A stretch of 64,000 nt of DNA, taken from contig OX031071.1 of assembly GCA_943736015.1 (NCBI GenBank), positions 374,501-438,500 on the forward strand, given 5' to 3'. The stretch is from Tridacna crocea. Its lineage: Eukaryota; Mollusca; Bivalvia; Cardiida; Cardiidae. The notes under the pieces are model-generated. The model saw nothing but the letters and a program-made list of their open reading frames with translations, ran no database searches and was not told where the DNA came from. Positions 1 through 64,000 of the stretch are shown one piece after another. The position numbers and the translations under genes are program-made. How positions within the stretch are numbered: the stretch's first letter is position 1; each line of letters begins with the position of its first letter.

Positions 1-59
1 CGTCTGCAAATTCTTTCGGTTTGGAAGAGTCCAAAATATGTCGTTTGGGAAAGGGTTAA
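1..59. mobile_element. Family A TTAA-hairpin MITE, right end only
   Basis: The window opens inside a family A element. Its right terminus reads CGTCTGCAAA then GTTTGGGAAAGGG and stops at TTAA. The hairpin and left end lie outside the window. Confidence 0.75.
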
Positions 60-280
60 TTGTCTGTTTATGTAATTGTTTGGGATAAATTCAAAATCAC
101 GTACCATAGATAAGTATTGGTCTACGATCCCTAACGTTTCTAGTGCTACATGGAATAAAATTTCTTGTTATTTGATAAATTAAGGTCGATATAATATCTT
201 GGTACATTTTGAACCGACCAGAAATTTCTTTGATGGCTATCTTCAAATTAGTTGTTGATACTTTTGTCAATTTTGTCAAT

Positions 281-475
281 TTCCTGAAAAGGCAGGTAAT
301 TTATTATCTCCATTTGTAATGAAAATATCGTGGTTTTAGATTTATAAATGATAATTCTAAGAAAGAAAAAAAAAAGTGGCTCGGTTAGAGTAGAATAATA
401 ATACTCATTTTTTTTAATCATAGCAAATTTTGTAGCATAATATTATAAGGGAAATAGCTGTTTTACTGTAGGGGT
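281..475 (-). repeat. Inverted partial copy of the 24618-24997 foldback element
   Basis: Read on the minus strand this segment matches the interior of the element at 24640-24840. Shared blocks include the TATTTT-rich AAATATCATCCTGC-like part, TTATAAATCTAAAACCAC and the block around GATAATAATTACCTCC. No terminal repeats are seen here, so it is a fragment. From 476 to 700 I see nothing recognisable. Confidence 0.55.
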
Positions 476-702
476 CGCAGATCTTGGCACCGTACTTGAT
501 GATGTTTATGTTATTTTGTCACGGTTAGTGGTTTTTAAACCTGTATTCTCAAAGATCAAACAATAATACAAAATGACAGGTTTATCGTGTTGGAGTTATA
601 ACAGATTTGATTCAGTGTTTTTTTGTGTATTTATATTTCATTTGCCTAATGTTCTTTGAGAAATTATAGAGCTATTTAAGACATAATGATCTTCCATTAA
701 CC

Positions 703-921
703 AGCTATCTCACAATCCCGACTTTTAAGAACCTAAAGAAAGATGCCATTTGAAAATATTGTGGGAACAGGAGAAAATGCTGGTTTTTACCAGCATTTTC
801 TCCTTTTCCCACAATGTTTTCTTCTCTTCCAAAGGTGTATTTCTATTTTTCAGTCGTAATTATTTTTTCTTCGGCAAAAACTTTCAATCGGGACAAATCT
901 TAAATTTTGTTGTTAAGTTAA
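703..921. mobile_element. Family A MITE, degenerate
   Basis: The central hairpin survives (arms around 761-820, GGAGAAAATGCTGG facing CCAGCATTTTCTCC). The termini are eroded: the left CCC end is replaced by CTATCTCACAATCCC and the right end reads TTGTTGTTAAGTTAA. Confidence 0.7.
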
Positions 922-1144
922 ATGTGAAGTGTTATGATCTTATAGAAAGTACAAATGATATTCTCGCCAAAGTTCTAAATATGTTAATGGTTCCACTCTA
1001 AATGCCAAGGGCTTTTGTTACGTACACACCCGGAAAAATAATAAACTTTTATTACACTGCATCCCGTCAATTATAGAATTGCGCTGGCACGAAATAGTTC
1101 CATAGAAATTTAAAAAGTTGTACCCTTTTCTCAGTGACAAATCT

Positions 1145-1367
1145 CTGAGCCATGCTCTGACAAAAGGGGGTTTAAATCATTACAACGAAGAGATCTTCAC
1201 AAAATCACGGATATATAAAATTCATTTTGCTGTACAACCAATGAAATCATGAAGCAGAGTGGTTATTGGGCATACAGAAAATTGACCAATGGCGAAAGGT
1301 TTCGGCCAGGTCAGCCTGCGCGGAATGCAGGTCGATACCTTTCGAAGATGCACTAAGCCCCCTTTTA
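1145..1367. mobile_element. Family D MITE (GAGCCATG ends)
   Basis: The left end GAGCCATGCTCTGACAAAAG is mirrored on the right by TGCACTAAGCCCCCTTTT. The interior carries the recurrent phrase TTTCGGCCAGGTCAGCCTGC, also seen in the copy at 22147-22419. It is non-coding. Confidence 0.6.
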
Positions 1368-1408
1368 ACAGAAGTTAACATAACATATTCCTGCATTCAC
1401 GAGCCACT

Positions 1409-1607
1409 CAGAGCTCCAGATAGAGGGAGTGATTTTGATTTCAAAATTGAAAATGTTAATTACGCACCATCAAACCCTATGTTATGGGTACTTATTAGAA
1501 TTGTCTTATCGTGGCGATTCTAATGAGTACCCACAAGATAGGGCTTGGAAGAGAATTAGTGGATTTAGAAAACCATCACTCCCTCATATCTCAGACTCGG
1601 AGCTGCC
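1409..1607. mobile_element. Foldback element E, copy 1
   Basis: This is an inverted repeat centred near 1510. Outer arms GAGCTCCAGATAGAGGGAGTG and CACTCCCTCATATCTCAGAC face each other. Inner arms GGGTACTTATTAGAATTG and CGATTCTAATGAGTACCC also pair. A second copy lies at 23583-23800. Confidence 0.65.
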
Positions 1608-1611
1608 TATC

Positions 1612-1839
1612 TTAACCCTTTCCCAAACAATCCCTGGTTTTTACGGGTCAGGAATAGAAGCCTTTTGAAAACATTGTGGGAAAAGGAGAAAATGCTGTTA
1701 ACCAGGATTTACTCCTTTTCCCAGAATGTGTTTTTCCTATCATATAGAAAAATCATCTTTTTAGCAACTGTTAATATGTCATCTGCAAAATGCTTTCAAT
1801 TTGGTCTGGTCCAGAATTTGCCGTTTGGGAAAGGGTTAA
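1612..1839. mobile_element. Family A MITE, full length, CCCTTTCCC subtype
   Basis: TTAA flanks both sides. The terminal inverted repeats are perfect: CCCTTTCCCAAAC on the left and GTTTGGGAAAGGG on the right. The hairpin is partly decayed on its right arm (CCAGGATTTACTCC). Confidence 0.85.
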
Positions 1840-2375
1840 TAAAATGCGTAGTTTACTTCAACTATTTTTTTTTTTTCAAGATTTTAGACTTACACAGTTC
1901 ATGATCGACAATACGAAACGTGTTTTGGAAGAAATATCTGTAGACAATCAAACTTTTATAAAACTTATAAACTGTATACGGTGGCATTTTCTGCCACTAC
2001 ACACGAGATAGCTGTTGCAATAATTTAAGAGAAGTATTGTGATTGTTTTTTCCGCGATAAAACTATATCGCGATAATTCTAACTATAACCATATTTTTTT
2101 TTCTTTCGTGCCCATAACTGACATTCACGATAACTATAATTAGACACGGTTTCGGAACACCTTCGTCTACATCCTTTTGAATTCTCCTTTTCCCTGAATG
2201 GTTTTAGAGTTGTTCGTAGGAGACATTTCTATTCGTTTTTGTGATTTTACAGACCTCTGTTTCTTTCCAGTCTTGTCAGATTTTTCCAGTAAAGCTACAA
2301 TTGTCAGTGATTCGAAATTTAAATGACTGCGAACTTATCAAGTCAAAAGGTACCAAGTTCATCCAAATGATAAAT
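1840..2375. other. Unassigned AT-rich DNA
   Basis: There is a run of T at 1865-1877 and scattered AT-rich sequence. I see no gene, repeat boundary or splice-consistent open frame here. Confidence 0.4.
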
Positions 2376-2470
2376 TTTCTATTTATAGATATCGAGAAAC
2401 GGTTTGAAGTCTATTTATAGATATCGAGAAACGATTCGAAGTCTATTTATAGATATCGAGAAACGGTTCG
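2376..2470. repeat. Three tandem copies of a 32 bp unit
   Basis: The unit TCTATTTATAGATATCGAGA plus AACGGTTTGAAG occurs three times with one or two changes per copy. Confidence 0.85.
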
Positions 2471-2689
2471 TACTATCACGATAATTTTATCTCGAATGTC
2501 AGCTTCGAGCCCCATTGAGAAATTTTGCAGCAAAAACAGAAGTTTATCGTAATACTTTTCACAGGAAACGTTTTATTACCCCTTCAAGATAAGAAAACTT
2601 GAATTTTTCACGATAGTTTACTGAAATTATCATGATACCTCTCTCGTATCTCGTGGCAGTAATATGCCACCATACGAATCTCCTAAATC

Positions 2690-2918
2690 TTAACCCCTTA
2701 GTCCATAGATACTCATTTCTACGCATTGCTTGTAGGAGCCTTTGGAAAACATTGTGGCAAAAGGTGAAATTGCTCGTTACGAGCAATTTCACCTTTTGCC
2801 ACAACGTTTTCAATGCTATCAAAAGGTGCCATATACAAATAAGAAACAGCTTCATTCTTGCTGTTATTTAGGGTCAATTAGAGATACCGTAGAAATGACT
2901 TATGGGGTAAAGGATTAA
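2690..2918. mobile_element. Family A MITE, divergent subtype
   Basis: TTAA flanks both ends, with CCCCTTAGTCC on the left and ATGGGGTAAAGGA on the right. The hairpin is perfect over at least 23 bp per arm but differs from the common type in both arms: GTGGCAAAAGGTGAAATTGC faces GCAATTTCACCTTTTGCCAC. The right half does not match the usual family A interior, so this is a separate subfamily. Confidence 0.75.
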
Positions 2919-3170
2919 TACATAATGAAAACGATATTTATGATATAGATCTACTTGGGGTATATAGACCATAATCTGTGAAAAGGGGGCTTAATGCATC
3001 GCCAAAATCTGCACAATCTGATTTGGTTCGAGTTTTTTTCTGTGGGTAAATTTTCTGCTTTGCAAAGGACCATTCTAATTCCAGATTATTTCTATTGTCA
3101 GACAATACAGATCTTATTGATCCACAAGTATGGGATGACTTGTTAGGTATAATGCATCATGTAGATGACC

Positions 3171-3250
3171 ACACCCCTCGCCCCCTTCGCCCCCCCTCGC
3201 GCCCCTCCCCCCTTCACCGCCCTCGCCCCCATCGCCCACCTCGCCCTTGG
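3171..3250. repeat. C-rich low-complexity tract
   Basis: Irregular CCCCTCGCCCCC repeats. The apparent proline and arginine rich reading is a by-product of composition. Confidence 0.8.
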
Positions 3251-3265
3251 CAGAGCATTTTAGAT

Positions 3266-3697
3266 CAGGGCCCATATTCACCAATCATTTTAACTCATTA
3301 CCAAACGACAAAATTTTAGGTTTGTCAAAATTGAAAGCATTTGCAGACAACAGAATAATAGTGAATGAAAATTTGAAATTTGTTTGTGAAGGGTAGAAAA
3401 GATAGTGGGAAAAGGAGAAAATGCTGGTTACCAGCATTTTCTCCTTTTCCCACAGTGTTTTCTAAAGGCTTCTTGCTCAAGGTCGTCAAAAGCAGGGATT
3501 GTGTGGTAAAAGGTTAAGAAAGTTCATGGTCTCAGTCTCCAGAATTTTCTAAATCTGCACAATAATAAAAATAGCACAACTTCTGATTGGCTAAACCAAA
3601 TGGTTTAACCAATCAGAAATTTTGTTGTTTTCAAATTTAGAAAATCTTGAAGAATAAGACTAAACATATTCTTAAGAATAGTTGGTGAATACGGGCC
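3266..3697. mobile_element. Family B palindromic MITE split by a family A insertion
   Basis: The ends GGGCCCATATTCACCAATCA and GTTGGTGAATACGGGCC are inverted repeats. The centre (3576-3630) is a palindrome on TTCTGATTGGCTAAACCA. Intact relatives at 7725 and 9611 are about 190 bp; this copy is longer because 3290-3517 is a family A element sitting in a TTAA near the left end. Confidence 0.8.
3290..3517. mobile_element. Family A MITE nested in a family B element
   Basis: TTAA occurs at both ends, with CTCATTACCAAACGAC on the left and GTGTGGTAAAAGG on the right. The hairpin at about 3400-3455 is intact. It is younger than the family B element that it interrupts. Confidence 0.85.
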
Positions 3698-3832
3698 TTG
3701 TATTTTATGAAAAGGAGGCTTGGTGCATTTGTGAAAGTATCGTCTCGGATCACCCTGAGCTGGCCAAAGTCTAGTGAATCGCACATAGCAGTGTAAAGGT
3801 TAAAATTCCTCTAAACCGAACAAAAATCCCCA

Positions 3833-4517
3833 TTAAAGGTCCGTTTATACAGAACGCGAATGCGAACGCGACTTTTGAGCAGTTTTGCCATTCAAATAGA
3901 GCAGGAACGCGAACACGGAAAACCGTTGACGGCTTTCGCGGCGGCTCGTCTTTTTCTTGCTGTGAGAGATAAAATTTGGTCATTTGGAATCATGGCGCAG
4001 GGAGAGTCAGACACGAAGGAGATCATAGTACTGTACTTGTACGCAAAACAACGGAGGAAGAGAAAGAGGTGTGTGTCAGTACACGAACTTTTACATAGAA
4101 GAAGTGAATTTGGAGAGTACCACCACCTCGTACAAAACTACATTTTCATCCTGCAAAATTCAAGAATCATGGCTTCTGTCTTGTCCATTGTCTTGTCCAT
4201 TCTTCTCCAAACTTCACAAGCAAAGTAGACTGGCGCTAGTGCCTAGCTTTTTCTTGGGACGGTCAGGCGTTCAAGTTTCTATTTGTGGAAATGATGTAAG
4301 GGAAGTACCTGCTGATTGGTTGATAGCAAAAAAGCCGCGCGACCTTCTCAGAAAATTCGCTCTGGGGGCAATCAAGGCGGTCGTTCGCGCGAACAAATAT
4401 TTGTTCGCGTTCGCGTTCGCTCTGTATTTGAACGGTTCCTCTACAAATCACTAAAATATTGCAGGACGAAAAACCGCGTTCGCTTTCGCGTTCGCGCTCT
4501 GTATAAACGGACCTTTA
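3833..4517. mobile_element. Harbinger-like DNA transposon, internally deleted
   Basis: Terminal inverted repeats AAGGTCCGTTTATACAGAAC and CTCTGTATAAACGGACCTT bound about 680 bp. Subterminal GAACGCGAACGCG-type motifs occur in inverted orientation at both ends. The outermost bases are TTAA/TAA-like and self-complementary, so the target duplication (TTA/TAA, as in PIF/Harbinger, or TTAA) cannot be settled. The interior encodes a fragment resembling the N-terminus of HARBI1-type transposases. Confidence 0.65.
3992..4228 (+). pseudogene. HARBI1-type transposase, N-terminal remnant
   Basis: From ATG 3992 the frame reads MAQGESDTKE, then a basic stretch (KQRRKRKR), then SVHELLHRRSEFGEYHHLVQ. The pattern basic run, then V-H-x-x-L-x-R-R-x-x-x-G-x-(F/Y)-H-x-L-V is typical of the start of PIF/Harbinger nuclease proteins such as HARBI1 and its active transposon relatives. 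The reading frame leaves this similarity about 50 residues in and stops at 4228. The whole catalytic DDE region is missing, and the remaining element length could not hold it. In a complete family member the protein would cut and paste the element in partnership with a Myb-like protein. It is not expected to be functional here. The family assignment rests on recognising one motif, so confidence is moderate. Confidence 0.5.
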
Positions 4518-4623
4518 ATTCGAAACGATCTTTAACGCGTCTGTCTGATATAGGCAAGTGCACAGAGAGCCTCGTTAAAGACCAATATTTAACCAGACAA
4601 GCAAAGTCCAGTGCCTTTTCTCG

Positions 4624-4690
4624 CGGACAGTGTAGATGAAGTTCAAATTGTACAGAGACACTCAGTCTGATCTTGGATCTACACTGTCCG
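4624..4690. repeat. Family C short palindrome
   Basis: GGACAGTGTAGAT at the left faces ATCTACACTGTCC at the right. The loop side is decayed relative to other copies. Confidence 0.7.
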
Positions 4691-4884
4691 ATGCGGCAAA
4701 TACTGTCATCAAATCGCAATGTTTTGGATTTTGTTTTGCTATCCACTGAAAAGTTTTTATCTGAATTCTTACGCGTTAAATTGGTCAGTAAAAAGTATAA
4801 GACGACAATTTGACGATTTTTTTTTTGGTGGGAAAGCAGCCATCTGCTGGTGTGGATTATTACAAGACGTAACGGTTAGCATTA

Positions 4885-4965
4885 GGAATATATCCTTTGA
4901 ATACATTGTGGGAAAGAGACAAAATGGTGGTGATGTTTTCAAAAGCCTTCTTTCTCTGAGTCGTT
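4885..4965. mobile_element. Family A MITE fragment
   Basis: It contains TTTGAATACATTGTGGGAAA and then GTTTTCAAAAGCCTTCTTTC, the two sides of the hairpin with most of the hairpin deleted. Confidence 0.55.
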
Positions 4966-5007
4966 GTCGAGCTCTCTTAAAGCAGTTGTTACCGCACAAG
5001 ACATGAG

Positions 5008-5220
5008 AACCGGGGGTCGCTGCCTCGAACAACTGCTTTCCTAGGATTGATGATAGACATTGTGACAAGATTCATTCCTCTCACAGCTGACCATTGTTTC
5101 AGCAATGGTTTTGTGGGAAAGCAGCCAGAGATTTTGGGAAGAAAATTGTGCATAATGCAGTAAAAAGAAACTTGATAACTACACCGGCCGCCGCAATATA
5201 ACCGAAATAACTTTAAGCTT
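5008..5220 (+). mobile_element. SINE-1, tRNA-derived, 5' truncated
   Basis: It begins in the tRNA-like part (GAACCGGGGGTCGCTGCCTC), followed by the shared body TCCTAGGATTGATGATAGAC and GTGGGAAAGCAGCCAGAG. It ends in GGCCGCCGCAATATAACCG as in other SINE-1 copies. A second small piece of the same body occurs at about 4829-4850. Confidence 0.65.
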
Positions 5221-5227
5221 AATTTCA

Positions 5228-5329
5228 TCAACACAAGAGAAAACAGTGTGGAAAAAGGAGAAAATGCTTGTTACAAGCAATTTCTCCTTTTCCCACAATG
5301 TTTTCAAAAACCGTCTTTTTCAGGGTCCT
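5228..5329. mobile_element. Family A MITE, hairpin and right flank only
   Basis: The hairpin GGAGAAAATGCTTGTTACAAG with its opposing arm is present, and the element abuts the next family A copy at the TTAA of 5330. The loop-proximal CTTG/CAAG pair differs from CTGG/CCAG in both arms. Confidence 0.7.
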
Positions 5330-5565
5330 TTAACCCTTTTTGACAAACGGCAAATTTTGGACCAGACCAGACCAAATTGAAAGCATTTTGCACATGACAA
5401 ATTAACAGTTGCTAAAAAGCTGATTTTTCTATATGATAGGGTAAAAAACATTGTGGGAAAAGGGGAAAATGCTGGTTACCAGCATTTTCTCCTTTTCCCA
5501 CAATGTTTTCAAAAGGCTTCTATTCCTGACCAATAAAAACCAGGGATTGTTAGGGAAAGGGTTAA
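5330..5565. mobile_element. Family A MITE, full length
   Basis: TTAA flanks both sides and the hairpin is complete. The left end reads CCCTTTTTGACAAACGGC and the right end GTTAGGGAAAGGG. Confidence 0.8.
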
Positions 5566-6177
5566 AACAGAACTATTTTGTGAAGGGTAGAGATAGCCTG
5601 GCTGTAAGTGAATACGGTCGTAATTATCCGGAAATTCTGTTCCCGCGTAAATTGCGTCCCCCCTCCAGGGGGCGTTACAATCTGTTGGTTACACACGAGA
5701 ATCTCGCCCCGAAGCTGGTGGGAAAAAAATCACAAATGAACAATACTCTGTTAAAGACACATTAAAGGCCAAAAATTTCAAAGTAGATGACGTAATATAT
5801 TTAAATTATACCATTTAAAAGTATGGAAAAAATTGTGAAGAAGTCTGTTGTCGTTTGGTCTGGCCATATGTTAGTCGCTGGCAGAAAAGAAGGAATTTTA
5901 AAATCGGGCAAAAGACACGGCTACCTGTCAGGTTTTAAGCTAGTTTTGAAATTAATTTCTCCGTCATCGACTCACTCTTCGACCGACCGTTTAATGACAG
6001 ATTATCATCTCCACAACAAATTGTCATATTTTTAAGTGGTGTTATATGAATTCAAATTTATTTAAAAACCTGCTTTGTTTACATTTGGACTTTAATGTCA
6101 CTTTAAACGGGTTTTAAGGTAACAATAACTATCGAAAGTAAACAAAGTAGGTGTTACAAATAGATTAAATTCAATGA
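5566..6177. other. Unassigned, with faint repeat character
   Basis: The stretch from TTAAAGGCCAAAAATTTC (about 5763) has relatives near 40277 (CTTAAAGGCCCAGTAGAG), and GCTTTGTTTAC/GTAAACAAAG at about 6073 and 6140 can pair. This suggests a decayed foldback element. No gene is visible. Confidence 0.3.
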
Positions 6178-6412
6178 TTGATTGTAGGATGTTTAGCGCC
6201 GTTTTCAACATTATTTCAGTTATATCGCGGTGGCTGTGCACCTATCAAGTGCTTTCCTGGAGTCTCTTTTACTGGTACTCCGCAAAACTTTCTTTCCAAG
6301 CCATTGGCTGCTTTCCCACCTAAATATCGTCAAAGCTGGTCAGCGGTGGCAGAGGAATTAATCCTTTCGCAGTGGTTATCATCAATCCTTCCCATGAAGC
6401 AGAATCAAGAGA
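6178..6412 (-). mobile_element. SINE-1, minus strand, 5' truncated
   Basis: On the plus strand the tail end comes first (GCGCCGTTTTCAACATTATT), then CTTTCCTGGAGTCTC and GGCTGCTTTCCCACC, and finally GGTTATCATCAATCCTTC. This is the reverse of the SINE body at 18440-18600. The tRNA-like head is missing. Confidence 0.65.
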
Positions 6413-6461
6413 TGTTCGTATAATTTATGTTGTAAGAACTTGTTTCTAAATCAATGTAAAA

Positions 6462-6549
6462 TAAATATCGTCGGTTTACTTCAAAAACCTCGTAACTACA
6501 GTTTGTTACAAGCTGTAGTTACGAGGTTATTGAAGTAAACCGACGGTAT
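6462..6549. repeat. Perfect-arm palindrome
   Basis: Left arm CGTCGGTTTACTTCAA with CCTCGTAACTACAG, and right arm CTGTAGTTACGAGG with TTGAAGTAAACCGACG, separated by a loop of about 11 bp. Half of the same palindrome recurs at 55998-56030. Confidence 0.85.
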
Positions 6550-6732
6550 GTACATTCTATGCAGTCTGATACTGAATCTTCACTATCCGTAATGGTAGAT
6601 AGATTTGTAGATTTCCGCCCTTTGTTAACACGTGGCTCGGCGAATAAATTGGTTATAGAAGTAAATTTGCGATATTGTTACCGTTTTCCTGAATTTCTGT
6701 CGGCTTACTTCATTTGGACATGTTTGATATTG

Positions 6733-7090
6733 AAAGACAGAGAGAGATAGAGGAGAGAGGGTAGCTCAAGGATCAGGTGTGAGAGAGAAAGAGTGCAGAG
6801 AAATTGAAGAGAGAGAGAGAGAGAGTGGGACATTGCATGGAAAGTGCAGAGAGCGAGAGATCTGCAACGAGAGCAAGAATGAGAGAGAGAAGAAGAGAGA
6901 GAGATTTGCACAGAGCGAGAGAGAGTGAGAGTGGGTGCAGGGAAAGTACAGAGTGAGAGATCTGGAGAGAGAGAGGGGGAAAGAGAGATAGTGGGAAGAG
7001 AGAGAGAGAAAGAGAGTGGGAAGAGAGAGAGAGAGAGAGAGAGAGTGAGTGGGAAGAGAGAGAGAAGAAAGAGAGAGAGAGAGGTTAACT
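6733..7090. repeat. (GA)n microsatellite, imperfect
   Basis: About 350 bp of GAGAGA interrupted by GTGGGA and GTGCAGA. The long Ser/Leu and Arg/Glu frames on the two strands are composition artefacts. Confidence 0.9.
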
Positions 7091-7260
7091 GTGTTCATGA
7101 AGTAGCCGTGCACTATGTTGATGGCACTAATTGACTTGAGCGAACAGACCTTTGCATGATGAAGCTTTGTAGATCCTAACTATGACCGGAAACGAAACTT
7201 TTCAAGCATCAGTGATTAGAAGCAGAATACTACTTTGTTCAAACGACATGATCAATCGCT

Positions 7261-7490
7261 TTAATTCATTACCAAACGACAAAATTTTAGACTGGTCCAA
7301 ATTGAAAGCATTTGCAGACAACAAAATAAAAGTGACTGAAAAATTGATTTTTGTTCTGGGAAAGGGTAGAAAACGCTGTGGGAAAAGGAGAAAATGCTGG
7401 ATACCAGCATTTTCTCCTTTTCCCACAGCGTTTTCAAAAGGCTTCTTTCTCAGGGGTGTCAAAAGTAGGGATTGTGTGGTAATGGGTTAA
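7261..7490. mobile_element. Family A MITE, full length, CATTACC subtype
   Basis: TTAA at 7261 and 7487, TTCATTACCAAACGAC on the left and GTGTGGTAATGGG on the right. The hairpin is perfect and carries AACGCTG facing CAGCGTT, a two-arm variant. Confidence 0.9.
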
Positions 7491-7499
7491 GGGATAGAA

Positions 7500-7724
7500 A
7501 TGTGTTTAAACGAAACAATAATTTGTTTTGACGAATTACTGGTTTGTTTAAACGAAATGACTTTTAGCTTTAAAGAAACACTATTTCGTTTAAAACGACA
7601 CGATACTTGATACGATAATGAATTACAAGTATGTTTTGACAAATATAATTCGCTTCAACGAAATCCAGAAAGAAGAAACAGGATGACGCTCTGGTCACGT
7701 ACAGTCGATTCTAACGAGTGTCCT
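7500..7724. repeat. AT-rich DNA with repeated TTTAAACGAAAT motifs
   Basis: GTTTAAACGAAA recurs at 7507, 7549 and 7588 in both orientations. The same kind of motif resumes at 7917-8110 (TTATAACGAATTATTATTTC). It looks like an old foldback sequence with no coding content. Confidence 0.35.
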
Positions 7725-7912
7725 GGGTCCATATTCACCAACCATTCTTGAGAATATTCTTAGTCTTATTCTCCAAGGTTTTCCAAATTTGTAAGTAACA
7801 CAACTTCTAATTGGCTAAACCGAATGGTTTAGCCAATCAGAAGTTGTGTTACTTACAAATCTAGAAAGTTCTGGAGAATAAGACGAAGAACGTTCTTAAG
7901 AATGGTAAATAA
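7725..7912. mobile_element. Family B palindromic MITE
   Basis: It starts GGGTCCATATTCACCAACCA. The long palindrome has GTAACACAACTTCTAATTGG facing CCAATCAGAAGTTGTGTTAC. The right terminus is lost at AATGGTAAATAA. Confidence 0.8.
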
Positions 7913-8238
7913 TTTTGTTATCAAAATTTCGATGAAATAGATGTGTTTTATGATCAAGTAAGCATTTTGTTAAAATGATTTCGTTTTATCAAAATAGTAA
8001 TTCGTTATAATTGATTATTGCATTTTATCGAAAAGGGATTCCTTTTACAATAAGTATCTTGTTATAACGAATTATTATTTCGTTCTGTTTGTTTAATCAG
8101 TATTCGGTTAATAACGAAAGAAAAGATGTGTCACTTTTAATACCTATGGGACTCGACTCCCGACTTTTTTTCCTGCCACCACATAAATCATAATTATTGG
8201 AATCTGCCGAATAATTCAGTGTTCAGTTACGAAGAGGA

Positions 8239-8345
8239 AAACACCTTTGAAAACATCGTGGGAAAAGGAGAAAATGCTGTTTACCAGCCTTTTCTCCTTT
8301 GCAAAACAATATTATCATAACTCTTTCTCCTGAGGTTCGCTAAAA
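8239..8345. mobile_element. Family A MITE remnant
   Basis: It contains GGGAAAAGGAGAAAATGCTG and a decayed opposite arm (CAGCCTTTTCTCCTTTGC). No termini are left. Confidence 0.6.
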
Positions 8346-8469
8346 CTTAAAATTATGTGGTAGAGATTTAGATTTTATTGCTTGCTTCTAAAGATTCTGC
8401 ATCTTGTAGCACATGTAAATCAATTCTAGTTAAACGATGTCATGAAGTTGAACTAAATAGGAGTAAATG

Positions 8470-8538
8470 TAATAAATGGATAAAGAGATAAGATAAATAA
8501 ATAAATAAAAAATGAATAAATAAATGAATACATACATA

Positions 8539-8570
<32 letters not shown>

Positions 8571-8680
8571 ATATAGATAAATAAACATTTTTTTCGTAAT
8601 AAGAAATGAATGAACAAATGAATGAATGAATAAACAAACAAAGAAATGAATGAATAAATAAATAAATAAATAAAAGACGT
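8470..8680. repeat. AT-rich tetranucleotide microsatellites
   Basis: Runs of AAAT, AATG and GAAA repeats, including (GAAA) about ten times at 8541-8570. Minus-strand Phe/Leu/Ile-rich frames are artefacts. Confidence 0.9.
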
Positions 8681-8879
8681 ACCTTTTGAACCAGTCTTAC
8701 TCTCCCATTTATAGCAACCCGCTGAGAAATCGGCATAAAAGTGCACACACAAGTCACAGAATGAAAGTCAGAAAAGGACCTCGGATAATTTACACCAGTC
8801 AATAATCTGCTATTTCTTGTTACATTTTCTAGTCATCATCTTCCTAACGTTAATTATCACGAATTCCACGCCACATATA

Positions 8880-9140
8880 GATAACTGTCTTAAAATGTCA
8901 ACTTAATCAGTCAGTATGCTTCTTGCAAGCAAACCTCACAGGAAAAATTCACCGACAACAATCCATGAAAAATTAAAAGCACATGACGAACGTTACTTGT
9001 TGGTCCTTTCGTTCTCAAATAGAGTTTGTTACTGCCTAACATTGATGAAAGTAAATTCAGGACCCATGTCGTCTATGAACAACTGTCTGATAATGTCAAC
9101 TTGATTAGTCAATATGGTTCGTCAAGCAAAGCGGACTAGG
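8880..9140. repeat. Diverged direct duplication of about 60 bp
   Basis: The block AACTGTCTTAAAATGTCAAC with CAGTATGCTTC near 8881-8930 recurs as AACTGTCTGATAATGTCAAC with CAATATGGTTC near 9080-9125. Confidence 0.6.
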
Positions 9141-9281
9141 TTCACAGACCTCGACCTTTTTCCATAATTCTGCTAAATAATGAAAATTGAATTTTAAGTG
9201 TGATAGCAAATTTTCTAAAAAAAACTTAACTTTTAACTTTTTCTGTTTCAAAATTATGTTTGTATGAATGATTCATGCCTT

Positions 9282-9350
9282 GTCGGACAGTGTAGATCCA
9301 AGATCAGATTACACGTCTGATTTTGATCTCCACTGTACGCAAAAGGTCAG
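9282..9350. repeat. Family C palindrome
   Basis: GGACAGTGTAGATCCAAGAT on the left faces ATTTTGATCTCCACTGT. It is followed by the usual tail GCAAAAGGTCAGTGAGTCGC, so the repeated unit extends past the palindrome. Confidence 0.75.
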
Positions 9351-9377
9351 TGAGTCGCGCTTAGCAGCCAAAGGGCT

Positions 9378-9560
9378 AACTTTTTTACCAGACGACAAAA
9401 TTTTAGACTTACCCAAATTGGAGGCATTAGCAGACGACAAAAATTGAAAATCGTTTTTGAAAGGGTTGAAAACATTGTGGTGAAAGAAGGGGAAAATGCT
9501 GATAATCAGCGTTTTATCCTTTTCCTGCAATGCTTTCTCCTTTTAATGCAATGAAAGCTT
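9378..9560. mobile_element. Family A MITE, degenerate
   Basis: It keeps TTACCAGACGACAAAATTTT and GGAAAATGCTGATAATCAGC. The right terminus has been lost. Confidence 0.65.
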
Positions 9561-9610
9561 GAAATAGTAAAACCTGGTGTATAGTCCTTGTTGCTTTTTC
9601 TCCAGATGTT

Positions 9611-9806
9611 GGGTCCGTATTCACCAACCATTCTTGATAACGTTCTTTGTCTTATTCTTGAAGATTATCTAACTGTGAAAGTAACAGAACTTCTGATTGG
9701 CTAAACCATAAATGGTTTAGCCAATCAGAAGTTCTGTTACTTTCACTTGATTCTGAAGAATAAGACTAAGAATATTCTAAAGAATGATTAGTGAATAGGA
9801 ACCCCG
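9611..9806. mobile_element. Family B palindromic MITE, near complete
   Basis: GGGTCCGTATTCACCAACCA on the left and TTAGTGAATAGGAACCCC on the right. The palindromic core has AGTAACAGAACTTCTGATTG in one arm and its complement in the other, around AACCATAAATGGTT. Confidence 0.85.
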
Positions 9807-9889
9807 GTTCTTTCTGTCGCATTTATTATACATTATAGAAAGCTAGTCGCCATATAATCCGAGGTTCATAAAATCCACTTTGTCGAATA

Positions 9890-10045
9890 ACCCACCGAAT
9901 CTTGAGGCAGAATTATCCTTTGACATGCAAAAAAATTTAAAGATAGCGTAAAAGTTTCGACTAACTTAGCCTGCGCAGTCCGTACTTGCTGGTATGGGTC
10001 TTTATTGTTTGAAGATACATTAAACCTCCTATTCACATAGAAGGA
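9890..10045. mobile_element. Family D MITE fragment
   Basis: It matches the interior and right side of the copy at 22147-22419: TTTGACATGCAAAAAAATTT, GCCTGCGCAGTCCGTAC and ACATTAAACCTCC. Confidence 0.5.
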
Positions 10046-10454
10046 TTTCTGTATTTTTTTTTTCTCAAGAAGTTCTACACCTTATTGTTCGGTTCCTAAC
10101 ACTAGAGTTGTCAAGAATAATAGTTAACCCACGCCAAAGCCCGACATCGTTCATTTTACCCTACTTGTTATCGACCTGTTAGTTTCCTTCAAATACAGAG
10201 TCCATCGTTGATTCTATTGGAGTACATTGTATTACCTTTTACTAGCTTAGATCATAGTACGATTTAACATAAAACGAATTGCTGTACCTGGACGAATTGG
10301 TCTTACACAGCGTGATTCAGGACGAGTTGGCTTACAACGAAACTGCCAAGGTTAATTTGGTCCAGTGGATCTTGTCGGATTGATTTTGTCAGATGAAGCT
10401 TTGGGCGATCTCGCTTGGGAGGTTTTGGCGTACAACGAGGTGGCTTACAAGGAT

Positions 10455-11970
10455 TTAACCTGTGGCCTAGAAAGATACAGCTAAAACAATTTGGGCAAGA
10501 ACGATATGTCTAAAGCAATTTGGCCTTGAACGATATGTCTAAAACGATTTGACCTTGAACGATACAGGTAAAACAATTTGGCCCGGAACGATTTGTCTAA
10601 AGCAGTTTGGCCTTGAACGATACAGCTAAAACAATTTGGATAGAACGATACAGCTAATACAGTTTGGCCTAGAACGATATGTCTAAAACAATTTGGCCTA
10701 GAAGCGATATTTCTAAACAATTTGGCCTTAAAAAGTATAGCTAAAACAATTTGGGCAAGAACGATATGTCTAAAACAATTTGGCCTAGAAGCTATATTTC
10801 TAAACAATTTGGCCTAGAATGAGATTTCTAAACAATTTGGCCTTGAAAGATACAGCTAAAACAATTTGGGCAAGAACGATATGTCTAAAACAATTTGGAT
10901 AAAAGGATACAGCTAAAACAATTTGGCCTAGAACGATATGTCTAAAACAATTTGGTCTGGAACGATACAGTTAAAACAATTTGGGCAAGAACGATATATC
11001 CAAAACAACTTGACCTAGAACGATATGTCTAAAACAATCTTCCTAGACCGATATGTCTTAAAACGCTTTGGCCTGAAAAATATGGCTTAAAACAATTTAA
11101 ATTTAGAACAATATGGCTCAAAACCATTTGGCCTTGAACGATATGATTATAAACAATTGTGCCTTGAACGATATGATTATAAACAATTTGGCCTTGAACG
11201 ATATGGCTTTAAACAGTTTGGCCTAGAACGATATGGCTTTAAACAATTTGGCCTAGAACGATATGATTATAAACAATTTGGCCTAGAACGATATGGCTTT
11301 AAACAGTTTGGCCTAGAACGATATGATTATAAACAATTTGGCCTTGAACGATATGGCTTTAAACAGTTTGGCCTTGAACGATATGGTTTAACACTATTTT
11401 ACCTAGAACGATATGGTTTGAAACAATTTTTGCCTAAAACATTATCGCTTAAAACAGTTTGGCTTAAAACAGTATATCTTAAAACAATATGATCTAGAAC
11501 GATATGGCTCAAAACATTTTTGCCTAGAACGATATGGCTTAAAACAATTTGGCTAAGAACGGCATGTCTTAAAACTATTTGGACTTAAACGAAATAAATG
11601 AAAACAGTTTGGCCTAGAACGAAATGGCTTAAAACAATGACCAAGAGAAAAAATGCCTTAAAACAATTTGACCCAGACCGAAATGTCTTAAAACAATTTT
11701 GCCTCGAACGATATGGCTTTAAATAATTTGGCCTAGAACGATATGGCATAAAACAATTTGACCTAGAACGATATGACTGATGGCAGTCTGACCTAGAACG
11801 ATATGGCATAAAACAATTTGGCCTAGAACAATGTCTGAAAACAACTTGACCTAGAACGACATTGCTTAACACAATTTAGTCTAGAATGATATTTTTTAAA
11901 AGCAATTTGGCCTTGAAAGATATGTCTTGAAGCACTTTGGCCTTGAACGATATGGCTCAAAACAACTTGC
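10455..11970. repeat. Satellite array with 29-30 bp unit, about 50 copies
   Basis: The unit is close to GGCCTAGAACGATATGGCTT followed by TAAACAATTT (30 bp). Units from about 11160 to 11400 are almost identical and exactly 30 bp; earlier ones are often 29 bp (ATGTCTAAAACAATTTGGCC). Because 30 is a multiple of three, frames stay open on both strands over the regular part (LERYGFKQFG per unit on plus). Degraded relatives of the unit (GGACGAATTGG, GGACGAGTTGG) begin already near 10290. I see no start context, splice signal or domain, so I do not call a protein. Confidence 0.9.
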
Positions 11971-12099
11971 GTATTCCGTAAATTTTGAATAAGACAGCTA
12001 GTTAAATTTAAAGATTTACATGCATCTGCACCGGTTTTCATGCAGTTTTTTTAACCGTTGTTACTTTATTATATAATACTATGATCAATCTTTTATCTT

Positions 12100-12640
12100 C
12101 ATGCGAAATATTGCCCCTGGTGATTGCAAGGTTACAGAGATTACGACCGATAGACAACGTATTTCATTCTATTGCGATTAGCCATCGACCTAATTGCCAG
12201 TTTCCGGTTTAAATAGAAAACAAATCCTCCGGTTCAACTCTTTACCAAAGAACAAAATTCTGGACTAATCCAAATTGGAAGTATTTGCAGACGACAAATT
12301 AAATGTGACTAAATAATGAAATTTGATTTTGGAAGGGTAGAAAACATTGTTGGAAAAGGAGAAAATGCTGGTTACCAGCATTTTCTCCTTTTCCAACAAT
12401 GTTTTCAAAAGCTTACTTACTTGGGGTCGTGAAAAGTCGGGATTGTGGGGAAAAGAGTTAAATAGAAAACAAATCCTTACAGTTTTTTTTACCCCATACA
12501 CCTTCTATTGATCTTCTTATCTACATTTACACAGCTGACTAGATTTAAACACTATAGAGTTTTAACAGCGTTTGTTTACTCTCTGGCTGTGAAGGTGTAT
12601 CTTTTAAGTCGGTGGTTAAAACAGCCCTTTCTATTGATAA
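12100..12640 (+). repeat. Dispersed repeat with family A insertion
   Basis: Blocks GAAATATTGCCCCTGGTGAT, TTTCATTCTATTGC, AGTTTCCGGTTTAAA, CTTACAG and TTTACACAGCTGACTAG recur in the same order, reversed, at 26710 down to 26470. The copy here is longer because of the MITE at 12234-12461. Confidence 0.7.
12234..12461. mobile_element. Family A MITE, full length
   Basis: The left end CTCTTTACCAAAGAAC is preceded by TTCAA instead of TTAA, and the right end is GGGGAAAAGAG then TTAA. The hairpin is perfect with TTGTTGG facing CCAACAA, a two-arm variant. The block TTAAATAGAAAACAAATCC (without its first base on the left) occurs on both flanks. Confidence 0.85.
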
Positions 12641-13010
12641 TCCTTGAGAAAAAATAAGTGTAATATTTTTTATAAAACGAATCCCAACAAAAAATGAATT
12701 AATGAATGAATTAATTGATTGATTAATTAATTGATTAATCAATCAGTTAATCAAAGAATAGCAGGGGTTGTATTGAAAAAAAGTGGATGTCTGGAATGTT
12801 TATACAGTTATAAACCAAAAATAAAGATAAAGCTAAATACTCCCAAGACAGTTTTAGCATTTATTTCTACTTCAAGCTTAATAAAATATTTAAAAGCAGA
12901 CTTTCAAAGGCTTTAGACGAAATTTAATCCGCGCGTGTGGAAAACGATTTACCTGACATGTAAAACTCTTTCCTAATTATCTGTTGGTTTTTTTTCATAT
13001 GACTTTGTAA
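12641..13010. other. Unassigned, with a TTGATTAAT-rich palindromic patch
   Basis: 12695-12755 is made of alternating TTGATTAATTAA-type words that can fold on themselves. Otherwise nothing recognisable. Confidence 0.3.
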
Positions 13011-13019
13011 TAGGACGGA

Positions 13020-13100
13020 TTTCGGAAATATTGTGAAAAAAAGGAGAAATTGTTGTTTTCTAGCAATTCCTCTTTTTGCGGCACAGCCTTTTTACAACTT
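13020..13100. mobile_element. Family A hairpin remnant
   Basis: AAATATTGTGAAAAAAAGGAG with GAAATTGTTG and TAGCAATTCCTC. Termini are absent. Confidence 0.5.
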
Positions 13101-13168
13101 TTTCATTTACAGTTTATTAGCTCACCTGAGCACATAGTGCTCAGGGTGAGCTATTGTGATCGATCGTT

Positions 13169-13230
13169 GTCCGGCGTCCGTCCGTCCGTCCGTCCGTCCG
13201 TCTGTCCGTCCGTCCGTCCGTCCGTCCGTG
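13169..13230. repeat. (CCGT)n microsatellite
   Basis: About 14 CCGT units, one changed to CTGT, directly after the 5' hairpin segment of the pearl-like element. The second 5' copy has a short decayed version at 14700-14732. Confidence 0.95.
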
Positions 13231-13399
13231 AACAATTACTTAAAAATTCTTCTCCTCTGAAACCGCCCAACAGATTTCAGTGAAACTTCACAGAAATGAT
13301 CCTTAGGTGATGCACTTTCAAAATACTTCAAAGATTTGAATTCCATGGAGAACTCTGGTTGCCATGGCAACCGAGAAAAAAAACTTTAAAAATCTTCTT

Positions 13400-14560
13400 G
13401 TCCCAAACCGTAAGGGCTAGAGCTCTCCTATTTTGCATGCAGCATCATCTAGTGACCCTCTACCAAAATACTTCAAATTATGGCCCTAGTGTTGAAAATG
13501 GCCCTATGTTGTGGGTTCTTGGATTTCACATGGAGATAAAGAAGGAAATCTTTAAAAATTTTCTTGTCGCAAACCATAAAGGCTAGAGCTCTCATATATG
13601 GCATGTAGTATCATCTAGTGACCCTCTATTAAAATACTTCAAATAATGGCCCTAGTATGGAAATTGGCCCTATGTTGTGGGTTCTCGGATTTCACATAGA
13701 GATAAAGAAGGAAATCTTCAAAAATCTTCTTGTCCCAAACCTTTAGGGCTAGAGCTTTCATATTTGGCATGCAGCATCATCTAGTGGCCCTCTACCAAAA
13801 TACTTCAAATTATGGCCCTAGTGTTCAAAATGGCCCTATGTTGTGGGTTCTTGGATTTCACATAGAGATAAAGAAGGAAATCTTTAAAAATCTTCTTGTC
13901 CCAAACCATAGGGGCTAGAGCTCTCATATATGGCATGTAGTATCATCTAGTGGCCCTCTACCAAAATACTTCAAATAATGGCCCTAGTGTGGAAATTGGC
14001 TCTATGTTGTGGGTTCTCCGATTCCACATAGAGATAAAGAAGGAAATCTGTAAAAAACTTTATGTCCCAAACCTTAAGGGCCAGAGCTTTCATATTTGAC
14101 ATGCAGCATCATCTAGTGGCCCTCTACCAAAATACTTCAAATTATGGCCCTAGTGTTCAAAATGGCCCTATGTTGTGGGTTCTTGGATTTCACATAGAGA
14201 TAAAGAAGGAAATCTTTAAAAATCTTCTTGTCCCAAACTATAAAGGCTAGAGCTCTCATATATGGCATGTAGTATCATCTAGTGGCCCCCTATTAAAATA
14301 CTTCAAATAATGGCCCTAGTATGGAAATTGGCCCTATGTTGTGGGTTCTCGGATTTCACATAGAGATAAAGAAGGAAATCTTCAAAAATCTTCTTGTCCC
14401 AAACCTTTAGGGCTAGAGCTTTCATATTTGGCATGTAGCATCATCTAGTGGCCCTCTACCAAAATACTTCAAATTATGGCCCTAGTGTTGAAAATAGCCC
14501 TATGTTGTGGGTTCTCAGATTTCACATAGAGATAAAGAAGGAAATCTTTAACTATACTAG
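13400..14560. repeat. First core tandem array, about seven units of 166 bp
   Basis: Each unit holds GGGCTAGAGCTTTCATATTT, GCATCATCTAGTGGCCCTCT, ATACTTCAAATTATGGCCCT and TTTCACATAGAGATAAAGAA. Adjacent units alternate between two subtypes (CTCATATATGGCATGTAGTA and TTCATATTTGGCATGCAGCA), implying a higher-order dimer of about 332 bp. Confidence 0.85.
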
Positions 14561-14889
14561 CTAGGGTTATGAAATTTCATGGGTGGATAGATCTCATCAA
14601 GGGGGAGTGCAGTGCACAGGAATCATAACTCCCGCTTCCTTAATTTTTAGCTCACCTGAGCACAAAGTGCTCAAGGTGAGCTATTGTGATCGATCAATGT
14701 CCGTCATTCGTCCGTCTGTCTGTCAGTCTGTTCACAATTACAAAAAAATCTTCTCCTCCTAAACTAACAATCAGATTTCAGTCAAACTTCACAGAAATGA
14801 TCCCTAGATGATGCACTTTCAAAATACTTCAAAGATTTGAATTCCATGTAGAACTCTGGTTGCTATGGCAACAGAGTGAAAAAACTTTA

Positions 14890-16030
14890 AAAATCTTCTC
14901 GTCAAAAACTGTAAGGGCTAGAGCTTTCATATTTGGCATGTAGCATCATCTAATGGCCCTCTACCAAAATACTTCAAATTGTGGCTCTAGTCTTGAAATT
15001 GGCCCTATGCTGTGGGTTCTCAGATTTCACATAGAGATAAAGAAGGAAATATTAGATAATCTCCTTCTCCCAAACCGTAAGGGTTAGAGCTCTCATAATT
15101 TGCATGTAGCATCATCTAGTGGCCCTCTACTGAAATACTTCAAATTATCACCTTAGTGTGGAAATTGGTCCTATGTTGTGGGGTCTCGGATTTCACAAAG
15201 AAATAAAGAAGGAAATCTCAGAAAATGTTCTTGTCCCAAACCGTAAGGGCTAGAGCTTTCATATTTGGCATGCAGCATCATCTAGTGACCCTCTACCAAA
15301 ATACTTCAAATTAAGGCCCTGGTGTGAAATTAAACCTATGTTGTTGGTCTTGGATTTCACATGAAGACAAGGAAGGAAATCTTTAAAAACCTTCTTGTGC
15401 AAATGGTAAAGGCCAGAGCTTTCATATTTGGCATGTAGCATCAGCTAGTAGCCCTCTACCAATTTTCGTCAAATTATGTCCCTGATGTAAAGAATTTGCC
15501 CTATGTTGTGGGTCTCGGATTTCACATAGCGATAAAGAAGGAAATCTTAGAAAATTTTCTTGTACCAAACCGTAATGGCCAGAGCTTTCATATTTGGCAT
15601 ATAGCATCATCTAGTGGCTTTCTATCAACATACCTCAAATTATGGCCCTATGTTGTAGGTTCCCGGATTTCACATAGCGATAAAGAAGGAAATCTTAGAA
15701 AATCTTCTTCTCCCAAACCATAAGGGCTAGAGCTTTCATATTTGGCATATAGCATCATCTAGTGGCTTTCTATCAACATACCTCGAATTATGGCCCTATG
15801 TTGTAGGTTCCCGGATTTCACATCGCGATAAAGGAGGAAATCTTAGAAAATCTTCTTCTCCCAAACCATAAGGGCTAGAGCTTTCATATTTGGCATGTAG
15901 CATCATCTAGTGGCCCTCTACTAAAATACTTCAAATTATGGTCCTGGTGTGAAAGTTAGCCCTATGTTGTTGGTCTCAGATTTCACATAGAGATAAAGAG
16001 GGAAATGTTTAAAAGTGTTCTTGTGAGCAC
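14890..16030. repeat. Second core tandem array, about seven units
   Basis: Same unit as in the first array but more diverged and with shorter units (about 149 bp) at 15610-15880, where a segment between ATTATGGCCCT and ATGTTGTAGG has been lost. Confidence 0.8.
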
Positions 16031-16593
16031 TCTTGAGACCACATTTCTTGCTAAGCTGAATTGAAAATTGGTTAGAATGTTTTTCTCAATAAAATCTCAC
16101 ATGAGTCTGCATTGAATACTTGTTTGGAATATAACTTTGTCATCTCAAGTCGGAACGAATTCAAAATTGGTATGCATGTTTGTTGTGATATTACTGAGTA
16201 CTCGGTTCAAGAACAATAACTCTACCTAGCGTGGATTTTGAGAAATTCCACTTTGATCTTTATTTTAATAGTATTGTTTGCTTGTCCAGAGTGGAATTTT
16301 GAAGTCTCAAGTCAAATTGTCTGTTGCATTGTCAGCCCTTTGCAACTATTATACCTCCTATACAACTGGTGGTGGGATTGCATATCTTTCGACAATTTGC
16401 CGCTCTTTTTTCATCATCATTAGCCCTTGAACCTCAGTATTTGGTAATTATAGTCTTTGTTGTAGACCTTTGCTGCTTAGTACTCAGGTGAGCGATATAG
16501 GACCATCATGGTCCTCTTGTATTATGTATGTGGCATCGCATCTCTCGTTTTTGAGTACTTCGAATATGGAAGAATCTCACCTTTTATCCACCC

Positions 16594-16822
16594 TTATCCC
16601 ATTACCACACAATCCTTACTTTTGACGCCCCTGAGAAAGAAGCCTTTAGAAAACATTGTGGGAAAAGGAGAAAATGCTGGTAACCAGCATTTTCTCCTTT
16701 TCCCACAATGTTTTCTACCCTTCACAAAACAAATTTCAAATTTTCAGTCATTTTTCTTTTGTTGTCTGCAAATGCTTACAATTTGGACCAGTCTAAAATA
16801 TTGTCGTTTGGTAATGGGTTAA
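16594..16822. mobile_element. Family A MITE, full length, CCCATTACC subtype
   Basis: The left flank is TTAT then CCCATTACCACAC, and the right end is GTTTGGTAATGGG then TTAA. The hairpin is perfect. Confidence 0.85.
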
Positions 16823-16892
16823 CTTGCTACATAACTAAACTTTCAAATTGATTGCACGTAAAAACCCGACTGTTGCCACTTCAGAGTCTTTT

Positions 16893-16927
16893 TTTTTTTT
16901 GGGGGGGGGGAGGGGTGGGGGGGGTGT
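16893..16927. repeat. T then G homopolymer tract
   Basis: Ten T then ten G and a G-rich tail. The Gly-rich reading through it is an artefact. Confidence 0.85.
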
Positions 16928-16935
16928 ATCCTTAG

Positions 16936-17012
16936 CGGACAGTGTAGATCAAGATCAGACTGCACGTTCTATGCAGTCTGATCTTGATCTACACTGTCTG
17001 CAAAAGATCCTT
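16936..17012. repeat. Family C palindrome, near perfect
   Basis: GGACAGTGTAGATCAAGATC with AGACTGCA, a loop around CGTTCTA, then TGCAGTCTGATCTTGATCTA and CACTGTC. The tail GCAAAAGATCCTTGAATCG follows. Confidence 0.9.
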
Positions 17013-17097
17013 GAATCGTGCTTAGTAGCCTAAGTCTTAAGAACTGACTCTTTACTGAGCTCTTTACTAAGAACTGACTCTTTACTTAAACGATCCC

Positions 17098-17215
17098 AGA
17101 GGAAGACAGCTATTAAAACATAGTGGGAAAAGGATAATAAAAGCGCTGGTACCCAGCAGTTTGTCCCTTTTTCCACAACGTTTTTTCCCCAATCTTTGAC
17201 AGATGAGTACAACAA
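17098..17215. mobile_element. Family A MITE remnant
   Basis: AAACATAGTGGGAAAAGG with a decayed hairpin (GCGCTGGTACCCAGC) and CCACAACGTTTT. Confidence 0.55.
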
Positions 17216-17374
17216 TTTGCCACACTCAAACAGTCTTTTATTGATACTTCCTTTATGATCGAATAAAAAGTGTTGCTCTGTTCTACAGTCTTACAGGAAC
17301 TATTCTTAATTATTTATCTGCAAGTTCTGTTTTAGAATGAATAGATCGAAACTATTTTATTCAAAGCACTTTTC

Positions 17375-17605
17375 GGGATCTTGCGTGGTTCAGTTGTAAA
17401 GTGTAACACTCTTGATATGGAACCCCGGATTCGAGCCTCTTTTGAATAAGTGGATTATTTAGGGCAGTGTCCTTCGGCAAGACACTTCAACGCCCTAGCT
17501 TACTACTGGTGAAACCAAGGAAATGCATAAACATGTGAAGTGTTGCCGTTATATGACTGAAATAAGTTGAAAACGGTGTAAAATACCATTTCATCCAAAA
17601 ACTTT
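17375..17605 (+). mobile_element. SINE-2, tRNA-derived
   Basis: The head reads TTGCGTGGTTCAGTTGTAAA (A-box-like) and GGATTCGAGCC (B-box-like). The body has TGTCCTTCGGCAAGACACTT and CTTACTACTGG. It ends in a SINE-1-like tail (ATATGACTGAAATAAGTTGA and CGGTGTAAAATACC). Confidence 0.75.
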
Positions 17606-18325
17606 TCGGCGTGGCTTTATACGTTTGCTTTTGACCTATTTCTTGGTATTAGTATTATCGTAGGAATAAACATAATTATAATGACTTGCTGAATCTTAAT
17701 GAAAAGTGGTCCTCGGAAATGCAGAATTGACCAATCGATAGCAAAAGATTTTTGCATACCCATAAGCTCCTTTTTCACGACACATAGATTATTTATAGAT
17801 ACTAAGAAGCAAGTGACGAGTCATCTAGCTACGTAATAGAAACTAGAAAAATCTTTAGAGAAATAGTTCTATGGTGTACGTTTGCCAGCGTATGGATAGC
17901 GGCTCTTAAAATAAACATGTCTACATTTTATTATATTTTAACCAGTCACAAACTTGTATTTATTCATTTGTTATCAGTGCCAAAAAAAAGTAGATCAAAA
18001 GCCAGCAAATTCAGCTACGCCGGAAATGAAAAAAAGCAGCAAAACAACAACAACCTATAACTGAAAATCCTACACCATTACAGTCTGACCGAATCAACAA
18101 TCTCACACGCGCAATATCTCATCTAGAAGTTTCATAGTATTTTCTAATTTCCTCCACCTACCACCATAGGTTATTAGATCTATTTCTAACATCGATCTAC
18201 CGTTAATAGGTTACACTCGTTCCCGGGAATTCTCGCCCCGATTGTAATTATTTTCACAACAATACTCATTCTCCATCTACTCTACAACTGTACCGGAAAA
18301 CGAACATCCCACTAAAACCCATTTA
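17606..18325. other. Unassigned
   Basis: I see no repeat boundary, tandem structure or exon-like frame. The segment around 17700-17790 (CAGAATTGACCAATCGATAG, AAGCTCCTTTTTCAC) resembles a decayed family D element. Confidence 0.3.
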
Positions 18326-18329
18326 CACA

Positions 18330-18615
18330 GTTATAAAACTTGCGGCCTAACCCCGCTAGCTTATTCGGTATTATACAGGGCTTGAGAGTATGTGGTCGTT
18401 GGTTCGATACCCGGCTTTGCCACTTTCTTTGCGAGGACTGATGATAGTCATTGCGACAGGATTCATTCCGCTTTCAACGCTCATGATCGTTATGTGAGAA
18501 AGCAGCCAGCGGCTTGGAAAGGAAATCTGCAGAGTACTGGTAACAGAAACTCAAGTGCACTGGCCGCCGCAATTTAACTGAAGTAATAACGAAACGGCGT
18601 AAAACACCTTAAAAT
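18330..18615 (+). mobile_element. SINE-1, near complete
   Basis: The tRNA-like head has TAGCTTATTCGGTATTATAC and TTGGTTCGATACCCGG (B box). The body has GCGAGGACTGATGATAGTCA, AGAAAGCAGCCAGCGGCTTG and GAGTACTGGTAACAGAAACT. The tail is GGCCGCCGCAATTTAACTG. This is the best plus-strand reference copy of the family. Confidence 0.8.
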
Positions 18616-18894
18616 CATATAATCTTTTAAAGACTTGTCGAAAATGTTTTTTTTTACGGAACGTCCTTTTAAAGCATTTTCGTACTCAATCGGCATTTCT
18701 CATTTTCCCACCATGCTTTCTATTCTTTCGAAGACATCATACTTATTTGAATATGACCCCATATTATCGAAGCATGTTTTCAATAACAGGACCTTCGCAA
18801 AAACATCTGAAAAATTCTGGCGAAAAATCTAACAGTTCCACAAGAAGCTACGTACCCTATTGACCCTTTGCCTGTTAAGCGCCACTCACGGACC

Positions 18895-18968
18895 TTTTGC
18901 AGACAGTGTAGATCAAGATCAGACTTCACGTTCTGTGCAGTATGATCTTGAACCTACGCTGTCCTAAA
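18895..18968. repeat. Family C palindrome
   Basis: AGACAGTGTAGATCAAGATC with its opposing arm GATCTTGAACCTACGCTGTC. Confidence 0.8.
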
Positions 18969-19027
18969 AAATCATATTTTTCCTCCCAAAAGTAACTTTT
19001 GTAATGTTTATGAAAGGTTTCCTGTTA

Positions 19028-19492
19028 TATAACGGCTGTCAGAGCACCTGTCTATATATAGCGGCTGTCAGAGCACCTGTCTATATGTTAGCGGCTGTCA
19101 GAGCACCTGTCTATATTTAAAGGCCGTCAGAGCACCTGTCTATATTTAACGGCCGTCAGAGCACCTGTCTATATATAGCGGCTGTCAGAGCACCTGTCTA
19201 TATATAACGGCCGTCAGAGCACCTGTCTATATTTAAAGGCCGTCAGAGCACCTGTCTATATTTAACGGCCGTCAGAGCACCTGTCTATATTTAACGGCCG
19301 TCAGAGCACCTGTCTATATATAACGGCTGTCAGAGCACCTGTCTATATATAACGGCTGTCAGAGCACCTGTCTTTATATCACGGCTGTCAGAGCACCTGT
19401 CTATATATAACGGCTGTCAGAGCACCTGTCAATATATAACGGCTGTCAGAGCACCTGTCTATATATAACGGCTGTCAGAGCACCTGTCTATA
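19028..19492. repeat. 29 bp minisatellite, 16 copies
   Basis: The unit is GGCTGTCAGAGCACCTGTCT plus ATATATAAC. Two variant classes (GGCTGTC and GGCCGTC; ATATATA and ATATTTA) are interleaved. Flanks at 19020 and 19495 are unique. Confidence 0.95.
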
Positions 19493-19559
19493 CTTTCCTG
19501 GAGTTCCTCTCACCAGTACTCGGCACAATATTCTTACGAACCAAAATAAAAGAACAAAT

Positions 19560-19650
19560 GATTGGTAGAAATAACAGGGATTGCGCAGGACTCGAACCCT
19601 ACAACACCTGGACGGAAGGTCAGTACCATAACCACTGAGCTAAAGAGATA
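19560..19650 (-). repeat. tRNA-like sequence, SINE head remnant
   Basis: On the minus strand it has TTTAGCTCAGTGGTTATGG (A box) and GGGTTCGAGTCCTGCGC (B box) at tRNA-like spacing. The acceptor stem does not close, so I treat it as a SINE head or tRNA relic, not a gene. Confidence 0.55.
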
Positions 19651-19676
19651 TCTCTCTGTCTTGTTAGGTCTTATAT

Positions 19677-19905
19677 TTAACCCATTACCACACAATCCCT
19701 ACTTTTGACGCCCCTGAGAAAGAAGCCTTCTGAAAACACTGTAGGAAAAGGAGAAAATGCCGATAACCAGCATTTTCTCCTTTTCCCACAGTGTTTTCTA
19801 CCCTTTCCAGAACAAAATTCAATTTTTCAGTCACCTTTATTTTGTCGTCTGCAAATGCTTTCAATTTGGACCAGTCTAAAGTATTGTCGTTTGGAAAAGA
19901 GTTAA
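19677..19905. mobile_element. Family A MITE, full length, mixed termini
   Basis: TTAA on both sides. The left end is CCCATTACCACAC and the right end is GTTTGGAAAAGAG, so the two ends belong to different subtypes. Confidence 0.85.
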
Positions 19906-19924
19906 ATCCGGACAAAGTCGTTTA

Positions 19925-20140
19925 TGAAGGAGTGGTCTCACCTAACAACATCCTTTCCAACCCACTGACTGCTTTCCCACACAGCCATCATCGAGCAATG
20001 GTTAGTGGTAGGAGAGAAATAAATCTTGTCGTAGTGACTATTGTCAGTCCTCGGAAAGAAATAAGCCGAGCCGGGGATTGAACCAGTGCTTCCCTGTTCT
20101 CAAGTTCCATATGCTACCGACTGAGCTTCTCTAGGGTAAA
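19925..20140 (-). mobile_element. SINE-1, minus strand, with tRNA-like head
   Basis: The body (CACTGACTGCTTTCCCACAC, GACTATTGTCAGTCCTCGG) runs into the reversed head GGGATTGAACCAGTGC and GCTACCGACTGAGCTTCTC. Confidence 0.75.
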
Positions 20141-20292
20141 GTATGTGGGAAAGCAGCCAGTGGTTTGGAAAGAATATTGTGCGGAGTACTGGTAACAGAA
20201 ACTCCAGGAAAGCATGGATAGGTGCACTGGCCGGCGAGATATAACTGAAATAGTGTTGAAAACGGCGTTAAATACCATACAATCAATAAATC
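20141..20292 (+). mobile_element. SINE-1 3' half, plus strand
   Basis: ATGTGGGAAAGCAGCCAGTG, GGAGTACTGGTAACAGAAAC, GATAGGTGCACTGGCCG and the tail AATACCATACAATCAATAAA. It lies head to head with the preceding minus-strand copy. Confidence 0.75.
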
Positions 20293-21080
20293 AATTTTCA
20301 AGGGGAAATGAATTCTCATTGCACCTGTTTACAATTGATGCGTGATCTAGTTAGCTTGTTTTTTTGTTTCACATGAAACGTTGAATCGCACGTTTCCTTA
20401 ATACCATTACGAAACATCGACGTGTTATAAACACGATCTTTACATCTGGTCGGCAGGTGAAGTTTGATTAAAGATACATGTAGATCTTATTCGTTTTCAG
20501 CCAGTTTTTCACCCATTTCATCCTTACTTATTGATCGGTAAATCTCGCGATGTCGGATATTGTAGAACTATAACTGTAGGTTGGCCTACATCCGCTAGTA
20601 ACAAAAGTAGAGCGACGTGGATCGACTTCACATGGTTCACACAGTAAATTCAATCTTAAGACATGTTCAGTCTGATCTTGATCTATACTTTTCGCTTTTT
20701 TATTTGATGTTTTAGTCATGTAATAGTCATATATTCCATCTCAATGCGCGATTTTCTTTTTTCATGAACGTTTTCAAAATAATGTAAGCTGAAAAGAAAA
20801 GAGATGGTTTGACATCACTTGTATTACATGATCCAACCCTCGTAAATATACTTCCATTTATTATATTAGTTAATACTTCCTATCATCTGTGAGTTACTGG
20901 GGAATTACATTAATTTGTTTTCTATAAAACGTTACTTAGTAACCGTTTATTATAGGTACGAAATGACCTTGGTACGGAATGACCAGTTCCCCCCCACCTT
21001 TCCCCACGATACTTATGGAAATGCACTAACTGGGGAAATTGAACAAACTGAATGAAAATCTTAACTGGAATACTGATACT
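20293..21080. other. Mostly unassigned, with half of a family C palindrome
   Basis: GTTCAGTCTGATCTTGATCT with ATACTTTTCGC at 20666-20697 is the right arm of family C with a changed end. The rest shows no recognisable features. Confidence 0.4.
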
Positions 21081-21290
21081 TTAGTCGGTCTATCTGTCTG
21101 TCTTTCTCTGGGATTCTGTCTGTCTGTCTGTGTGTGGGGTGGGGGGGGGATCTCTCTCTCTCTCTCTCTCTCTCTCTTTGGGATTGTGCCTGCCTGCCTC
21201 TCTGTCTGTCTGTTTCTCTGTGGGTCACTCTCTGCCTATCTATCTCTTGGATTGTCTGTCAGTCTCTTTCTTTCTTTCTTTCTCTTTGAG
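21080..21290. repeat. CT-rich microsatellite block
   Basis: Runs of (TCTG)n, (TC)n, (TTTC)n and a G run at 21138-21149. Leu/Ser-rich frames through it are artefacts. Confidence 0.9.
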
Positions 21291-21385
21291 AAGATGAACA
21301 AGAAAAAGAAGACACTGTTCATGGATTAACAGTTGTTTATTGTTGATATTGTCAAAGGAAAACTTAGCGCACGTGTTTCGATTAT

Positions 21386-21583
21386 TTAACTCTTTACCAA
21401 ACGACAAATTTGAAAGCACTTGCAGACAACTAAATAAACCGTCATTCAAAGACTGAAATTTGTTTCCAGCAGGGTAGAAAACATTGTGGGAAAAAGAGAA
21501 AATACTGGTTATCAGCATTTTCTCCTTTTCCCACAATGTTTTCAAAAGGCCACTATCTCAGGGATTGTTTTGGAAAGGGTTGC
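21386..21583. mobile_element. Family A MITE, slightly shortened
   Basis: It starts TTAACTCTTTACCAAACGAC. About 15 bp of the left half are missing (ACGACAAATTTGAAAGC). The hairpin is present and the right end is TTTTGGAAAGGG then TTGC. Confidence 0.8.
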
Positions 21584-21985
21584 AGTATAAATGAGGACAT
21601 ATTAAATAGTATTAGATATGATATCACGTAGAATAGATATTATGACATATATTACATTTATAACCTATTATACACGGTCACCTTCCAAATAGAAAAATAA
21701 AGTATTTTTTATCATTACGTTTAAATTTGATTAATTGCTGGAATGGTGTTTTTATATGCTTTCAATATTTCAGTAATACCTGTAACCACGGCGACAGCTC
21801 ATATATTCATATAGCTCATACAGCTCATATAGTTTCTGGGGCGATAAATAAGAGACTTTTAGACGAGATGCACTTGTCTTTTCCCTTTTGCTGCAAAAAA
21901 AAAAAACTTCAATTAAATTTTTAATTCGATCATAAACACACAAATTATGTTATTTCAAAAGAAGGTTTTGAGGTACAATAATCTC
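21584..21985. other. Unassigned AT-rich DNA
   Basis: It contains short CATATAGCTCATACAGCTC direct repeats at 21801-21832. Nothing else recognisable. Confidence 0.35.
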
Positions 21986-21987
21986 CT

Positions 21988-22090
21988 TCTCGGACAGTGT
22001 AGATCCAAGATCAGACTGCAAGTTCTGTGCAGTCTGATCTTGATCTACACTGTCCGCAAAAGGTCAGCGAGTCACGCAGCCCTAAAGGTT
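21988..22090. repeat. Family C palindrome with tail
   Basis: The left flank TCTCCTTCTC precedes GGACAGTGTAGATCCAAGAT. The right arm ends CTACACTGTCC, and the tail GCAAAAGGTCAGCGAGTCAC is complete. Confidence 0.9.
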
Positions 22091-22146
22091 AAAAATTCGT
22101 TTCCAATATTATTCAAAATATATTATATAAAAGTACAACCAAATTT

Positions 22147-22419
22147 GAACCATGCTCTGACAAAAGGGGGCTTAATGAATTTCCGTGATGCATGCTATAC
22201 CAAGCAAGACAACTCCTAATGACGGATCCAGAAAATCTTTTATTCAAACAATTGACAGAATCGTGAGGTAGAACGCATCTTTGATATGCAGAAAATTTAA
22301 AAAAACTGCAAAAAGTTTCGGCCCATGTCAGCCTGCGCAGTCCTAACCCTAACCCATTGGTCGATACTTTACTCAAATCCATTAAGCCCCCTTTTCACAG
22401 AGCATTTCTCAAATTTATA
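22147..22419. mobile_element. Family D MITE, reference copy
   Basis: The inverted ends TTTGAACCATGCTCTGACAA with AAGGGGGCTTAATG, and CATTAAGCCCCCTTTTCACA with GAGCATTTCTCAAA, bound 273 bp. The interior has TTTCGGCCCATGTCAGCCTG and CGCAGTCC. Confidence 0.8.
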
Positions 22420-22564
22420 GTTATGATCTAAGCATAAAGAGACAGTTATGTCTTCCTAGCGAACATAAATTGGAGATAATGTTCCACAGAGGATTAGTTT
22501 GTACACGTTAGTTGCTAAATTACAGATCATATTTTGTATCTAAACATTTTGTAAACAAGATTTT

Positions 22565-23035
22565 TTCCGAGCCCAAATAGCTCATTCACTTACGTAAAGG
22601 ACTTGAGAACACGGGGTCCAGGGTTCGATCTCCGGCTACGACCCCTGGCTACGACCCTTGGTTACGACCCCTGGCTACGACCCTTGGTTACGATCCCTGG
22701 CTACGATCCCTGGCTCGGCTCCTGGCTACGATCCCTGGCTACGACCCCTGGCTCGGCCCCTGACTACGACCCCTGGCTACGATCCCTGGCTACGACCCCT
22801 AGCTACGACCCCTGGCTACGACCCCTAGCTACGACCCCTGGCTACGACCCCTGCCTGCGATCCCTGGCTACGACCCCTGGCTACGACCCCTGGCTACAAT
22901 TCCTGGCTACGACCCCTGGCTCGGCCAATTTCTTTCCGAGGATTGATGATAGTCACTGCGACAGTGCTCTCCCACCGCTAACCATTGTTTCGACGATGAT
23001 CATGTGGGAAAGTAGCCAAAGGTTGGATCTACTTA
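22565..23035 (+). mobile_element. SINE-1 expanded by an internal minisatellite
   Basis: The tRNA-like head (AAATAGCTCATTCACTTACG, GGGTTCGATCTCCGGC) is separated from the body (CTCGGCCAATTTCTTTCCGA, GGATTGATGATAGTCAC) by about 300 bp of a 13 bp tandem repeat. In other copies the head and body are directly joined at this point. Confidence 0.8.
22628..22930. repeat. 13 bp minisatellite inside the SINE
   Basis: The unit is GGCTACGACCCCT, about 23 copies with variants GGTTACGACCCTT, GGCTACGATCCCT and GGCTCGGCCCCT. The period of 13 cycles through all frames, giving a 13-residue peptide repeat (YDPWLRPLATTPG). The long open frame here is therefore an artefact. Confidence 0.9.
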
Positions 23036-23043
23036 GACTTCTT

Positions 23044-23440
23044 ATACCTCCCCCCCCCAAAAAGGAAGTGGAGGGGGTATACTGGAATCGTCATAGCTGT
23101 CTGTCTGTCCGTCCGTCAAATTTGTCCGGTGAAATACTCCTACAGTTTTTCACGTACTGAACTCAGATTTACATAAAGTGCTCCTATATATATGAAGTTA
23201 TGCATGTGCAATTTCCATGACCCTGCTGCGATTTGTTACGGAATTATCTCCCCTTGAACTTTTTTCAACTCTTACTTTTGTACTAAACTATTCTGCTTCT
23301 CTTATGAAAGGCAGTTTTGTGACAAGGAGCTGGTAGGGGTATGATCACTTCTACTTTGATGTGTATGTTTGGAAAATTCCATTAGAAATTGGACAAGACA
23401 ATCAACCGCTGTAAACATGAACATATAAAAGGTACATCAA
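23044..23440. repeat. Helitron-like or MITE terminus, type 2
   Basis: It begins TATACCTCCCCCCCC with GGAGGGGGTATACTGG, a small hairpin, followed by CTGTCTGTCTGTCCGTCCGT. The plan resembles the starts of pearl-like elements, and the reverse of this start is seen at 47225-47270. The 3' limit is not clear. Confidence 0.45.
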
Positions 23441-23582
23441 TACGGAACAATCTGACGACGTCCACGTATCTTAGTTTAGCCTTTCCTTCCGTCGAAAAAG
23501 ATGCTAGGAACCATCTAGAGCTAACCTTTGACATCTTTAAACTCTTGTTTTTCATTGGTCAGTAAGTCACATGTCACCATTG

Positions 23583-23800
23583 TGCTACCATGCAGAGATC
23601 CCGATCCAGATAGATGGAGTAATTTTGATTTCAAAATTAAAAATATTACTTATTCTCCATCAAAGTCTTTGATGTGGGTACTCATTAGAATCGTCTCATG
23701 GAGACGATTCTAATGAGTACCCACAGCATAGGGTTTTGAATAGAAATAATGGGTTTAGAATACATCACTCCTTCTTATCTGGAGCTTTGATCGCTTTGCT
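23583..23800. mobile_element. Foldback element E, copy 2
   Basis: Outer arms ATCCAGATAGATGGAGTAAT and CATCACTCCTTCTTATCTGG. The inner arms GTGGGTACTCATTAGAATCG and CGATTCTAATGAGTACCCAC are perfect and almost touch at the centre (CTCATGGAGA). Confidence 0.75.
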
Positions 23801-24388
23801 GATGTTTGAATTGTAACATTGCACTTAGAAACAGAAAACACTATTCACAATATTCTTGTTTCTGTCGGGATATCTGTAATGTATCCGTTGACAAACAATG
23901 TTTTTCTAAATGCTAACGAGATCTCTCGTAACAACTCGGTCGATTGCGTACCTACATGTCCGTAATATCGGGTTTCCATTTTGAAATACCGCAAGTCGCG
24001 TGAACTTAAACATGGCGGCGCTCTGTAATTCGTACAAAAAGGGCAAAACATCCACAAGTTATCTCTGAAAAGTACCAACGTAACCGATAGATCGATTGAA
24101 AAGATAAATTTAGAGACTGATTGTCATCGGAAATGTATTAAGAATAATTCCCACAGAAAATCAGTGTTTCTTTTCTAAGTGGATTGTTGCGATTTTAAGA
24201 TAGGTGAAGCGGTGTACTTCCGGCGAAAAATATTCCGGATAAGTGCACATCAAGCTACGTGATATAGCGGGGGGACTTGATCAGCGGATCACCCGAGATT
24301 TGCCGAATGACACTAGATAAGATGTAGTTACGGAAAAGGGCGAGTTTTGACGGATGAATCGCTAATTTGCCGCCAAGGCATAATCTTC
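23800..24388. other. Unassigned, with a repeat related to 31555-31660
   Basis: 24228-24320 (TCCGGATAAGTGCACATC, GACTTGATCAGCGGATCACC) recurs in diverged form at 31567-31650 (GTGATTTGATCACCGGATC). No gene is visible. Confidence 0.4.
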
Positions 24389-24617
24389 TTAATCCTTTCC
24401 CAAACAATCCCTGGTTTTTACGGGTCTGGAATAGTAGCCTTTAGAAAACATTGTGGGAAGAGGAGAAAATGCTGGTTACCAGCATTTTCTCCTCTTCCCA
24501 CAATGTTTTCTACCCTATTATAGACAGAAATCATCTTTTCAGCGAGAGTTGAATTGTCGTCTGCAAATGCTTTCAATTTGGTCTAGTCCAAAAGTTTGTC
24601 GTTTGAGAAAGGGTTAA
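24389..24617. mobile_element. Family A MITE, full length, CCTTTCCC subtype
   Basis: TTAA flanks, TCCTTTCCCAAACAATCCC left and GTTTGAGAAAGGG right. The hairpin is perfect, with GGGAAGAGGAG facing CTCCTCTTCCC, a two-arm variant of the usual GGGAAAAGGAG. Confidence 0.9.
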
Positions 24618-24998
24618 TTAAGGTAAGACCTGTGTAATGGAAAGCAGCTATTTTTCACTAAAATATCATCCTGCAAAATTAGCTATAATTAAAAATGAGT
24701 ATTATTGAACTACTTTCACATATTCATTCTTTTGTATTTTTTTCCTTCTTTGAATTATCATTTATAAATCTAAAACCACTATATTCTCTATTAAAAAAGA
24801 TAATAATTACCTCCCTTTTCAGAAAACAAACAAAAGTATCAAAAAAAAAAAATTCAAGATAGACATAAACGGAATTTCTGATCCGTTAGAAATGTGCAAA
24901 AATATTATTTCTGCATAAATCCTCATTTATCCTTATTTATCAACCAATTAGAATTTTTGCCCCATGTTCACCGGAAGTGCATTACACAGGTCTTACCT
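24614..24998. mobile_element. Foldback/MITE with AAGGTAAGACCTGTGTAATG ends
   Basis: TTAAGGTAAGACCTGTGTAA at the left is mirrored by TTACACAGGTCTTACCTTA at the right. The interior is AT-rich and related to 281-475. It abuts the family A element with a shared TTAA. Confidence 0.75.
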
Positions 24999-25071
24999 TA
25001 GGAACGAGGCTCGGTGTGTAGGTCCCGATCCCAGTTATCCAACAATATAGAGGATCATCAGCTTTAATTGG

Positions 25072-25301
25072 TTAAATCATTACCAAACGACAATATTTTA
25101 GACTGGTTCAAAATGAAAGCATTTGCAGACGACAAAATAAAAGTGACTGAAAAATTGAAATTTGTTCTGGGAAGGGTAGAAAACACTGTGGGAAAAGGAG
25201 AAAATGCTGGTTACCAGCATTTTCTCCCTTTTCCTACAGTGTTTTCAAAAGGCTTCTTTCTCAGGGGCGTCAAAAGTAGGGATTGTGTGGTAATGGGTTA
25301 A
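25072..25301. mobile_element. Family A MITE, full length
   Basis: TTAA both sides, ATCATTACCAAACGAC left and GTGTGGTAATGGG right. The hairpin has one inserted base in the right arm (TTCTCCCTTTTCC). Confidence 0.9.
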
Positions 25302-25366
25302 ATAGCAAAAGGATAATGGTGGGACAATTAGAAATAATGACGTCGTATACAAATGACATTACATAT

Positions 25367-25595
25367 AATAACCCTTTCTCACACAATTTTGAGATCAAGA
25401 CAGCTTCTATAAACATTACAGGAAAAGGGAGAAAATGCTGGTGGTTACTAGCATTTTTTTTTTCATTTTTACCACAATGTTTCCCTACATTTTTGTGACG
25501 AATGTTATCACCTGAATTGCATGTTTTGATAGTGTTGTCTGAAATTGCCTCCATTTTGGTTAAATCTAGAGCTGTTTTGTCTGGTAAAGGGTTAA
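25367..25595. mobile_element. Family A MITE, old copy
   Basis: CCCTTTCTCACACAATTTTG left and GTCTGGTAAAGGG then TTAA right. The hairpin is damaged (CTGGTGGTTACTAGC). Confidence 0.7.
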
Positions 25596-25631
25596 GAAGC
25601 TTTTTGTTCCTCACAGACAAGAAACATCCAA

Positions 25632-25850
25632 GTAACCTTTTACCACACAATCTGACCCTGAGGAAAAACGCCATTGAAAACAATGTGGGAAAAGGAGAAA
25701 ATGCTGGAAACCAGCATTTTCTCCTTTTCCTACAATGTTTTCTGTCCTTACGAAAGCAAATTTTCAATTTTTAAGTTACATCTATTTTGTCGTCTGCAAA
25801 TACTGTCAGTTTGGACAAGTCTAAAATTTTGTCGTTTGATAAAGAGGTAT
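25632..25850. mobile_element. Family A MITE
   Basis: CCTTTTACCACACAATCTGA left and GTTTGATAAAGAG right. The hairpin is GGAAAAGGAGAAAATGCTGG with an intact opposite arm. Confidence 0.75.
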
Positions 25851-26469
25851 GCTTGTTTTACGGTGCAGACAAGCAATAAAATGGTGCATTCATTGAACGT
25901 TTTGCACAACAAATGTGCACCGTCATGACTTCTCTGTGGCCTGGTCTATACATATTACAGCCATCATTCTACATTTATTGAATAATCTAATTTATACCCA
26001 CCAGGGACCTTTTATAGATGTATGCAACCCACGTTGCTGAACTGCGTTTTGTTGTAAAAAAAAAGCACATGCATAGTTAATACTTGTTTCAGCGTTGTCT
26101 GCGCATGTCATATTCTTCGAAGATTCGACCTATCTGCTATGACGCAACACTGATCCATGCTATGGAAAAGTAGAGCTTACACCACGGCTATAACCTAAAA
26201 CTGTAGGCGACATTTAAATAAATGTCCGGTGCACAGGTTACATGGTAGCTGATCATAGCTGAATGAATTGCACTAGGTAGTGAAATATTGAGTAAACGTT
26301 TTTCTTTTTTTTCAGTTTGATGTTCAAAGTAACTGTCGTCGCGTATGCTAATTAAATATAGAAATATTCCGCTAAAAAGAATGCAAAAGTCATAACGTTC
26401 AATCTGAGTCTTTCTAAGTATAGTTCCGTCGATAAACAGTTTGTAAATTCATTTTTATCGAGGTTTATC
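25851..26469. other. Mostly unassigned, weak family D similarity
   Basis: 26085-26170 (GTTTCAGCGTTGTCTGCGCA, TTCGAAGATTCGACC) resembles the interior of family D. Nothing else recognisable. Confidence 0.35.
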
Positions 26470-26710
26470 ATTTTCAAATGCAGTTCTCCCCAATGTTGTT
26501 GAGAGAAAGCAAACGCTGTTAAAACTCGACGGTGTTATATTCTAGTCAGCTGTGTAAACGTACACAAAAAGCAATATAAGGTGTATCAAGTGAAGAAACT
26601 GTAGGGATTTGTTTAAACCGGAAACTGTGGTTGTTATGTAGCAATAGAATGAAATATATTTTCTATCTGCCGTTCTCTGTCTAACCTTGCAACCATCAGG
26701 GGCAATATTT
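26470..26710 (-). repeat. Dispersed repeat, copy without MITE (empty site)
   Basis: The reverse complement matches 12100-12640 block by block. Where the other copy carries a family A element, this one reads straight through (CAGTTTCCGGTTTAAACAAA then TCCCTACAG). Confidence 0.7.
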
Positions 26711-26739
26711 GACATATAGATACAAGAGTGATTATTGTT

Positions 26740-27035
26740 TATTTCATGCTTTCCGGTAAGATATGGAGAAATAGCAGTGAAAATATTTTTCGATATTACA
26801 CGGGTACGACCAGTGAAAATACCTATTTTAATGTTCTTGTTGCCTAGGTAAATTGCGCGTGCCTCACAACCAGATGGAAGTATGACGTCATTTACCTAAC
26901 ATTTCTCGCGCTTGACGTAATATTTTAATGCGTTTCTATGCGGAGGGGCCACTTCACGGGGAATAACGGAAAAGAACTGTAGTGGATTTTGATTAAGCTC
27001 CTCCCAGAAAGGGTTTAAAGCATGAAATAAATATA
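26740..27035. repeat. Diverged repeat related to 40720-40800
   Basis: AGATATGGAGAAATAGCAGT, CGATATTACACGGGTACGAC and CAGTGAAAATACC recur in altered form at about 40737-40790 (GTGATATTTCATGG-like, CTGGTGAAAATACCC). Confidence 0.4.
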
Positions 27036-27039
27036 TTTT

Positions 27040-27200
27040 ACTTTTTTTTGTGAAAGATCGAAATTTATTTCATCTCGTGAACTTTATCGGTAATATTTTC
27101 ACTAGTGGCTGCGTCACAGCTGGCGCCACTCGTGAAAATATTACCGATGTTGTTCACGAGATGAAATAGATTTAGATCTTTCACGAAAAAAAAAAAATAC
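27040..27200. repeat. Foldback, 160 bp
   Basis: GTGAAAGATCGAAATTTATT and CATCTCGTGAACTTTATCGG on the left pair with ATTACCGATGTTGTTCACGA and AGATCTTTCACG on the right. The centre is near GCTGCGTCACAGCTGGCGCC. Confidence 0.8.
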
Positions 27201-27272
27201 CAAATATCCTCTATTTCTCAAAATAAAGAAAATGCAGTGAAAAAAGTGGATGAAAACGAGTAAAGATGTATA

Positions 27273-27424
27273 TAGAGAATACGTACCTAGTGTTGTAGAA
27301 TATCAAAAATATCTAACGAGGTTGGGAGAATTGATAATTGTCGAGCCTTGGCGAGACAATTATCAATTCTCACAACCGAGTTAGATATTTTTGATATTCT
27401 ACAACACTAGGTACGTATTCTATT
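27273..27424. repeat. Tip palindrome of the giant inverted repeat, left
   Basis: GAATACGTACCTAGTGTTGT at one end and ACAACACTAGGTACGTATTC at the other, with AGAATTGATAATTGTCGAGC facing the centre. The arms are nearly perfect over about 70 bp. Confidence 0.9.
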
Positions 27425-28013
27425 TATCTTTCAACATCTGATTGGTCGGGTTTTTTTATTCCTGTTTATTATTCAACAAGAAAAAACACGAATTTATCGC
27501 TATATGCAAATTAGCTAATGATACAGCACGCGCTTTTAACTTAATACACAAACAATTTACTCATAGACGTACAAGCCTGCACAAAGAAAGAAGTTCAAGA
27601 TGTTTCTTCGTTTTTGTACACAGTCAAACGTTTTCATAAAAACAAACAGACAGAAATTGAATTTTTGTCAATATTGTAACAGAAATCAAGTGTGCATTTG
27701 ACCTGAAATACGTTGGATAAGCCGTCGCTTAAAAAAAAATATGTCACGGGTAACCGGCAAACTGTTTGTGTACTCTCAAACGGTCGTGTAGTGCAAATCA
27801 TTGAAATTTAAACGCAGGAGAAAAGTACATAGAGTTTTTGACAATTCTATCGATCAGATAAGATTATGATATGGATACACATTTAATGTGCGGACGTTCA
27901 AGACGGTTCCGTAGAACATTGGAGTTGTCACACTACTATTCCTAGTGGAGATATTCAAGGTTGGAATATGCAGCTGTTCGGGTATGGCGGGTGGAGTTAC
28001 TTGGCCTTCACAC

Positions 28014-29135
28014 TAGAGCTGTGACGAGTACTCGAGTACCCGGGTATCGGGTAGGGTAACGCCGGTACCCGGGTACTAAATCATTACCCGGGTACTCGAT
28101 AATTAAAAGCATAAAAGGCGAAAAGTTAAAAAATTAATAGATTTACGTGGATATGTTGACAGGAAATTTTGAATAAAAACATAGATTGATGTGAATATGG
28201 TGTATATTTTTTACCATCAACTTTGCTTTGTATCACTATTCATGGTTCAGCTGACTCTGCGAGGTTGTTGCCGGATCGCTTCCTTAGCTTCATAGGGTGT
28301 TTTTAAACTCAATGTGCTTTTCATGGATGAGGCACCACCTTCCCCTCTTGGTAGCAAAGTTCTATATCGCAAATCAGTGTTCACACTAACTTTTTATTTA
28401 CCCCCTAAGCTGTAATTCAGGAGGCAGGGCCTCTAGGCCTAAGGTTTCATATTAGAGGGTACGACAATAATGGTTCCAAACTAGAAGTTAAGTAATCAAT
28501 AATGATGTTTTGCATCACAATAGTGTGTTATATGAAGATAACTGTGGAAAGGTATTGTTTAAAGTCATTAAAAAGCTGAAAAGACGGCCTTAAGTGACTC
28601 TGATCGGACGATGTCGAAAGGAACATTGTGTTGTGTCATGGGTTTCCGTGTTTTCTGCACCGCGTATTTTTTCATGTGTTTTGATTCATGGATAGGTTTT
28701 TCCCCCTGATTTGATAATAAATTATCAATAAGGGCAGCAAGTAACTTGAAATTCCGTCATTTAACACAAGTTTAGTGGATAATGAGGTTTTTTACGTTTT
28801 TTTTTTTCTTTCGTGAATTACAATTCTAAATCTACAACGTGAATACGCAACAATTTTGCTTGAATGGGAACACTTCAAATGTTACACTTTGTCCTTTGTT
28901 TGTCTTGCAAAACACCAAAGAACTGCCAAACTCGGGTTTTTGACGAAACTTGGCTATTTGAAACCTTATTTAGTTGTTTTCATGTATTGGTACATGTGCA
29001 AGTGCCAGGATGTATAAAGATATACAACTACTGATGTTTCATTTAATGGGAAGTAATAACATCGGGTACTCGAGTACCCGCGGGTAATACGGTCACGGGT
29101 ACCCGGGTACAAAATTTCTACCCGTCCCAGCTCTA
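28014..29135. mobile_element. hAT-type DNA transposon, non-autonomous
   Basis: The ends TAGAGCTGTGACGAGTA and TACCCGTCCCAGCTCTA are imperfect inverted repeats. They are flanked by an exact 8 bp duplication, CTTCACAC (28006-28013 and 29136-29143), diagnostic of hAT. The corresponding site in the opposite arm of the giant inverted repeat is empty (GGCCTTCACACACTGG in reverse near 30711-30726), which confirms the insertion. Subterminal regions are rich in CGGGTACTCGAGTACCCG palindromes. No transposase frame is visible in the 1122 bp. Confidence 0.9.
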
Positions 29136-29143
29136 CTTCACAC

Positions 29144-29967
29144 ACTGGATTTTCATGGACTCTACCTTCATTTGCAAATGAGAATTGATTGGAAAGCTGA
29201 GATTGGGCTGTGGAGATTTGAGACACGCTATTACTGGGTGGGGGACAGTGATTTTCAAGACCTGACAGCCAGTGAAAGGTATGTGTCACCGCTGCTTGTG
29301 TTTGCCAAAATGCTTGACCATATTTTATCCCGTTTCCACGATATTTTCTACGTAACTGTACGTTTCAAGACTAATTTCAAGATGCGCGTTGAATTTGATT
29401 TGTCATCTGCAAATGATTACAATTTGGACTGTTGTATAATTTTGTAAAGAGTTACATTACGTATTTTTTCTCCGATATATTGAAAACTATGTGGGAAATG
29501 GATAAAATGTGCATAAAATTTTTTTTTCATCCTCCTCCTTGTGCTGTTTAAAAACCTTTCTTCCCTACGGTGGATAATTTGGAATTGTGTGCTAAAGGGA
29601 TAAATTGTTTTGAAGTATGTATGAGAAAGAAAATCAAATATGCCAACATATATCAAGGAAACTCTCCCCTCGAATAGATTTACCATTCTCATAGTCACTG
29701 TGCTATTCTGTAAATCTTCATTCAGAAAATCAAGAAAATGTGCTCAAAACAAGACAATTTTCCATTACTGCAATGCTTTCTACTGTAAAAGTCTGCTTAC
29801 TCTGAAAAAGACATGATTATGATGTAAAGGGTTACTGTGCTGATTTTCTTTCCTATAATTAGGCATTCAATTTATAATTTCTTTTTTCTAATTTCAGTGC
29901 AAGACAACTCAAAATTTTAACTGAAATAAGGCATGGAGTTATAGAAGAAGTTTTAGTAAACATTTAA
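29144..29967 (+). pseudogene. Possible two-exon 3' gene remnant inside the giant inverted repeat
   Basis: I do not recognise a family. The first open segment runs to a donor at 29278 (GTGAAAG then GTATGT); an acceptor at 29897 (CTAATTTCAG) follows a T-rich tract. The join keeps frame: upstream ends in RYYWVGDSDFQDLTASE, then SARQLKILTEIRHGVIEEV and a stop at 29965-29967. AATAAA follows at 30054-30059. That combination (donor, acceptor, in-frame stop, poly(A) signal) looks like a captured gene end. Upstream coding would continue into 27915-28013 across the hAT element. The opposite arm has the same exon with a premature TAG, and the two arms differ by a 2 bp indel, so at least one is broken. 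The complementary strand is also open, so direction is not certain. An old family A right half lies in the intron (29320-29455). Confidence 0.35.
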
Positions 29968-31287
29968 AGATTTTGGAGGACAGTCAGCATTTTACCTGCC
30001 TACAGAACTACACCAGACCTGCAGTGTGACATATTCTGTATTTGTTTAATTTAAATAAAGACAACAAAAGTTCTGTTTTTGTTCTATAGATTTTTTTTTC
30101 TAGCGACTGTTGTCTTGCTTGGATTTGTGTATTGACAAAATGTCAACAAGAGGTCATTTTTTAGGTCAAAAGTAGTTCCGGCATGTGCTATAAATATCCG
30201 TGGTATATCATTGTTCTAAAAATAACCGTGGTATATCAAAAAAAATATATCATGGGTGATATTGCATGGATATTCGCGTAGTTGAAAGATAAATTTAAAT
30301 AGGGAAGAAACAGTACAAGGAGGAGGATGAAAAAATTTTGTTATGCAGATTTTATCCATTTCCCACATTGTTTTCAATATATCAGAGAAAAAATACGTAA
30401 TGTAATTCTTTACAAAAATTATACAACAGTCTAAATTGAAATCATTTGCAGATGATAAATCAAATTCAACGCGCATCTTGAAATTAGTTTTGAAACGTCT
30501 AGAAAATATCGTGGAAACGGGATAAAATATGGTCAAACATTTTGGCAAACACAAGCAGCGGTGACACGTACCTTTCACCGGCTGTCAGGTCTTGAAAATC
30601 ACTGTCCCCCACCCAGTAATAGCGTGTCTCAAATCTCCACAGCCCAATCTCAGTTTTCCTATCAATTCGCATTTGCAAATGAAGCTAGAGTCCATGAAAA
30701 TCCAGTGTGTGAAGGCCAAGTAACTCCACCCGCCATACCCGAACAGAGATGCATATTCCAAACTTGAATATCTCCACTAGGAATAGTAGTGTGACAACTC
30801 CAATGTTCTACGGAACCGTCTTAAACGTCAAATGTGTATCCATATCATAATCTTATCTGATTGATAGAATTGTCAAAAACTCTATGTACTTTTCTCCTGC
30901 GTTTAAAATTCAATGGTTTGTACTACACGACCGTTTGAGAGTACACAAACAGTTTGCCGGTTACCCGTGACATATTCTTTTTAAGCGACGGCTTATCCAA
31001 CGTATTTCTGGTCAAATGCACACTTGATTTCTGTTACAATATTGTCAAAAATTCAATTTCTGTCGGTTTGTTTTTATGAAAACGTTTGACTGTGTACAAA
31101 AACGAAGAAACATCTTGAACTTCTTTCTTTGTGCAGGCTTGTACGTCTATGAGTAAATTGTTTGTGTATTAGATTAAAAGCGCGTGCTGTATCATTAGCT
31201 AATTTGCATATAGCGATAAATTCGTGTTTTTTCTTGTTGAATAATAAACAGGAATAACAAAAAACGGACCAATCAGACGTTGAAAGA

Positions 31288-31440
31288 TAAATAGAATACG
31301 TACCTAGTGTTGTAGAATATCAAAAATATCTAACTCGGTTGTGAGAATTGATAATTGTCTCGCCAAGGCTCGACAATTATCAATTCTCCCAACCTCGTTA
31401 GATATTTTTGATATTCTACAACACTAGGTACGTATTCTCT
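31288..31440. repeat. Tip palindrome of the giant inverted repeat, right
   Basis: A mirror of 27273-27424 with the same tips (GAATACGTACCTAGTGTTGT). The centre reads CTCGCCAAGGCTCG in reversed order relative to the left tip. Confidence 0.9.
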
Positions 31441-31665
31441 ATATATGAAATTACAGACTGTGTATCAATGAAAATATATTTAGAGACACCTCGTTTAAAA
31501 TTTGTCATTTCTGTATACGCCTTTTTTGTGAAACCTCTTGAACTTATCAGCAGTAAAGCGGTCTACAGTTTCCGGCGAAGTAAGGCGTGTGTGATTATCA
31601 CCCATCATAATACAGCGGAGTGATTTGATCACCGGATCAAGCAAGGTTTACCGAATACAATCTCA

Positions 31666-31857
31666 TTAACCCTTTACCAAACAATCCCGAATTTTAACGA
31701 CTTGATGTGGCTTTTGAAAACAGCATTTTCTCCTTTTCCCACAATGTTTTCTATCCTGTCAAAGAAATAATGCACCTTTTTAGCTACACTGTTTTTTTTT
31801 TACTGCAGTCGCTTTCAATTTTGACAAGAGCAAAGTTTTATCTTCTTGATTGAAGGA
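31666..31857. mobile_element. Family A MITE with one hairpin arm deleted
   Basis: TTAACCCTTTACCAAACAAT at left. After TTTTGAAAACA the sequence jumps to GCATTTTCTCCTTTTCCCAC, so the left hairpin arm is gone. Confidence 0.75.
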
Positions 31858-32158
31858 TTTTATGGTGTTTAATACCGTTTTAAACATTATATCTGAAATA
31901 TAGTGGCGGCCAGTGCACCTATCCATGCTTTCACGGAATTTCTTTTATCAATGTTCCGCAGAATATTCTTTCCAAGCTACTAGCTGCTTTCCCACATAAC
32001 CATCGTCAGAACAATGGTCAACGGCGTGAGAGGAATAAAATCTGTCGCAATGACTATCATCAGTTCTCGGAAAGAAATTGGCCGAGCCAGTGATCGAACC
32101 AGCAACGACCTGTACTCAAAGTCCTGTACGCTACCGACTAAGCTATCGGGGCTCGGCG
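31858..32158 (-). mobile_element. SINE-1, full length, minus strand
   Basis: In reverse the head reads CCGATAGCTTAGTCGGTAGC (A box) and CTGGTTCGATCACTGGC (B box). The body has CGAGAACTGATGATAGTCAT and GGGAAAGCAGCTAGTAGC. The tail is GAAACGGTATTAAACACC in reversed, approximate form. This is the most complete member in the window. Confidence 0.85.
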
Positions 32159-32315
32159 TTCTATTTTGTTGTAAAGAATTAAACAAAATTAGTACACGAT
32201 ATTATCAAGTCAAACCACCATACGGAATATTTATGACGGGGCAGCATGTAGAATAAATCACTTCCAATAAATATTACAGTAACCCTTATAGTGACTTTCG
32301 CAACAATGGTTGCCT

Positions 32316-32390
32316 TTTGTGGCCAGTGTAGATCAAGATCAGACAGCAAAGATCGTGCAGTCTGATCTTTGATCCACACTGCTACCTTGT
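32316..32390. repeat. Family C palindrome
   Basis: CCAGTGTAGATCAAGATCAG and the opposing GTCTGATCTTTGATCCACAC. Confidence 0.8.
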
Positions 32391-32490
32391 CGAGACATTC
32401 TAGACTGTAATAAACTTGATTTTGCATACATTTAGGTCTTCTTTCTATACTTAAAATGTCTGATTTTATCTGGCATTTTAAGAAATAAAC

Positions 32491-32716
32491 CTTTATCACA
32501 CATTTCCGAATTTTAACGATTCTGTTACAGAAGGCCTTTGAAAACATTGTGGAAAAAGGAGAAAATGCTGGTAACCAGCATTTTCTCCTTTTCCCACAAT
32601 GTTTTCTACCTTTCACAAAACAAATATCAAGTTTTCAGTGACTTTTATTTTGTCGTCTTCAAATGCTTTCGATTTGGGACAAGCCTAAAATTTTGTCGTT
32701 GGTAATGAGTTGAATA
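32491..32716. mobile_element. Family A MITE
   Basis: ACCTTTATCACACATTTCCG left and GTCGTTGGTAATGAG then TTGA right. Hairpin near perfect. Confidence 0.8.
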
Positions 32717-32794
32717 ACATTTTCAAGCCGATAGGAGAGTCCCGAATAATTTTACTTCATACTTTTGAGGGCAAAAAAATGTCTCATTATCGGA

Positions 32795-32868
32795 AAGTGA
32801 ATATCCAAGATCAGATTGCACGTTCGGTTCGGTCTGATCTTGATCTATACTTTTCGGGAAAGGTAAGT
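32795..32868. repeat. Family C palindrome, diverged ends
   Basis: GAATATCCAAGATCAGATTG and GGTCTGATCTTGATCTATAC with TTTTCGG. Outer arms read GAAAGTGAATA and TATACTTTTC. Confidence 0.7.
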
Positions 32869-32880
32869 GGGTAGCGATTT

Positions 32881-33570
32881 GCAGAGCTCTAAGAGTTTAA
32901 GGGTAGGACCTTGTCCTTGCAGAGCTCTAAGAGTTTAAGGGTCGGGCCTTGTCTGAAGTTATGGAAACCAGGCATCATTAAGCGATTAAGCTGTAGTTAA
33001 GTCCCCCTCGCCTACATTCGCTATAAAAGTTATGGCTGTCTAAGTAATAAAATAAAGCTCTCTTGTTAAGTCGGTCCTATCTAAGAAATATATCGGGCAT
33101 TTGTTTTTTTGTCCCATCCCATGTTTTGTATTTCCCCCTTTTTTTTTCAAGTATTAGATTTATTCGGGATTAACAATTTCAGAGCCAATTGTGTAAATTC
33201 CATCTCTTTTTGCAAGGCTGAAATAAAAACAAAGGAATAAAATCCACTGACCCTCAGATCTTATTGGCTATTACGTCACTTCCGGTAGTGTCAAAAAAAT
33301 GTCAACGGTACGACTTGTAGATATCGTGCGTTGAAATGCAGATTGACGAGTCATTTCTTTTATACAAGAACGAGTTTACTTGTTTACTTTTGCTGTTATC
33401 TTTCAGTTGTTATCTTGAAGGTTTTTTCCCCCTCGCCTCCGTCGGTAATAAAATCTATGACTGTCTAAGAAATGAAATAAAGCTTGGTTATATAGTCGCT
33501 TATGTATCGCACAAAATACCGGGTGTTTGTTTTTCTTGTTCCATCCCAAGTTTCGTCCTTTTTTTAACAG
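32881..33570. repeat. Local duplications
   Basis: GCAGAGCTCTAAGAGTTTAA with GGGT occurs twice in tandem at 32881-32945. A segment of about 130 bp (CCCCTCGCCTACATTCGCTA to CCCATCCCATGTTT, 33002-33125) recurs as CCCCCTCGCCTCCGTCGG to CCATCCCAAGTTTCG at 33428-33556. No gene is visible. Confidence 0.65.
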
Positions 33571-33577
33571 TATCGAA

Positions 33578-33805
33578 TTAACCCATTACCACACAATCCC
33601 TGCTTTTGACGACACTGAGAAAGAAGCCTTTAGAAAACATTGTGGGAAAAGGAGAAAATGCTGGTAAACAGCATTTTCTCCTTTTCCCACAATGTTACTA
33701 CTCTTCACAAAACAGATTTCAAATTTTCAGTCACTTTTATTTTGTCTTCTGCAAATACTTTCGATTTGAACAAGCCTAAAACATTGTCGTTTGGTAATGA
33801 GTTAA
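33578..33805. mobile_element. Family A MITE, full length, CCCATTACC subtype
   Basis: TTAA both sides, CCCATTACCACAC left and GTTTGGTAATGAG right. Hairpin near perfect (loop GGTAAACAGC). Confidence 0.9.
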
Positions 33806-34744
33806 ACCATGTTTTGGCAAGCGTGGGCTTAATGCATCTTGTTGATCCATGATAACAAGCCAGTCATTAGCAAAAGCAATCACTTGTTCAGACAGTTGTC
33901 TTGTCAAGCTGGATGTTTCTACAGCCATTAAATTGGTGCCGTCAGTTGAAATCTTCACCAATAACACTCCACACCCTTCAGATTTTCACTTTTTTTTGCA
34001 ACTTTTTCTTTAAATTAACTTTCTTTGTCAATAATTAGTTAGGATATATTAATGTATGTCTCAAATTGGAGAAGAACTTCATAAGTTTAGCTTCCGTTCT
34101 TATCCTTTTCCTCAGTATATTTATTATATGATTATATTGCCTTTGTTTAATTCAAGTTGAATCTGTTAGTTGTTGCATTGTGCAAACTGCACAGGCTGAC
34201 CAGAATCGATACTTTTTGCAAATGCGTTATTTCTATGTTCGCAGTGCATGGCTTATTTACATGTGCTCGAGTCTACACTTTTAGCGCCAAAAATATGAAT
34301 TTAGCAACTTTCGGCGGCTGAATACAATCCATTAACTGTCTTTATTGTATAGGTTCGACTACTACGTCATTTCCGGTGTATCAAAAATTGTCAGATTTCA
34401 GTCAATTATTTGTTTGCATGCATTCAAAAGCACATTCACAGTCACATAGTTTTATTTAGGTTCATATAAAAGTAAAAAGAAAAGAATGACAGACACAGTT
34501 AAACTTTGATTTCGCTTGAATGTAGGCTGCAAGGTTCACCAACCAAAGATTGGATATCTATCAATAACATACATTTATTTGAAACTGTGCCACTGGAAAT
34601 TAGGAAATGCTGTTACAGTTAGAGTATGCCAGTCTTTCTTTGTTTCAAAAGAGAGAGTTATTCAGTCGATGTATAGCAAAATGCTATGAATAGAAAACCA
34701 AGAAATGATGTACGCCGCATTCGATTTTATTTCAGTTATTTCAG
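33806..34744. other. Unassigned, no confident feature
   Basis: 33820-33970 is open on the minus strand for about 55 residues, but its downstream part (GATGCATTAAGCCC) is a family D end. 34322-34400 resembles 33236-33350 (both have TACGTCA(C/T)TTCCGGT). Otherwise I see nothing. Confidence 0.35.
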
Positions 34745-34932
34745 GGCGACACAGCTTACAAATTCATGTACATGTATGTCCTGGGTTCCACCGTTATTAA
34801 GACTAGGGCTTTGAAGTGTCTTGCCCAAGGTCACTCTAATGTGAAAAACCCAGTGCTTCAAGTGAGGTTTGAACTCGTAACCTCGAGGTCATGATTCGAA
34901 CACCTTGCTACTTGGCTGTGCGGGACCCCCTA
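34745..34932 (-). mobile_element. SINE-2, minus strand
   Basis: In reverse: the head has AGTAGCAAGGTGTTCGAATC and GAGTTCAAACCTC, then GTGACCTTGGGCAAGACACT, a motif shared with 17375-17605. Confidence 0.6.
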
Positions 34933-35184
34933 CCAGTATTGCGTTTTAAAATCTAATGTTTAAATGTGTTTATTGTCAGATTTCTTAAATCCTAAGGATT
35001 CGAATAAATCTTAGACTGCAATAAACTGGAGATTCTGAGAAGTGAATTTTATTACAACTCCACTTCAACAATGCTTTCTTTATTCTCAAGGAATTTCAGA
35101 GTTTATTGTCCGAACCTGACAGCTCCACGTCTTATTTTTTCACATCAGTTTTGTCTGTCTGTAGTACTTTGGTAAGGATGCGAC

Positions 35185-35460
35185 AGCCAACTCATCGGTA
35201 AACATCGACGTTTTCGTACAGGCTTTTCGGCCAATCTCGGCACTTCCCGTCTGTCAATATTAGAGTAAGGGGCCATAGATTAACTGACCAATCGGTAAAT
35301 ATCGTGAAACATCAAAGTTTTCGTAAAGGTTATTCGGCCAATCTCGGCACTTCCCGTCTGTCAATATTATGGTAAAGGGGCCATAGATTAACTGACCAAT
35401 CGGTAAATATCGTGTAACATCAAAGTTTTCGTAAAGGCTTTTCGGCCAGTCTCGGTAGCT
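35185..35460. repeat. Tandem repeat, three units of about 123 bp
   Basis: CGGTAAATATCGTGAAACAT, TTTCGTAAAGG, TTCGGCCAATCTCGGCACTT and GGGGCCATAGATTAACTGAC recur. The third unit stops at GTCTCGGTAGC. Confidence 0.85.
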
Positions 35461-35509
35461 TACGTCATCTGATAGGAGAGTTTGGGACCTTAAATCCGTA
35501 AAATTCCAG

Positions 35510-35885
35510 CGGTCCTGCGTGGCTCAGTGTGGAACTTGTAAACTGTAGGCCACGGGGGCCCACTGGATCCAATGGGTTTTCGTGGGAATGTCCTAAGGCA
35601 AGGCACTTCGGAGCCCCAGCCTAGTACTGGTAAATGCGTCATGCTAGGCTCAGTGGTCAAGTTTGGAAATCAAAACCTGACAGCCCCTGGTTCGAGCCAC
35701 ACTGGATCCTCTGGGTTTTTGTTTGAATGTCCTTGGAAAAGACACCTCAGAGCTCTAGCCTAATACTGATAAATCCTAGTAAATACATGGACATGTTAGG
35801 GGTTGCCGTGATATGACTGAAAAAAATGGTAGCTATCTAAGACACAACTCAATTAAATCATCAATCAATCAACCAACCAACCGTC

Positions 35886-35895
<10 letters not shown>
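35510..35895 (+). mobile_element. SINE-2 tandem dimer with (ATCA)n tail
   Basis: The first monomer starts TCCTGCGTGGCTCAGTG and breaks at GTACTGGTAAATGCG. A second begins near 35641 (CTCAGTGGTCAAGTTTGG), with CCCTGGTTCGAGCCAC as B box and TCCTTGGAAAAGACACCTC. The tail is ATCAATCAACCAACC and (AATC)n to 35920. Confidence 0.75.
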
Positions 35896-35919
<24 letters not shown>

Positions 35920-36139
35920 GTCTTAATGGTACCTTGACTGCTATTGCACGTATCCACGCTACCATCGTGTTTCTGTTTACAAGTACTTTGTACGACGTTC
36001 TTCCTCAGTCACTGGCTTTTTTTTCATATAAACATCGCCAAGACAATAGTCAATGGTAATGGAGGATTACATTTGGTGGCACTGACTTTATCATCAGTTC
36101 CTTGAGATCATGGACCTGGTTGGGAATTCGAGGTGGGAA

Positions 36140-36287
36140 CTGTGTAATACAGAGAAATGACCCTCCCTACAAAATGACCCATGGGTCATTTCACTACGTA
36201 GAATAATGACCCGGGTCATTATTCTACGTAGTGAAATGACCCATGGGTCATTCTGTAATGGAAGGTCATTTCTCTGCATTACACCGG
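36140..36287. repeat. Nested palindrome
   Basis: Outer arms GTAATACAGAGAAATGACC and GGTCATTTCTCTGCATTAC. Each arm contains the self-palindrome AATGACCCATGGGTCATT, followed inward by CACTACGTAGAATAATGACC meeting its complement at CCCGGG (36210). Confidence 0.95.
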
Positions 36288-36629
36288 CCCCGGCTCTAAA
36301 ATGGCCAAATCCACAGGAAAGAATCGAACAATTTGCATATGGCCAGAAAATGCCGTGTAACAAGTAAATAAACAAAGAAAAATATAGTGTTTGTGAAAAA
36401 CGCTTAATGACTTAAAAGAACGAAACAAATTAGGGAAACTTGTTTTCCAACAGATTAGAGCAGGCAAGTGAAAATTAATCTGACACGTACACATGTGTTT
36501 TGGCCGTATTTTATCCCGGGAACGATACCGTGAAATATTTATTTTGGTTCTTTAATCATCATACTGCTAAATAAGGAGCCAAATTTTGCCATTTTTTTTT
36601 TTTTACATTTTTTGCGGACCGATATCTTC

Positions 36630-36735
36630 TTAATGGACAATGTAGATCCAAGATCAGACTTCACGTTGTGTGCAGTCTGATCTTGATCTGCGTTGTCCGC
36701 AAAACGACCTTGAGTCGCGCCAGCTATGGCTTAAC
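36630..36735. repeat. Family C palindrome with tail
   Basis: GGACAATGTAGATCCAAGAT and GTCTGATCTTGATCTGCG with GCAAAACGACCTTGAGTCGC. Confidence 0.8.
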
Positions 36736-36744
36736 TCTTTTCCA

Positions 36745-36832
36745 ACCAAGCCCCAATAGCCCAGTTGGTAGCGCACAGGACTTGATAGAGAAGGTCGCTG
36801 TTTCGATCCCCATATCAGCATATTTCGACTTA
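36745..36832 (+). mobile_element. SINE-1 head only
   Basis: CCCCAATAGCCCAGTTGGTA (A box) and CTGTTTCGATCCCC (B box) at tRNA spacing. The body is missing, replaced directly by the pearl-like element at 36836. Confidence 0.7.
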
Positions 36833-36835
36833 GTT

Positions 36836-37951
36836 TTTAGCTCACATGAGCACGAAATGCTCAATGTGAGCCTTTAACATCGTTCTGTGTTCGTCGTGCG
36901 ACGTCAGCTTTCAGCTTGTGTACGCTGTAGAGGTGACATTTTCGGTCCGATACTCATGAAACTTAGTCAGAATGTTTGTCTCTATATTTTGGACGAGTTC
37001 GAAAATGGATCATAAAGTGTCAAAAACTGTATGTAGGTCACTAGGTCAAATCGTAGAAAAAACCCTGTGTACGCTCTAGAAGCCACAATTTCAGTCAAAA
37101 TTCTTGTAAGTTGGTCAGTATATTTGTCTTGATGCTACCTCGGACAAGTTTAAAAACTGGTTATTTCTAGTCAAAAACTAGGTCAAATTCTAGAAAAACC
37201 TTATGCCCGCCCTAGAACCCACAATTTCTGATCAGAACTCTTGAAAGTTGGTCTGAATATTTGCCTTGATAATAACATGGGCGACTTTGAAAATGAGACA
37301 TGTCCTGTCAAAAGCTAGGTCACTAGGTCGTCTAAGACAAACCTCATTTTCAGTTCAAAACTCTTGAAAACTGGTCCGAGTGTTTGTCTTGATACCTTAC
37401 ACGATTTTATTAATGGGTCATGTACGGTCAATAATAAGGTCACTTGGTCAAATCTTAGAAAAACGTTGTGTACGCTCTAGTGGCCACATTTTCTGTCCAA
37501 AACTCTTGAAAGTTGGTCACAATGTTTTTCTTCATAATACCTCGGACGAGTTTGAAAACGGGCATGTCGGATTGAAAACTAGGTCACTAGGTCAAAACTT
37601 ACAAAACCTTGTGTACGCTCCAGATGTCATATTTTCAGTAAAAAACATCTTGAAAATTACTACTCATTAAACTTTGTTTCTATAAGGATGATCTGTTGGA
37701 CCAATTTGTAGTGGATATTTCAGGACAATAACTAGGCCACTGAGTCAAACCTTTGATACAAACCCTTTTCATTCAAATGCAGGAAGCTGAAAAAAGTTTG
37801 TGTGCACTATAGAGGCCATAGTTGTAGATCCAGTACTATTGAGTGTTTGCCAGGATGTTTGTCTTAATATCTCTGTAGAGATTCAAAATGATCATGTTGG
37901 ATCGAAAGGCTCAGGTGGGCGACTTCAGGGCCATCATGGCATCTTATTGTA
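36836..37951 (+). mobile_element. Pearl-like (Helentron-related) element, second type
   Basis: The start is the hairpin TAGCTCACATGAGCACGAAA with TGCTCAATGTGAGC; the end is GGCTCAGGTGGGCGACTTCA then GGGCCATCATGGCATCTTAT. The interior is a set of about six diverged units of some 135 bp with AACTCTTGAAAGTTGGTC, TTTGTCTTGATACCT, CTAGGTCACTAGGTCAAATC and TTGTGTACGCTCTAG. Ends are homologous to 13118-16521 but the core repeat is different. Confidence 0.7.
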
Positions 37952-38219
37952 AACAACTTGTCCTCGTTTAAAGTAAATATCTACAGTAATAACAAGAGAC
38001 ATTGTAAAATATTAAAAAAAATAAAATTTGGCATGATGACACCAGAGCTTTCACAATAATTCAATGTTATCTTTGAAAAACAACCATGCTATAAAAAGCA
38101 AAAAAAAAACCCAGAAAAATGATTTATTTTCTTTTTATTCTACGATAACTTGAGTACAAAATGTAAGTAAAAACGTACAAAAAGTGTAAAGTTTTATGCC
38201 ACTGTATACATATATGTGT

Positions 38220-38360
38220 AACACAGCAACATTCCACCTATTTGTGTCTTTCCAGATAAAGGGCTCCAAATCGCCTTACCTTCACCAGTACAATACTTGG
38301 CATCTGATGGGCCTTACCAAAGGGCACTCTCATATTATGACAAGCATCTCTGGCAGGTAA
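38220..38360 (-). mobile_element. Degenerate SINE-2 fragment
   Basis: GGGCTCCAAATCGCCTTACC, CACCAGTACAATACTTGGC and CTTACCAAAGGGCACTCTCA resemble reversed SINE-2 body motifs (GGCTCCGAAGTGCCTTGCC, ACCAGTACTAGGC, CTTGCCCAAGGTCACTCTAA). Confidence 0.5.
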
Positions 38361-38429
38361 TGAACTAATATTTTCTGATTATGAACTCAGCCTATTAAAC
38401 TCAATCTCTGAACCGTTTAATAATAAATG

Positions 38430-38680
38430 CTGCGTTTAAATGACCCTGAAAAAAAAAATAGACTTTTGAAAATATTGTGGTAACCAGCATTTTTTTGTTT
38501 TCCTGCCATGTTTTCTAGCCTTTCAGAGACAAAGTCCACATTTTGAGCCACTGTAAGTATGTTGTCTGCATACGCCGTCAATTTGGACCAGTCCAAAATT
38601 CTGTTGTGTGGTAAAGAGTTTGGAACTTTTTACCATACAGCATATTTTCACTAGTCCAAATTGAAAGTATTTTTAGATGA
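38430..38680. mobile_element. Family A remnants
   Basis: TTTTGAAAATATTGTGGTAA with CCAGCATTTTTTTG and, at the right, TTTGGACCAGTCCAAAATTC with GTGTGGTAAAGAG. One hairpin arm is deleted. Confidence 0.65.
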
Positions 38681-38696
38681 CAATTTAACACATGGT

Positions 38697-38925
38697 TTAA
38701 CCCTTTCCCAAACAATCCCTGGTTTTTACAGGTCTGGAATAGTAGCCTTTTGAAAACATTGTGGGAAAAGGAGAAAATGCTGGTAACCAGCATTTTCTCC
38801 TTTTCCCACAATGTTTTCTACCCTATCATAGACAGAAATCATCTTTTCAGCAAGAGTTGAATTGTCGTCTGCAAATGCTTTCAATTTGGTCTAGACCAAA
38901 AGTTTGTCATTTGGGAAAGGGTTAA
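38697..38925. mobile_element. Family A MITE, full length, CCCTTTCCC subtype
   Basis: TTAA both sides, CCCTTTCCCAAAC and ATTTGGGAAAGGG. Hairpin perfect. It closely resembles 63634-63862 in its right half. Confidence 0.9.
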
Positions 38926-39277
38926 ACGACAGATTTTGTCCTTGAAAAGATGGAAGTAAGGACATAAAGAGAAAATGCTGGTAGTCAGTCACCTTGCCTA
39001 ATTTTGTTAAATTCTGGGATTCAGTAGGATCATATAAGGCTCTATGTAAAGTATACACACAAAAAAGATGCATATATATATAGTGTGTACAATGTAAAAA
39101 AAATCATCATACTAAAAATATACACAAAACAAGATCACAACACATATAAATCGATTGTACAAATTTCAATTCTCCTTTTTGAAAAGGATTGCAATCAATT
39201 AACCAGTTCTTAGGTGTCTTAAACTAGTATGTACTTATGGGGCTGACAAAATCCTATAGATTAGAAAGGTAACATGA

Positions 39278-39506
39278 TTACCTCTTTACCAAACGACAAA
39301 ATTTCAGACTGGTCCAAATTAAGAGCACGTGCAGACAACAAAATAAAATTAGCTCAAAAATTGTACTTTGTTTCCAACAGAGTGGAAAACAATGTGGGAA
39401 AAGGAGAAAATGCTGGTTACCAGCATTTTCTCCTTTTCCCACAATGTTTCCAAAATGCTTCTGTCTCAGGGTCGTATAAACCAGGGATTGTTTGGTAAAG
39501 GGTTAA
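39278..39506. mobile_element. Family A MITE, first of a tandem pair
   Basis: The left flank is TTAC, then CTCTTTACCAAACGAC. The right end GTTTGGTAAAGGG runs into a TTAA shared with the next copy. Confidence 0.9.
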
Positions 39507-39737
39507 CTCTTTACCACATGAGAAAATTTTTGACTAGTCCAAATTGAAAGCATTTGCAGACAACAAAATTTAATAAAATGTGACTGAAAATTTGAAATTC
39601 GTTTTGAGAAGGGTAGAAAACATTGTGGGAAAAGGAGAAAATGCTGGTTACCAGCATTTTCTCCTTTTCCCACAATGTTTCCAAAATGCTTCTGTCTCAG
39701 GGTCGTATAAACCAGGGATTGTTTGGTAAAGGGTTAA
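39503..39737. mobile_element. Family A MITE, second of a tandem pair
   Basis: TTAACTCTTTACCACATGAG left and GTTTGGTAAAGGG then TTAA right. From the hairpin to the right end (about 110 bp) it is identical to the preceding copy, while the left halves differ clearly. Confidence 0.9.
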
Positions 39738-39966
39738 ATGAAGATTCTAAAATTTCACTAGGCAAAAACTATACACGGACACCAGATATTTATGGGTACC
39801 ATGTTCACCCAACTTGTTAAGTTGTTAAATCTTTTCCAATACGATTGAAACTTCACATGAGAAATAAATTAACTTTCAACACATGAAATAAGTTTGTTCT
39901 TAAAATTTACCAACAATACCATAAAACATCATGTCCGTTTATAATTTTTGCCCAGTGAACATGATA

Positions 39967-40115
39967 AACAGCCATTTTGTGTTCACATACAATGCGTACA
40001 CACAGCCATTTTGTGTTCACATACAATGCGTGCACACAGCCATTTTGTGTTCACATACAATGCGTGCACACAGCCGTTTTGTGTTCACATACAATGCGTA
40101 TACACAGCCATTTTG
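39967..40115. repeat. 34 bp tandem repeat, four copies
   Basis: CAGCCATTTTGTGTTCACAT with ACAATGCGTACACA. The fourth and fifth units are decayed (GCCATTTTGCGGACATATAC). Confidence 0.9.
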
Positions 40116-40466
40116 CGGACATATACTAAATGTTCAAACCCTTTTCTTCAAACGACTGAGATCTGCAGATTAGTCTATGCTATACCCTGGTAACACGATG
40201 TATATTACTCAATGAGGCAAACCCAAATGATTGTTTTACACAATTCACAGTGTATTGACTCAATTTTCTTCCTTAAAGGCCCAGTAGAGAATAGAATAAC
40301 AAAGCAAGTGTCATAGTACATTCAAATTTAAATCATACCATTTTAAAGAAAACATTAATCGAAAAGTATACTAAATTTTCAAATTCATGAAATTGCAAAA
40401 ATTTCCTTTTCATAATAAAAATTTACATCGATATGGTGTTTGGTTAGTTGAGAGATAAAGCCCATT
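40116..40466. other. Unassigned
   Basis: 40277-40440 is AT-rich and faintly related to 5763-5820. I see no gene. Confidence 0.3.
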
Positions 40467-40695
40467 TTAACCCATTACCAAACGACAATATTTTAGGCTT
40501 GTCAAAATCAAAAGCATTTGCAGACGACGAAATAAAAGTGACTGAAAATTAAAAATTTGTTTTGTGAAGAATAGAAAACATTGTGGAAAAAGGAGAAAAT
40601 GCTGGTAACCAGCATTTCCTCCTTTTTCCACAATGTTTTCTTAAGGTTTCTTTCTTAGGGTCATCAAATGGAGGGATTGAGTGGTAATGGGTTAA
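40467..40695. mobile_element. Family A MITE, full length, CCCATTACC subtype
   Basis: TTAA both sides, CCCATTACCAAACGAC and GAGTGGTAATGGG. The hairpin has GTGGAAAAAGG facing CCTTTTTCCAC, a two-arm variant. Confidence 0.9.
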
Positions 40696-41054
40696 ATAAG
40701 GTTAAAAAAAATTATTTCATGCTTTCAGTATGTTATCGAGAAATATCTGTGAGATGTTTTTTGATATTTCATGGTTACCACTGGTGAAAATACCCATTTT
40801 TTTATATTCTAACTCTACAACCTAATATGTAGACCCAAATAAATTGTTAATCAAAGCTCAGGATTGTGGTTTTTTTTGTTTTATTATAAAGTTGTAGTGT
40901 TTTTTATGTAAATGATCTACCCAAAAACATTATGGCAAGAGAAGAAAATTTGAGCAAATATTACGCTTATCAGCTTATAGAGAGCTTTAATAAGAGAAAC
41001 AGAAATTCAACATTACATAAAATACCCAAATGTGCCATTTTGGTCTTAACTGTT

Positions 41055-41165
41055 TCAAAAAATCGTTGATTGTACAGCGGCAGAACCAGGATGCATGTTC
41101 TGTGCAGTCTGATCTTGTACAACACTGACGACAAAACAAGTTCATTTGTCTGTAGAGCTCTAGGG
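41055..41165. repeat. Family C, strongly diverged
   Basis: GTTCTGTGCAGTCTGATCTT followed by GACGACAAAACAAGTTCATT. The left arm is hardly recognisable. Confidence 0.45.
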
Positions 41166-41212
41166 TACACCTTGTCCAGGGTCTGGCAGAATTACTTTCT
41201 TCCAAACAGCTC

Positions 41213-41425
41213 GTCTTTTACCAGATGACAAAATTGTATCCCTGTCAAAACTGAAAGCTTTTGCAGTCGACAATTTCAATGTGGCTCAAATGGTGTAATT
41301 GTTTATTGATAGGGTAGAAAACATTGTGGGAAAAGGAGAAAATGCTGGTAACCAGCATTTTCTCCTTTTCCCACAAAGTTTTCAAAAGGCTCCTTTCCAA
41401 GTGTCATCAAAAGTCGTCCTTGGAA
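41213..41425. mobile_element. Family A MITE, old copy
   Basis: TTTTACCAGATGACAAAATT left, hairpin perfect (GGTAACC loop), right end lost after GTCATCAAAAGTCG. Confidence 0.75.
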
Positions 41426-41848
41426 AAATAAACTTGAAGAAAAAAGTCCTTCAAACAAAAACATGCAGGGCCCAGCAGAAAATGATGATAACCAATATTT
41501 TCTCTTTTTACCAACTATGTGTTCTACCCTCGTACAGACAGTAGTTCTCTCTTCTTCAGAAAACCATTAACATATATATAAAGCAATAAACAAAATAAAA
41601 AATTTTGATTTTTTAAATGATTCATAAACTAAGAAATGTGTAAACATAAATTTTATTAAATTTAATAAAAATGAATTTCTAGGAATGAAATTAAGTAAAG
41701 CCATAAAATTTTCAAAATTAAACTTTTCTCCAAAAAAACACAACATCAACAACAGTTCTATATATCTATAACAATGTCTGACCCATTACAACAACAACAA
41801 GAATACCTCATGCGGGTGCCAACGCTTGGCTGCAAGTGCTTGATTTTC

Positions 41849-42190
41849 GATTAACTCTTTACAATGCAATTCAGCATTTTAATTACTCTGAGAAAGAAAG
41901 CCCTTGAAAACATTGTGGGAAAGGAGAAAATGCTGGTAACCAGCATTTTCCACTTTTCCCACAATGTTTTCTATCCTTTCCAATTCAAAATTCAATTTTT
42001 GATTAGGAAACTTTGTGGGAAAGGAGAAAATGCTGGTAACCAGGGTTACCAGCATTTTCCCCTTTTCCCACAATGTTTTCTGCCCTTTCCAATTCAAAAT
42101 TCAATTTTTGATTCACATTAAATTTTATTTTGTCGTCTGCAAATGCTTTCAATTTGGACTAGTCCAAAAATTTTGTTGTCTGATAGTGAA
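41849..42190. mobile_element. Family A MITE with duplicated hairpin
   Basis: TTAACTCTTTACAATGC left and GTTGTCTGATAGTG right. Two hairpins lie in series, at about 41908-41972 and 42008-42083, each followed by the same TCCAATTCAAAATTCAATTT block. The second has a doubled loop, GGTAACCAGGGTTACC. The direct repeat unit is about 100 bp. Confidence 0.85.
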
Positions 42191-42224
42191 GGACCTGTCC
42201 AAGTTGAAAAAAAATGTCTGTAGG

Positions 42225-42409
42225 TTAAGCCTTTACCAAATGACAAAGTTTTAGCCCTCAACAAATAGAAGGCATTTGCAGACGATAATTTCACCGTGGC
42301 TCAAATGGTGCAATTGCTTATGAATAGGGAAGAAAACATTGTGGGAAAAGGAGAAAAGGCTTCTTTTCCAAGGGTTGTCGAAATTTGTCATTGTGTGGGA
42401 AAGGGTTAA
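42225..42409. mobile_element. Family A MITE, one hairpin arm deleted
   Basis: TTAAGCCTTTACCAAATGAC left and GTGTGGGAAAGGG then TTAA right. GGGAAAAGGAG is followed directly by AAAAGGCTTC, so the right arm is gone. Confidence 0.85.
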
Positions 42410-42606
42410 ATATCTTTAGGAAAAACAGAGGTATGACAAAAAGTCAGAGTTTTTACGCACAACAAGAATGTAGATGTCAACAACGTCATGGCTATGACCA
42501 TAAACTGTTGTGTTCTATGAAAACAGCCGAGATAAACAAGTAAAACTAGATATAAAGTTAACCCTTTACCACAAAATTTTGTAATCCAACTGAGAAATAA
42601 GACTTT

Positions 42607-42799
42607 TTTTAACCCTTTTCCAAACAAGCACTTGTTTTTACGTGTCTGCAGTACAAGTCTTCTGAAAACACCGTGGGAAAAGGAGAAATTGCTTGTTAAC
42701 AATTTTAAGAAATTTCTGCCATTTATATCAAATTTGAAATTGTCGTCTGCTCTTTCAGTTTCAAAGAGTCTAAAATTTGTTGTATGGGAAAGGGTTAAA
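42607..42799. mobile_element. Family A MITE, GTCTGCAGTA subtype, damaged hairpin
   Basis: TTTAACCCTTTTCCAAACAA left, TTTTTACGTGTCTGCAGTAC, then GTATGGGAAAGGG and TTAA. It belongs to the same subtype as 60376-60602. It lies inside another decayed family A copy beginning at 42557 (TTAACCCTTTACCACAAAAT). Confidence 0.75.
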
Positions 42800-42875
42800 C
42801 AACCTGAAAACTTGTTCAAATTTTCCACAATGTTTTCTACTACAGTATCAAGATTAATCCAAACAACTGAGCCTT

Positions 42876-43107
42876 GCTTAAACCTTTACCACACAATCTG
42901 GACTTTTAACACCCCTGTGAAAAAAAGTCTTTTGAAAACATTGAGAGAAAAGGAGAAAATGCTGGTAAGGAACATTGTCTCCTTTTCCCACAATGTTTTC
43001 TTCCCTACCTAAAACAAATTTCAAACCTTTAGTGATATTAATTTTGTCGTCTGCAAATGCTTTCAATTTGGGCCAGTCTAATATTTTGTAGCATGGAAAA
43101 GAGTTAA
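42876..43107. mobile_element. Family A MITE
   Basis: TTAAACCTTTACCACACAAT left and GTAGCATGGAAAAGAG then TTAA right. The hairpin right arm is altered (AAGGAACATTGTCTCC). Confidence 0.8.
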
Positions 43108-43199
43108 TCTATAGTGTGTTCATTGTTTCAGTATCAACCACTGTACAACTTTGTTCTGGTAAAAGGTTAAGAATTATGCCAATGAATGTATTACAGTAT

Positions 43200-43455
43200 A
43201 ATGAATCATGCCATGTGAAAAAGGGGGCTGACTGCATCAACAGGAAGTATCAACCCAGGTAAGCCTACGCAGTCCTTGCATGCTGATCTGAACCAAAACT
43301 TTGTGCTATTGGTAAATTTTCTCTGCATATCCAAGGGCCAGTGTACTTGATGATTCAATTGTTTTTTCATACAAAATGGATTTTATGTGAATATCATGAT
43401 TTGCATTGTAGAAATGCAATAAAACCTCTTTTATCAGAGCATGGCTGAACTTTAA
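43200..43455. mobile_element. Family D MITE
   Basis: ATGCCATGTGAAAAAGGGGG left and ACCTCTTTTATCAGAGCATG right. The interior has TATCAACCCAGGTAAGCC with CGCAGTCC. Confidence 0.6.
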
Positions 43456-43474
43456 ATGCAACTAGGTATATTTA

Positions 43475-43870
43475 TTATTCTAACATGACACTCGACTTTG
43501 GCTCTATAAGCACAGTGCAGGGAAAACATGGTAAAATCTGCAACAATCCATGTAGAGTGATGTCATCCTATATCGAGTGACGTCATTCAATGAGTGAGTT
43601 ATTCAATGGAACATAATCTTCATCCGCGTTTTTTTACTCTAAGTTTGAACTTGTTTTCATTTCACTAAGAATTGGCCATGTTAGAATCGAAATAATCTTC
43701 TTTCTATCGTGGTATATCGTTCAATAAACCACGTTGTGAGTTATGAGGCGCAATGAATAACCCACTCGGGCTATCGTCCTCGTGGATTATTAATTGTACC
43801 ACATAACTCACAACTTGGTTTATTGAACAATATACCACGATAGAAAGAAGATTATTTCTTAAATACATGA
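43475..43870. mobile_element. Foldback element F, copy 1
   Basis: TAACATGACACTCGACTTTG with GCTCTATAAGCACAGTGCAG marks the left terminal region. The inner palindrome 43690-43860 has AATCTTCTTTCTATCGTGGT facing ACCACGATAGAAAGAAGATT. The right terminal region is shorter than in copy 2 (52990-53512). Confidence 0.75.
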
Positions 43871-44029
43871 CATATTTGTTTTGCACTGGAGTATTATTTC
43901 CACCCACAAAAAAGAATAAAAATGAAACAATATGAAAAAACAAAAATGGCAATATATGAAAATTCTAAACAATCACAACACTTTGAAGCAAGATTCACCA
44001 ACCTTGCATCTATTTATCCCTTTAACATA

Positions 44030-44225
44030 TGATTAAGAGTTTTCATGACCCTGAAGAAGAAGGCTTTTGAAAACATTGTAGAAAAAGGAGAAAAACCAGC
44101 ATTTTCTCCTTTTCCAACAATTTTTTTTTAGCCTTTAAAGGTAGGTTAAGCCTTATTTGATATCATATCTGCAAATGATATGAATTTTGACCAGTCTGAA
44201 ATTTTTCAATTCGGCAAACAATTAA
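44030..44225. mobile_element. Family A MITE, old copy
   Basis: CCTTTAACATATGATTAAG left, shortened hairpin (GGAGAAAAACCAGCATTTTC). Confidence 0.6.
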
Positions 44226-44299
44226 TAAACTATTTTACAATAAATATATTCAAACATAACAGTAGATAACTAAACATGTTAAACTTGTAAACAAATAAT

Positions 44300-44810
44300 T
44301 AATTTGTAGACCAGTCCTTATTGAAAGTATTTATAGATGACAAATGGAACTCGGAAACAGGAATTTATTTTGGGGCAGGGAGAAAACATTGTGGGGAAAC
44401 CAGCAGTTTTTCCTTTACCTCACGATGTTTTCTAAAGCTTTCTTTCTCAGGTTGTTTAAGTTTAAAAAAAATCAGTGTAACTTAACAACAGATATATATC
44501 TTGGGAAGGGTAGAAAATATTGTCAAAAATGTAAACAATCATAACATTTCGGAGTAAGATTTACCCCCTTTACATTTTTCGACTTTACTGGACATAAAAA
44601 AATTTTACCATGTCCAAATTGAAAGCAATGGCAGATGACAAATTTAAATGTTAATTAAAGCATCAAGGTTGTCTTGAAAAAGGAAGAAACTATTGTGGAA
44701 ATAGGAGAAAATAATGGTTTTCAGCATTTTTTCCTTTACCCACGATATTACTAGAGGGCTTCTCCTTTAGGGTTCTTAAAAGTTTGGAATGTGTGGTATG
44801 GAGTTAAGTA
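44300..44810. mobile_element. Two family A remnants in series
   Basis: 44308-44470 keeps AACATTGTGGGGAAACCAGC; 44570-44806 keeps CCATGTCCAAATTGAAAGCA, GGAGAAAATAATGG and GTGTGGTATGGAG then TTAA. Confidence 0.55.
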
Positions 44811-44837
44811 GACTATGTTGCAAAAAAACCTACAAGA

Positions 44838-45065
44838 TTAACCCATAACCACTCAATCCCTACTTTTGACGCCCCTGAAAGAGAAGCCTTTTGAAAACAC
44901 TGTGGGAAAAGGAGAAAATGCTGGTAACCAGCATTTTCTCTTTTTCCCACAGTGTTTTCTACCCTTCCCAGAACAAACTTCAACTTTTTAGTCACTTTAT
45001 TTTGTCGTCTGTAAATGCTTTCAGTTTGGACCAGTCTAAATTTTTCTTGTGTGGTAAAGAGTTAA
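44838..45065. mobile_element. Family A MITE, full length, mixed termini
   Basis: TTAA both sides, CCCATAACCACTC left and GTGTGGTAAAGAG right. Hairpin near perfect. Confidence 0.9.
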
Positions 45066-45675
45066 AAGCATACAAGATTATCAATAGCTAAATAAACATT
45101 TATCAAATGTACTCAAAATATTTATAAATGCAATATTTGTAATAAACATTGTTACTTTTCTTGCCTCCAGAAATTTAACAAAAAAATTAATCACAAAATC
45201 TTAAAAACAGATCAATGGCACTTGAGAATTTTTGCATCACCATTTTCAAGCCAATTTTTAAATTTCAATGGAATGTCATACATGTTGGCTTTTGTTTTTA
45301 TTTCAATATATATATTAAAAAAAAAAACGTTTGAAAAACATATATTGCAAAAAATAAACATACAATAATAACATTTTAAAAAACTTTCTTTCCCATGTCA
45401 TTAAAAACTCAAATTTGCAAGCCGCTAGCAGAGTAATAAGCTTATCTGACTTACACCCTGGTGGTTGCGAGATCAAGGCATATAAAAATTTTTTCCATCA
45501 TCACATCTTGTTATTAAAGCTAGATTTTGAATTACAATGGAATGTCATACAGATCTGGCTTTTGTTTTTAGTTCAGTGAAAAAAAAATCACAAAAATCAC
45601 AAAGGTTTGAAAAAATAAAACCGTTTTATAAAAAATAAACCGTTTGATAGAATTATGATTAAAAAAAACCCTTCA
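45066..45675. repeat. AT-rich, with one diverged duplication
   Basis: GGAATGTCATACATGTTGGC with TTTTGTTTTTA at 45269-45300 recurs as GGAATGTCATACAGATCTGG with the same continuation at 45539-45570. No gene is visible. Confidence 0.5.
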
Positions 45676-45870
45676 ACCCTTTCCCAAATAATCCCTGGTT
45701 TTCACGACCCTGAAAATAAACCCTTTTGAAAACATTGTGGAAAAAGGAGAAAATGCTGGTAACTAGCATTTTTTCCTTTTCCCACCATGTTTTCTACCCT
45801 TCCACAAAAAATTTTCATGTTTTCAGTCACATTAAAAATTTTCTGTTTGGTAAAGAATAAAAAAAAAAAA
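45676..45870. mobile_element. Family A MITE, right half shortened
   Basis: CCCTTTCCCAAATAATCCC left and CTGTTTGGTAAAGAA right. Part of the right half (TTTGTCGTCTGCAAATGC) is deleted. Confidence 0.75.
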
Positions 45871-46179
45871 TCACTGCTATCCTGACAGTTCAAAATTATG
45901 CAGACAACTTATGCAAATCAATCTGTAGATTCCCATTCCATTTTCACATTACATACCTTGTTTTCTTATACATGTATACCATTTATGGCAATTGACCTTA
46001 TCTAGTTTTATACCAAACAACAGCATTTTTTTACTAAACTACAATGAAAGAATTTACAAACAACAATTACAACATACCGTATAGAACTATAGCAAAGATG
46101 ACAAATCTCCACTCAACACCCCACCCCAGCATCTTATCGTTAATGTAGCTAAATCGGAGAATAGAGATGGTTTTTCAAA

Positions 46180-46870
46180 CCATAGTTCACCTATAACCCT
46201 GTCCTTTCACTCATGTAACCCCCCCCCCCCACAAAAAAAAAAAAAAAATTTCCTTGGGTCACTTCTGCATAGTTTCAGGTCCCTAGATCAAACAGCTATT
46301 GAGTTAAAGCATGGCAACTGTTTTTAAACAAAGTTTACCTATGACCTTGACCTTTGCCCCATGTGACCCCAAAAAACAATAGGGCACCTTCTTGGGTCAT
46401 GAGCAACTCTTGTATATATTTTCGGGGTTCAAAGAGCTATTGAGTTCGAGCATGGAAACTGTTTTCAAACAAAGTTCATCTGTGACCTTGACATTTTGAA
46501 CCATGTAACCCAAAACAATAGGGTACCCTCTAGTTGGGTCATGAGCAACACTTGTGTATGGTTTGAGGGTCCTAGTTCAAACATCTAAAGCATGGAAACT
46601 TTTCAAACAAAGTTTACCAGTGACCTTGATCTTTAACCCATGTGACCCCAAAAACAAACAGGCACTTTGTTGCGTCATGTACAACACGTGTATAAAGTTT
46701 CAGGATTCCAGGTAAAATGGTAGGAGTTGGAGCATGGAGTCTGTTTTCAAACAAAGTTCATCTGTGATCTTGACCTATGACCCATGTGACCCCAAAAGAA
46801 AAGAGCACCTCTTTGGTTCATAAGCATATAAAATTAGAGGGTTCTAGGTCATTTGAGTATAGGCATGAAA
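46180..46870. repeat. Diverged tandem repeat, five units of about 140 bp
   Basis: CATGGAAACTGTTTTCAAAC, AAAGTTCATCTGTGACCTTG, CCCATGTGACCCCAAAA and TTGGGTCATGAGCAACAC recur. It resembles the core of a third pearl-like element. Confidence 0.75.
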
Positions 46871-46883
46871 ACAACAAAAAAAA

Positions 46884-47280
46884 CTAGAGTTGTCACTGAA
46901 TGTGACTTAATACCCCCGCCAGTGCTTTGACAGCAAAAGTGTCAAGTTTAAGGGGAGATAATTCCACAACCAGGAAGAGTTGGCACTTGAAAGTTGTGTG
47001 TTGCATATCTTCAATATATGATCAGAATAAGTGCAAAGTTTAAATATAATTGAAGGAAAACTGTAGGAGAAGTTCGCGACACAAAATTACTAGTATTTTG
47101 TACACAGACAGACACACGGACGAAAGGGCGGACACACGGATAGACAGGTTGATTCCACTATACTCCTGAAAACATTGGTTTTGTGGGGGTATAAAAAAAC
47201 GATGGCTTGACAGACAAACATGTTGAAACCAGTATACCTCCCTCTACTCTCAAAGGTTGGGGTATAAATATAGTTTAAAT
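46884..47280 (+). repeat. Dispersed repeat, copy 1
   Basis: AGAGTTGTCACTGAATGTGA, AAGTGTCAAGTTTAAGGGGA, AAAATTACTAGTATTTTGTA and ACAGACAGACACACGGACG recur at 54983-55265. The end AGTATACCTCCCTCTACTCT mirrors the start of the repeat at 23044, so these may be two ends of one element family. Confidence 0.65.
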
Positions 47281-47399
47281 GATTAATAACCATATTTAAC
47301 CCTTATCATGCTAAATAACTGAAAATTTAAAATTTTCAATTCTAATGTGAAAACCTAAATATTGATATTTCAAAGTTTTGGTTTGAGGAATAATAATCT

Positions 47400-47482
47400 C
47401 CTTCTTGGACATTGTAGATCAAAGATCAGACTGCACATTTTGTACAGTCTGATCTTGATCTACACTGGCCACAAAAACAAGT
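47400..47482. repeat. Family C palindrome
   Basis: GGACATTGTAGATCAAAGAT and CAGTCTGATCTTGATCTACA. Confidence 0.85.
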
Positions 47483-47599
47483 ATAGTACAATTTCTTAGT
47501 GTATAACTAACTCCGTACTATGCTAATCCACTTTGACCCATTTTTGTATGGAACTGTTCAAAGCTGCAATCCACCTGAAAAAGTTAAAAGAAAAAAAAA

Positions 47600-47780
47600 G
47601 ATAATTGAACCATGCTCTGTGAACAAAGGGTTTTATTCATTGGCAAAAAGTATCTACCAATGGTGAGCCTGTATTTGTACACATTTCAGAACAATTCAAC
47701 CTCTATGATTTTTATTTTAAGTGGTTGACAAATTTGCTTGGTAAGTGCATTACAATATGTATTTAACCCCTTTTCAAAAA
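47600..47780. mobile_element. Family D fragment
   Basis: TTGAACCATGCTCTGTGAAC with AAAGGGTTTTATTCATTGGC and TATCTACCAATGGTGAGCC. No right terminus. Confidence 0.45.
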
Positions 47781-47785
47781 GTGAT

Positions 47786-47998
47786 TGATTGATTGATTGG
47801 CTGTTGATTGATTGACTGTTGGTTGGTTGATTGATTGATTGATTTATTATTAATTCATCAGTTGATTAATTGATTGGTTTTGTTGGTTGATTGGTAGGTT
47901 AAATGGTCAATTGATTGATCGATTAGTTGGTTGATTGGTTAGTTTATTGACTGATTGCTTAGTTGGTTGATTGATTGGTTTGTTGGTTGATTGATTGG
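47786..47998. repeat. (TTGA/TTGG)n microsatellite
   Basis: About 210 bp of TTGATTGATTGG variants. It directly adjoins the tail side of the following minus-strand SINE and is probably its expanded 3' tail. Confidence 0.9.
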
Positions 47999-48255
47999 AG
48001 TTAAACACTTTTAAAAACTTAGGTCATATCATGGCAGTCAGTGCACCTATGTATGTATGTCCTTGCTTTCTCTCACCAGTACTGGCACAAGTCTTCTTTC
48101 TTTCCAAATCACCGTCTACTTTCTTGCATTCATCAGAGGCGAGAGGAGAAAAATTGCCCGCAGGAAAGTTTGCCTTTACCAGGTATTGAACTCACAACAA
48201 TTGGGTCATGAGTCTAATACCTTTACCACTGAGCTAACCAGTCAGGCCATTGACA
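47999..48255 (-). mobile_element. SINE-1, diverged subfamily, minus strand
   Basis: GAGTTAAACACTTTTAAAAA, GTCAGTGCACCTATGTATG and TTCTCTCACCAGTACTGG correspond to the tail half. The reversed head is GGTATTGAACTCACAAC with TTTACCACTGAGCTAACC. Confidence 0.75.
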
Positions 48256-48470
48256 CAAATTATAGCTCAACTACTCAACTTAAAAAAATTACTTGGTGGT
48301 GAAGGTCAGTTGTTAGCGTATCTGGTTTGTGATCTGGTGGTTGGAAGTTTTATACCCAGTTGAGGCAAACTTTCTTACCAACAATTTTTTATCGTTCATC
48401 TCTGATGTAAAAACAGGCACAGCTTCACTCACTGTGGTGTTACATAACTCGGGCTTTAAAATCTAATGCT

Positions 48471-48699
48471 TTAACTGTTTACCAAACAATCCCTGGTTTT
48501 TAAGACCCTGAGACTGAAGCCTTTTGAAAACATTGTGAGAAAAGGAGAAAATGCTGGTAACCAGTATTTTCTCCTTTTCCCACAGTGTTTTCTACTTGGC
48601 TGGAAACAAATATCAATTTTGAGTTGCGTTTATTTCTGATGTCTGCAAGTGCTTTCAATTTGGACTGGTCTAAAACTCTGTTGTTTGGTAAAGAGTTAA
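48471..48699. mobile_element. Family A MITE, full length
   Basis: TTAACTGTTTACCAAACAAT and GTTTGGTAAAGAG then TTAA. Hairpin has a few unpaired positions. Confidence 0.9.
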
Positions 48700-49396
48700 A
48701 ACTCTACTGAAAGGACTTGTAGACAACAAGTTAAATCTGACTCAAAAAAAGTACATATACCTCTATTTGACAACCTAGAAAATAATTGTGGGAAGAGGCA
48801 TAAATACTCGATACCAGCATCTACGGTACTTCTCTCCCAACAATATTTCCAAACATCAGGGTACACAGATAAAATTATTAGTGCTGAATTTGCAGCAGAC
48901 AATATTATACAAATTTTTGTACATGATGTAAAAATCATGACCGAATGATAAATAACAACACATGATCATCACAACCAATTACTTCCTGGCAAAAAGAAAT
49001 TGCTAATGGTAAATACTTGCATTTTGAAAGATGAATAACATGAAAAAGAATTCTATAGAGCAACTTTGCTGAAAAGGAAAGTTTTAACACTACAAAGATA
49101 CATCTATGATTATTTTCTGGCAGTTTTCAGTCTGCTCTAAACACATTATTTTCATCTTTAGTTTATGAAACTTATAAACATTCTTATATCTTCATACCAA
49201 ATGTTGCTCTTGATGGCTGCAAGGTTGCACAGATTACAATGGATAGAAAATAAATTGTATGTTTTAGAGGCTTCTGAGCAGTCACTGTTGTCATTTAGAG
49301 GTTCTAATGAGGATAAATTCCATGAGTTTTTCTATCCCTTCTCCATTTTTATCAGTAATTTATCTAAGTTTACAAAGCTGAGCCATTATACACACT
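48700..49396. other. Family A scrap then unassigned DNA
   Basis: 48700-48870 has a decayed family A core (ATTGTGGGAAGAGGC, ATACCAGCAT). 49140-49265 (TTGATGGCTGCAAGGTTGCA, ACAATGGATAGAAAATAAAT) is a weak relative of the repeat at 12115-12170. No gene is visible. Confidence 0.4.
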
Positions 49397-49397
49397 T

Positions 49398-49622
49398 GAC
49401 CCTTTCCCAAACAATCCCTGGTTTTCAGGACCCTGAGAAAGAAGCCTTCTAAAAACATTGTTGGAAAAAGACAACATGCTAGATACCAGCATTTTCTCCA
49501 TTTCCCAAAATGTCTTCTACCCTTCTCAAAAGAAATTTCAGCTTTTGAGTCAATTTAATTTATTTGTCTGCAAATGCTTTCAATTTGGACAAGTCCAAAA
49601 TTTTGTTGTTTGCTAAAGAGAT
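49398..49622. mobile_element. Family A MITE
   Basis: ACCCTTTCCCAAACAATCCC left and GTTTGCTAAAGAGATAA right. The right hairpin arm is altered (CTCCATTTCCCAAAATG). Confidence 0.8.
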
Positions 49623-49631
49623 AAAAGAGTC

Positions 49632-49833
49632 AACCCTTTACATAATGACCAAATTTTAGACTGGTCCAAATTGAAAGGGCTTGCAGGGGACAAAATAAAC
49701 ATACTTCAAAAATTGGAATTTGTTCCCATGCAAGGAAGAAAACATTGTGGGATTTTCTCCTTTTCCCAAAATGTTTTCAAATGGTTTCTATCTCAGGGTC
49801 GTAACAGCCAGGGATTGTTTGGTAAAGGGTTAA
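49632..49833. mobile_element. Family A MITE, one hairpin arm deleted
   Basis: CCCTTTACATAATGACC left and GTTTGGTAAAGGG then TTAA right. ATTGTGGG is joined directly to ATTTTCTCCTTTTCCC. Confidence 0.8.
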
Positions 49834-50249
49834 AAGATTAAGAAGTGTTTTCTCTCTAGCTGTAAGGATATTTCTGTAACCTGCTAAATGAGTGATAAGA
49901 AACTTTCAAGCCCATAGTACAATCTAAAATTAGCCGAATAGATTATTTCAAAGGTAATATCTCAGGAGGACATAATATATATATATGAATTACAATATTC
50001 AAAAAAGGGCATTCGCACATTTATGTAAAGTGCCATCTCAGATCAGTCTGTGTAGTTCATGCAGGCTAATCCGACACCACACTATTAATTCAAATGTGAT
50101 TTTTTTTTTGCGCAAATCCACTGTTGGATAAAATCTAACGTAGTCGCAAAGTGCCGTCTCTGCCCAGACTGCACAGGCAGACCCAGGATGACACTTGATG
50201 TGAATGACCGAATGCCCAATAATTTTGTTACAAGCCATATCTCCTTATC
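49834..50249. other. Unassigned, weak family D character
   Basis: 50035-50080 and 50150-50200 (CAGTCTGTGTAGTTCATGCA, CAGACTGCACAGGCAGACC) resemble interior words of family D. There is an (AT)n run at 49975-49990. Confidence 0.35.
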
Positions 50250-50325
50250 CGACAGTGTAGATCCAAGATCAGACTGCAGGTTCTGTGTAGTCTGATCTTA
50301 GATCTACACTGTCCACAAAAGGTCT
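50250..50325. repeat. Family C palindrome, near perfect
   Basis: CGACAGTGTAGATCCAAGAT and TCTGATCTTAGATCTACACT with GTCC, then CACAAAAGGTC. Confidence 0.9.
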
Positions 50326-50344
50326 TTGAGTCAACCTTAGCAAC

Positions 50345-50578
50345 TTAACTCTTTACCAAACAACAAAATTTTGGACCACTCCAAATTGAAAGCATTTGCA
50401 GACGACAAAATAAATGTGAATCAAAAAATGATTTTTGATATCGGGAGGGTTGAAAAAATTGTGGGAAAAGGAGAAAATGCTGGTTACCAGCACCAGCATT
50501 TTTCTCCTTTTCCCACAAGGTTTTTAAAAGGTTTCTATCTGAGGGTCGTTAAAAGTCGGGATTGTGTGGTAAAGAGTA
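50345..50578. mobile_element. Family A MITE, full length
   Basis: TTAACTCTTTACCAAACAAC and GTGTGGTAAAGAG then TAAA. The loop is expanded (GGTTACCAGCACCAGC). Confidence 0.85.
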
Positions 50579-50622
50579 AAGGCTTTAAATATTAGCTCAT
50601 ATTTATTCGTAATTTTACAAAC

Positions 50623-50758
50623 CTTAATTTATCTGTCTCATTCTCCGCGTAAAACGTGAACACTCTCATCTGTTCTTCAGGGGGCTCCAAACAGAAACTG
50701 AGCTTCTTGTTGGACACACCCACTTTGTCTACTGTGTAACCATGGAGATGTGCCACAC
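50623..50758 (-). CDS. Exon h: second PH domain, strands beta3 to beta7
   Basis: The acceptor TTATCTGTAG precedes it and the donor is AAG then GTTTGT. It continues from phase 1 as GVAHLHGYTVDKVGV, then KKLSFCLEP, then FTFYAENETDKL. The exon ends in phase 2 before the C-terminal helix, so at least one more exon is needed. I could not place it to the left with confidence. Confidence 0.85.
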
Positions 50759-53700
50759 CTACAGATAATAACAATAGAAGCTTTAGGGTTGTAAACTGAA
50801 ATGTAATTGAAATAATACGGGAAAGGACATTCGACACCCATCCCATACAATGTCCTTGACAAATCCTACTAACTCTTTACCACACAATCCCAACTTTTTA
50901 CGACTCTGAGAAAGAAAGTTTTTAAAAACATTGTTGGAAAAGGAGAAAATGCTGGTAACCAGCATGTTCTCCTTTTCCCACAATGTTTTCTACCCTTCCC
51001 AAATCATATTTCAATTTTTGATTCACATTTGATTTATTGTCTGGAAATACTTTCAATTTGGACCGGTCCAAAATTTTTCTGTTTGGTAAAGAGTCAGCCC
51101 TTTACAACCCTTTAGACTGGTCTAAGATGAAAACAGTTGCAGACAACAAAATAAATGTAACTCAAAAAGCGCAATTTTTTTTTCCAGCGGGGTGGAAAAC
51201 ACAATGGGAATGGGAGAAAATGCTGGATACCAGCATTTTCTCCTTTTCCTACAATGTTTTCAAAAGACTTCTTTCTCAGGGTCGTAAAAACCAGGGATTG
51301 TTTGGTATATTCAGATTGTTCAGCCATGTTTCGATTGGTTGTCTGCAAATGCTGGCAGTTTAACCCATTACCACACAATCCCTACTTTTGACACCCCTGC
51401 AGAAGAAGCCTTTAGAAAACATTGTGGGAAAAGGAGAAAATGCTGATAACCAGCATTTTCTACTTTTCCCACAATGTTTTCTACCCTTCACAAAACAAAT
51501 TTCAATTTTTGAGTCACTTTTATTTTGTCGTCTGCAAATGCTTTTGATTTGGACCAGTCAAAAATTTTGTCATTTGGTAATGAGTTAATGAATCTCAAAT
51601 TGTCTGGTATAAGCTGTAATTTGAATTGGATTGGCAGGGCAGAGCTATGTCACAGTTCCTTGCTTTTAAAATTGAGGTAAGATAGGCCATTCGGAAGTCA
51701 TTCTGAGTAGCCTTTATGAAATGCAATATAAGGATTAAATGCAAAAATTGAACAAGTAGTCAGTGGCTTGGGAAAAAAGCTGTGTTTGTGCTGATATGAG
51801 AAAGCAAGGAACCACATTTGTAAGTGCAGTGATGGCTGTGATATGACGGCTGTGATATGACTGCTGTGACATGATATAATACAAACAAACAAAAACCAGG
51901 TGAAGAAGGGGAGGGAATCCAGAACAATTTGAAAATGGATTTACCAAGGGCCTCTTTGGAGTTACTGTTCTTGTAGTAATATATACAGGCATCTTTGAGC
52001 ACACAGTATCTTTTCCTCCAACGTTTTGTGGAACGCCCCATCTTGTTCAGGTACCCTGTACAATCTGGCTTACGAATGTCAAGGGCAGGTAACCCAACAT
52101 TGTGAGCAGTCACCTCCATCCATGCATCTCTCTGTTGGTTGGATAAATTTGAGATTTATATATATATATATACCTAAGCAAGAGTTAAAACTAGCTTTCT
52201 TTTTGTACAGCACAACATTAATTTATGGTGTTATTTTGCTTACTCGCACATATAGTTTTACCACAATGTTTTCTACCCTGCTGAAAACAAATTTCAATTT
52301 CTAAGTTTTCTTGATTTTGTGGTCTGCAAGTGCTTTCATTTTGGACCAGTCTAAAATTTTGTTGTTAGGTAAAAAGTTAAAAACCTTGAGAAAGAAAACT
52401 TTTGAAAACATAATAGGAGGAGAAAGTACTAGTTACCTGCATTTTCTCCTTTTCTCATGTGTTCCAACCTGTCAGAAAACAATTCAATCTACTTCAAATT
52501 TAAGATGCCAATGCTTGGCTTCAGTTATGGAAGTTTTACTGGAAAGTCTCAGTTAAAAAAGGGGCAGACAGGAACTATGTCCAGGCTAAGGTACAATCTT
52601 CCATAACAGCTCAGCTTTCAAGTAAAAATTTTGTCATTTGGCAAACACTTTAAAACAATAAATAAACCCTTTGCAGTACAATCCTGAGTTTTCAATACCC
52701 TGAGAAAGAGGCCTCCTGAAAACATTGTGGGAAAAAAAGAAAATGCTGGTAACCAGCATTTTCTTCTTTTCCCAAAATGTTTTCTACCCTTCCCAAAACA
52801 AATTTAAATGTTTGAATCCCCTTGATTTTGTCGTCTGCAAATGCTTCTTATTCAACCAGTCTAAAATTATGTTGTTTGGTAAAGAGTTAACCAAAGACCT
52901 ACTGTTTGATCTTGTCTCTGTCCTGCCTCATTCAGAGCTCCAACCCATCTGAAATATTATTATCAAGACAAGATTTTCAAAAACCTATATTTTAATATGA
53001 CACATGAATTGGGCTCTATAAAGACAGTGCAACAAAAACATCATAAGATCGACATCATTTTATAGCTGTCGCTCTCATGGTTTATCTTTTGTGCATAATA
53101 AGTTAAAACCATGATATATTTAAGAAATAATCTTCTTTCTATTGTGGTTTATCGTTCAATAAACCACAGTTGTGAGTTATGAGGCACAATGAATTATCAA
53201 CAAGGTTGATAGTCTGAGTGGTTTATTCATTGTGCCTCATAACTCATAACATGGTTTATTGAATGATAAACCATGATAGAAAGAAGATTATTTCATTTCT
53301 AACATGAGCAACTCTTAATGAAAGAAAAACAAGTTCATAAACAGAGTAAAATCGCAGATGAAAATTATATTCCATTGAACAACACTCACTTTATACAGAA
53401 TGCCGTGGCTCTATGTAGAATGACGTCACTCTATATGGAATGATGCAGATTTTAACACACTTTTGTTGCACAGTGTTTATAGCACCGAATTTATGTCATG
53501 TTAGAATTCAAGGACCCTGAAGAAAAACTTTTTTGAAAACACTGTAGGGAAAGAAGTAAATGAACCATGTTCTGACAGAAAGAACTCTACCTATGTGAAG
53601 TATATAACCATAAGTTCATCACAAAACTATGAATCCAATAATTGAATTTTTGTTGCCTCACAACTGACTGAATCATGAGATAAACTGGTCTTTGACTTGC

Positions 53701-56700
53701 AGAAAATTGACATAGAGCAAAACATTTTGATCTAGATCAGCCTGCACAGTCTGTGCCAATTGACCTGGGCCCTGTTTCATCAAGGCAGCTACGAGCAAAA
53801 TTTGTGTAAGTTTTACGTAACTATAGTATAGTTGCCTTAATCTGCAGCAAGGTGCATGAAAACTATCATTGAATATTTTTGAAAACTATTGGGAAAAAAA
53901 AAATTTTCCAGCATATCTTATCTAAATAGCTTGCAAAGCTAAAAGTTCCAAGAAACTTTGATTTATCGCAATAGTTTTCAGAAATAATCATGATGGTTAT
54001 GTCGTATCTTGTAGCGGTTTAATGACACTGTACTATAGTTACGTAAAACTTGCGCAAATTTTGTTTGGAACTACCTTGGTGAAACGGGGCCCTGGTCTAT
54101 ACTTTTTGTAGACGCCCTCATCACTTATTCACAAAGAAGTTTTTTCCAGTTTTTTCCCCCTACTAGATAATGGTTTTCTAGCCTTTCATAATCACATAAT
54201 TTAGACCACATTTTGTATTCTGTCTGCACTTGTCTGCAAAATTTCAATGCTTTCAAATGAGCAAGTTGGTTGGTAACTGCAATGAAACTGAATCTGTATA
54301 TGTTGACCAAAAACAGGTGCTGGTTGAATGTGTTTTACACTACTTTCATCTTTATTGCGAAAACATGCTTATTTATGCATGTCCTAGGTTTCACAATTAC
54401 AAGGCTACAAAATACAAAAGTACTGTCATTTCGTAAGAGCTAAAAATATTCAGGTCATTTTTGCAACTGTCACATTAACTGTCCACTGATGCTTTAAATT
54501 TAGAAGAGTCTAAATTTAGTGATCTAGAATAGGGTTAACATAACCACATATCAATATTTAGACTAGTGTAAATTGAAAGTGCTTGCAGACAACAAAATAA
54601 ACGCAACTTAAAAGTTTAAAATTTGCTTTCAACAGGGTTGAAAACATTTTGCGAAAGGAGAAAATGCTGATTACCAGGTTTATAAAAACCAGGGATTGTT
54701 TGGTAAAGGGTTAAAGGAATTAAGTAACATAAATGATTTAAAACAGTAAACCAACCAACCTCGTCATATCTTCCCTATTCTCGGCCAGGAAATAGAAAGT
54801 TTTACTGTTGTACTTCTCTGCCTTGAAGGCAAACTTGTTCGGGTCACCATGCCTTGATACAACATACCCTTGTAGGGGGATAGCACCCAGGGGATCTGTG
54901 TCCTGTAGGTAAATGGGTTTTCTTTTTTATCATATACTAGTAAATTTCAGGCTCTGGTAATAACTTGCTGTCAGATGAAACTAGAGCTGTCACTGAATAT
55001 GACTTAATACTTCCCCCCCTCCCCCAAGCGCTTTGACAGAAAAAAAAGTGTCAAGTTCAAGCGGAGATAATTCCTCAACTAGGAAGATTTAACACTTGAA
55101 AATTGCGTCTTGCAAATTTTCAATATATGATCAATATATGTGCAATGTTTCAATACAATTGAAAGAAAACTAGGAGAAGTTTGCAACACAAAATTACTAG
55201 TATTTTATATACAGATGGACACACGAACAGAGAGGCTGATTCTAGTATACCTCTGAAAATTTAACACAGACAGAGAGAATCAGTATCTACACACTGAAAT
55301 GTGGTCCCAAATATAATATGATAATGAACCTCATGCATAGACTAAGCATGCATTGATTTGCAATTGATTGGTCAAATCGTTATACTGTAATATTAACCCC
55401 TTACCACACAATGATGACTTTTAATGCCCATGGGAAAGAAGCCTTTTGAAAACATTTTTCCACAATGTTTCCTACCCTATCAAGGAAAATTGCACCATAT
55501 GAGCCACACTGTAATTATCATCTGCAAATGCTTTCAATTTGGACACGGCTAAATTGTTTTCTTCTGGTAAAGGGTTAATCAACCATTCATAAAAATAGAG
55601 TTACCGCAATCAGCACAATTGTCCTGTTTTGTTTGCCATTTTCAAATAAAATGTCAATAATTGTAAAAATGTTGTCGTTGAAAGTTGTAAGTATTTGATA
55701 AAAGTAGTATTAAGTGGTAGGAATTTTCCTGGTCCTTGTATTTACTTCTCACTGCATAAAAAAAATTTGACATTGCGCGAGACTGAAGGGTGAGTGCGAT
55801 ACCAAATTTTCTCAAGTAGCTCCAATGCAATACAAGCACCAGGAGTGTTACTACATAATTTCTGCATTCATCACATAACCTCTCTTGTTTTCAGAAATAT
55901 GTACCCATTATGCAATTTGTTTCGTTATTCATTTTTGTTTTCCCAGTTGTGTGACATCATTTTTCAACATCATTTTAAATCTGTTTTACAGGAATTTATC
56001 ATTGATTTACTTCAAAAACCTCATAACTACAGCTTGTTTCAAAATGATCTTCCTATTGGACAGTATAAATTCAAGATCAGACTGTATGTTCTGCCCACAA
56101 AAGATTTATCAGTTGGCTCAGCAGTGTGAGGGCAAAAAACTCTCACACATTCAAAGGTGTTTCTTACTTTTGCGTCACAACTATTTTGTCATCTGCAAAA
56201 GCCTTCCATTTATGAGAGTCTCGTACAAATTTTTGTTGTAAAGGACTATGATACATACCTGTTCATTTTTGTAGTAATATAGACAGTTATCTCTCCGTAA
56301 AATGAAGAAGCGCTTCTTCCAGATTCGCAACAGGGTTGAGGACGTCTGTTTCTGCATGAAGCCTGTCTGGACTGGAAGTTGCAGGTTCAATACCGGAGAT
56401 AAATCACCACTGCCAACCTCTAACTTCAGATTTAATCCATCTGGATATGAAAAAAAATTAGTGTTGTATTGTGCTTGTTTCTCTTTCAAGTATTGTTTCC
56501 CTTTCAATTATAACAATACAAACGTTTCCCTTTCAAGTATTACAATACCATACCCTTTCAAGTATAACAATACAAATGTTTCCCTTTCAAGTACTATTAT
56601 TGTTTCCCTTTAAAGTATTACAATATGATTGTTTCCCATTCGAGTATTTCATTATGATTGTTTCCCTTTCAGGTATTACAATAGGATTCTTTCCTTCCTT

Positions 56701-59700
56701 TCTAGTATTACAATATGATTGTTTCCCTTTCAAGTATTACAACATAATTGTTTCCCTTTTAAACCATTACCACACAATCCCTACTTTTGACGCTCCTGAG
56801 AAAGGAGCCTTTAGAAAACATTGAGGGAAAAGGAGCAAATTCTAGTAACCAGCATTTTCTCCTTGTCCCACAATGTTGTCTACCCTTCACAAAACAAATT
56901 TCAAATTTTCAGTCACTTTTATTTTGTCATCTGCAAATGCTTTGGATTTGGACAAGGCTAAAATATTGTCATTTGGTAATGAGTTAAATATTACAATATC
57001 TCTCAAGTATTACAATATTGTTTCTCTTTTAAGTACCGTATTTTCGTGTGTATACCACACAGGCATGTATAACTCACACCACTAACTTTACCTTGAAATC
57101 TGGGAGAAAAGTCCATTACTGGCATATTGCTCGAGTTCTGAATAAAGCATTTTGTCGAGAAAAAGTTTTGTGTACTTCAACTCATGACGACAGCAAATGG
57201 TGTTCGTTTTATCAAGGGAGGAAACTTTTTTATGCTCTTTAAAATCAAAGTTCCAAGGACTTAACAAAGTCATGAGGACAGTGAAGTAAGTTCATCAGTC
57301 CTCTGATGCGGGATATCAAATGTCAAGGGTATCTGGTCAGCATTCCCTATCTGTGATAAGTGGAAGTCATGCTGTTTACAAATAGGGATCACACACAGCC
57401 CACTTTCACATGTCAAGATCGCCGATCAACCATAAATTGATTGACACATTTTTGTAATCTCAGGTCTTCAAAAGGAATTAACACAAACAGAAATAAAATT
57501 AATTTTATGATTTTTTTCCCAATTTGTTTATTTCAATTCATATATGATAATATGATTGTGAAAATAATGAGAATGGCTGTGACGCATATTGTTTCAAAAT
57601 TTAGAAAAGGCCTAATGGTGTCGTATTATGATCTACATGAGAGGCTGGTGCCGAGGTGGGGGTAAAAAAACACCCTAGTTCAGTTATGGTAATGTATAGT
57701 ACTCATCCCCTACTTTGAAAATAAATCTGGGAGAAAAAATGTGTGAGGTGAACTCATACAAATATGGTATTACAACGTGGTTGTTCCCCTTTCAAGTATT
57801 ACAATATAATTGTTTCCCTTTAAGGTATTTTAGTATGATTACTTCCCTTTCAAGAATTACAATATAATTGTTTCCCTTTTAAATATTACAGAATCTCTCA
57901 AGTATTACAATATTGTTTCCCTTTTAAATATTACAGTATCTCTCAAGTATTACAGTATTATTTCCCATTTAAGTATTACAACATGGTTATTCCCCTTTAA
58001 AATATTACTATATGGTTGCTTCCATTTCAAGTATTACAATATGATTGTTTCACATTCAGCACTGAAAGAAGATATAGTGAGAAGCAGAAAAATGCTATTT
58101 TCTGTAAATTTTTCCTTTTCAAAAAACATTTTATTACTGGACAATCTTGATATTATTCCCCCCACATAAGAGCTAAGCAAAACTCACTCCTATGTACAAG
58201 TTGAATAATTTCATCATGGTCGGACTCTAGTACATTGACCCCATTCACAGATATCAAAACTTGTCCTTCTTTCACTCCTGCCTTCTCAGCTGGACTTCCT
58301 AAAATGTAAAAGACAAAGAAAAACAATCAACTTTCTGCCAGATGACAACATTAGAATCGTTGAAACTTGAAGCAAATCAGCCGACAAATCTCGAGTAACT
58401 AAAATAGTAGGATTTGTCTTTGTAAGAATAAATAATCCAATATTTTCCTGTAAAAGTAAAATTTTTTTAACTCTTTACCACACGAGAAAAATCTAGACAT
58501 GGTCCAAATTGAAAGCATTTGTAGACAACAAAATAAAGGTGATTGAAAAATTGAAATTTGTTCTGGGAGGGGAAGAAAACACTGTGGGAAAAGGAGAAAA
58601 TGCTGGTTACCAGCATTTTCTCCTTTTCCTACAGTGTTTTCAAAAGGCTTCTTTATCAGGGGTGTCAAAAGTAGGGACTGTGTGGTAATGGGTTAAATTG
58701 AATGCACCTTTAGATGGGTAGAAAACATTTTGGAGAAGGGAGAAAATGCTATCTACCAGCTTTTTCTCCTCCAACAATGTTTAAAAAGCCTTCTTCCTAC
58801 AGGTCATTAACACAAGACTGTTAGGTAGAGAGTTTAAAAAGCCTTCTACCAAAAGGTTATTAACACACAAGACTTGTTAGGTAGAGAGTTTAAAATGCCT
58901 ACCTCCTGAAGATTATTAACACGCAAGACTGTTAGGTAGAGAATTTAAAAAACCCTACTACCTAAACATCATAAACACACAAGACTGTTAGGTAGAGTTT
59001 TAAAAAAAGCCTACTACCTAAAGGTCATAAACACACAAGACTGTTAGGTAGAGAGTTTAACTCTTTACCACACAAGAAAATTTTAGACTCGTCCAACTTG
59101 AAAGCATTTGAAGACGACAAAATAAAATTGACTGAAAAATTGAAATTTGGTTTGGGAAGGGTAGAAAACATTGTGGGAAAAGGAGAAAATGCTGGTTACC
59201 AGCATTTTCTCCTTTTCCCACAGTGTTTTCAAAAGGCTTCTTTCTCAGGGTCGTTAAAATTCGGGCTTGTGTGGTAAAGAGTTAACCCATTACCACACGA
59301 GAAAATTTTAGACTGGTCCAAATTGAAAGCATTTGAAGACGACAAATAAAGGGGACTCAAAAATAGAAATTTGTTCTGGTAAGGCTAGAAAACACAGTGG
59401 GAAAAGGAGGAAATGCTGGTTACCAGCATTTTCTCCTTTTCCCACAGTGTTTTCAAAAAGCTTCTTTCTCAGGGGCGTCAAAAGTAGGGATTGTGTGGTA
59501 ATGGGTTAAAAAGCCTACTTCATAAATGTCATTAACACACAAGACTGTTAGGTAGAGAGTTTAAAAAGCCTACTATCTAAACATCATTAACACACAAGAC
59601 TGTTAGGTAGAGAGTTTAAAAAGCCTACTACCTAAACATAAACACGCAAGACTTTTAGGTAGACTTTCAAAAAAGGATACTATCTAAAGGTCATAAACAC

Positions 59701-62700
59701 GCAAGACTTCTAGGTAGAGTTAAAAAAGCCTCCTTCCTATTAACACGCAAGATTTTTCGATAGGGAGGTTAAAAAGCCTTCTTCCTATAGGTCATTAATA
59801 TGCCAGACTGTTTGGTAGAGAGTTTAAAAAGCCTTCTTCCTAATGGTCATTAACACACAAGACTGTTAGGTAGAGAGTTTAAAAAGCCTACATCCTAGAG
59901 GTCATTAACACACAAAACTGTTAGGCAGAGATTTTAAAAAGTCTACTACCTAAATGTCATAAACACACAAGACTTTTAGGTAGAGGGTTTAAAAAGCCTA
60001 CTTCCTAGAGGTCATTAACACACATGACTGTTAAGAAGAGAATTAAAAAAGCCAACTTCCTTAACATTATTAACACACAAGACTGTTAGGTAGAAAGGTT
60101 AAAAAGACTACTACCTAAAGGTCATAAACACGCAAGAGTGTTAGGTAGAGAGTTTAAAAAAAGCCTACATCCTAGGGGTCATAATCAATCAAGACTTTTA
60201 GGTAGAGAGTTTAAAAAGCCTACATGATAGAGGTCATAAACACACAAGAGTGTTAGGTAGAGAGTTTGAAAAGCCTACATCCTAGAGGTTATTAACACAC
60301 AAGACTGTTAGGTAGAGAGTTAAAAAAGCCTACTTCCTAGAGGTCATTAACACACAAGACTTTTAGGTAGGGAGTTTAACCCTTTCCCAAACAAGCCCTG
60401 GTTTTTACGTGTCTGCAGTAAAAGTCTCTTGAAAACACTGTGGGAAAAGGAGAAATTGCTCATAACGAGCAATTTCTCCTTTTCCCGCAGTGTTTCTACC
60501 CTTTTGGAGAACTTTCTGCCGTTTTCTCCAAATCTAAAATTGTCGTCTGCAAACTCTTTTGGTTTGGAAGGGTCCAAAATTTATCATTTGGGAAAGGGTT
60601 AAAAAGCATTCGTCTTAAAGATAATTAATACGCCAGACTGTTTGGTAGACAGTCAATGAATGTACCTGCATCAATGCCCGACACCACCGCAGGTTTACTG
60701 TCAAGAATGTGTATCCCAAAACTGTCCCTGTCTGTCTTCTCTATATTGTAGGTCTCCACATTATCTAAAATGTAAGAACTAAATTAACTCTATCATCACA
60801 GCAACAAAAACTTTTTCATCAACTGACATGTTTCACCCCAGCAAAGTGGGTTGAGGCCCCGAGAATGAAGCTTTTAGAAAACATAATGAGAAAAGGAGAA
60901 AATGCTGGTACGCAACAATTTCTCCTTTTCCCACAATGATATTTACTCTTTAACCCATTACCACACAATCCCTACTTTTGACGCCCCTGAGAAAGAAGCC
61001 TTTAGAAAACATTGTGGGAAAAGGAGAAAATGCTGGTTCCCACAATGTTTTCATCCCTGCTGGAAACGAGTTTCAACTTTTGAGTTCAATTTGTCATTCT
61101 GTAAGTTCTTTCAAAGTGGACCAGTCTAAAATTTTGTCGTTTGGTAAAGAGTTATAAGAAAGTTGCACCTTTAGAGCCACACTGAAATTGTTGTCTATAA
61201 ATGCTTTCCTTTTGGACAAGGCTGAAAATTTTGTCGTCTGGTTGACTCTACCAAGTTGAAAGTATTTGAATTCAACAACACATATGCCCTCAAATGATGA
61301 TTTTTGTTTTTGATAAAGAAGAAAACATTGTAGTTACCAGCATTTTCTCCTTTTCTCACAATGTTTTCAAAAGACTTCTTTTTCAGGGTCATTTAAACTT
61401 GAGATTGTATGGTAACTGTGTCTGAATGAAATTTGCATACGCAGTTAAAGTCAGCAAGCATCAAGCATAACTTTACATTTTAAGAAAATATTTGCACAAC
61501 CTTACTCCAGCTCATATGATTAGGTAAAACAAGAACTGTAAGAATGTACTTTTTAACTGTTTACCACACAACAGAATTTTGGACTAGTCCAAATTGAAAT
61601 CATTTGCAGATGACAAAAAATGGAAATTTGATTTGGAAATGGTAGAAAACATTGTGGGAAAACAAAAATGGTTACCAGCATTTTCTCTTTTTCCCACTGT
61701 TTTCTATAAGGTCTTTCTCATGGTCGTTAAATGTCTGGATTGTACAGTAAAACATAAATAATCCCAAATAAGCTCACCATAAAATTTATGTGTGTAGCGC
61801 CGATACTCCTGCTGGCTTTCGGCCCGCTGAACCAGCCGCTTGTTGACAGAATTATACTGACTCCGAAACTCCTTTTCAGACACAGTTGTGGAAGTAGACT
61901 GTTTGCGCTGGTTTTCATCTCCAGGAGTGAGTAGTGTTCCATTTCCAAATATGCTGTCTATAATATAGAACAAATTGTTTAAGTCTTTGATTTATAACAA
62001 TCCTGTCTGAAGAGAGGTTTTGAAAACATCAGAGGGAAAATGTTTTCTACCCTTTCAGAGATAGAAATCATCATATGGGCTACTTTAACTATTTTCATCA
62101 TATGGCCTACTTTAACCCACACAATCCCTACTTTTGACGCCCCTGAGAAAGAAGCCTTTTGAAAACACTGTAGGAAAAGGAGAACATGCTGGTAACCAGC
62201 ATTTTCTCCTTTTCCCACAGTGTTTTCTACCCTTCCCAGAACAAATTTCATTATTTCAGTCACCTTTATTTTGTCGTCTGCAAATGCTTTTAATTTGAAC
62301 CAGTCTAAAATATTGTTGTTTGGTAAAGAGTTAACCATTTTCATAATATGGCCTACTTTTACCATTTTCCAAACCATCAGCTGCTCTAACAACCATGAAG
62401 AAGTTGTTTTTAAAGGAGAAAATGCTGTTTACCTTTCAAAAAAGTTGCTAGATACATTGTGAGAGAAGAAATTGCATGTAGCCAGCATTTTCTGGAGTAT
62501 TTTCTACCCTTTATTAGAAAAATCTCATTAAAGCCAGAAAGTAGAAAGTGGCTTGGAAAGAATAATGTGAAAGGTACAGGTAAAAGGAATTTCAGGAATG
62601 TTTGTATTGGAGTTTAATGTTCTTTCAACATCTTAGGTTATATCATGGCATTCAGTGAACTTGTGCATGTGTTTCCTGGCTTTATCATATATCATATACC

Positions 62701-63457
62701 TAGCAGTGAAATCCTGGAATTTCCCAGTGTAATAAATTTTGATATCATCACTAGTGACGTTATCAACTTTCACTTTCACTTCCTGCCGTAATTTGGGAAC
62801 TACTTTTTTTTTCGACTACATTTTTTTTGACTTTCGAATGCAAAATTACAAATAATGATGTTAATAAGGTATATAATAAATAGAATAATCAACTGGTTAT
62901 TTTTTATATGAAAAATATCTCACTCGGAAGCGTCGTAAGGCATTAAAAAAACTCGTGCTCGTTTTTTCAACGCCTAACAACGCATCCTCGTGAGATATTT
63001 TTCATATCAAGAACAACCAGTTGATTATCCTCTATTTCTCACACTTGTCCTGACAAAACCTTTTTCCCAAGCTACAAACTACTTTCCTCACATGCATCAG
63101 AGGTGAGTTGCAAAAATTGCTGAAAAGAGAGTTGGCCTGATCTGGGTATTGAACTTGCAATCACCAGATCAAGGGTCAGATACCCTAACCACTTAACAAT
63201 CTGGCCTGATGAATTCCAGGAAGACATGGATAGGTGCCACAATATACGAGGAACTGAAATAATGTTGAAAGCAGCATCAAACACCTGTCAAAAATACAGC
63301 TGTGATAATTCAAATAAGCATTGAATTGAACAAATGTTACCATTTTCACAGGTATCCAGCCCAAGCTCTGAAAATGGTATATAATTATCTGGCTTGTCGC
63401 TCTTCTTATCTCCAATGTATAACCATGTAGATTTCCTGAAACTTTCACGGTACACAC
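50623..63457 (-). CDS. PDZ and tandem PH domain scaffold protein, eight internal exons (partial at both ends)
   Basis: The exons, in transcript order, are 63457-63341, 61957-61778, 60764-60666, 58298-58188, 56440-56259, 54902-54760, 52129-51945 and 50758-50623. Every boundary has AG/GT and every junction keeps phase, giving 1153 nt (about 384 residues) without a stop. Residues 1-38 and 40-98 are unassigned and charged. A PDZ domain follows (about 99-175, ligand loop SFGI, then SPAEKAGVKEGQVLISVNG). PH1 spans about 185-290, with KKRFFILRRDNCLYYY in the first strands and the invariant helix Trp in RDAWMEV. PH2 starts TGYLNKMGRSTKRWRKRYCV and ends before its last helix. PH domains usually bind phosphoinositides and PDZ domains C-terminal peptides, so a membrane-associated adaptor is likely; basic residues in both beta1-beta2 loops fit lipid binding. 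Neither the start codon nor the stop is in view. I do not know the orthologue. Confidence 0.85.
50871..51093. mobile_element. Family A MITE (intronic)
   Basis: ACTCTTTACCACACAATCCC left and GTTTGGTAAAGAG right; the hairpin has GCATGTTCTCC in the right arm. It starts about 110 bp upstream of exon h's acceptor in the transcript sense. Confidence 0.85.
51095..51315. mobile_element. Family A MITE, abutting the previous one
   Basis: AGCCCTTTACAACCC left. The hairpin is GGGAGAAAATGCTGGATACC with CAGCATTTTCTCC; the right end GTTTGGTATATTC is decayed. Confidence 0.75.
51359..51588. mobile_element. Family A MITE, full length (intronic)
   Basis: TTAACCCATTACCACACAAT and CATTTGGTAATGAG then TTAA. Third family A copy in a row within 720 bp of one intron. 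Confidence 0.9.
51730..51900 (+). mobile_element. Diverged SINE 3' region with short tandem repeat
   Basis: CAGTGGCTTGGGAAAAAAGC and TGCTGATATGAGAAAGCAAG are SINE-1 body-like. The last part is three copies of GGCTGTGATATGAC-type words at 51835-51878. Confidence 0.45.
51945..52129 (-). CDS. Exon g: end of PH1 and start of PH2
   Basis: Two AGs are available as acceptor (CAACAG and CAACAGAG). Only the second, giving start 52129, keeps frame; the first would run into TGA. The exon encodes DAWMEVTAHNVG (last helix of PH1), a linker, and TGYLNKMGRSTKRWRKRYCV with LKDACIYYYKN. Donor is CTTG then GTAAAT, phase 1. Confidence 0.9.
52250..52400. mobile_element. Family A right half
   Basis: CCACAATGTTTTCTACCCTG, GGTCTGCAAGTGCTTTC and GTTGTTAGGTAAAAAG then TTAA. 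The left half is missing. Another hairpin scrap follows at 52395-52470. Confidence 0.65.
52661..52890. mobile_element. Family A MITE (intronic)
   Basis: ACCCTTTGCAGTACAATCC left and GTTTGGTAAAGAG then TTAA right. Hairpin GGGAAAAAAAGAAAATGC with a nearly matching arm. Confidence 0.8.
52990..53512. mobile_element. Foldback element F, copy 2, near complete (intronic)
   Basis: ATGACACATGAATTGGGCTC with ATAAAGACAGTGCAACAAAA on the left faces TTGCACAGTGTTTATAGC with ATTTATGTCATGTTAGAATT on the right. The inner palindrome 53127-53290 repeats AATCTTCTTTCTATTGTGGT and its complement. Confidence 0.8.
53560..53765. mobile_element. Family D MITE, decayed
   Basis: TGAACCATGTTCTGACAGAA left; interior TTGACTTGCAGAAAATTGAC and TCAGCCTGCACAGTC; right end not recognisable. 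Confidence 0.5.
53766..54096. mobile_element. Foldback MITE with GGGCCCTGTTTCATCAAGGC ends
   Basis: GGGCCCTGTTTCATCAAGGC with AAGTTTTACGTAACTATAGT left, and ACTATAGTTACGTAAAACTT with CTTGGTGAAACGGGGCCC right. Arms are about 60 bp. Confidence 0.9.
54535..54715. mobile_element. Family A MITE with deleted hairpin arm (intronic)
   Basis: TTAACATAACCACATATC left (poor) and GTTTGGTAAAGGG then TTAA right. GGAGAAAATGCTGATTACCA is followed directly by GGTTTATAAAAACC. It ends 45 bp from exon f. Confidence 0.7.
54760..54902 (-). CDS. Exon f: PH1 middle strands
   Basis: Acceptor TTTACCTACAG, donor GACGAG then GTTGGT. It reads DTDPLGAIPLQGYVVSR, then KFAFKAEKYNSKTFYFLAEN and REDMT, the typical PH beta4 to alpha1 sequence. 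It starts in phase 0 and ends in phase 2, matching both neighbours. Confidence 0.9.
54983..55265 (+). repeat. Dispersed repeat, copy 2
   Basis: AGAGCTGTCACTGAATATGA, CAAGTTCAAGCGGAGATAAT and AAAATTACTAGTATTTTATA match 46884-47100 in order. Confidence 0.75.
55393..55578. mobile_element. Family A MITE, hairpin lost (intronic)
   Basis: TTAACCCCTTACCACACAAT and CTTCTGGTAAAGGG then TTAA. TTTTGAAAACA joins directly to TTTTTCCACAATG. Confidence 0.8.
55990..56120. repeat. Half palindrome plus family C half
   Basis: TTGATTTACTTCAAAAACCT with CATAACTACAG is one arm of the palindrome at 6462. GGACAGTATAAATTCAAGAT with CAGACTG is a family C left arm. Confidence 0.55.
56259..56440 (-). CDS. Exon e: PDZ end, linker and first PH1 strands
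   Basis: Acceptor CATATCCAG, donor GAACAG then GTATGT. It reads NGLNLKLEVGSGDL (last PDZ strand), a short linker, TGFMQKQ, then RIWKKRFFILRRDNCLYYYK. The insertion TSSTLLR in the beta1-beta2 loop is basic-flanked, as in lipid-binding PH domains. Confidence 0.9.
56759..56987. mobile_element. Family A MITE inserted in the minisatellite
   Basis: TTAA both sides, ACCATTACCACACAATCCC and CATTTGGTAATGAG. The TTAA comes from the CCCTTTTAA variant of the minisatellite unit, so the array predates it. Confidence 0.9.
57036..57767. mobile_element. Possible unclassified DNA element
   Basis: The left end ACCGTATTTTCGTGTGTATA and right end TCATACAAATATGGTATT are weakly inverted. A second inner pair, AAATCTGGGAGAAAA near 57096 and the same word near 57722, is direct. 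It interrupts the minisatellite cleanly. No coding content is evident. Confidence 0.35.
58188..58298 (-). CDS. Exon d: PDZ core
   Basis: Acceptor TACATTTTAG, donor ATAGGA then GTGAGT. It encodes GSPAEKAGVKEGQVLISVNG, VNVLESDHDE and IIQLVHR. The VNG turn and the alpha-B helix with His (SDHDEIIQLVH) are textbook class I-like PDZ features. Phase 1 in and phase 1 out. Confidence 0.95.
58467..58696. mobile_element. Family A MITE, full length, mixed termini (intronic)
   Basis: TTAACTCTTTACCACACGAG left and GTGTGGTAATGGG then TTAA right. Hairpin near perfect. Confidence 0.9.
59057..59285. mobile_element. Family A MITE, first of a tandem pair in the satellite
   Basis: TTAACTCTTTACCACACAAG left and GTGTGGTAAAGAG right, hairpin perfect. 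The right TTAA (59282-59285) is shared with the next element. Confidence 0.95.
59282..59509. mobile_element. Family A MITE, second of the pair
   Basis: TTAACCCATTACCACACGAG left and GTGTGGTAATGGG then TTAA right. Of the CCCATTACC subtype, unlike its neighbour, so this is a second insertion, not a simple duplication. Confidence 0.95.
60376..60602. mobile_element. Family A MITE, GTCTGCAGTA subtype, in the satellite
   Basis: TTAACCCTTTCCCAAACAAG and CATTTGGGAAAGGG then TTAA. The hairpin uses GAAATTGCTC facing GAGCAATTTC, a two-arm variant shared in part with 2690-2918. Confidence 0.95.
60666..60764 (-). CDS. Exon c: PDZ start
   Basis: Acceptor CATTTTAG, donor GATGCAG then GTACAT. It reads NVETYNIEKTDRDSFGIHIL, then DSKPAVVSGIDA. 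SFGI replaces the common GLGF carboxylate loop. Phase 1 at both ends. Confidence 0.9.
60865..61155. mobile_element. Two family A MITEs, one truncated by the other
   Basis: 60865-60949 is a hairpin piece (GGAGAAAATGCTGG, CAATTTCTCC). 60950-61155 is a copy with TTAACCCATTACCACACAAT and GTTTGGTAAAGAG then TTAT; its right hairpin arm is cut to CCCACAATG. Confidence 0.8.
61230..61430. mobile_element. Family A remnant
   Basis: GTTGAAAGTATTTGAATTCA, GAAAACATTGTAGTTACC with GCATTTTCTCCTTTTCTC and AAGACTTCTTTTTCAGGGTC. Left hairpin arm missing. Confidence 0.65.
61550..61757. mobile_element. Family A MITE next to exon b
   Basis: TTAACTGTTTACCACACAAC left and ATTGTACAGTAAAAC right; hairpin shortened. 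It ends only about 20 bp from the splice donor of exon b. Confidence 0.75.
61778..61957 (-). CDS. Exon b: unassigned, helical and charged
   Basis: Acceptor ATATTATAG, donor TTTTATG then GTGAGC. It encodes SIFGNGTLLTPGDENQ, then EKEFRSQYNSVNKRLVQ, then RAESQQEYRRYTHKFY. The second half is a probable amphipathic helix rich in Arg, Gln and Glu leading into the PDZ domain. No family recognised. Confidence 0.85.
62070..62375. repeat. 31 bp direct repeat (three copies) split by a family A MITE
   Basis: CATATGGGCTACTTTAACTA, then TTTTCATCATATGGCCTACT, then after the MITE TTTTCATAATATGGCCTACT. The element sits in a TTTAA of the unit. Confidence 0.8.
62112..62334. mobile_element. Family A MITE, left end clipped
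   Basis: TTAACCCACACAATCCCTAC left (the ATTACC part is lost) and GTTTGGTAAAGAG then TTAA right. Hairpin near perfect. Confidence 0.9.
62615..63215 (-). mobile_element. SINE-1, diverged subfamily, split by a foldback
   Basis: The tail half is at 62615-62720 (GGAGTTTAATGTTCTTTCAA, GGCATTCAGTGAACTTGTGC); the body and reversed head are at 63055-63212 (TCACATGCATCAGAGGTGAG, GGTATTGAACTTGCAATC). The middle is taken up by inserted sequence with the palindrome 62879-63035. Confidence 0.7.
62879..63035. repeat. Foldback, 155 bp (intronic)
   Basis: ATAGAATAATCAACTGGTTA and TATGAAAAATATCTCACTCG on the left face CGTGAGATATTTTTCATATC and AACCAGTTGATTATCCTCTA on the right. Arms have a few mismatches. Confidence 0.85.
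63213..63290 (+). mobile_element. SINE-1 3' fragment
   Basis: TTCCAGGAAGACATGGATAG, GTGCCACAATATACGAGG and TGAAATAATGTTGAAAGCAG. Head to head with the preceding minus-strand SINE, the same arrangement as at 19925-20292. Confidence 0.65.
63341..63457 (-). CDS. Exon a: most upstream exon in view
   Basis: Acceptor TTTTTTAG, donor GAAAATG then GTAACA. It starts in phase 1 (so an earlier exon exists beyond or near the window end) and reads VYRESFRKSTWLYIGDKK, then SDKPDNYIPFSELGLDTCEN. No domain recognised. The reading frame agrees with exon b. Confidence 0.8.
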
Positions 63458-63633
63458 CTAAAAAAGGAAAACAGAAGTTCCGAACTGGTATTCATTTGAA
63501 ACTCAAGCAAATGGCTGTCTAAATCATGGTAGAAAAGGAGAAACTGCCAGTAATCAACATTATCCCCTTTAGCCACAATGTTTTCCTCAGTCCTTTCAAC
63601 CACAAGTTATATCATTTTACCAAGATTTGACAG

Positions 63634-63862
63634 TTAACCCTTTCCCAAACAATCCCTGGTTTTTATGGGTCTGTAATAGTAGCCCTTTAAAAACATTGTG
63701 GGAAAAGGAGAAAATGCTGGTAACCAGCATTTTCTCCTTTTCCCACAATGTTTTCTACCCTATCATAGACAGAAATCATCTTTTCAGCAAGAGCTGAATT
63801 GTTGTCTGCAAATGCTTTCAATTTGGTCTAGTCTAAAAGTTTGTCGTTTGAGAAAGGGTTAA
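63634..63862. mobile_element. Family A MITE, full length, CCCTTTCCC subtype
   Basis: TTAACCCTTTCCCAAACAAT and CGTTTGAGAAAGGG then TTAA. Hairpin perfect. It shares the CTATCATAGACAGAAATCAT block with 24389-24617 and 38697-38925, defining one subfamily. Confidence 0.95.
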
Positions 63863-63879
63863 CTAAACAGTCTCAAGGT

Positions 63880-64000
63880 TTCAATAGCATAAGAAAGATG
63901 GCTCTTGAAAACATTGCTTTTGAAAATATTGCATGAAAAAGAATAAAATGCAACATTTTTGTTCTGTTTCTATAATGTTTTTTACCCTTCCAAAGATAGG
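63880..64000. mobile_element. Family A remnant at the window end
   Basis: CTTGAAAACATTGCTTTTGA, GAATAAAATGCAACATT and ATAATGTTTTTTACCC. Incomplete and decayed. Confidence 0.45.

Follow-up and report, generated by a model that had tools for sequence, protein, structure and literature searches.

The beginnings of satellites are seldom visible, since old arrays as a rule no longer retain their parent element. The locus described here raises this question within a 64,000-nucleotide stretch of Tridacna crocea DNA (contig OX031071.1, positions 374,501 to 438,500, on C16 of the 1.05-Gb genome G000; hereafter the window), where an intronic tandem array of about 1.2 kb adjoins the hairpin of a miniature inverted-repeat transposable element (MITE) of family A. 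A first-pass annotation proposed that the end of this MITE had been amplified into a satellite. Does the repeat unit derive from the element, how might it have been multiplied, and is the case a singular one?

The parent element and the host intron

Family A elements are about 228 bp long, with inverted termini, an internal inverted repeat (the hairpin) and TTAA as target. The window contains 36 near-full copies, most of whose ends carry TTAA, and two genome-wide searches returned 2052 and 5336 first-look candidates, 40 of which were scored in each. Shortness, inverted termini, target duplication and many copies mark the family as MITEs, their non-coding nature being judged from length. MITEs of the piggyBac type have a TTAA target and ends beginning CCYTTT. 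Family A likewise combines a TTAA target with CYCWTTACC ends, a likeness confined to target and ends, on which membership of the piggyBac superfamily would be putative.

The array lies, as first annotated, inside an intron: a phase-1 GT...AG intron on the reverse strand (58299-60665) within the PDZ domain of a PDZ-domain gene, whose exons join in frame (GIDA/GSPAEKAGVKEG) and, once joined, match Pfam PDZ_6 (E 9.3e-12) and PDZ (E 2.7e-09). About 22 units of some 55 bp had been noted, and a unit profile search of the array finds exactly 22 with a period of about 55 bp, head to tail and all in the same orientation. They form three forward-strand blocks, comprising u1-u5 (58784-59056; profile match 58779-59057), where u1 is the right arm belonging to the hairpin, the 16 units u6-u21 (59510-60375; match 59506-60376), and u22 (60603-60652; match 60599-60655, E 1.8e-07), which we take to be the right terminus of the original element, at the far edge of the array. 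The blocks are split by family A copies termed A1 (59057-59285, +), A2 (59282-59509, +) and A3 (60376-60602, -). A higher-order repeat was looked for over lags 1-11 and rejected, divergence being flat at 17-20% throughout.

Genome searches with a five-unit query and with a unit-end pattern, both skipping very common words, found no copy of the window array at any other locus, either without an adjacent MITE hairpin or in the manner of a MITE of the pearl/CvA type moving its array to many loci. A classical satellite is abundant, its long arrays being spread over numerous heterochromatic loci; because the window array was found at one locus only, is about 1.2 kb long and is intronic, it is best called a minisatellite or nascent satellite. 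Separately, a dispersed composite with repeats of about 73 bp, distinct from the window array, may fit a mobile MITE bearing tandem repeats of the pearl/CvA type.

Origin of the repeat unit

Against the right-terminal 57 bp of the family A consensus, the unit consensus scored 32, a value that none of 5000 dinucleotide shuffles reached (mean 15.0, sd 2.8, maximum 29), so that the unit aligns far better than shuffled sequence, as expected from its proposed derivation from the right terminus. Other parts of the MITE did no better than shuffles, the score being reached by 663/1000 for the left end, 945/1000 for the middle and 633/1000 for the hairpin, while the reverse-complemented left end, which carries the same inverted terminus, matched weakly (36/1000). 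Among 12752 non-MITE 57-mers of the window, two scored at least 32, both overlapping, at 56008-56071. A profile built solely from MITE right ends, with no array unit included, recovered 16 of the 22 at E <= 0.01, rising to 19 at E < 1, and the family A profile found ten units besides u1, with weak E-values (0.003 to 3.4).

The register of the array agrees with this derivation. One continuous family A match (58708-58834; profile 94-226, E 8.5e-19) passes from the hairpin into u1, which bears out the annotated start of the array at a hairpin base. Allowing up to 3 mismatches, the 25-base unit end has 26 genome matches (reversed control 0), 16 in the array and 10 elsewhere; nine of the latter are found where a family A profile match reaching the right terminus ends, and the tenth (L080) directly follows a family A copy whose right half is deleted. 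The five-unit query has two matches outside the array, both of them right ends of family A. With hairpin, u1 and u2 as query, 26 of 38 off-array matches on the hairpin-to-arm strand stop at query positions 137-149, about the end of u1, and 12 stop earlier (40 of 2052 candidates scored). The window thus presents what defines a satellite or minisatellite from a transposon terminus, namely a head-to-tail array, homology to the terminus beyond chance and continuity with an element copy.

Taken singly, units vary: eight of the 22 beat all of their own 300 shuffles, u3, u10, u13 and u22 do poorly (25-64/300) and u8 fails (175/300). Such poor alignments, in a window so crowded with family A, would suit an unrelated minisatellite that merely lies beside MITEs. 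This chance resemblance is refuted by the 0/5000 shuffles, the continuous match from hairpin to unit and the position of all ten outside matches at family A ends. A different reading takes the 55-bp unit for a tiny mobile element with TTAA ends that inserted repeatedly into its own TTAA; most intact unit boundaries do carry TTAA, and many units contain a partial inverted repeat of 8 bp (CTACCTAA/TTAGGTAG). In the unit alignment u1, u11 and u12 carry CTTCTTCCTA instead, the inverted repeat being a derived state, the units stand in one orientation only, and no free-standing unit occurs among the genome matches to the unit end, all ten off-array ones being at family A ends. We regard this micro-element reading as very improbable and rejected it.

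The probable founder copy and later insertions

Upstream of the hairpin lies the decayed left arm of a family A MITE (58331-58466, +; profile 2-104 at 58329-58428; nhmmer E 5.2e-05 over the window and 2.2e-07 locally), and the end of the left arm with the internal hairpin follows at 58697-58783 (+; profile 94-226 over 58708-58834), leading into u1. The letters TCAA stand before the left arm (58327-58330) and again after u22 (60653-60656) and are candidate left and right target-site duplications. The array therefore probably lies within its own founder MITE, which would have its left half at 58329-58428 and be bounded on either side by TCAA. Four matching letters make a weak border, and the founder left half is decayed (E 5.2e-05).

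Between the founder left half and the hairpin, about 50 bp, including 58429-58466, have no family A profile match. The stretch 58429-58466 may be what is left of a second left arm, a slight resemblance whose score was reached by 41/2000 shuffles against profile 1-60 and by 271/2000 against 1-104; as a second left arm it would favour a seed formed by nesting, discussed below.

The first-pass annotation also held that unit-boundary TTAAs had served as targets for three family A insertions. A1 (profile 1-228, E 2.8e-74), A2 (1-228, E 2.8e-70), head to tail with A1, and A3 (1-228, E 8.5e-54), in opposite orientation, do lie at boundary TTAAs. Because A1 and A2 share one TTAA, the three represent two target sites, and the chance of two independent sites both falling at unit boundaries is about 0.29. 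The emptied array has 37 TTAA, a density of 30.2 against 8.0 per kb; sorted by hand, some 20 of them, counting the hairpin base, lie at unit boundaries and 17 lie within units. A preference for boundaries was accordingly rejected; the array is simply TTAA-rich. Beyond these three, a fourth copy, A0 (58467-58696, +; profile 1-228, E 8e-70; 91% identical to the family consensus), sits within the founder upstream of the hairpin, with TTAA at 58467 and 58693.

Relations among the units

In a tree of the 22 units with 76 MITE ends, made without the 52 ends from the window that brought the total to 128, the units form one group (support 82/86); u1, u2, u12 and the pair u11+u22 (98/79) fall outside a derived group of 17 units. 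A second tree with more rows unites the 22 units with lower support, 50/0, and both trees rest on 55-62 columns, which resolve little. A single origin of all units, as read from these alignments, is therefore supported but not firm. Intermediate MITE copies exist (L064, L009, L008), and u1 differs from the right end of L008 at 16.7% of sites. Neighbouring units are barely more alike than units overall (17.0% against 18.5% divergence; 151 of 5000 permutations as low), so the history of exchange is only weakly written in the array.

Other arrays and nests in the genome

That a MITE end was amplified into a satellite is supported in the window; it is no singular case, as other family A copies have done likewise, with other breakpoints. 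Further independent arrays derived from family A are found on C1 (17 units), C14 (8), C18 (about 25) and C17 (4), besides a two-unit duplication on C4, and four of the five arrays (about 4, 8, 17, 22 and 25 units) abut a MITE copy. On C4 (L118), two right arms identical at 55/57 positions (96%) meet exactly at TTAA and have no outer half. The C14 (L153) and C18 (L154) arrays stand beside a MITE, likewise without a same-orientation outer half; every C14 unit includes 17 bp from beyond the MITE end, and C18 has a 45-bp junction, GGTAAAAGGCTTC, lacking TTAA. The C17 array (L155, C17:37331) has no hairpin alongside, and its units hold about 10 bp of non-MITE sequence. A search with the C18 array, in which 40 of 4858 candidates were scored, gave candidate arrays at C5:41217936-41218331, C7:43792474-43792745 and C17:32456283-32457038, which are not in the array counts.

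The C1 array (L132/L151) is most like the window array in its junction. It is itself a nest, in which an outer copy (profile 39-174) ends exactly at the start of an inner MITE (2-227), followed by the 17 units with a 111-bp, two-unit period. Two seed routes can accordingly be read from these loci: C4, C14 and C18 show direct duplication, and C1 shows self-nesting at the hairpin base. At eight loci (L119, L125, L131, L139, L141, L143, L159, L160) the left arm and hairpin of an outer copy are followed by a complete inner MITE and then by the outer right end; they come from about 63 loci chosen by patterns or matches that favour such joints, so the figure is not a rate.

A pattern joining the terminal inverted repeat to the unit start had 266 genome matches (reversed control 0). 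Of the 20 loci read among them, nine belong to a single dispersed composite repeat, and at least seven of the remaining 11 are hairpin-base nests (L088, L089, L093, L098, L101, L102, L103); an interpretation of the matches as widespread tandem duplication was rejected on this composition. A left-arm pattern (AAATTGAAAGC twice, 32-60 apart) gave 340 matches (reversed control 2) and a hairpin-base pattern (AAAAGGCTTCT) 155 (reversed control 0). Among the first 100 left-arm matches of the listing, many have a MITE start in the gap, read as self-nesting at TTAA, and some look in the pattern listing like arrays, e.g. C3:27537331-27537479 and C2:13420734-13420876. Left-arm and hairpin segments thus also appear to form short arrays, and the right arm as uniquely amplified part was rejected; instability would thus belong to the family and not to any particular end.

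A model for the origin of the array

The most probable explanation, in which we place considerable though not complete confidence, is that the right arm of the founder was duplicated and amplified by unequal exchange to 22 units, four family A insertions following later. A family A MITE would have inserted into the intron of the PDZ-domain gene, probably with a TCAA target duplication. The right arm of this copy (55 bp), extending from the hairpin base GTTTAAAAAGCC as far as the terminus GGTAGAGAGTTTAA, would then have become paired head to tail, and unequal exchange would have expanded this pair. The outermost units, u1 at the hairpin and u22 at the far terminus, would have stayed outside the 17-unit derived group. 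Four family A copies later inserted at TTAA, A0 upstream of the hairpin and the other three inside the array. The homology and register of the unit, the unbroken run from hairpin into u1, the later insertions and the independent arrays elsewhere are demonstrated; the outer borders of the founder, the seed step and the exchange steps are what we infer here.

For the seed step the likeliest route, at about even probability, is that the arm was duplicated directly, through slippage or a template switch at the short TTTAA-like matches found at its two ends. Direct duplication elsewhere, at L118, L153 and L154, counts for this explanation; the C1 nest, the weak resemblance to a second left arm and the C17 array without hairpin count against it.

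Self-nesting ranks next, a serious possibility at somewhat below even. A second family A copy would have entered the hairpin-base TTAA of the first in the same orientation, placing the inner right end directly before the outer one, in register and with a TTAA-like junction; unequal exchange would have followed, and in the window the outer hairpin would later have been deleted. The same kind of nest recurs at the eight selectively chosen loci, the C1 array with its two-unit period is one, and the route gains weight because the outer copy stands directly before that array. The stretch weakly resembling a second left arm and the distinct tree lineages of u22+u11 and u1 also fit, and double-insertion dimers are a route to satellites in the account of one review (PMC12628747). 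Against it, the window array has a single hairpin, which requires the additional deletion, the 22 units cluster together against the MITEs (82/86), and L118, L153 and L154 lack a same-orientation outer half.

A transposase could also have built the array through one-ended joining of the right end to the hairpin-base TTAA of a sister copy, adding one unit and a TTAA junction each time. The junctions of the window array and L118 lie exactly at TTAA, but those on C18 lack it, C14 units carry flanking DNA and C17 units non-MITE sequence, and an active transposase would be needed at an old locus; we consider this improbable.

More tentatively, family A might be a recurrent source of satellites, its long internal hairpin being both a landing site for its own kind and a point of replication stalling. 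Under this rather doubtful joint reading, right arms would have been paired repeatedly at the hairpin base, whether through nesting or through template switches at short matches, yielding arrays of 2 to about 25 units. Nearly the whole window intron would then be made from one element and its offspring.

Comparison with known systems

Among the titles and abstract openings returned by literature searches, none describes the window array, a result that makes no claim of absence from print. The closest comparisons are as follows. For the Xstir satellite of Xenopus and its MITE (Hikosaka and Kawahara 2004), MITE, tandem array and MITE-plus-array composites occur side by side (PMC12628747, PMC9659126); the source region is the terminal inverted repeat according to a table in PMC9659126 and internal sequences according to PMC12628747. 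The window array concerns another element and genome, its unit includes the very terminus, and the founder borders may still be visible. In the miDNA4 MITE satellite of Xenopus tropicalis, microhomologies of at least 5 bp are proposed to alter copy number within the MITE, which captured a pre-existing repeat (PMC12628747), whereas the window array consists of the MITE's own right arm.

In the Tetris/TIR-220 system of Drosophila virilis, a non-autonomous DNA transposon supplies the satellite units through its terminal inverted repeat, and unequal crossing-over has been proposed (PMC4079207). Tetris is described there as a foldback element with 220-bp repeats in kilobase arrays in beta-heterochromatin, the repeats also occurring inside mobile copies; in contrast, the family A arrays have units of 45-57 bp and are short and local, one of them in an intron. 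Dimers of transposable elements formed by double insertion, in which insertion-site preference yields tandem copies, have been proposed as a satellite seed (McGurk and Barbash 2018, as summarised in PMC12628747). Family A similarly shows same-orientation nests at the hairpin base, one bearing a 17-unit array, although those dimers are whole elements and the family A pairs are right ends.

The passage from transposon end to satellite is already known from Xstir and Tetris, as these sources describe them, and the value of the present case is a series of stages within one genome: parent copies in great number, a duplicated pair at L118 that keeps 96% identity, and arrays numbering about 4, 8, 17, 22 and 25 units. 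As breakpoints and seed routes can be compared among them, seed mechanism and growth rate are testable by long reads within one species.

Setting and borders of the array

The assembly that holds the window (G000:C16:374501-438500) comprises 1.05 Gb in 31 contigs. A profile scan of the window yields 36 near-full copies of the family A MITE, each of about 228 bp, with a central hairpin, inverted termini (CTCTTTACCAAAC.../...GTGTGGTAAAGRG) and, in most copies, TTAA at the ends. The array, 22 units repeated head to tail with a period of about 55 bp, is broken into three blocks by later family A copies and is contained in the intron at 58299-60665 between two exons of a minus-strand PDZ-domain gene; both the intronic position and the roughly 22 units claimed by the first-pass annotation are thereby borne out, the latter by the count of the unit profile. 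An unbroken match at 58708-58834 (profile 94-226, E 8.5e-19) joins the hairpin and the first unit without a gap, in agreement with the proposed start of the array at a family A hairpin.

A second profile match (2-104, E 5.2e-05) covers 58329-58428, upstream of the hairpin and oriented like it, and TCAA lies immediately outside either edge (58327-58330 and 60653-60656). The stretch 58331-60652 may be read as a single founder MITE whose right arm expanded from within. Its outer borders are those we infer, since about 50 bp separating the two halves that can be recognised lack a profile match and weakly resemble a second left arm (41 of 2000 shuffles are as good against profile 1-60, and 271 of 2000 reach its score against profile 1-104). 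If this reading is right, the GT-AG intron is almost wholly MITE-derived: taking the founder out leaves 41 nt, made up of 28 bp on the acceptor side, 9 bp on the donor side and TCAA.

The window holds further tandem repeats. A 29-bp repeat, ATTGTTTCCCTTTCAAGTATTACAATATA, forms two arrays (56475-56759 and 57767-58058), of which the first contains or adjoins a family A copy at 56759-56986. Arrays with periods of 30 bp (10463-11969), 166 bp (13380-16024), 29 bp (19026-19492) and 13 bp (22634-22921) were compared with family A by profile scan alone.

Origin of the unit

Aligned with the right-hand 57 bp of the family A consensus, the unit consensus scores 32, which none of 5000 dinucleotide shuffles reached (mean 15.0, maximum 29); the left end, middle and hairpin give scores like those of shuffles, and of 12752 57-mers of the window outside MITEs, two from a single place equal or exceed 32. 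The family A profile matches ten units besides u1, the unit next to the hairpin, on the plus strand and over the right end only (profile ~169-228), with weak E values of 0.003 to 3.4, and a profile built from MITE right ends alone recovers 16 of the 22 units at E <= 0.01. Genome-wide, the 25-base unit end with at most 3 mismatches has 26 matches (reversed control 0), 16 in the array and 10 elsewhere. Each of the ten is placed at a family A right end: in nine the profile match extends to the terminus, and the tenth (L080) directly follows a copy that has lost its right half by deletion. Apart from the window array, a five-unit query finds nothing but two family A right ends. Judged by these alignments, the unit is the right end of the family A MITE, as had been claimed. 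A search of the assembly omitting very common words located the array of this unit once only.

History of the units and later insertions

Mean divergence is 18.5% among units and 17.0% between neighbours (151 of 5000 permutations are as low). In a first tree of the 22 units and 76 MITE ends from outside the window, the units form one group (support 82/86), and a group of 17 excludes u1, u2, u12 and the pair u11+u22; in a larger tree, support for the 22 units as one group drops to 50/0. The outermost units, u1 and u22, are among the least derived, which fits growth by exchange within the array.

Four family A copies, A0 upstream of the hairpin and A1-A3 within the array (91%, 94%, 91% and 81% identical to the consensus, respectively), are later insertions. 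The suggestion that TTAA unit boundaries served as insertion targets holds in that both target sites lie at boundaries; A1 and A2 have a common TTAA, and the array was therefore targeted at two sites, not three. Two head-to-tail copies at 39278-39737 likewise have a common TTAA, as at 59057-59509.

Right-arm arrays elsewhere and their seeds

A two-right-end pattern has 23 matches in the genome (reversed control 0): two in the window array, one at the previously read L111, and 20 read as L131-L150. At L132 (C1:75378138-75379405) a full family A MITE carries its right arm 17 times in tandem, its own included, beginning at the hairpin base and terminating in TTAA. In the larger tree the L132 units, which are not one group among themselves, lie outside a group (84/83) that unites all 22 units of the window array with 25 MITE ends. 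A genome search with L132, in which 40 of 5336 candidates were scored, led to L153 on C14 (8 units of 57 bp, the MITE's own included), L154 on C18 (25 right-end matches of 45-bp period downstream of a MITE) and L155 on C17 (4 units without an adjacent hairpin). At L118 on C4 a MITE (profile 10-228) has its right arm doubled, the copies identical at 55 of 57 bases, with a TTAA junction of the same kind as in the window array. Right-arm tandem amplification is not a single event, and the array counts are lower bounds.

Long matches to the C18 array query (C5:41217936-41218331, C7:43792474-43792745, C17:32456283-32457038) are likely further arrays. Pattern listings also contain apparent short arrays of hairpin-plus-arm segments (C8:52847252-52847557, C11:28832984-28833379, C1:62204952-62205109) and of the left arm (C3:27537331-27537479, C2:13420734-13420876); in family A, arrays seem to form from the left arm and the hairpin as well as from the right arm. 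A dispersed composite repeat (L127, ~1-3973; L087, L090, L091, L092, L094, L095, L099, L104, L106) combines ~73-bp tandem repeats, made of half the family A hairpin plus its base, with a right end and a nested copy of family A; L127 and L129 are alignable over ~4 kb at 86%.

Two seed routes for right-arm arrays are documented in the genome, direct duplication and self-nesting. Direct duplication is seen at L118, L153 and L154, where a same-orientation outer half was sought and found at none of the three. Every L153 unit contains 17 bp from outside the MITE end, and the L154 junction, GGTAAAAGGCTTC, lies within the terminus without TTAA; together these observations favour duplication of the ordinary kind, on short matches, over joining by a transposase. 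Same-orientation insertion at another copy's hairpin base has left two tandem right ends at eight loci (L119, L125, L131, L139, L141, L143, L159, L160), and the 17-unit C1 array is such a nest, its outer copy (profile 39-174) stopping where the inner MITE starts. Opposite-orientation insertions at the hairpin base of another copy recur too (L093, L098, L102, L103, L111, L123, L133, L136, L137, L138, L144, L148).

For the window array, self-nesting would have supplied the first two right ends by insertion of one copy into another, a reading to which we give somewhat less than an even chance; against it, the array shows one hairpin only. Because of that single hairpin, direct duplication of the right arm is placed narrowly first, with roughly even odds of having been the seed.

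Place among known systems

Satellites from MITE and TIR sources, Xstir and Tetris included, have been catalogued (PMC12628747; PMC9659126). A transposon-derived satellite is thus a known kind, to which the window array adds a new member, for which minisatellite or nascent satellite is the better name; the less usual feature is the graded series of array stages within one genome.
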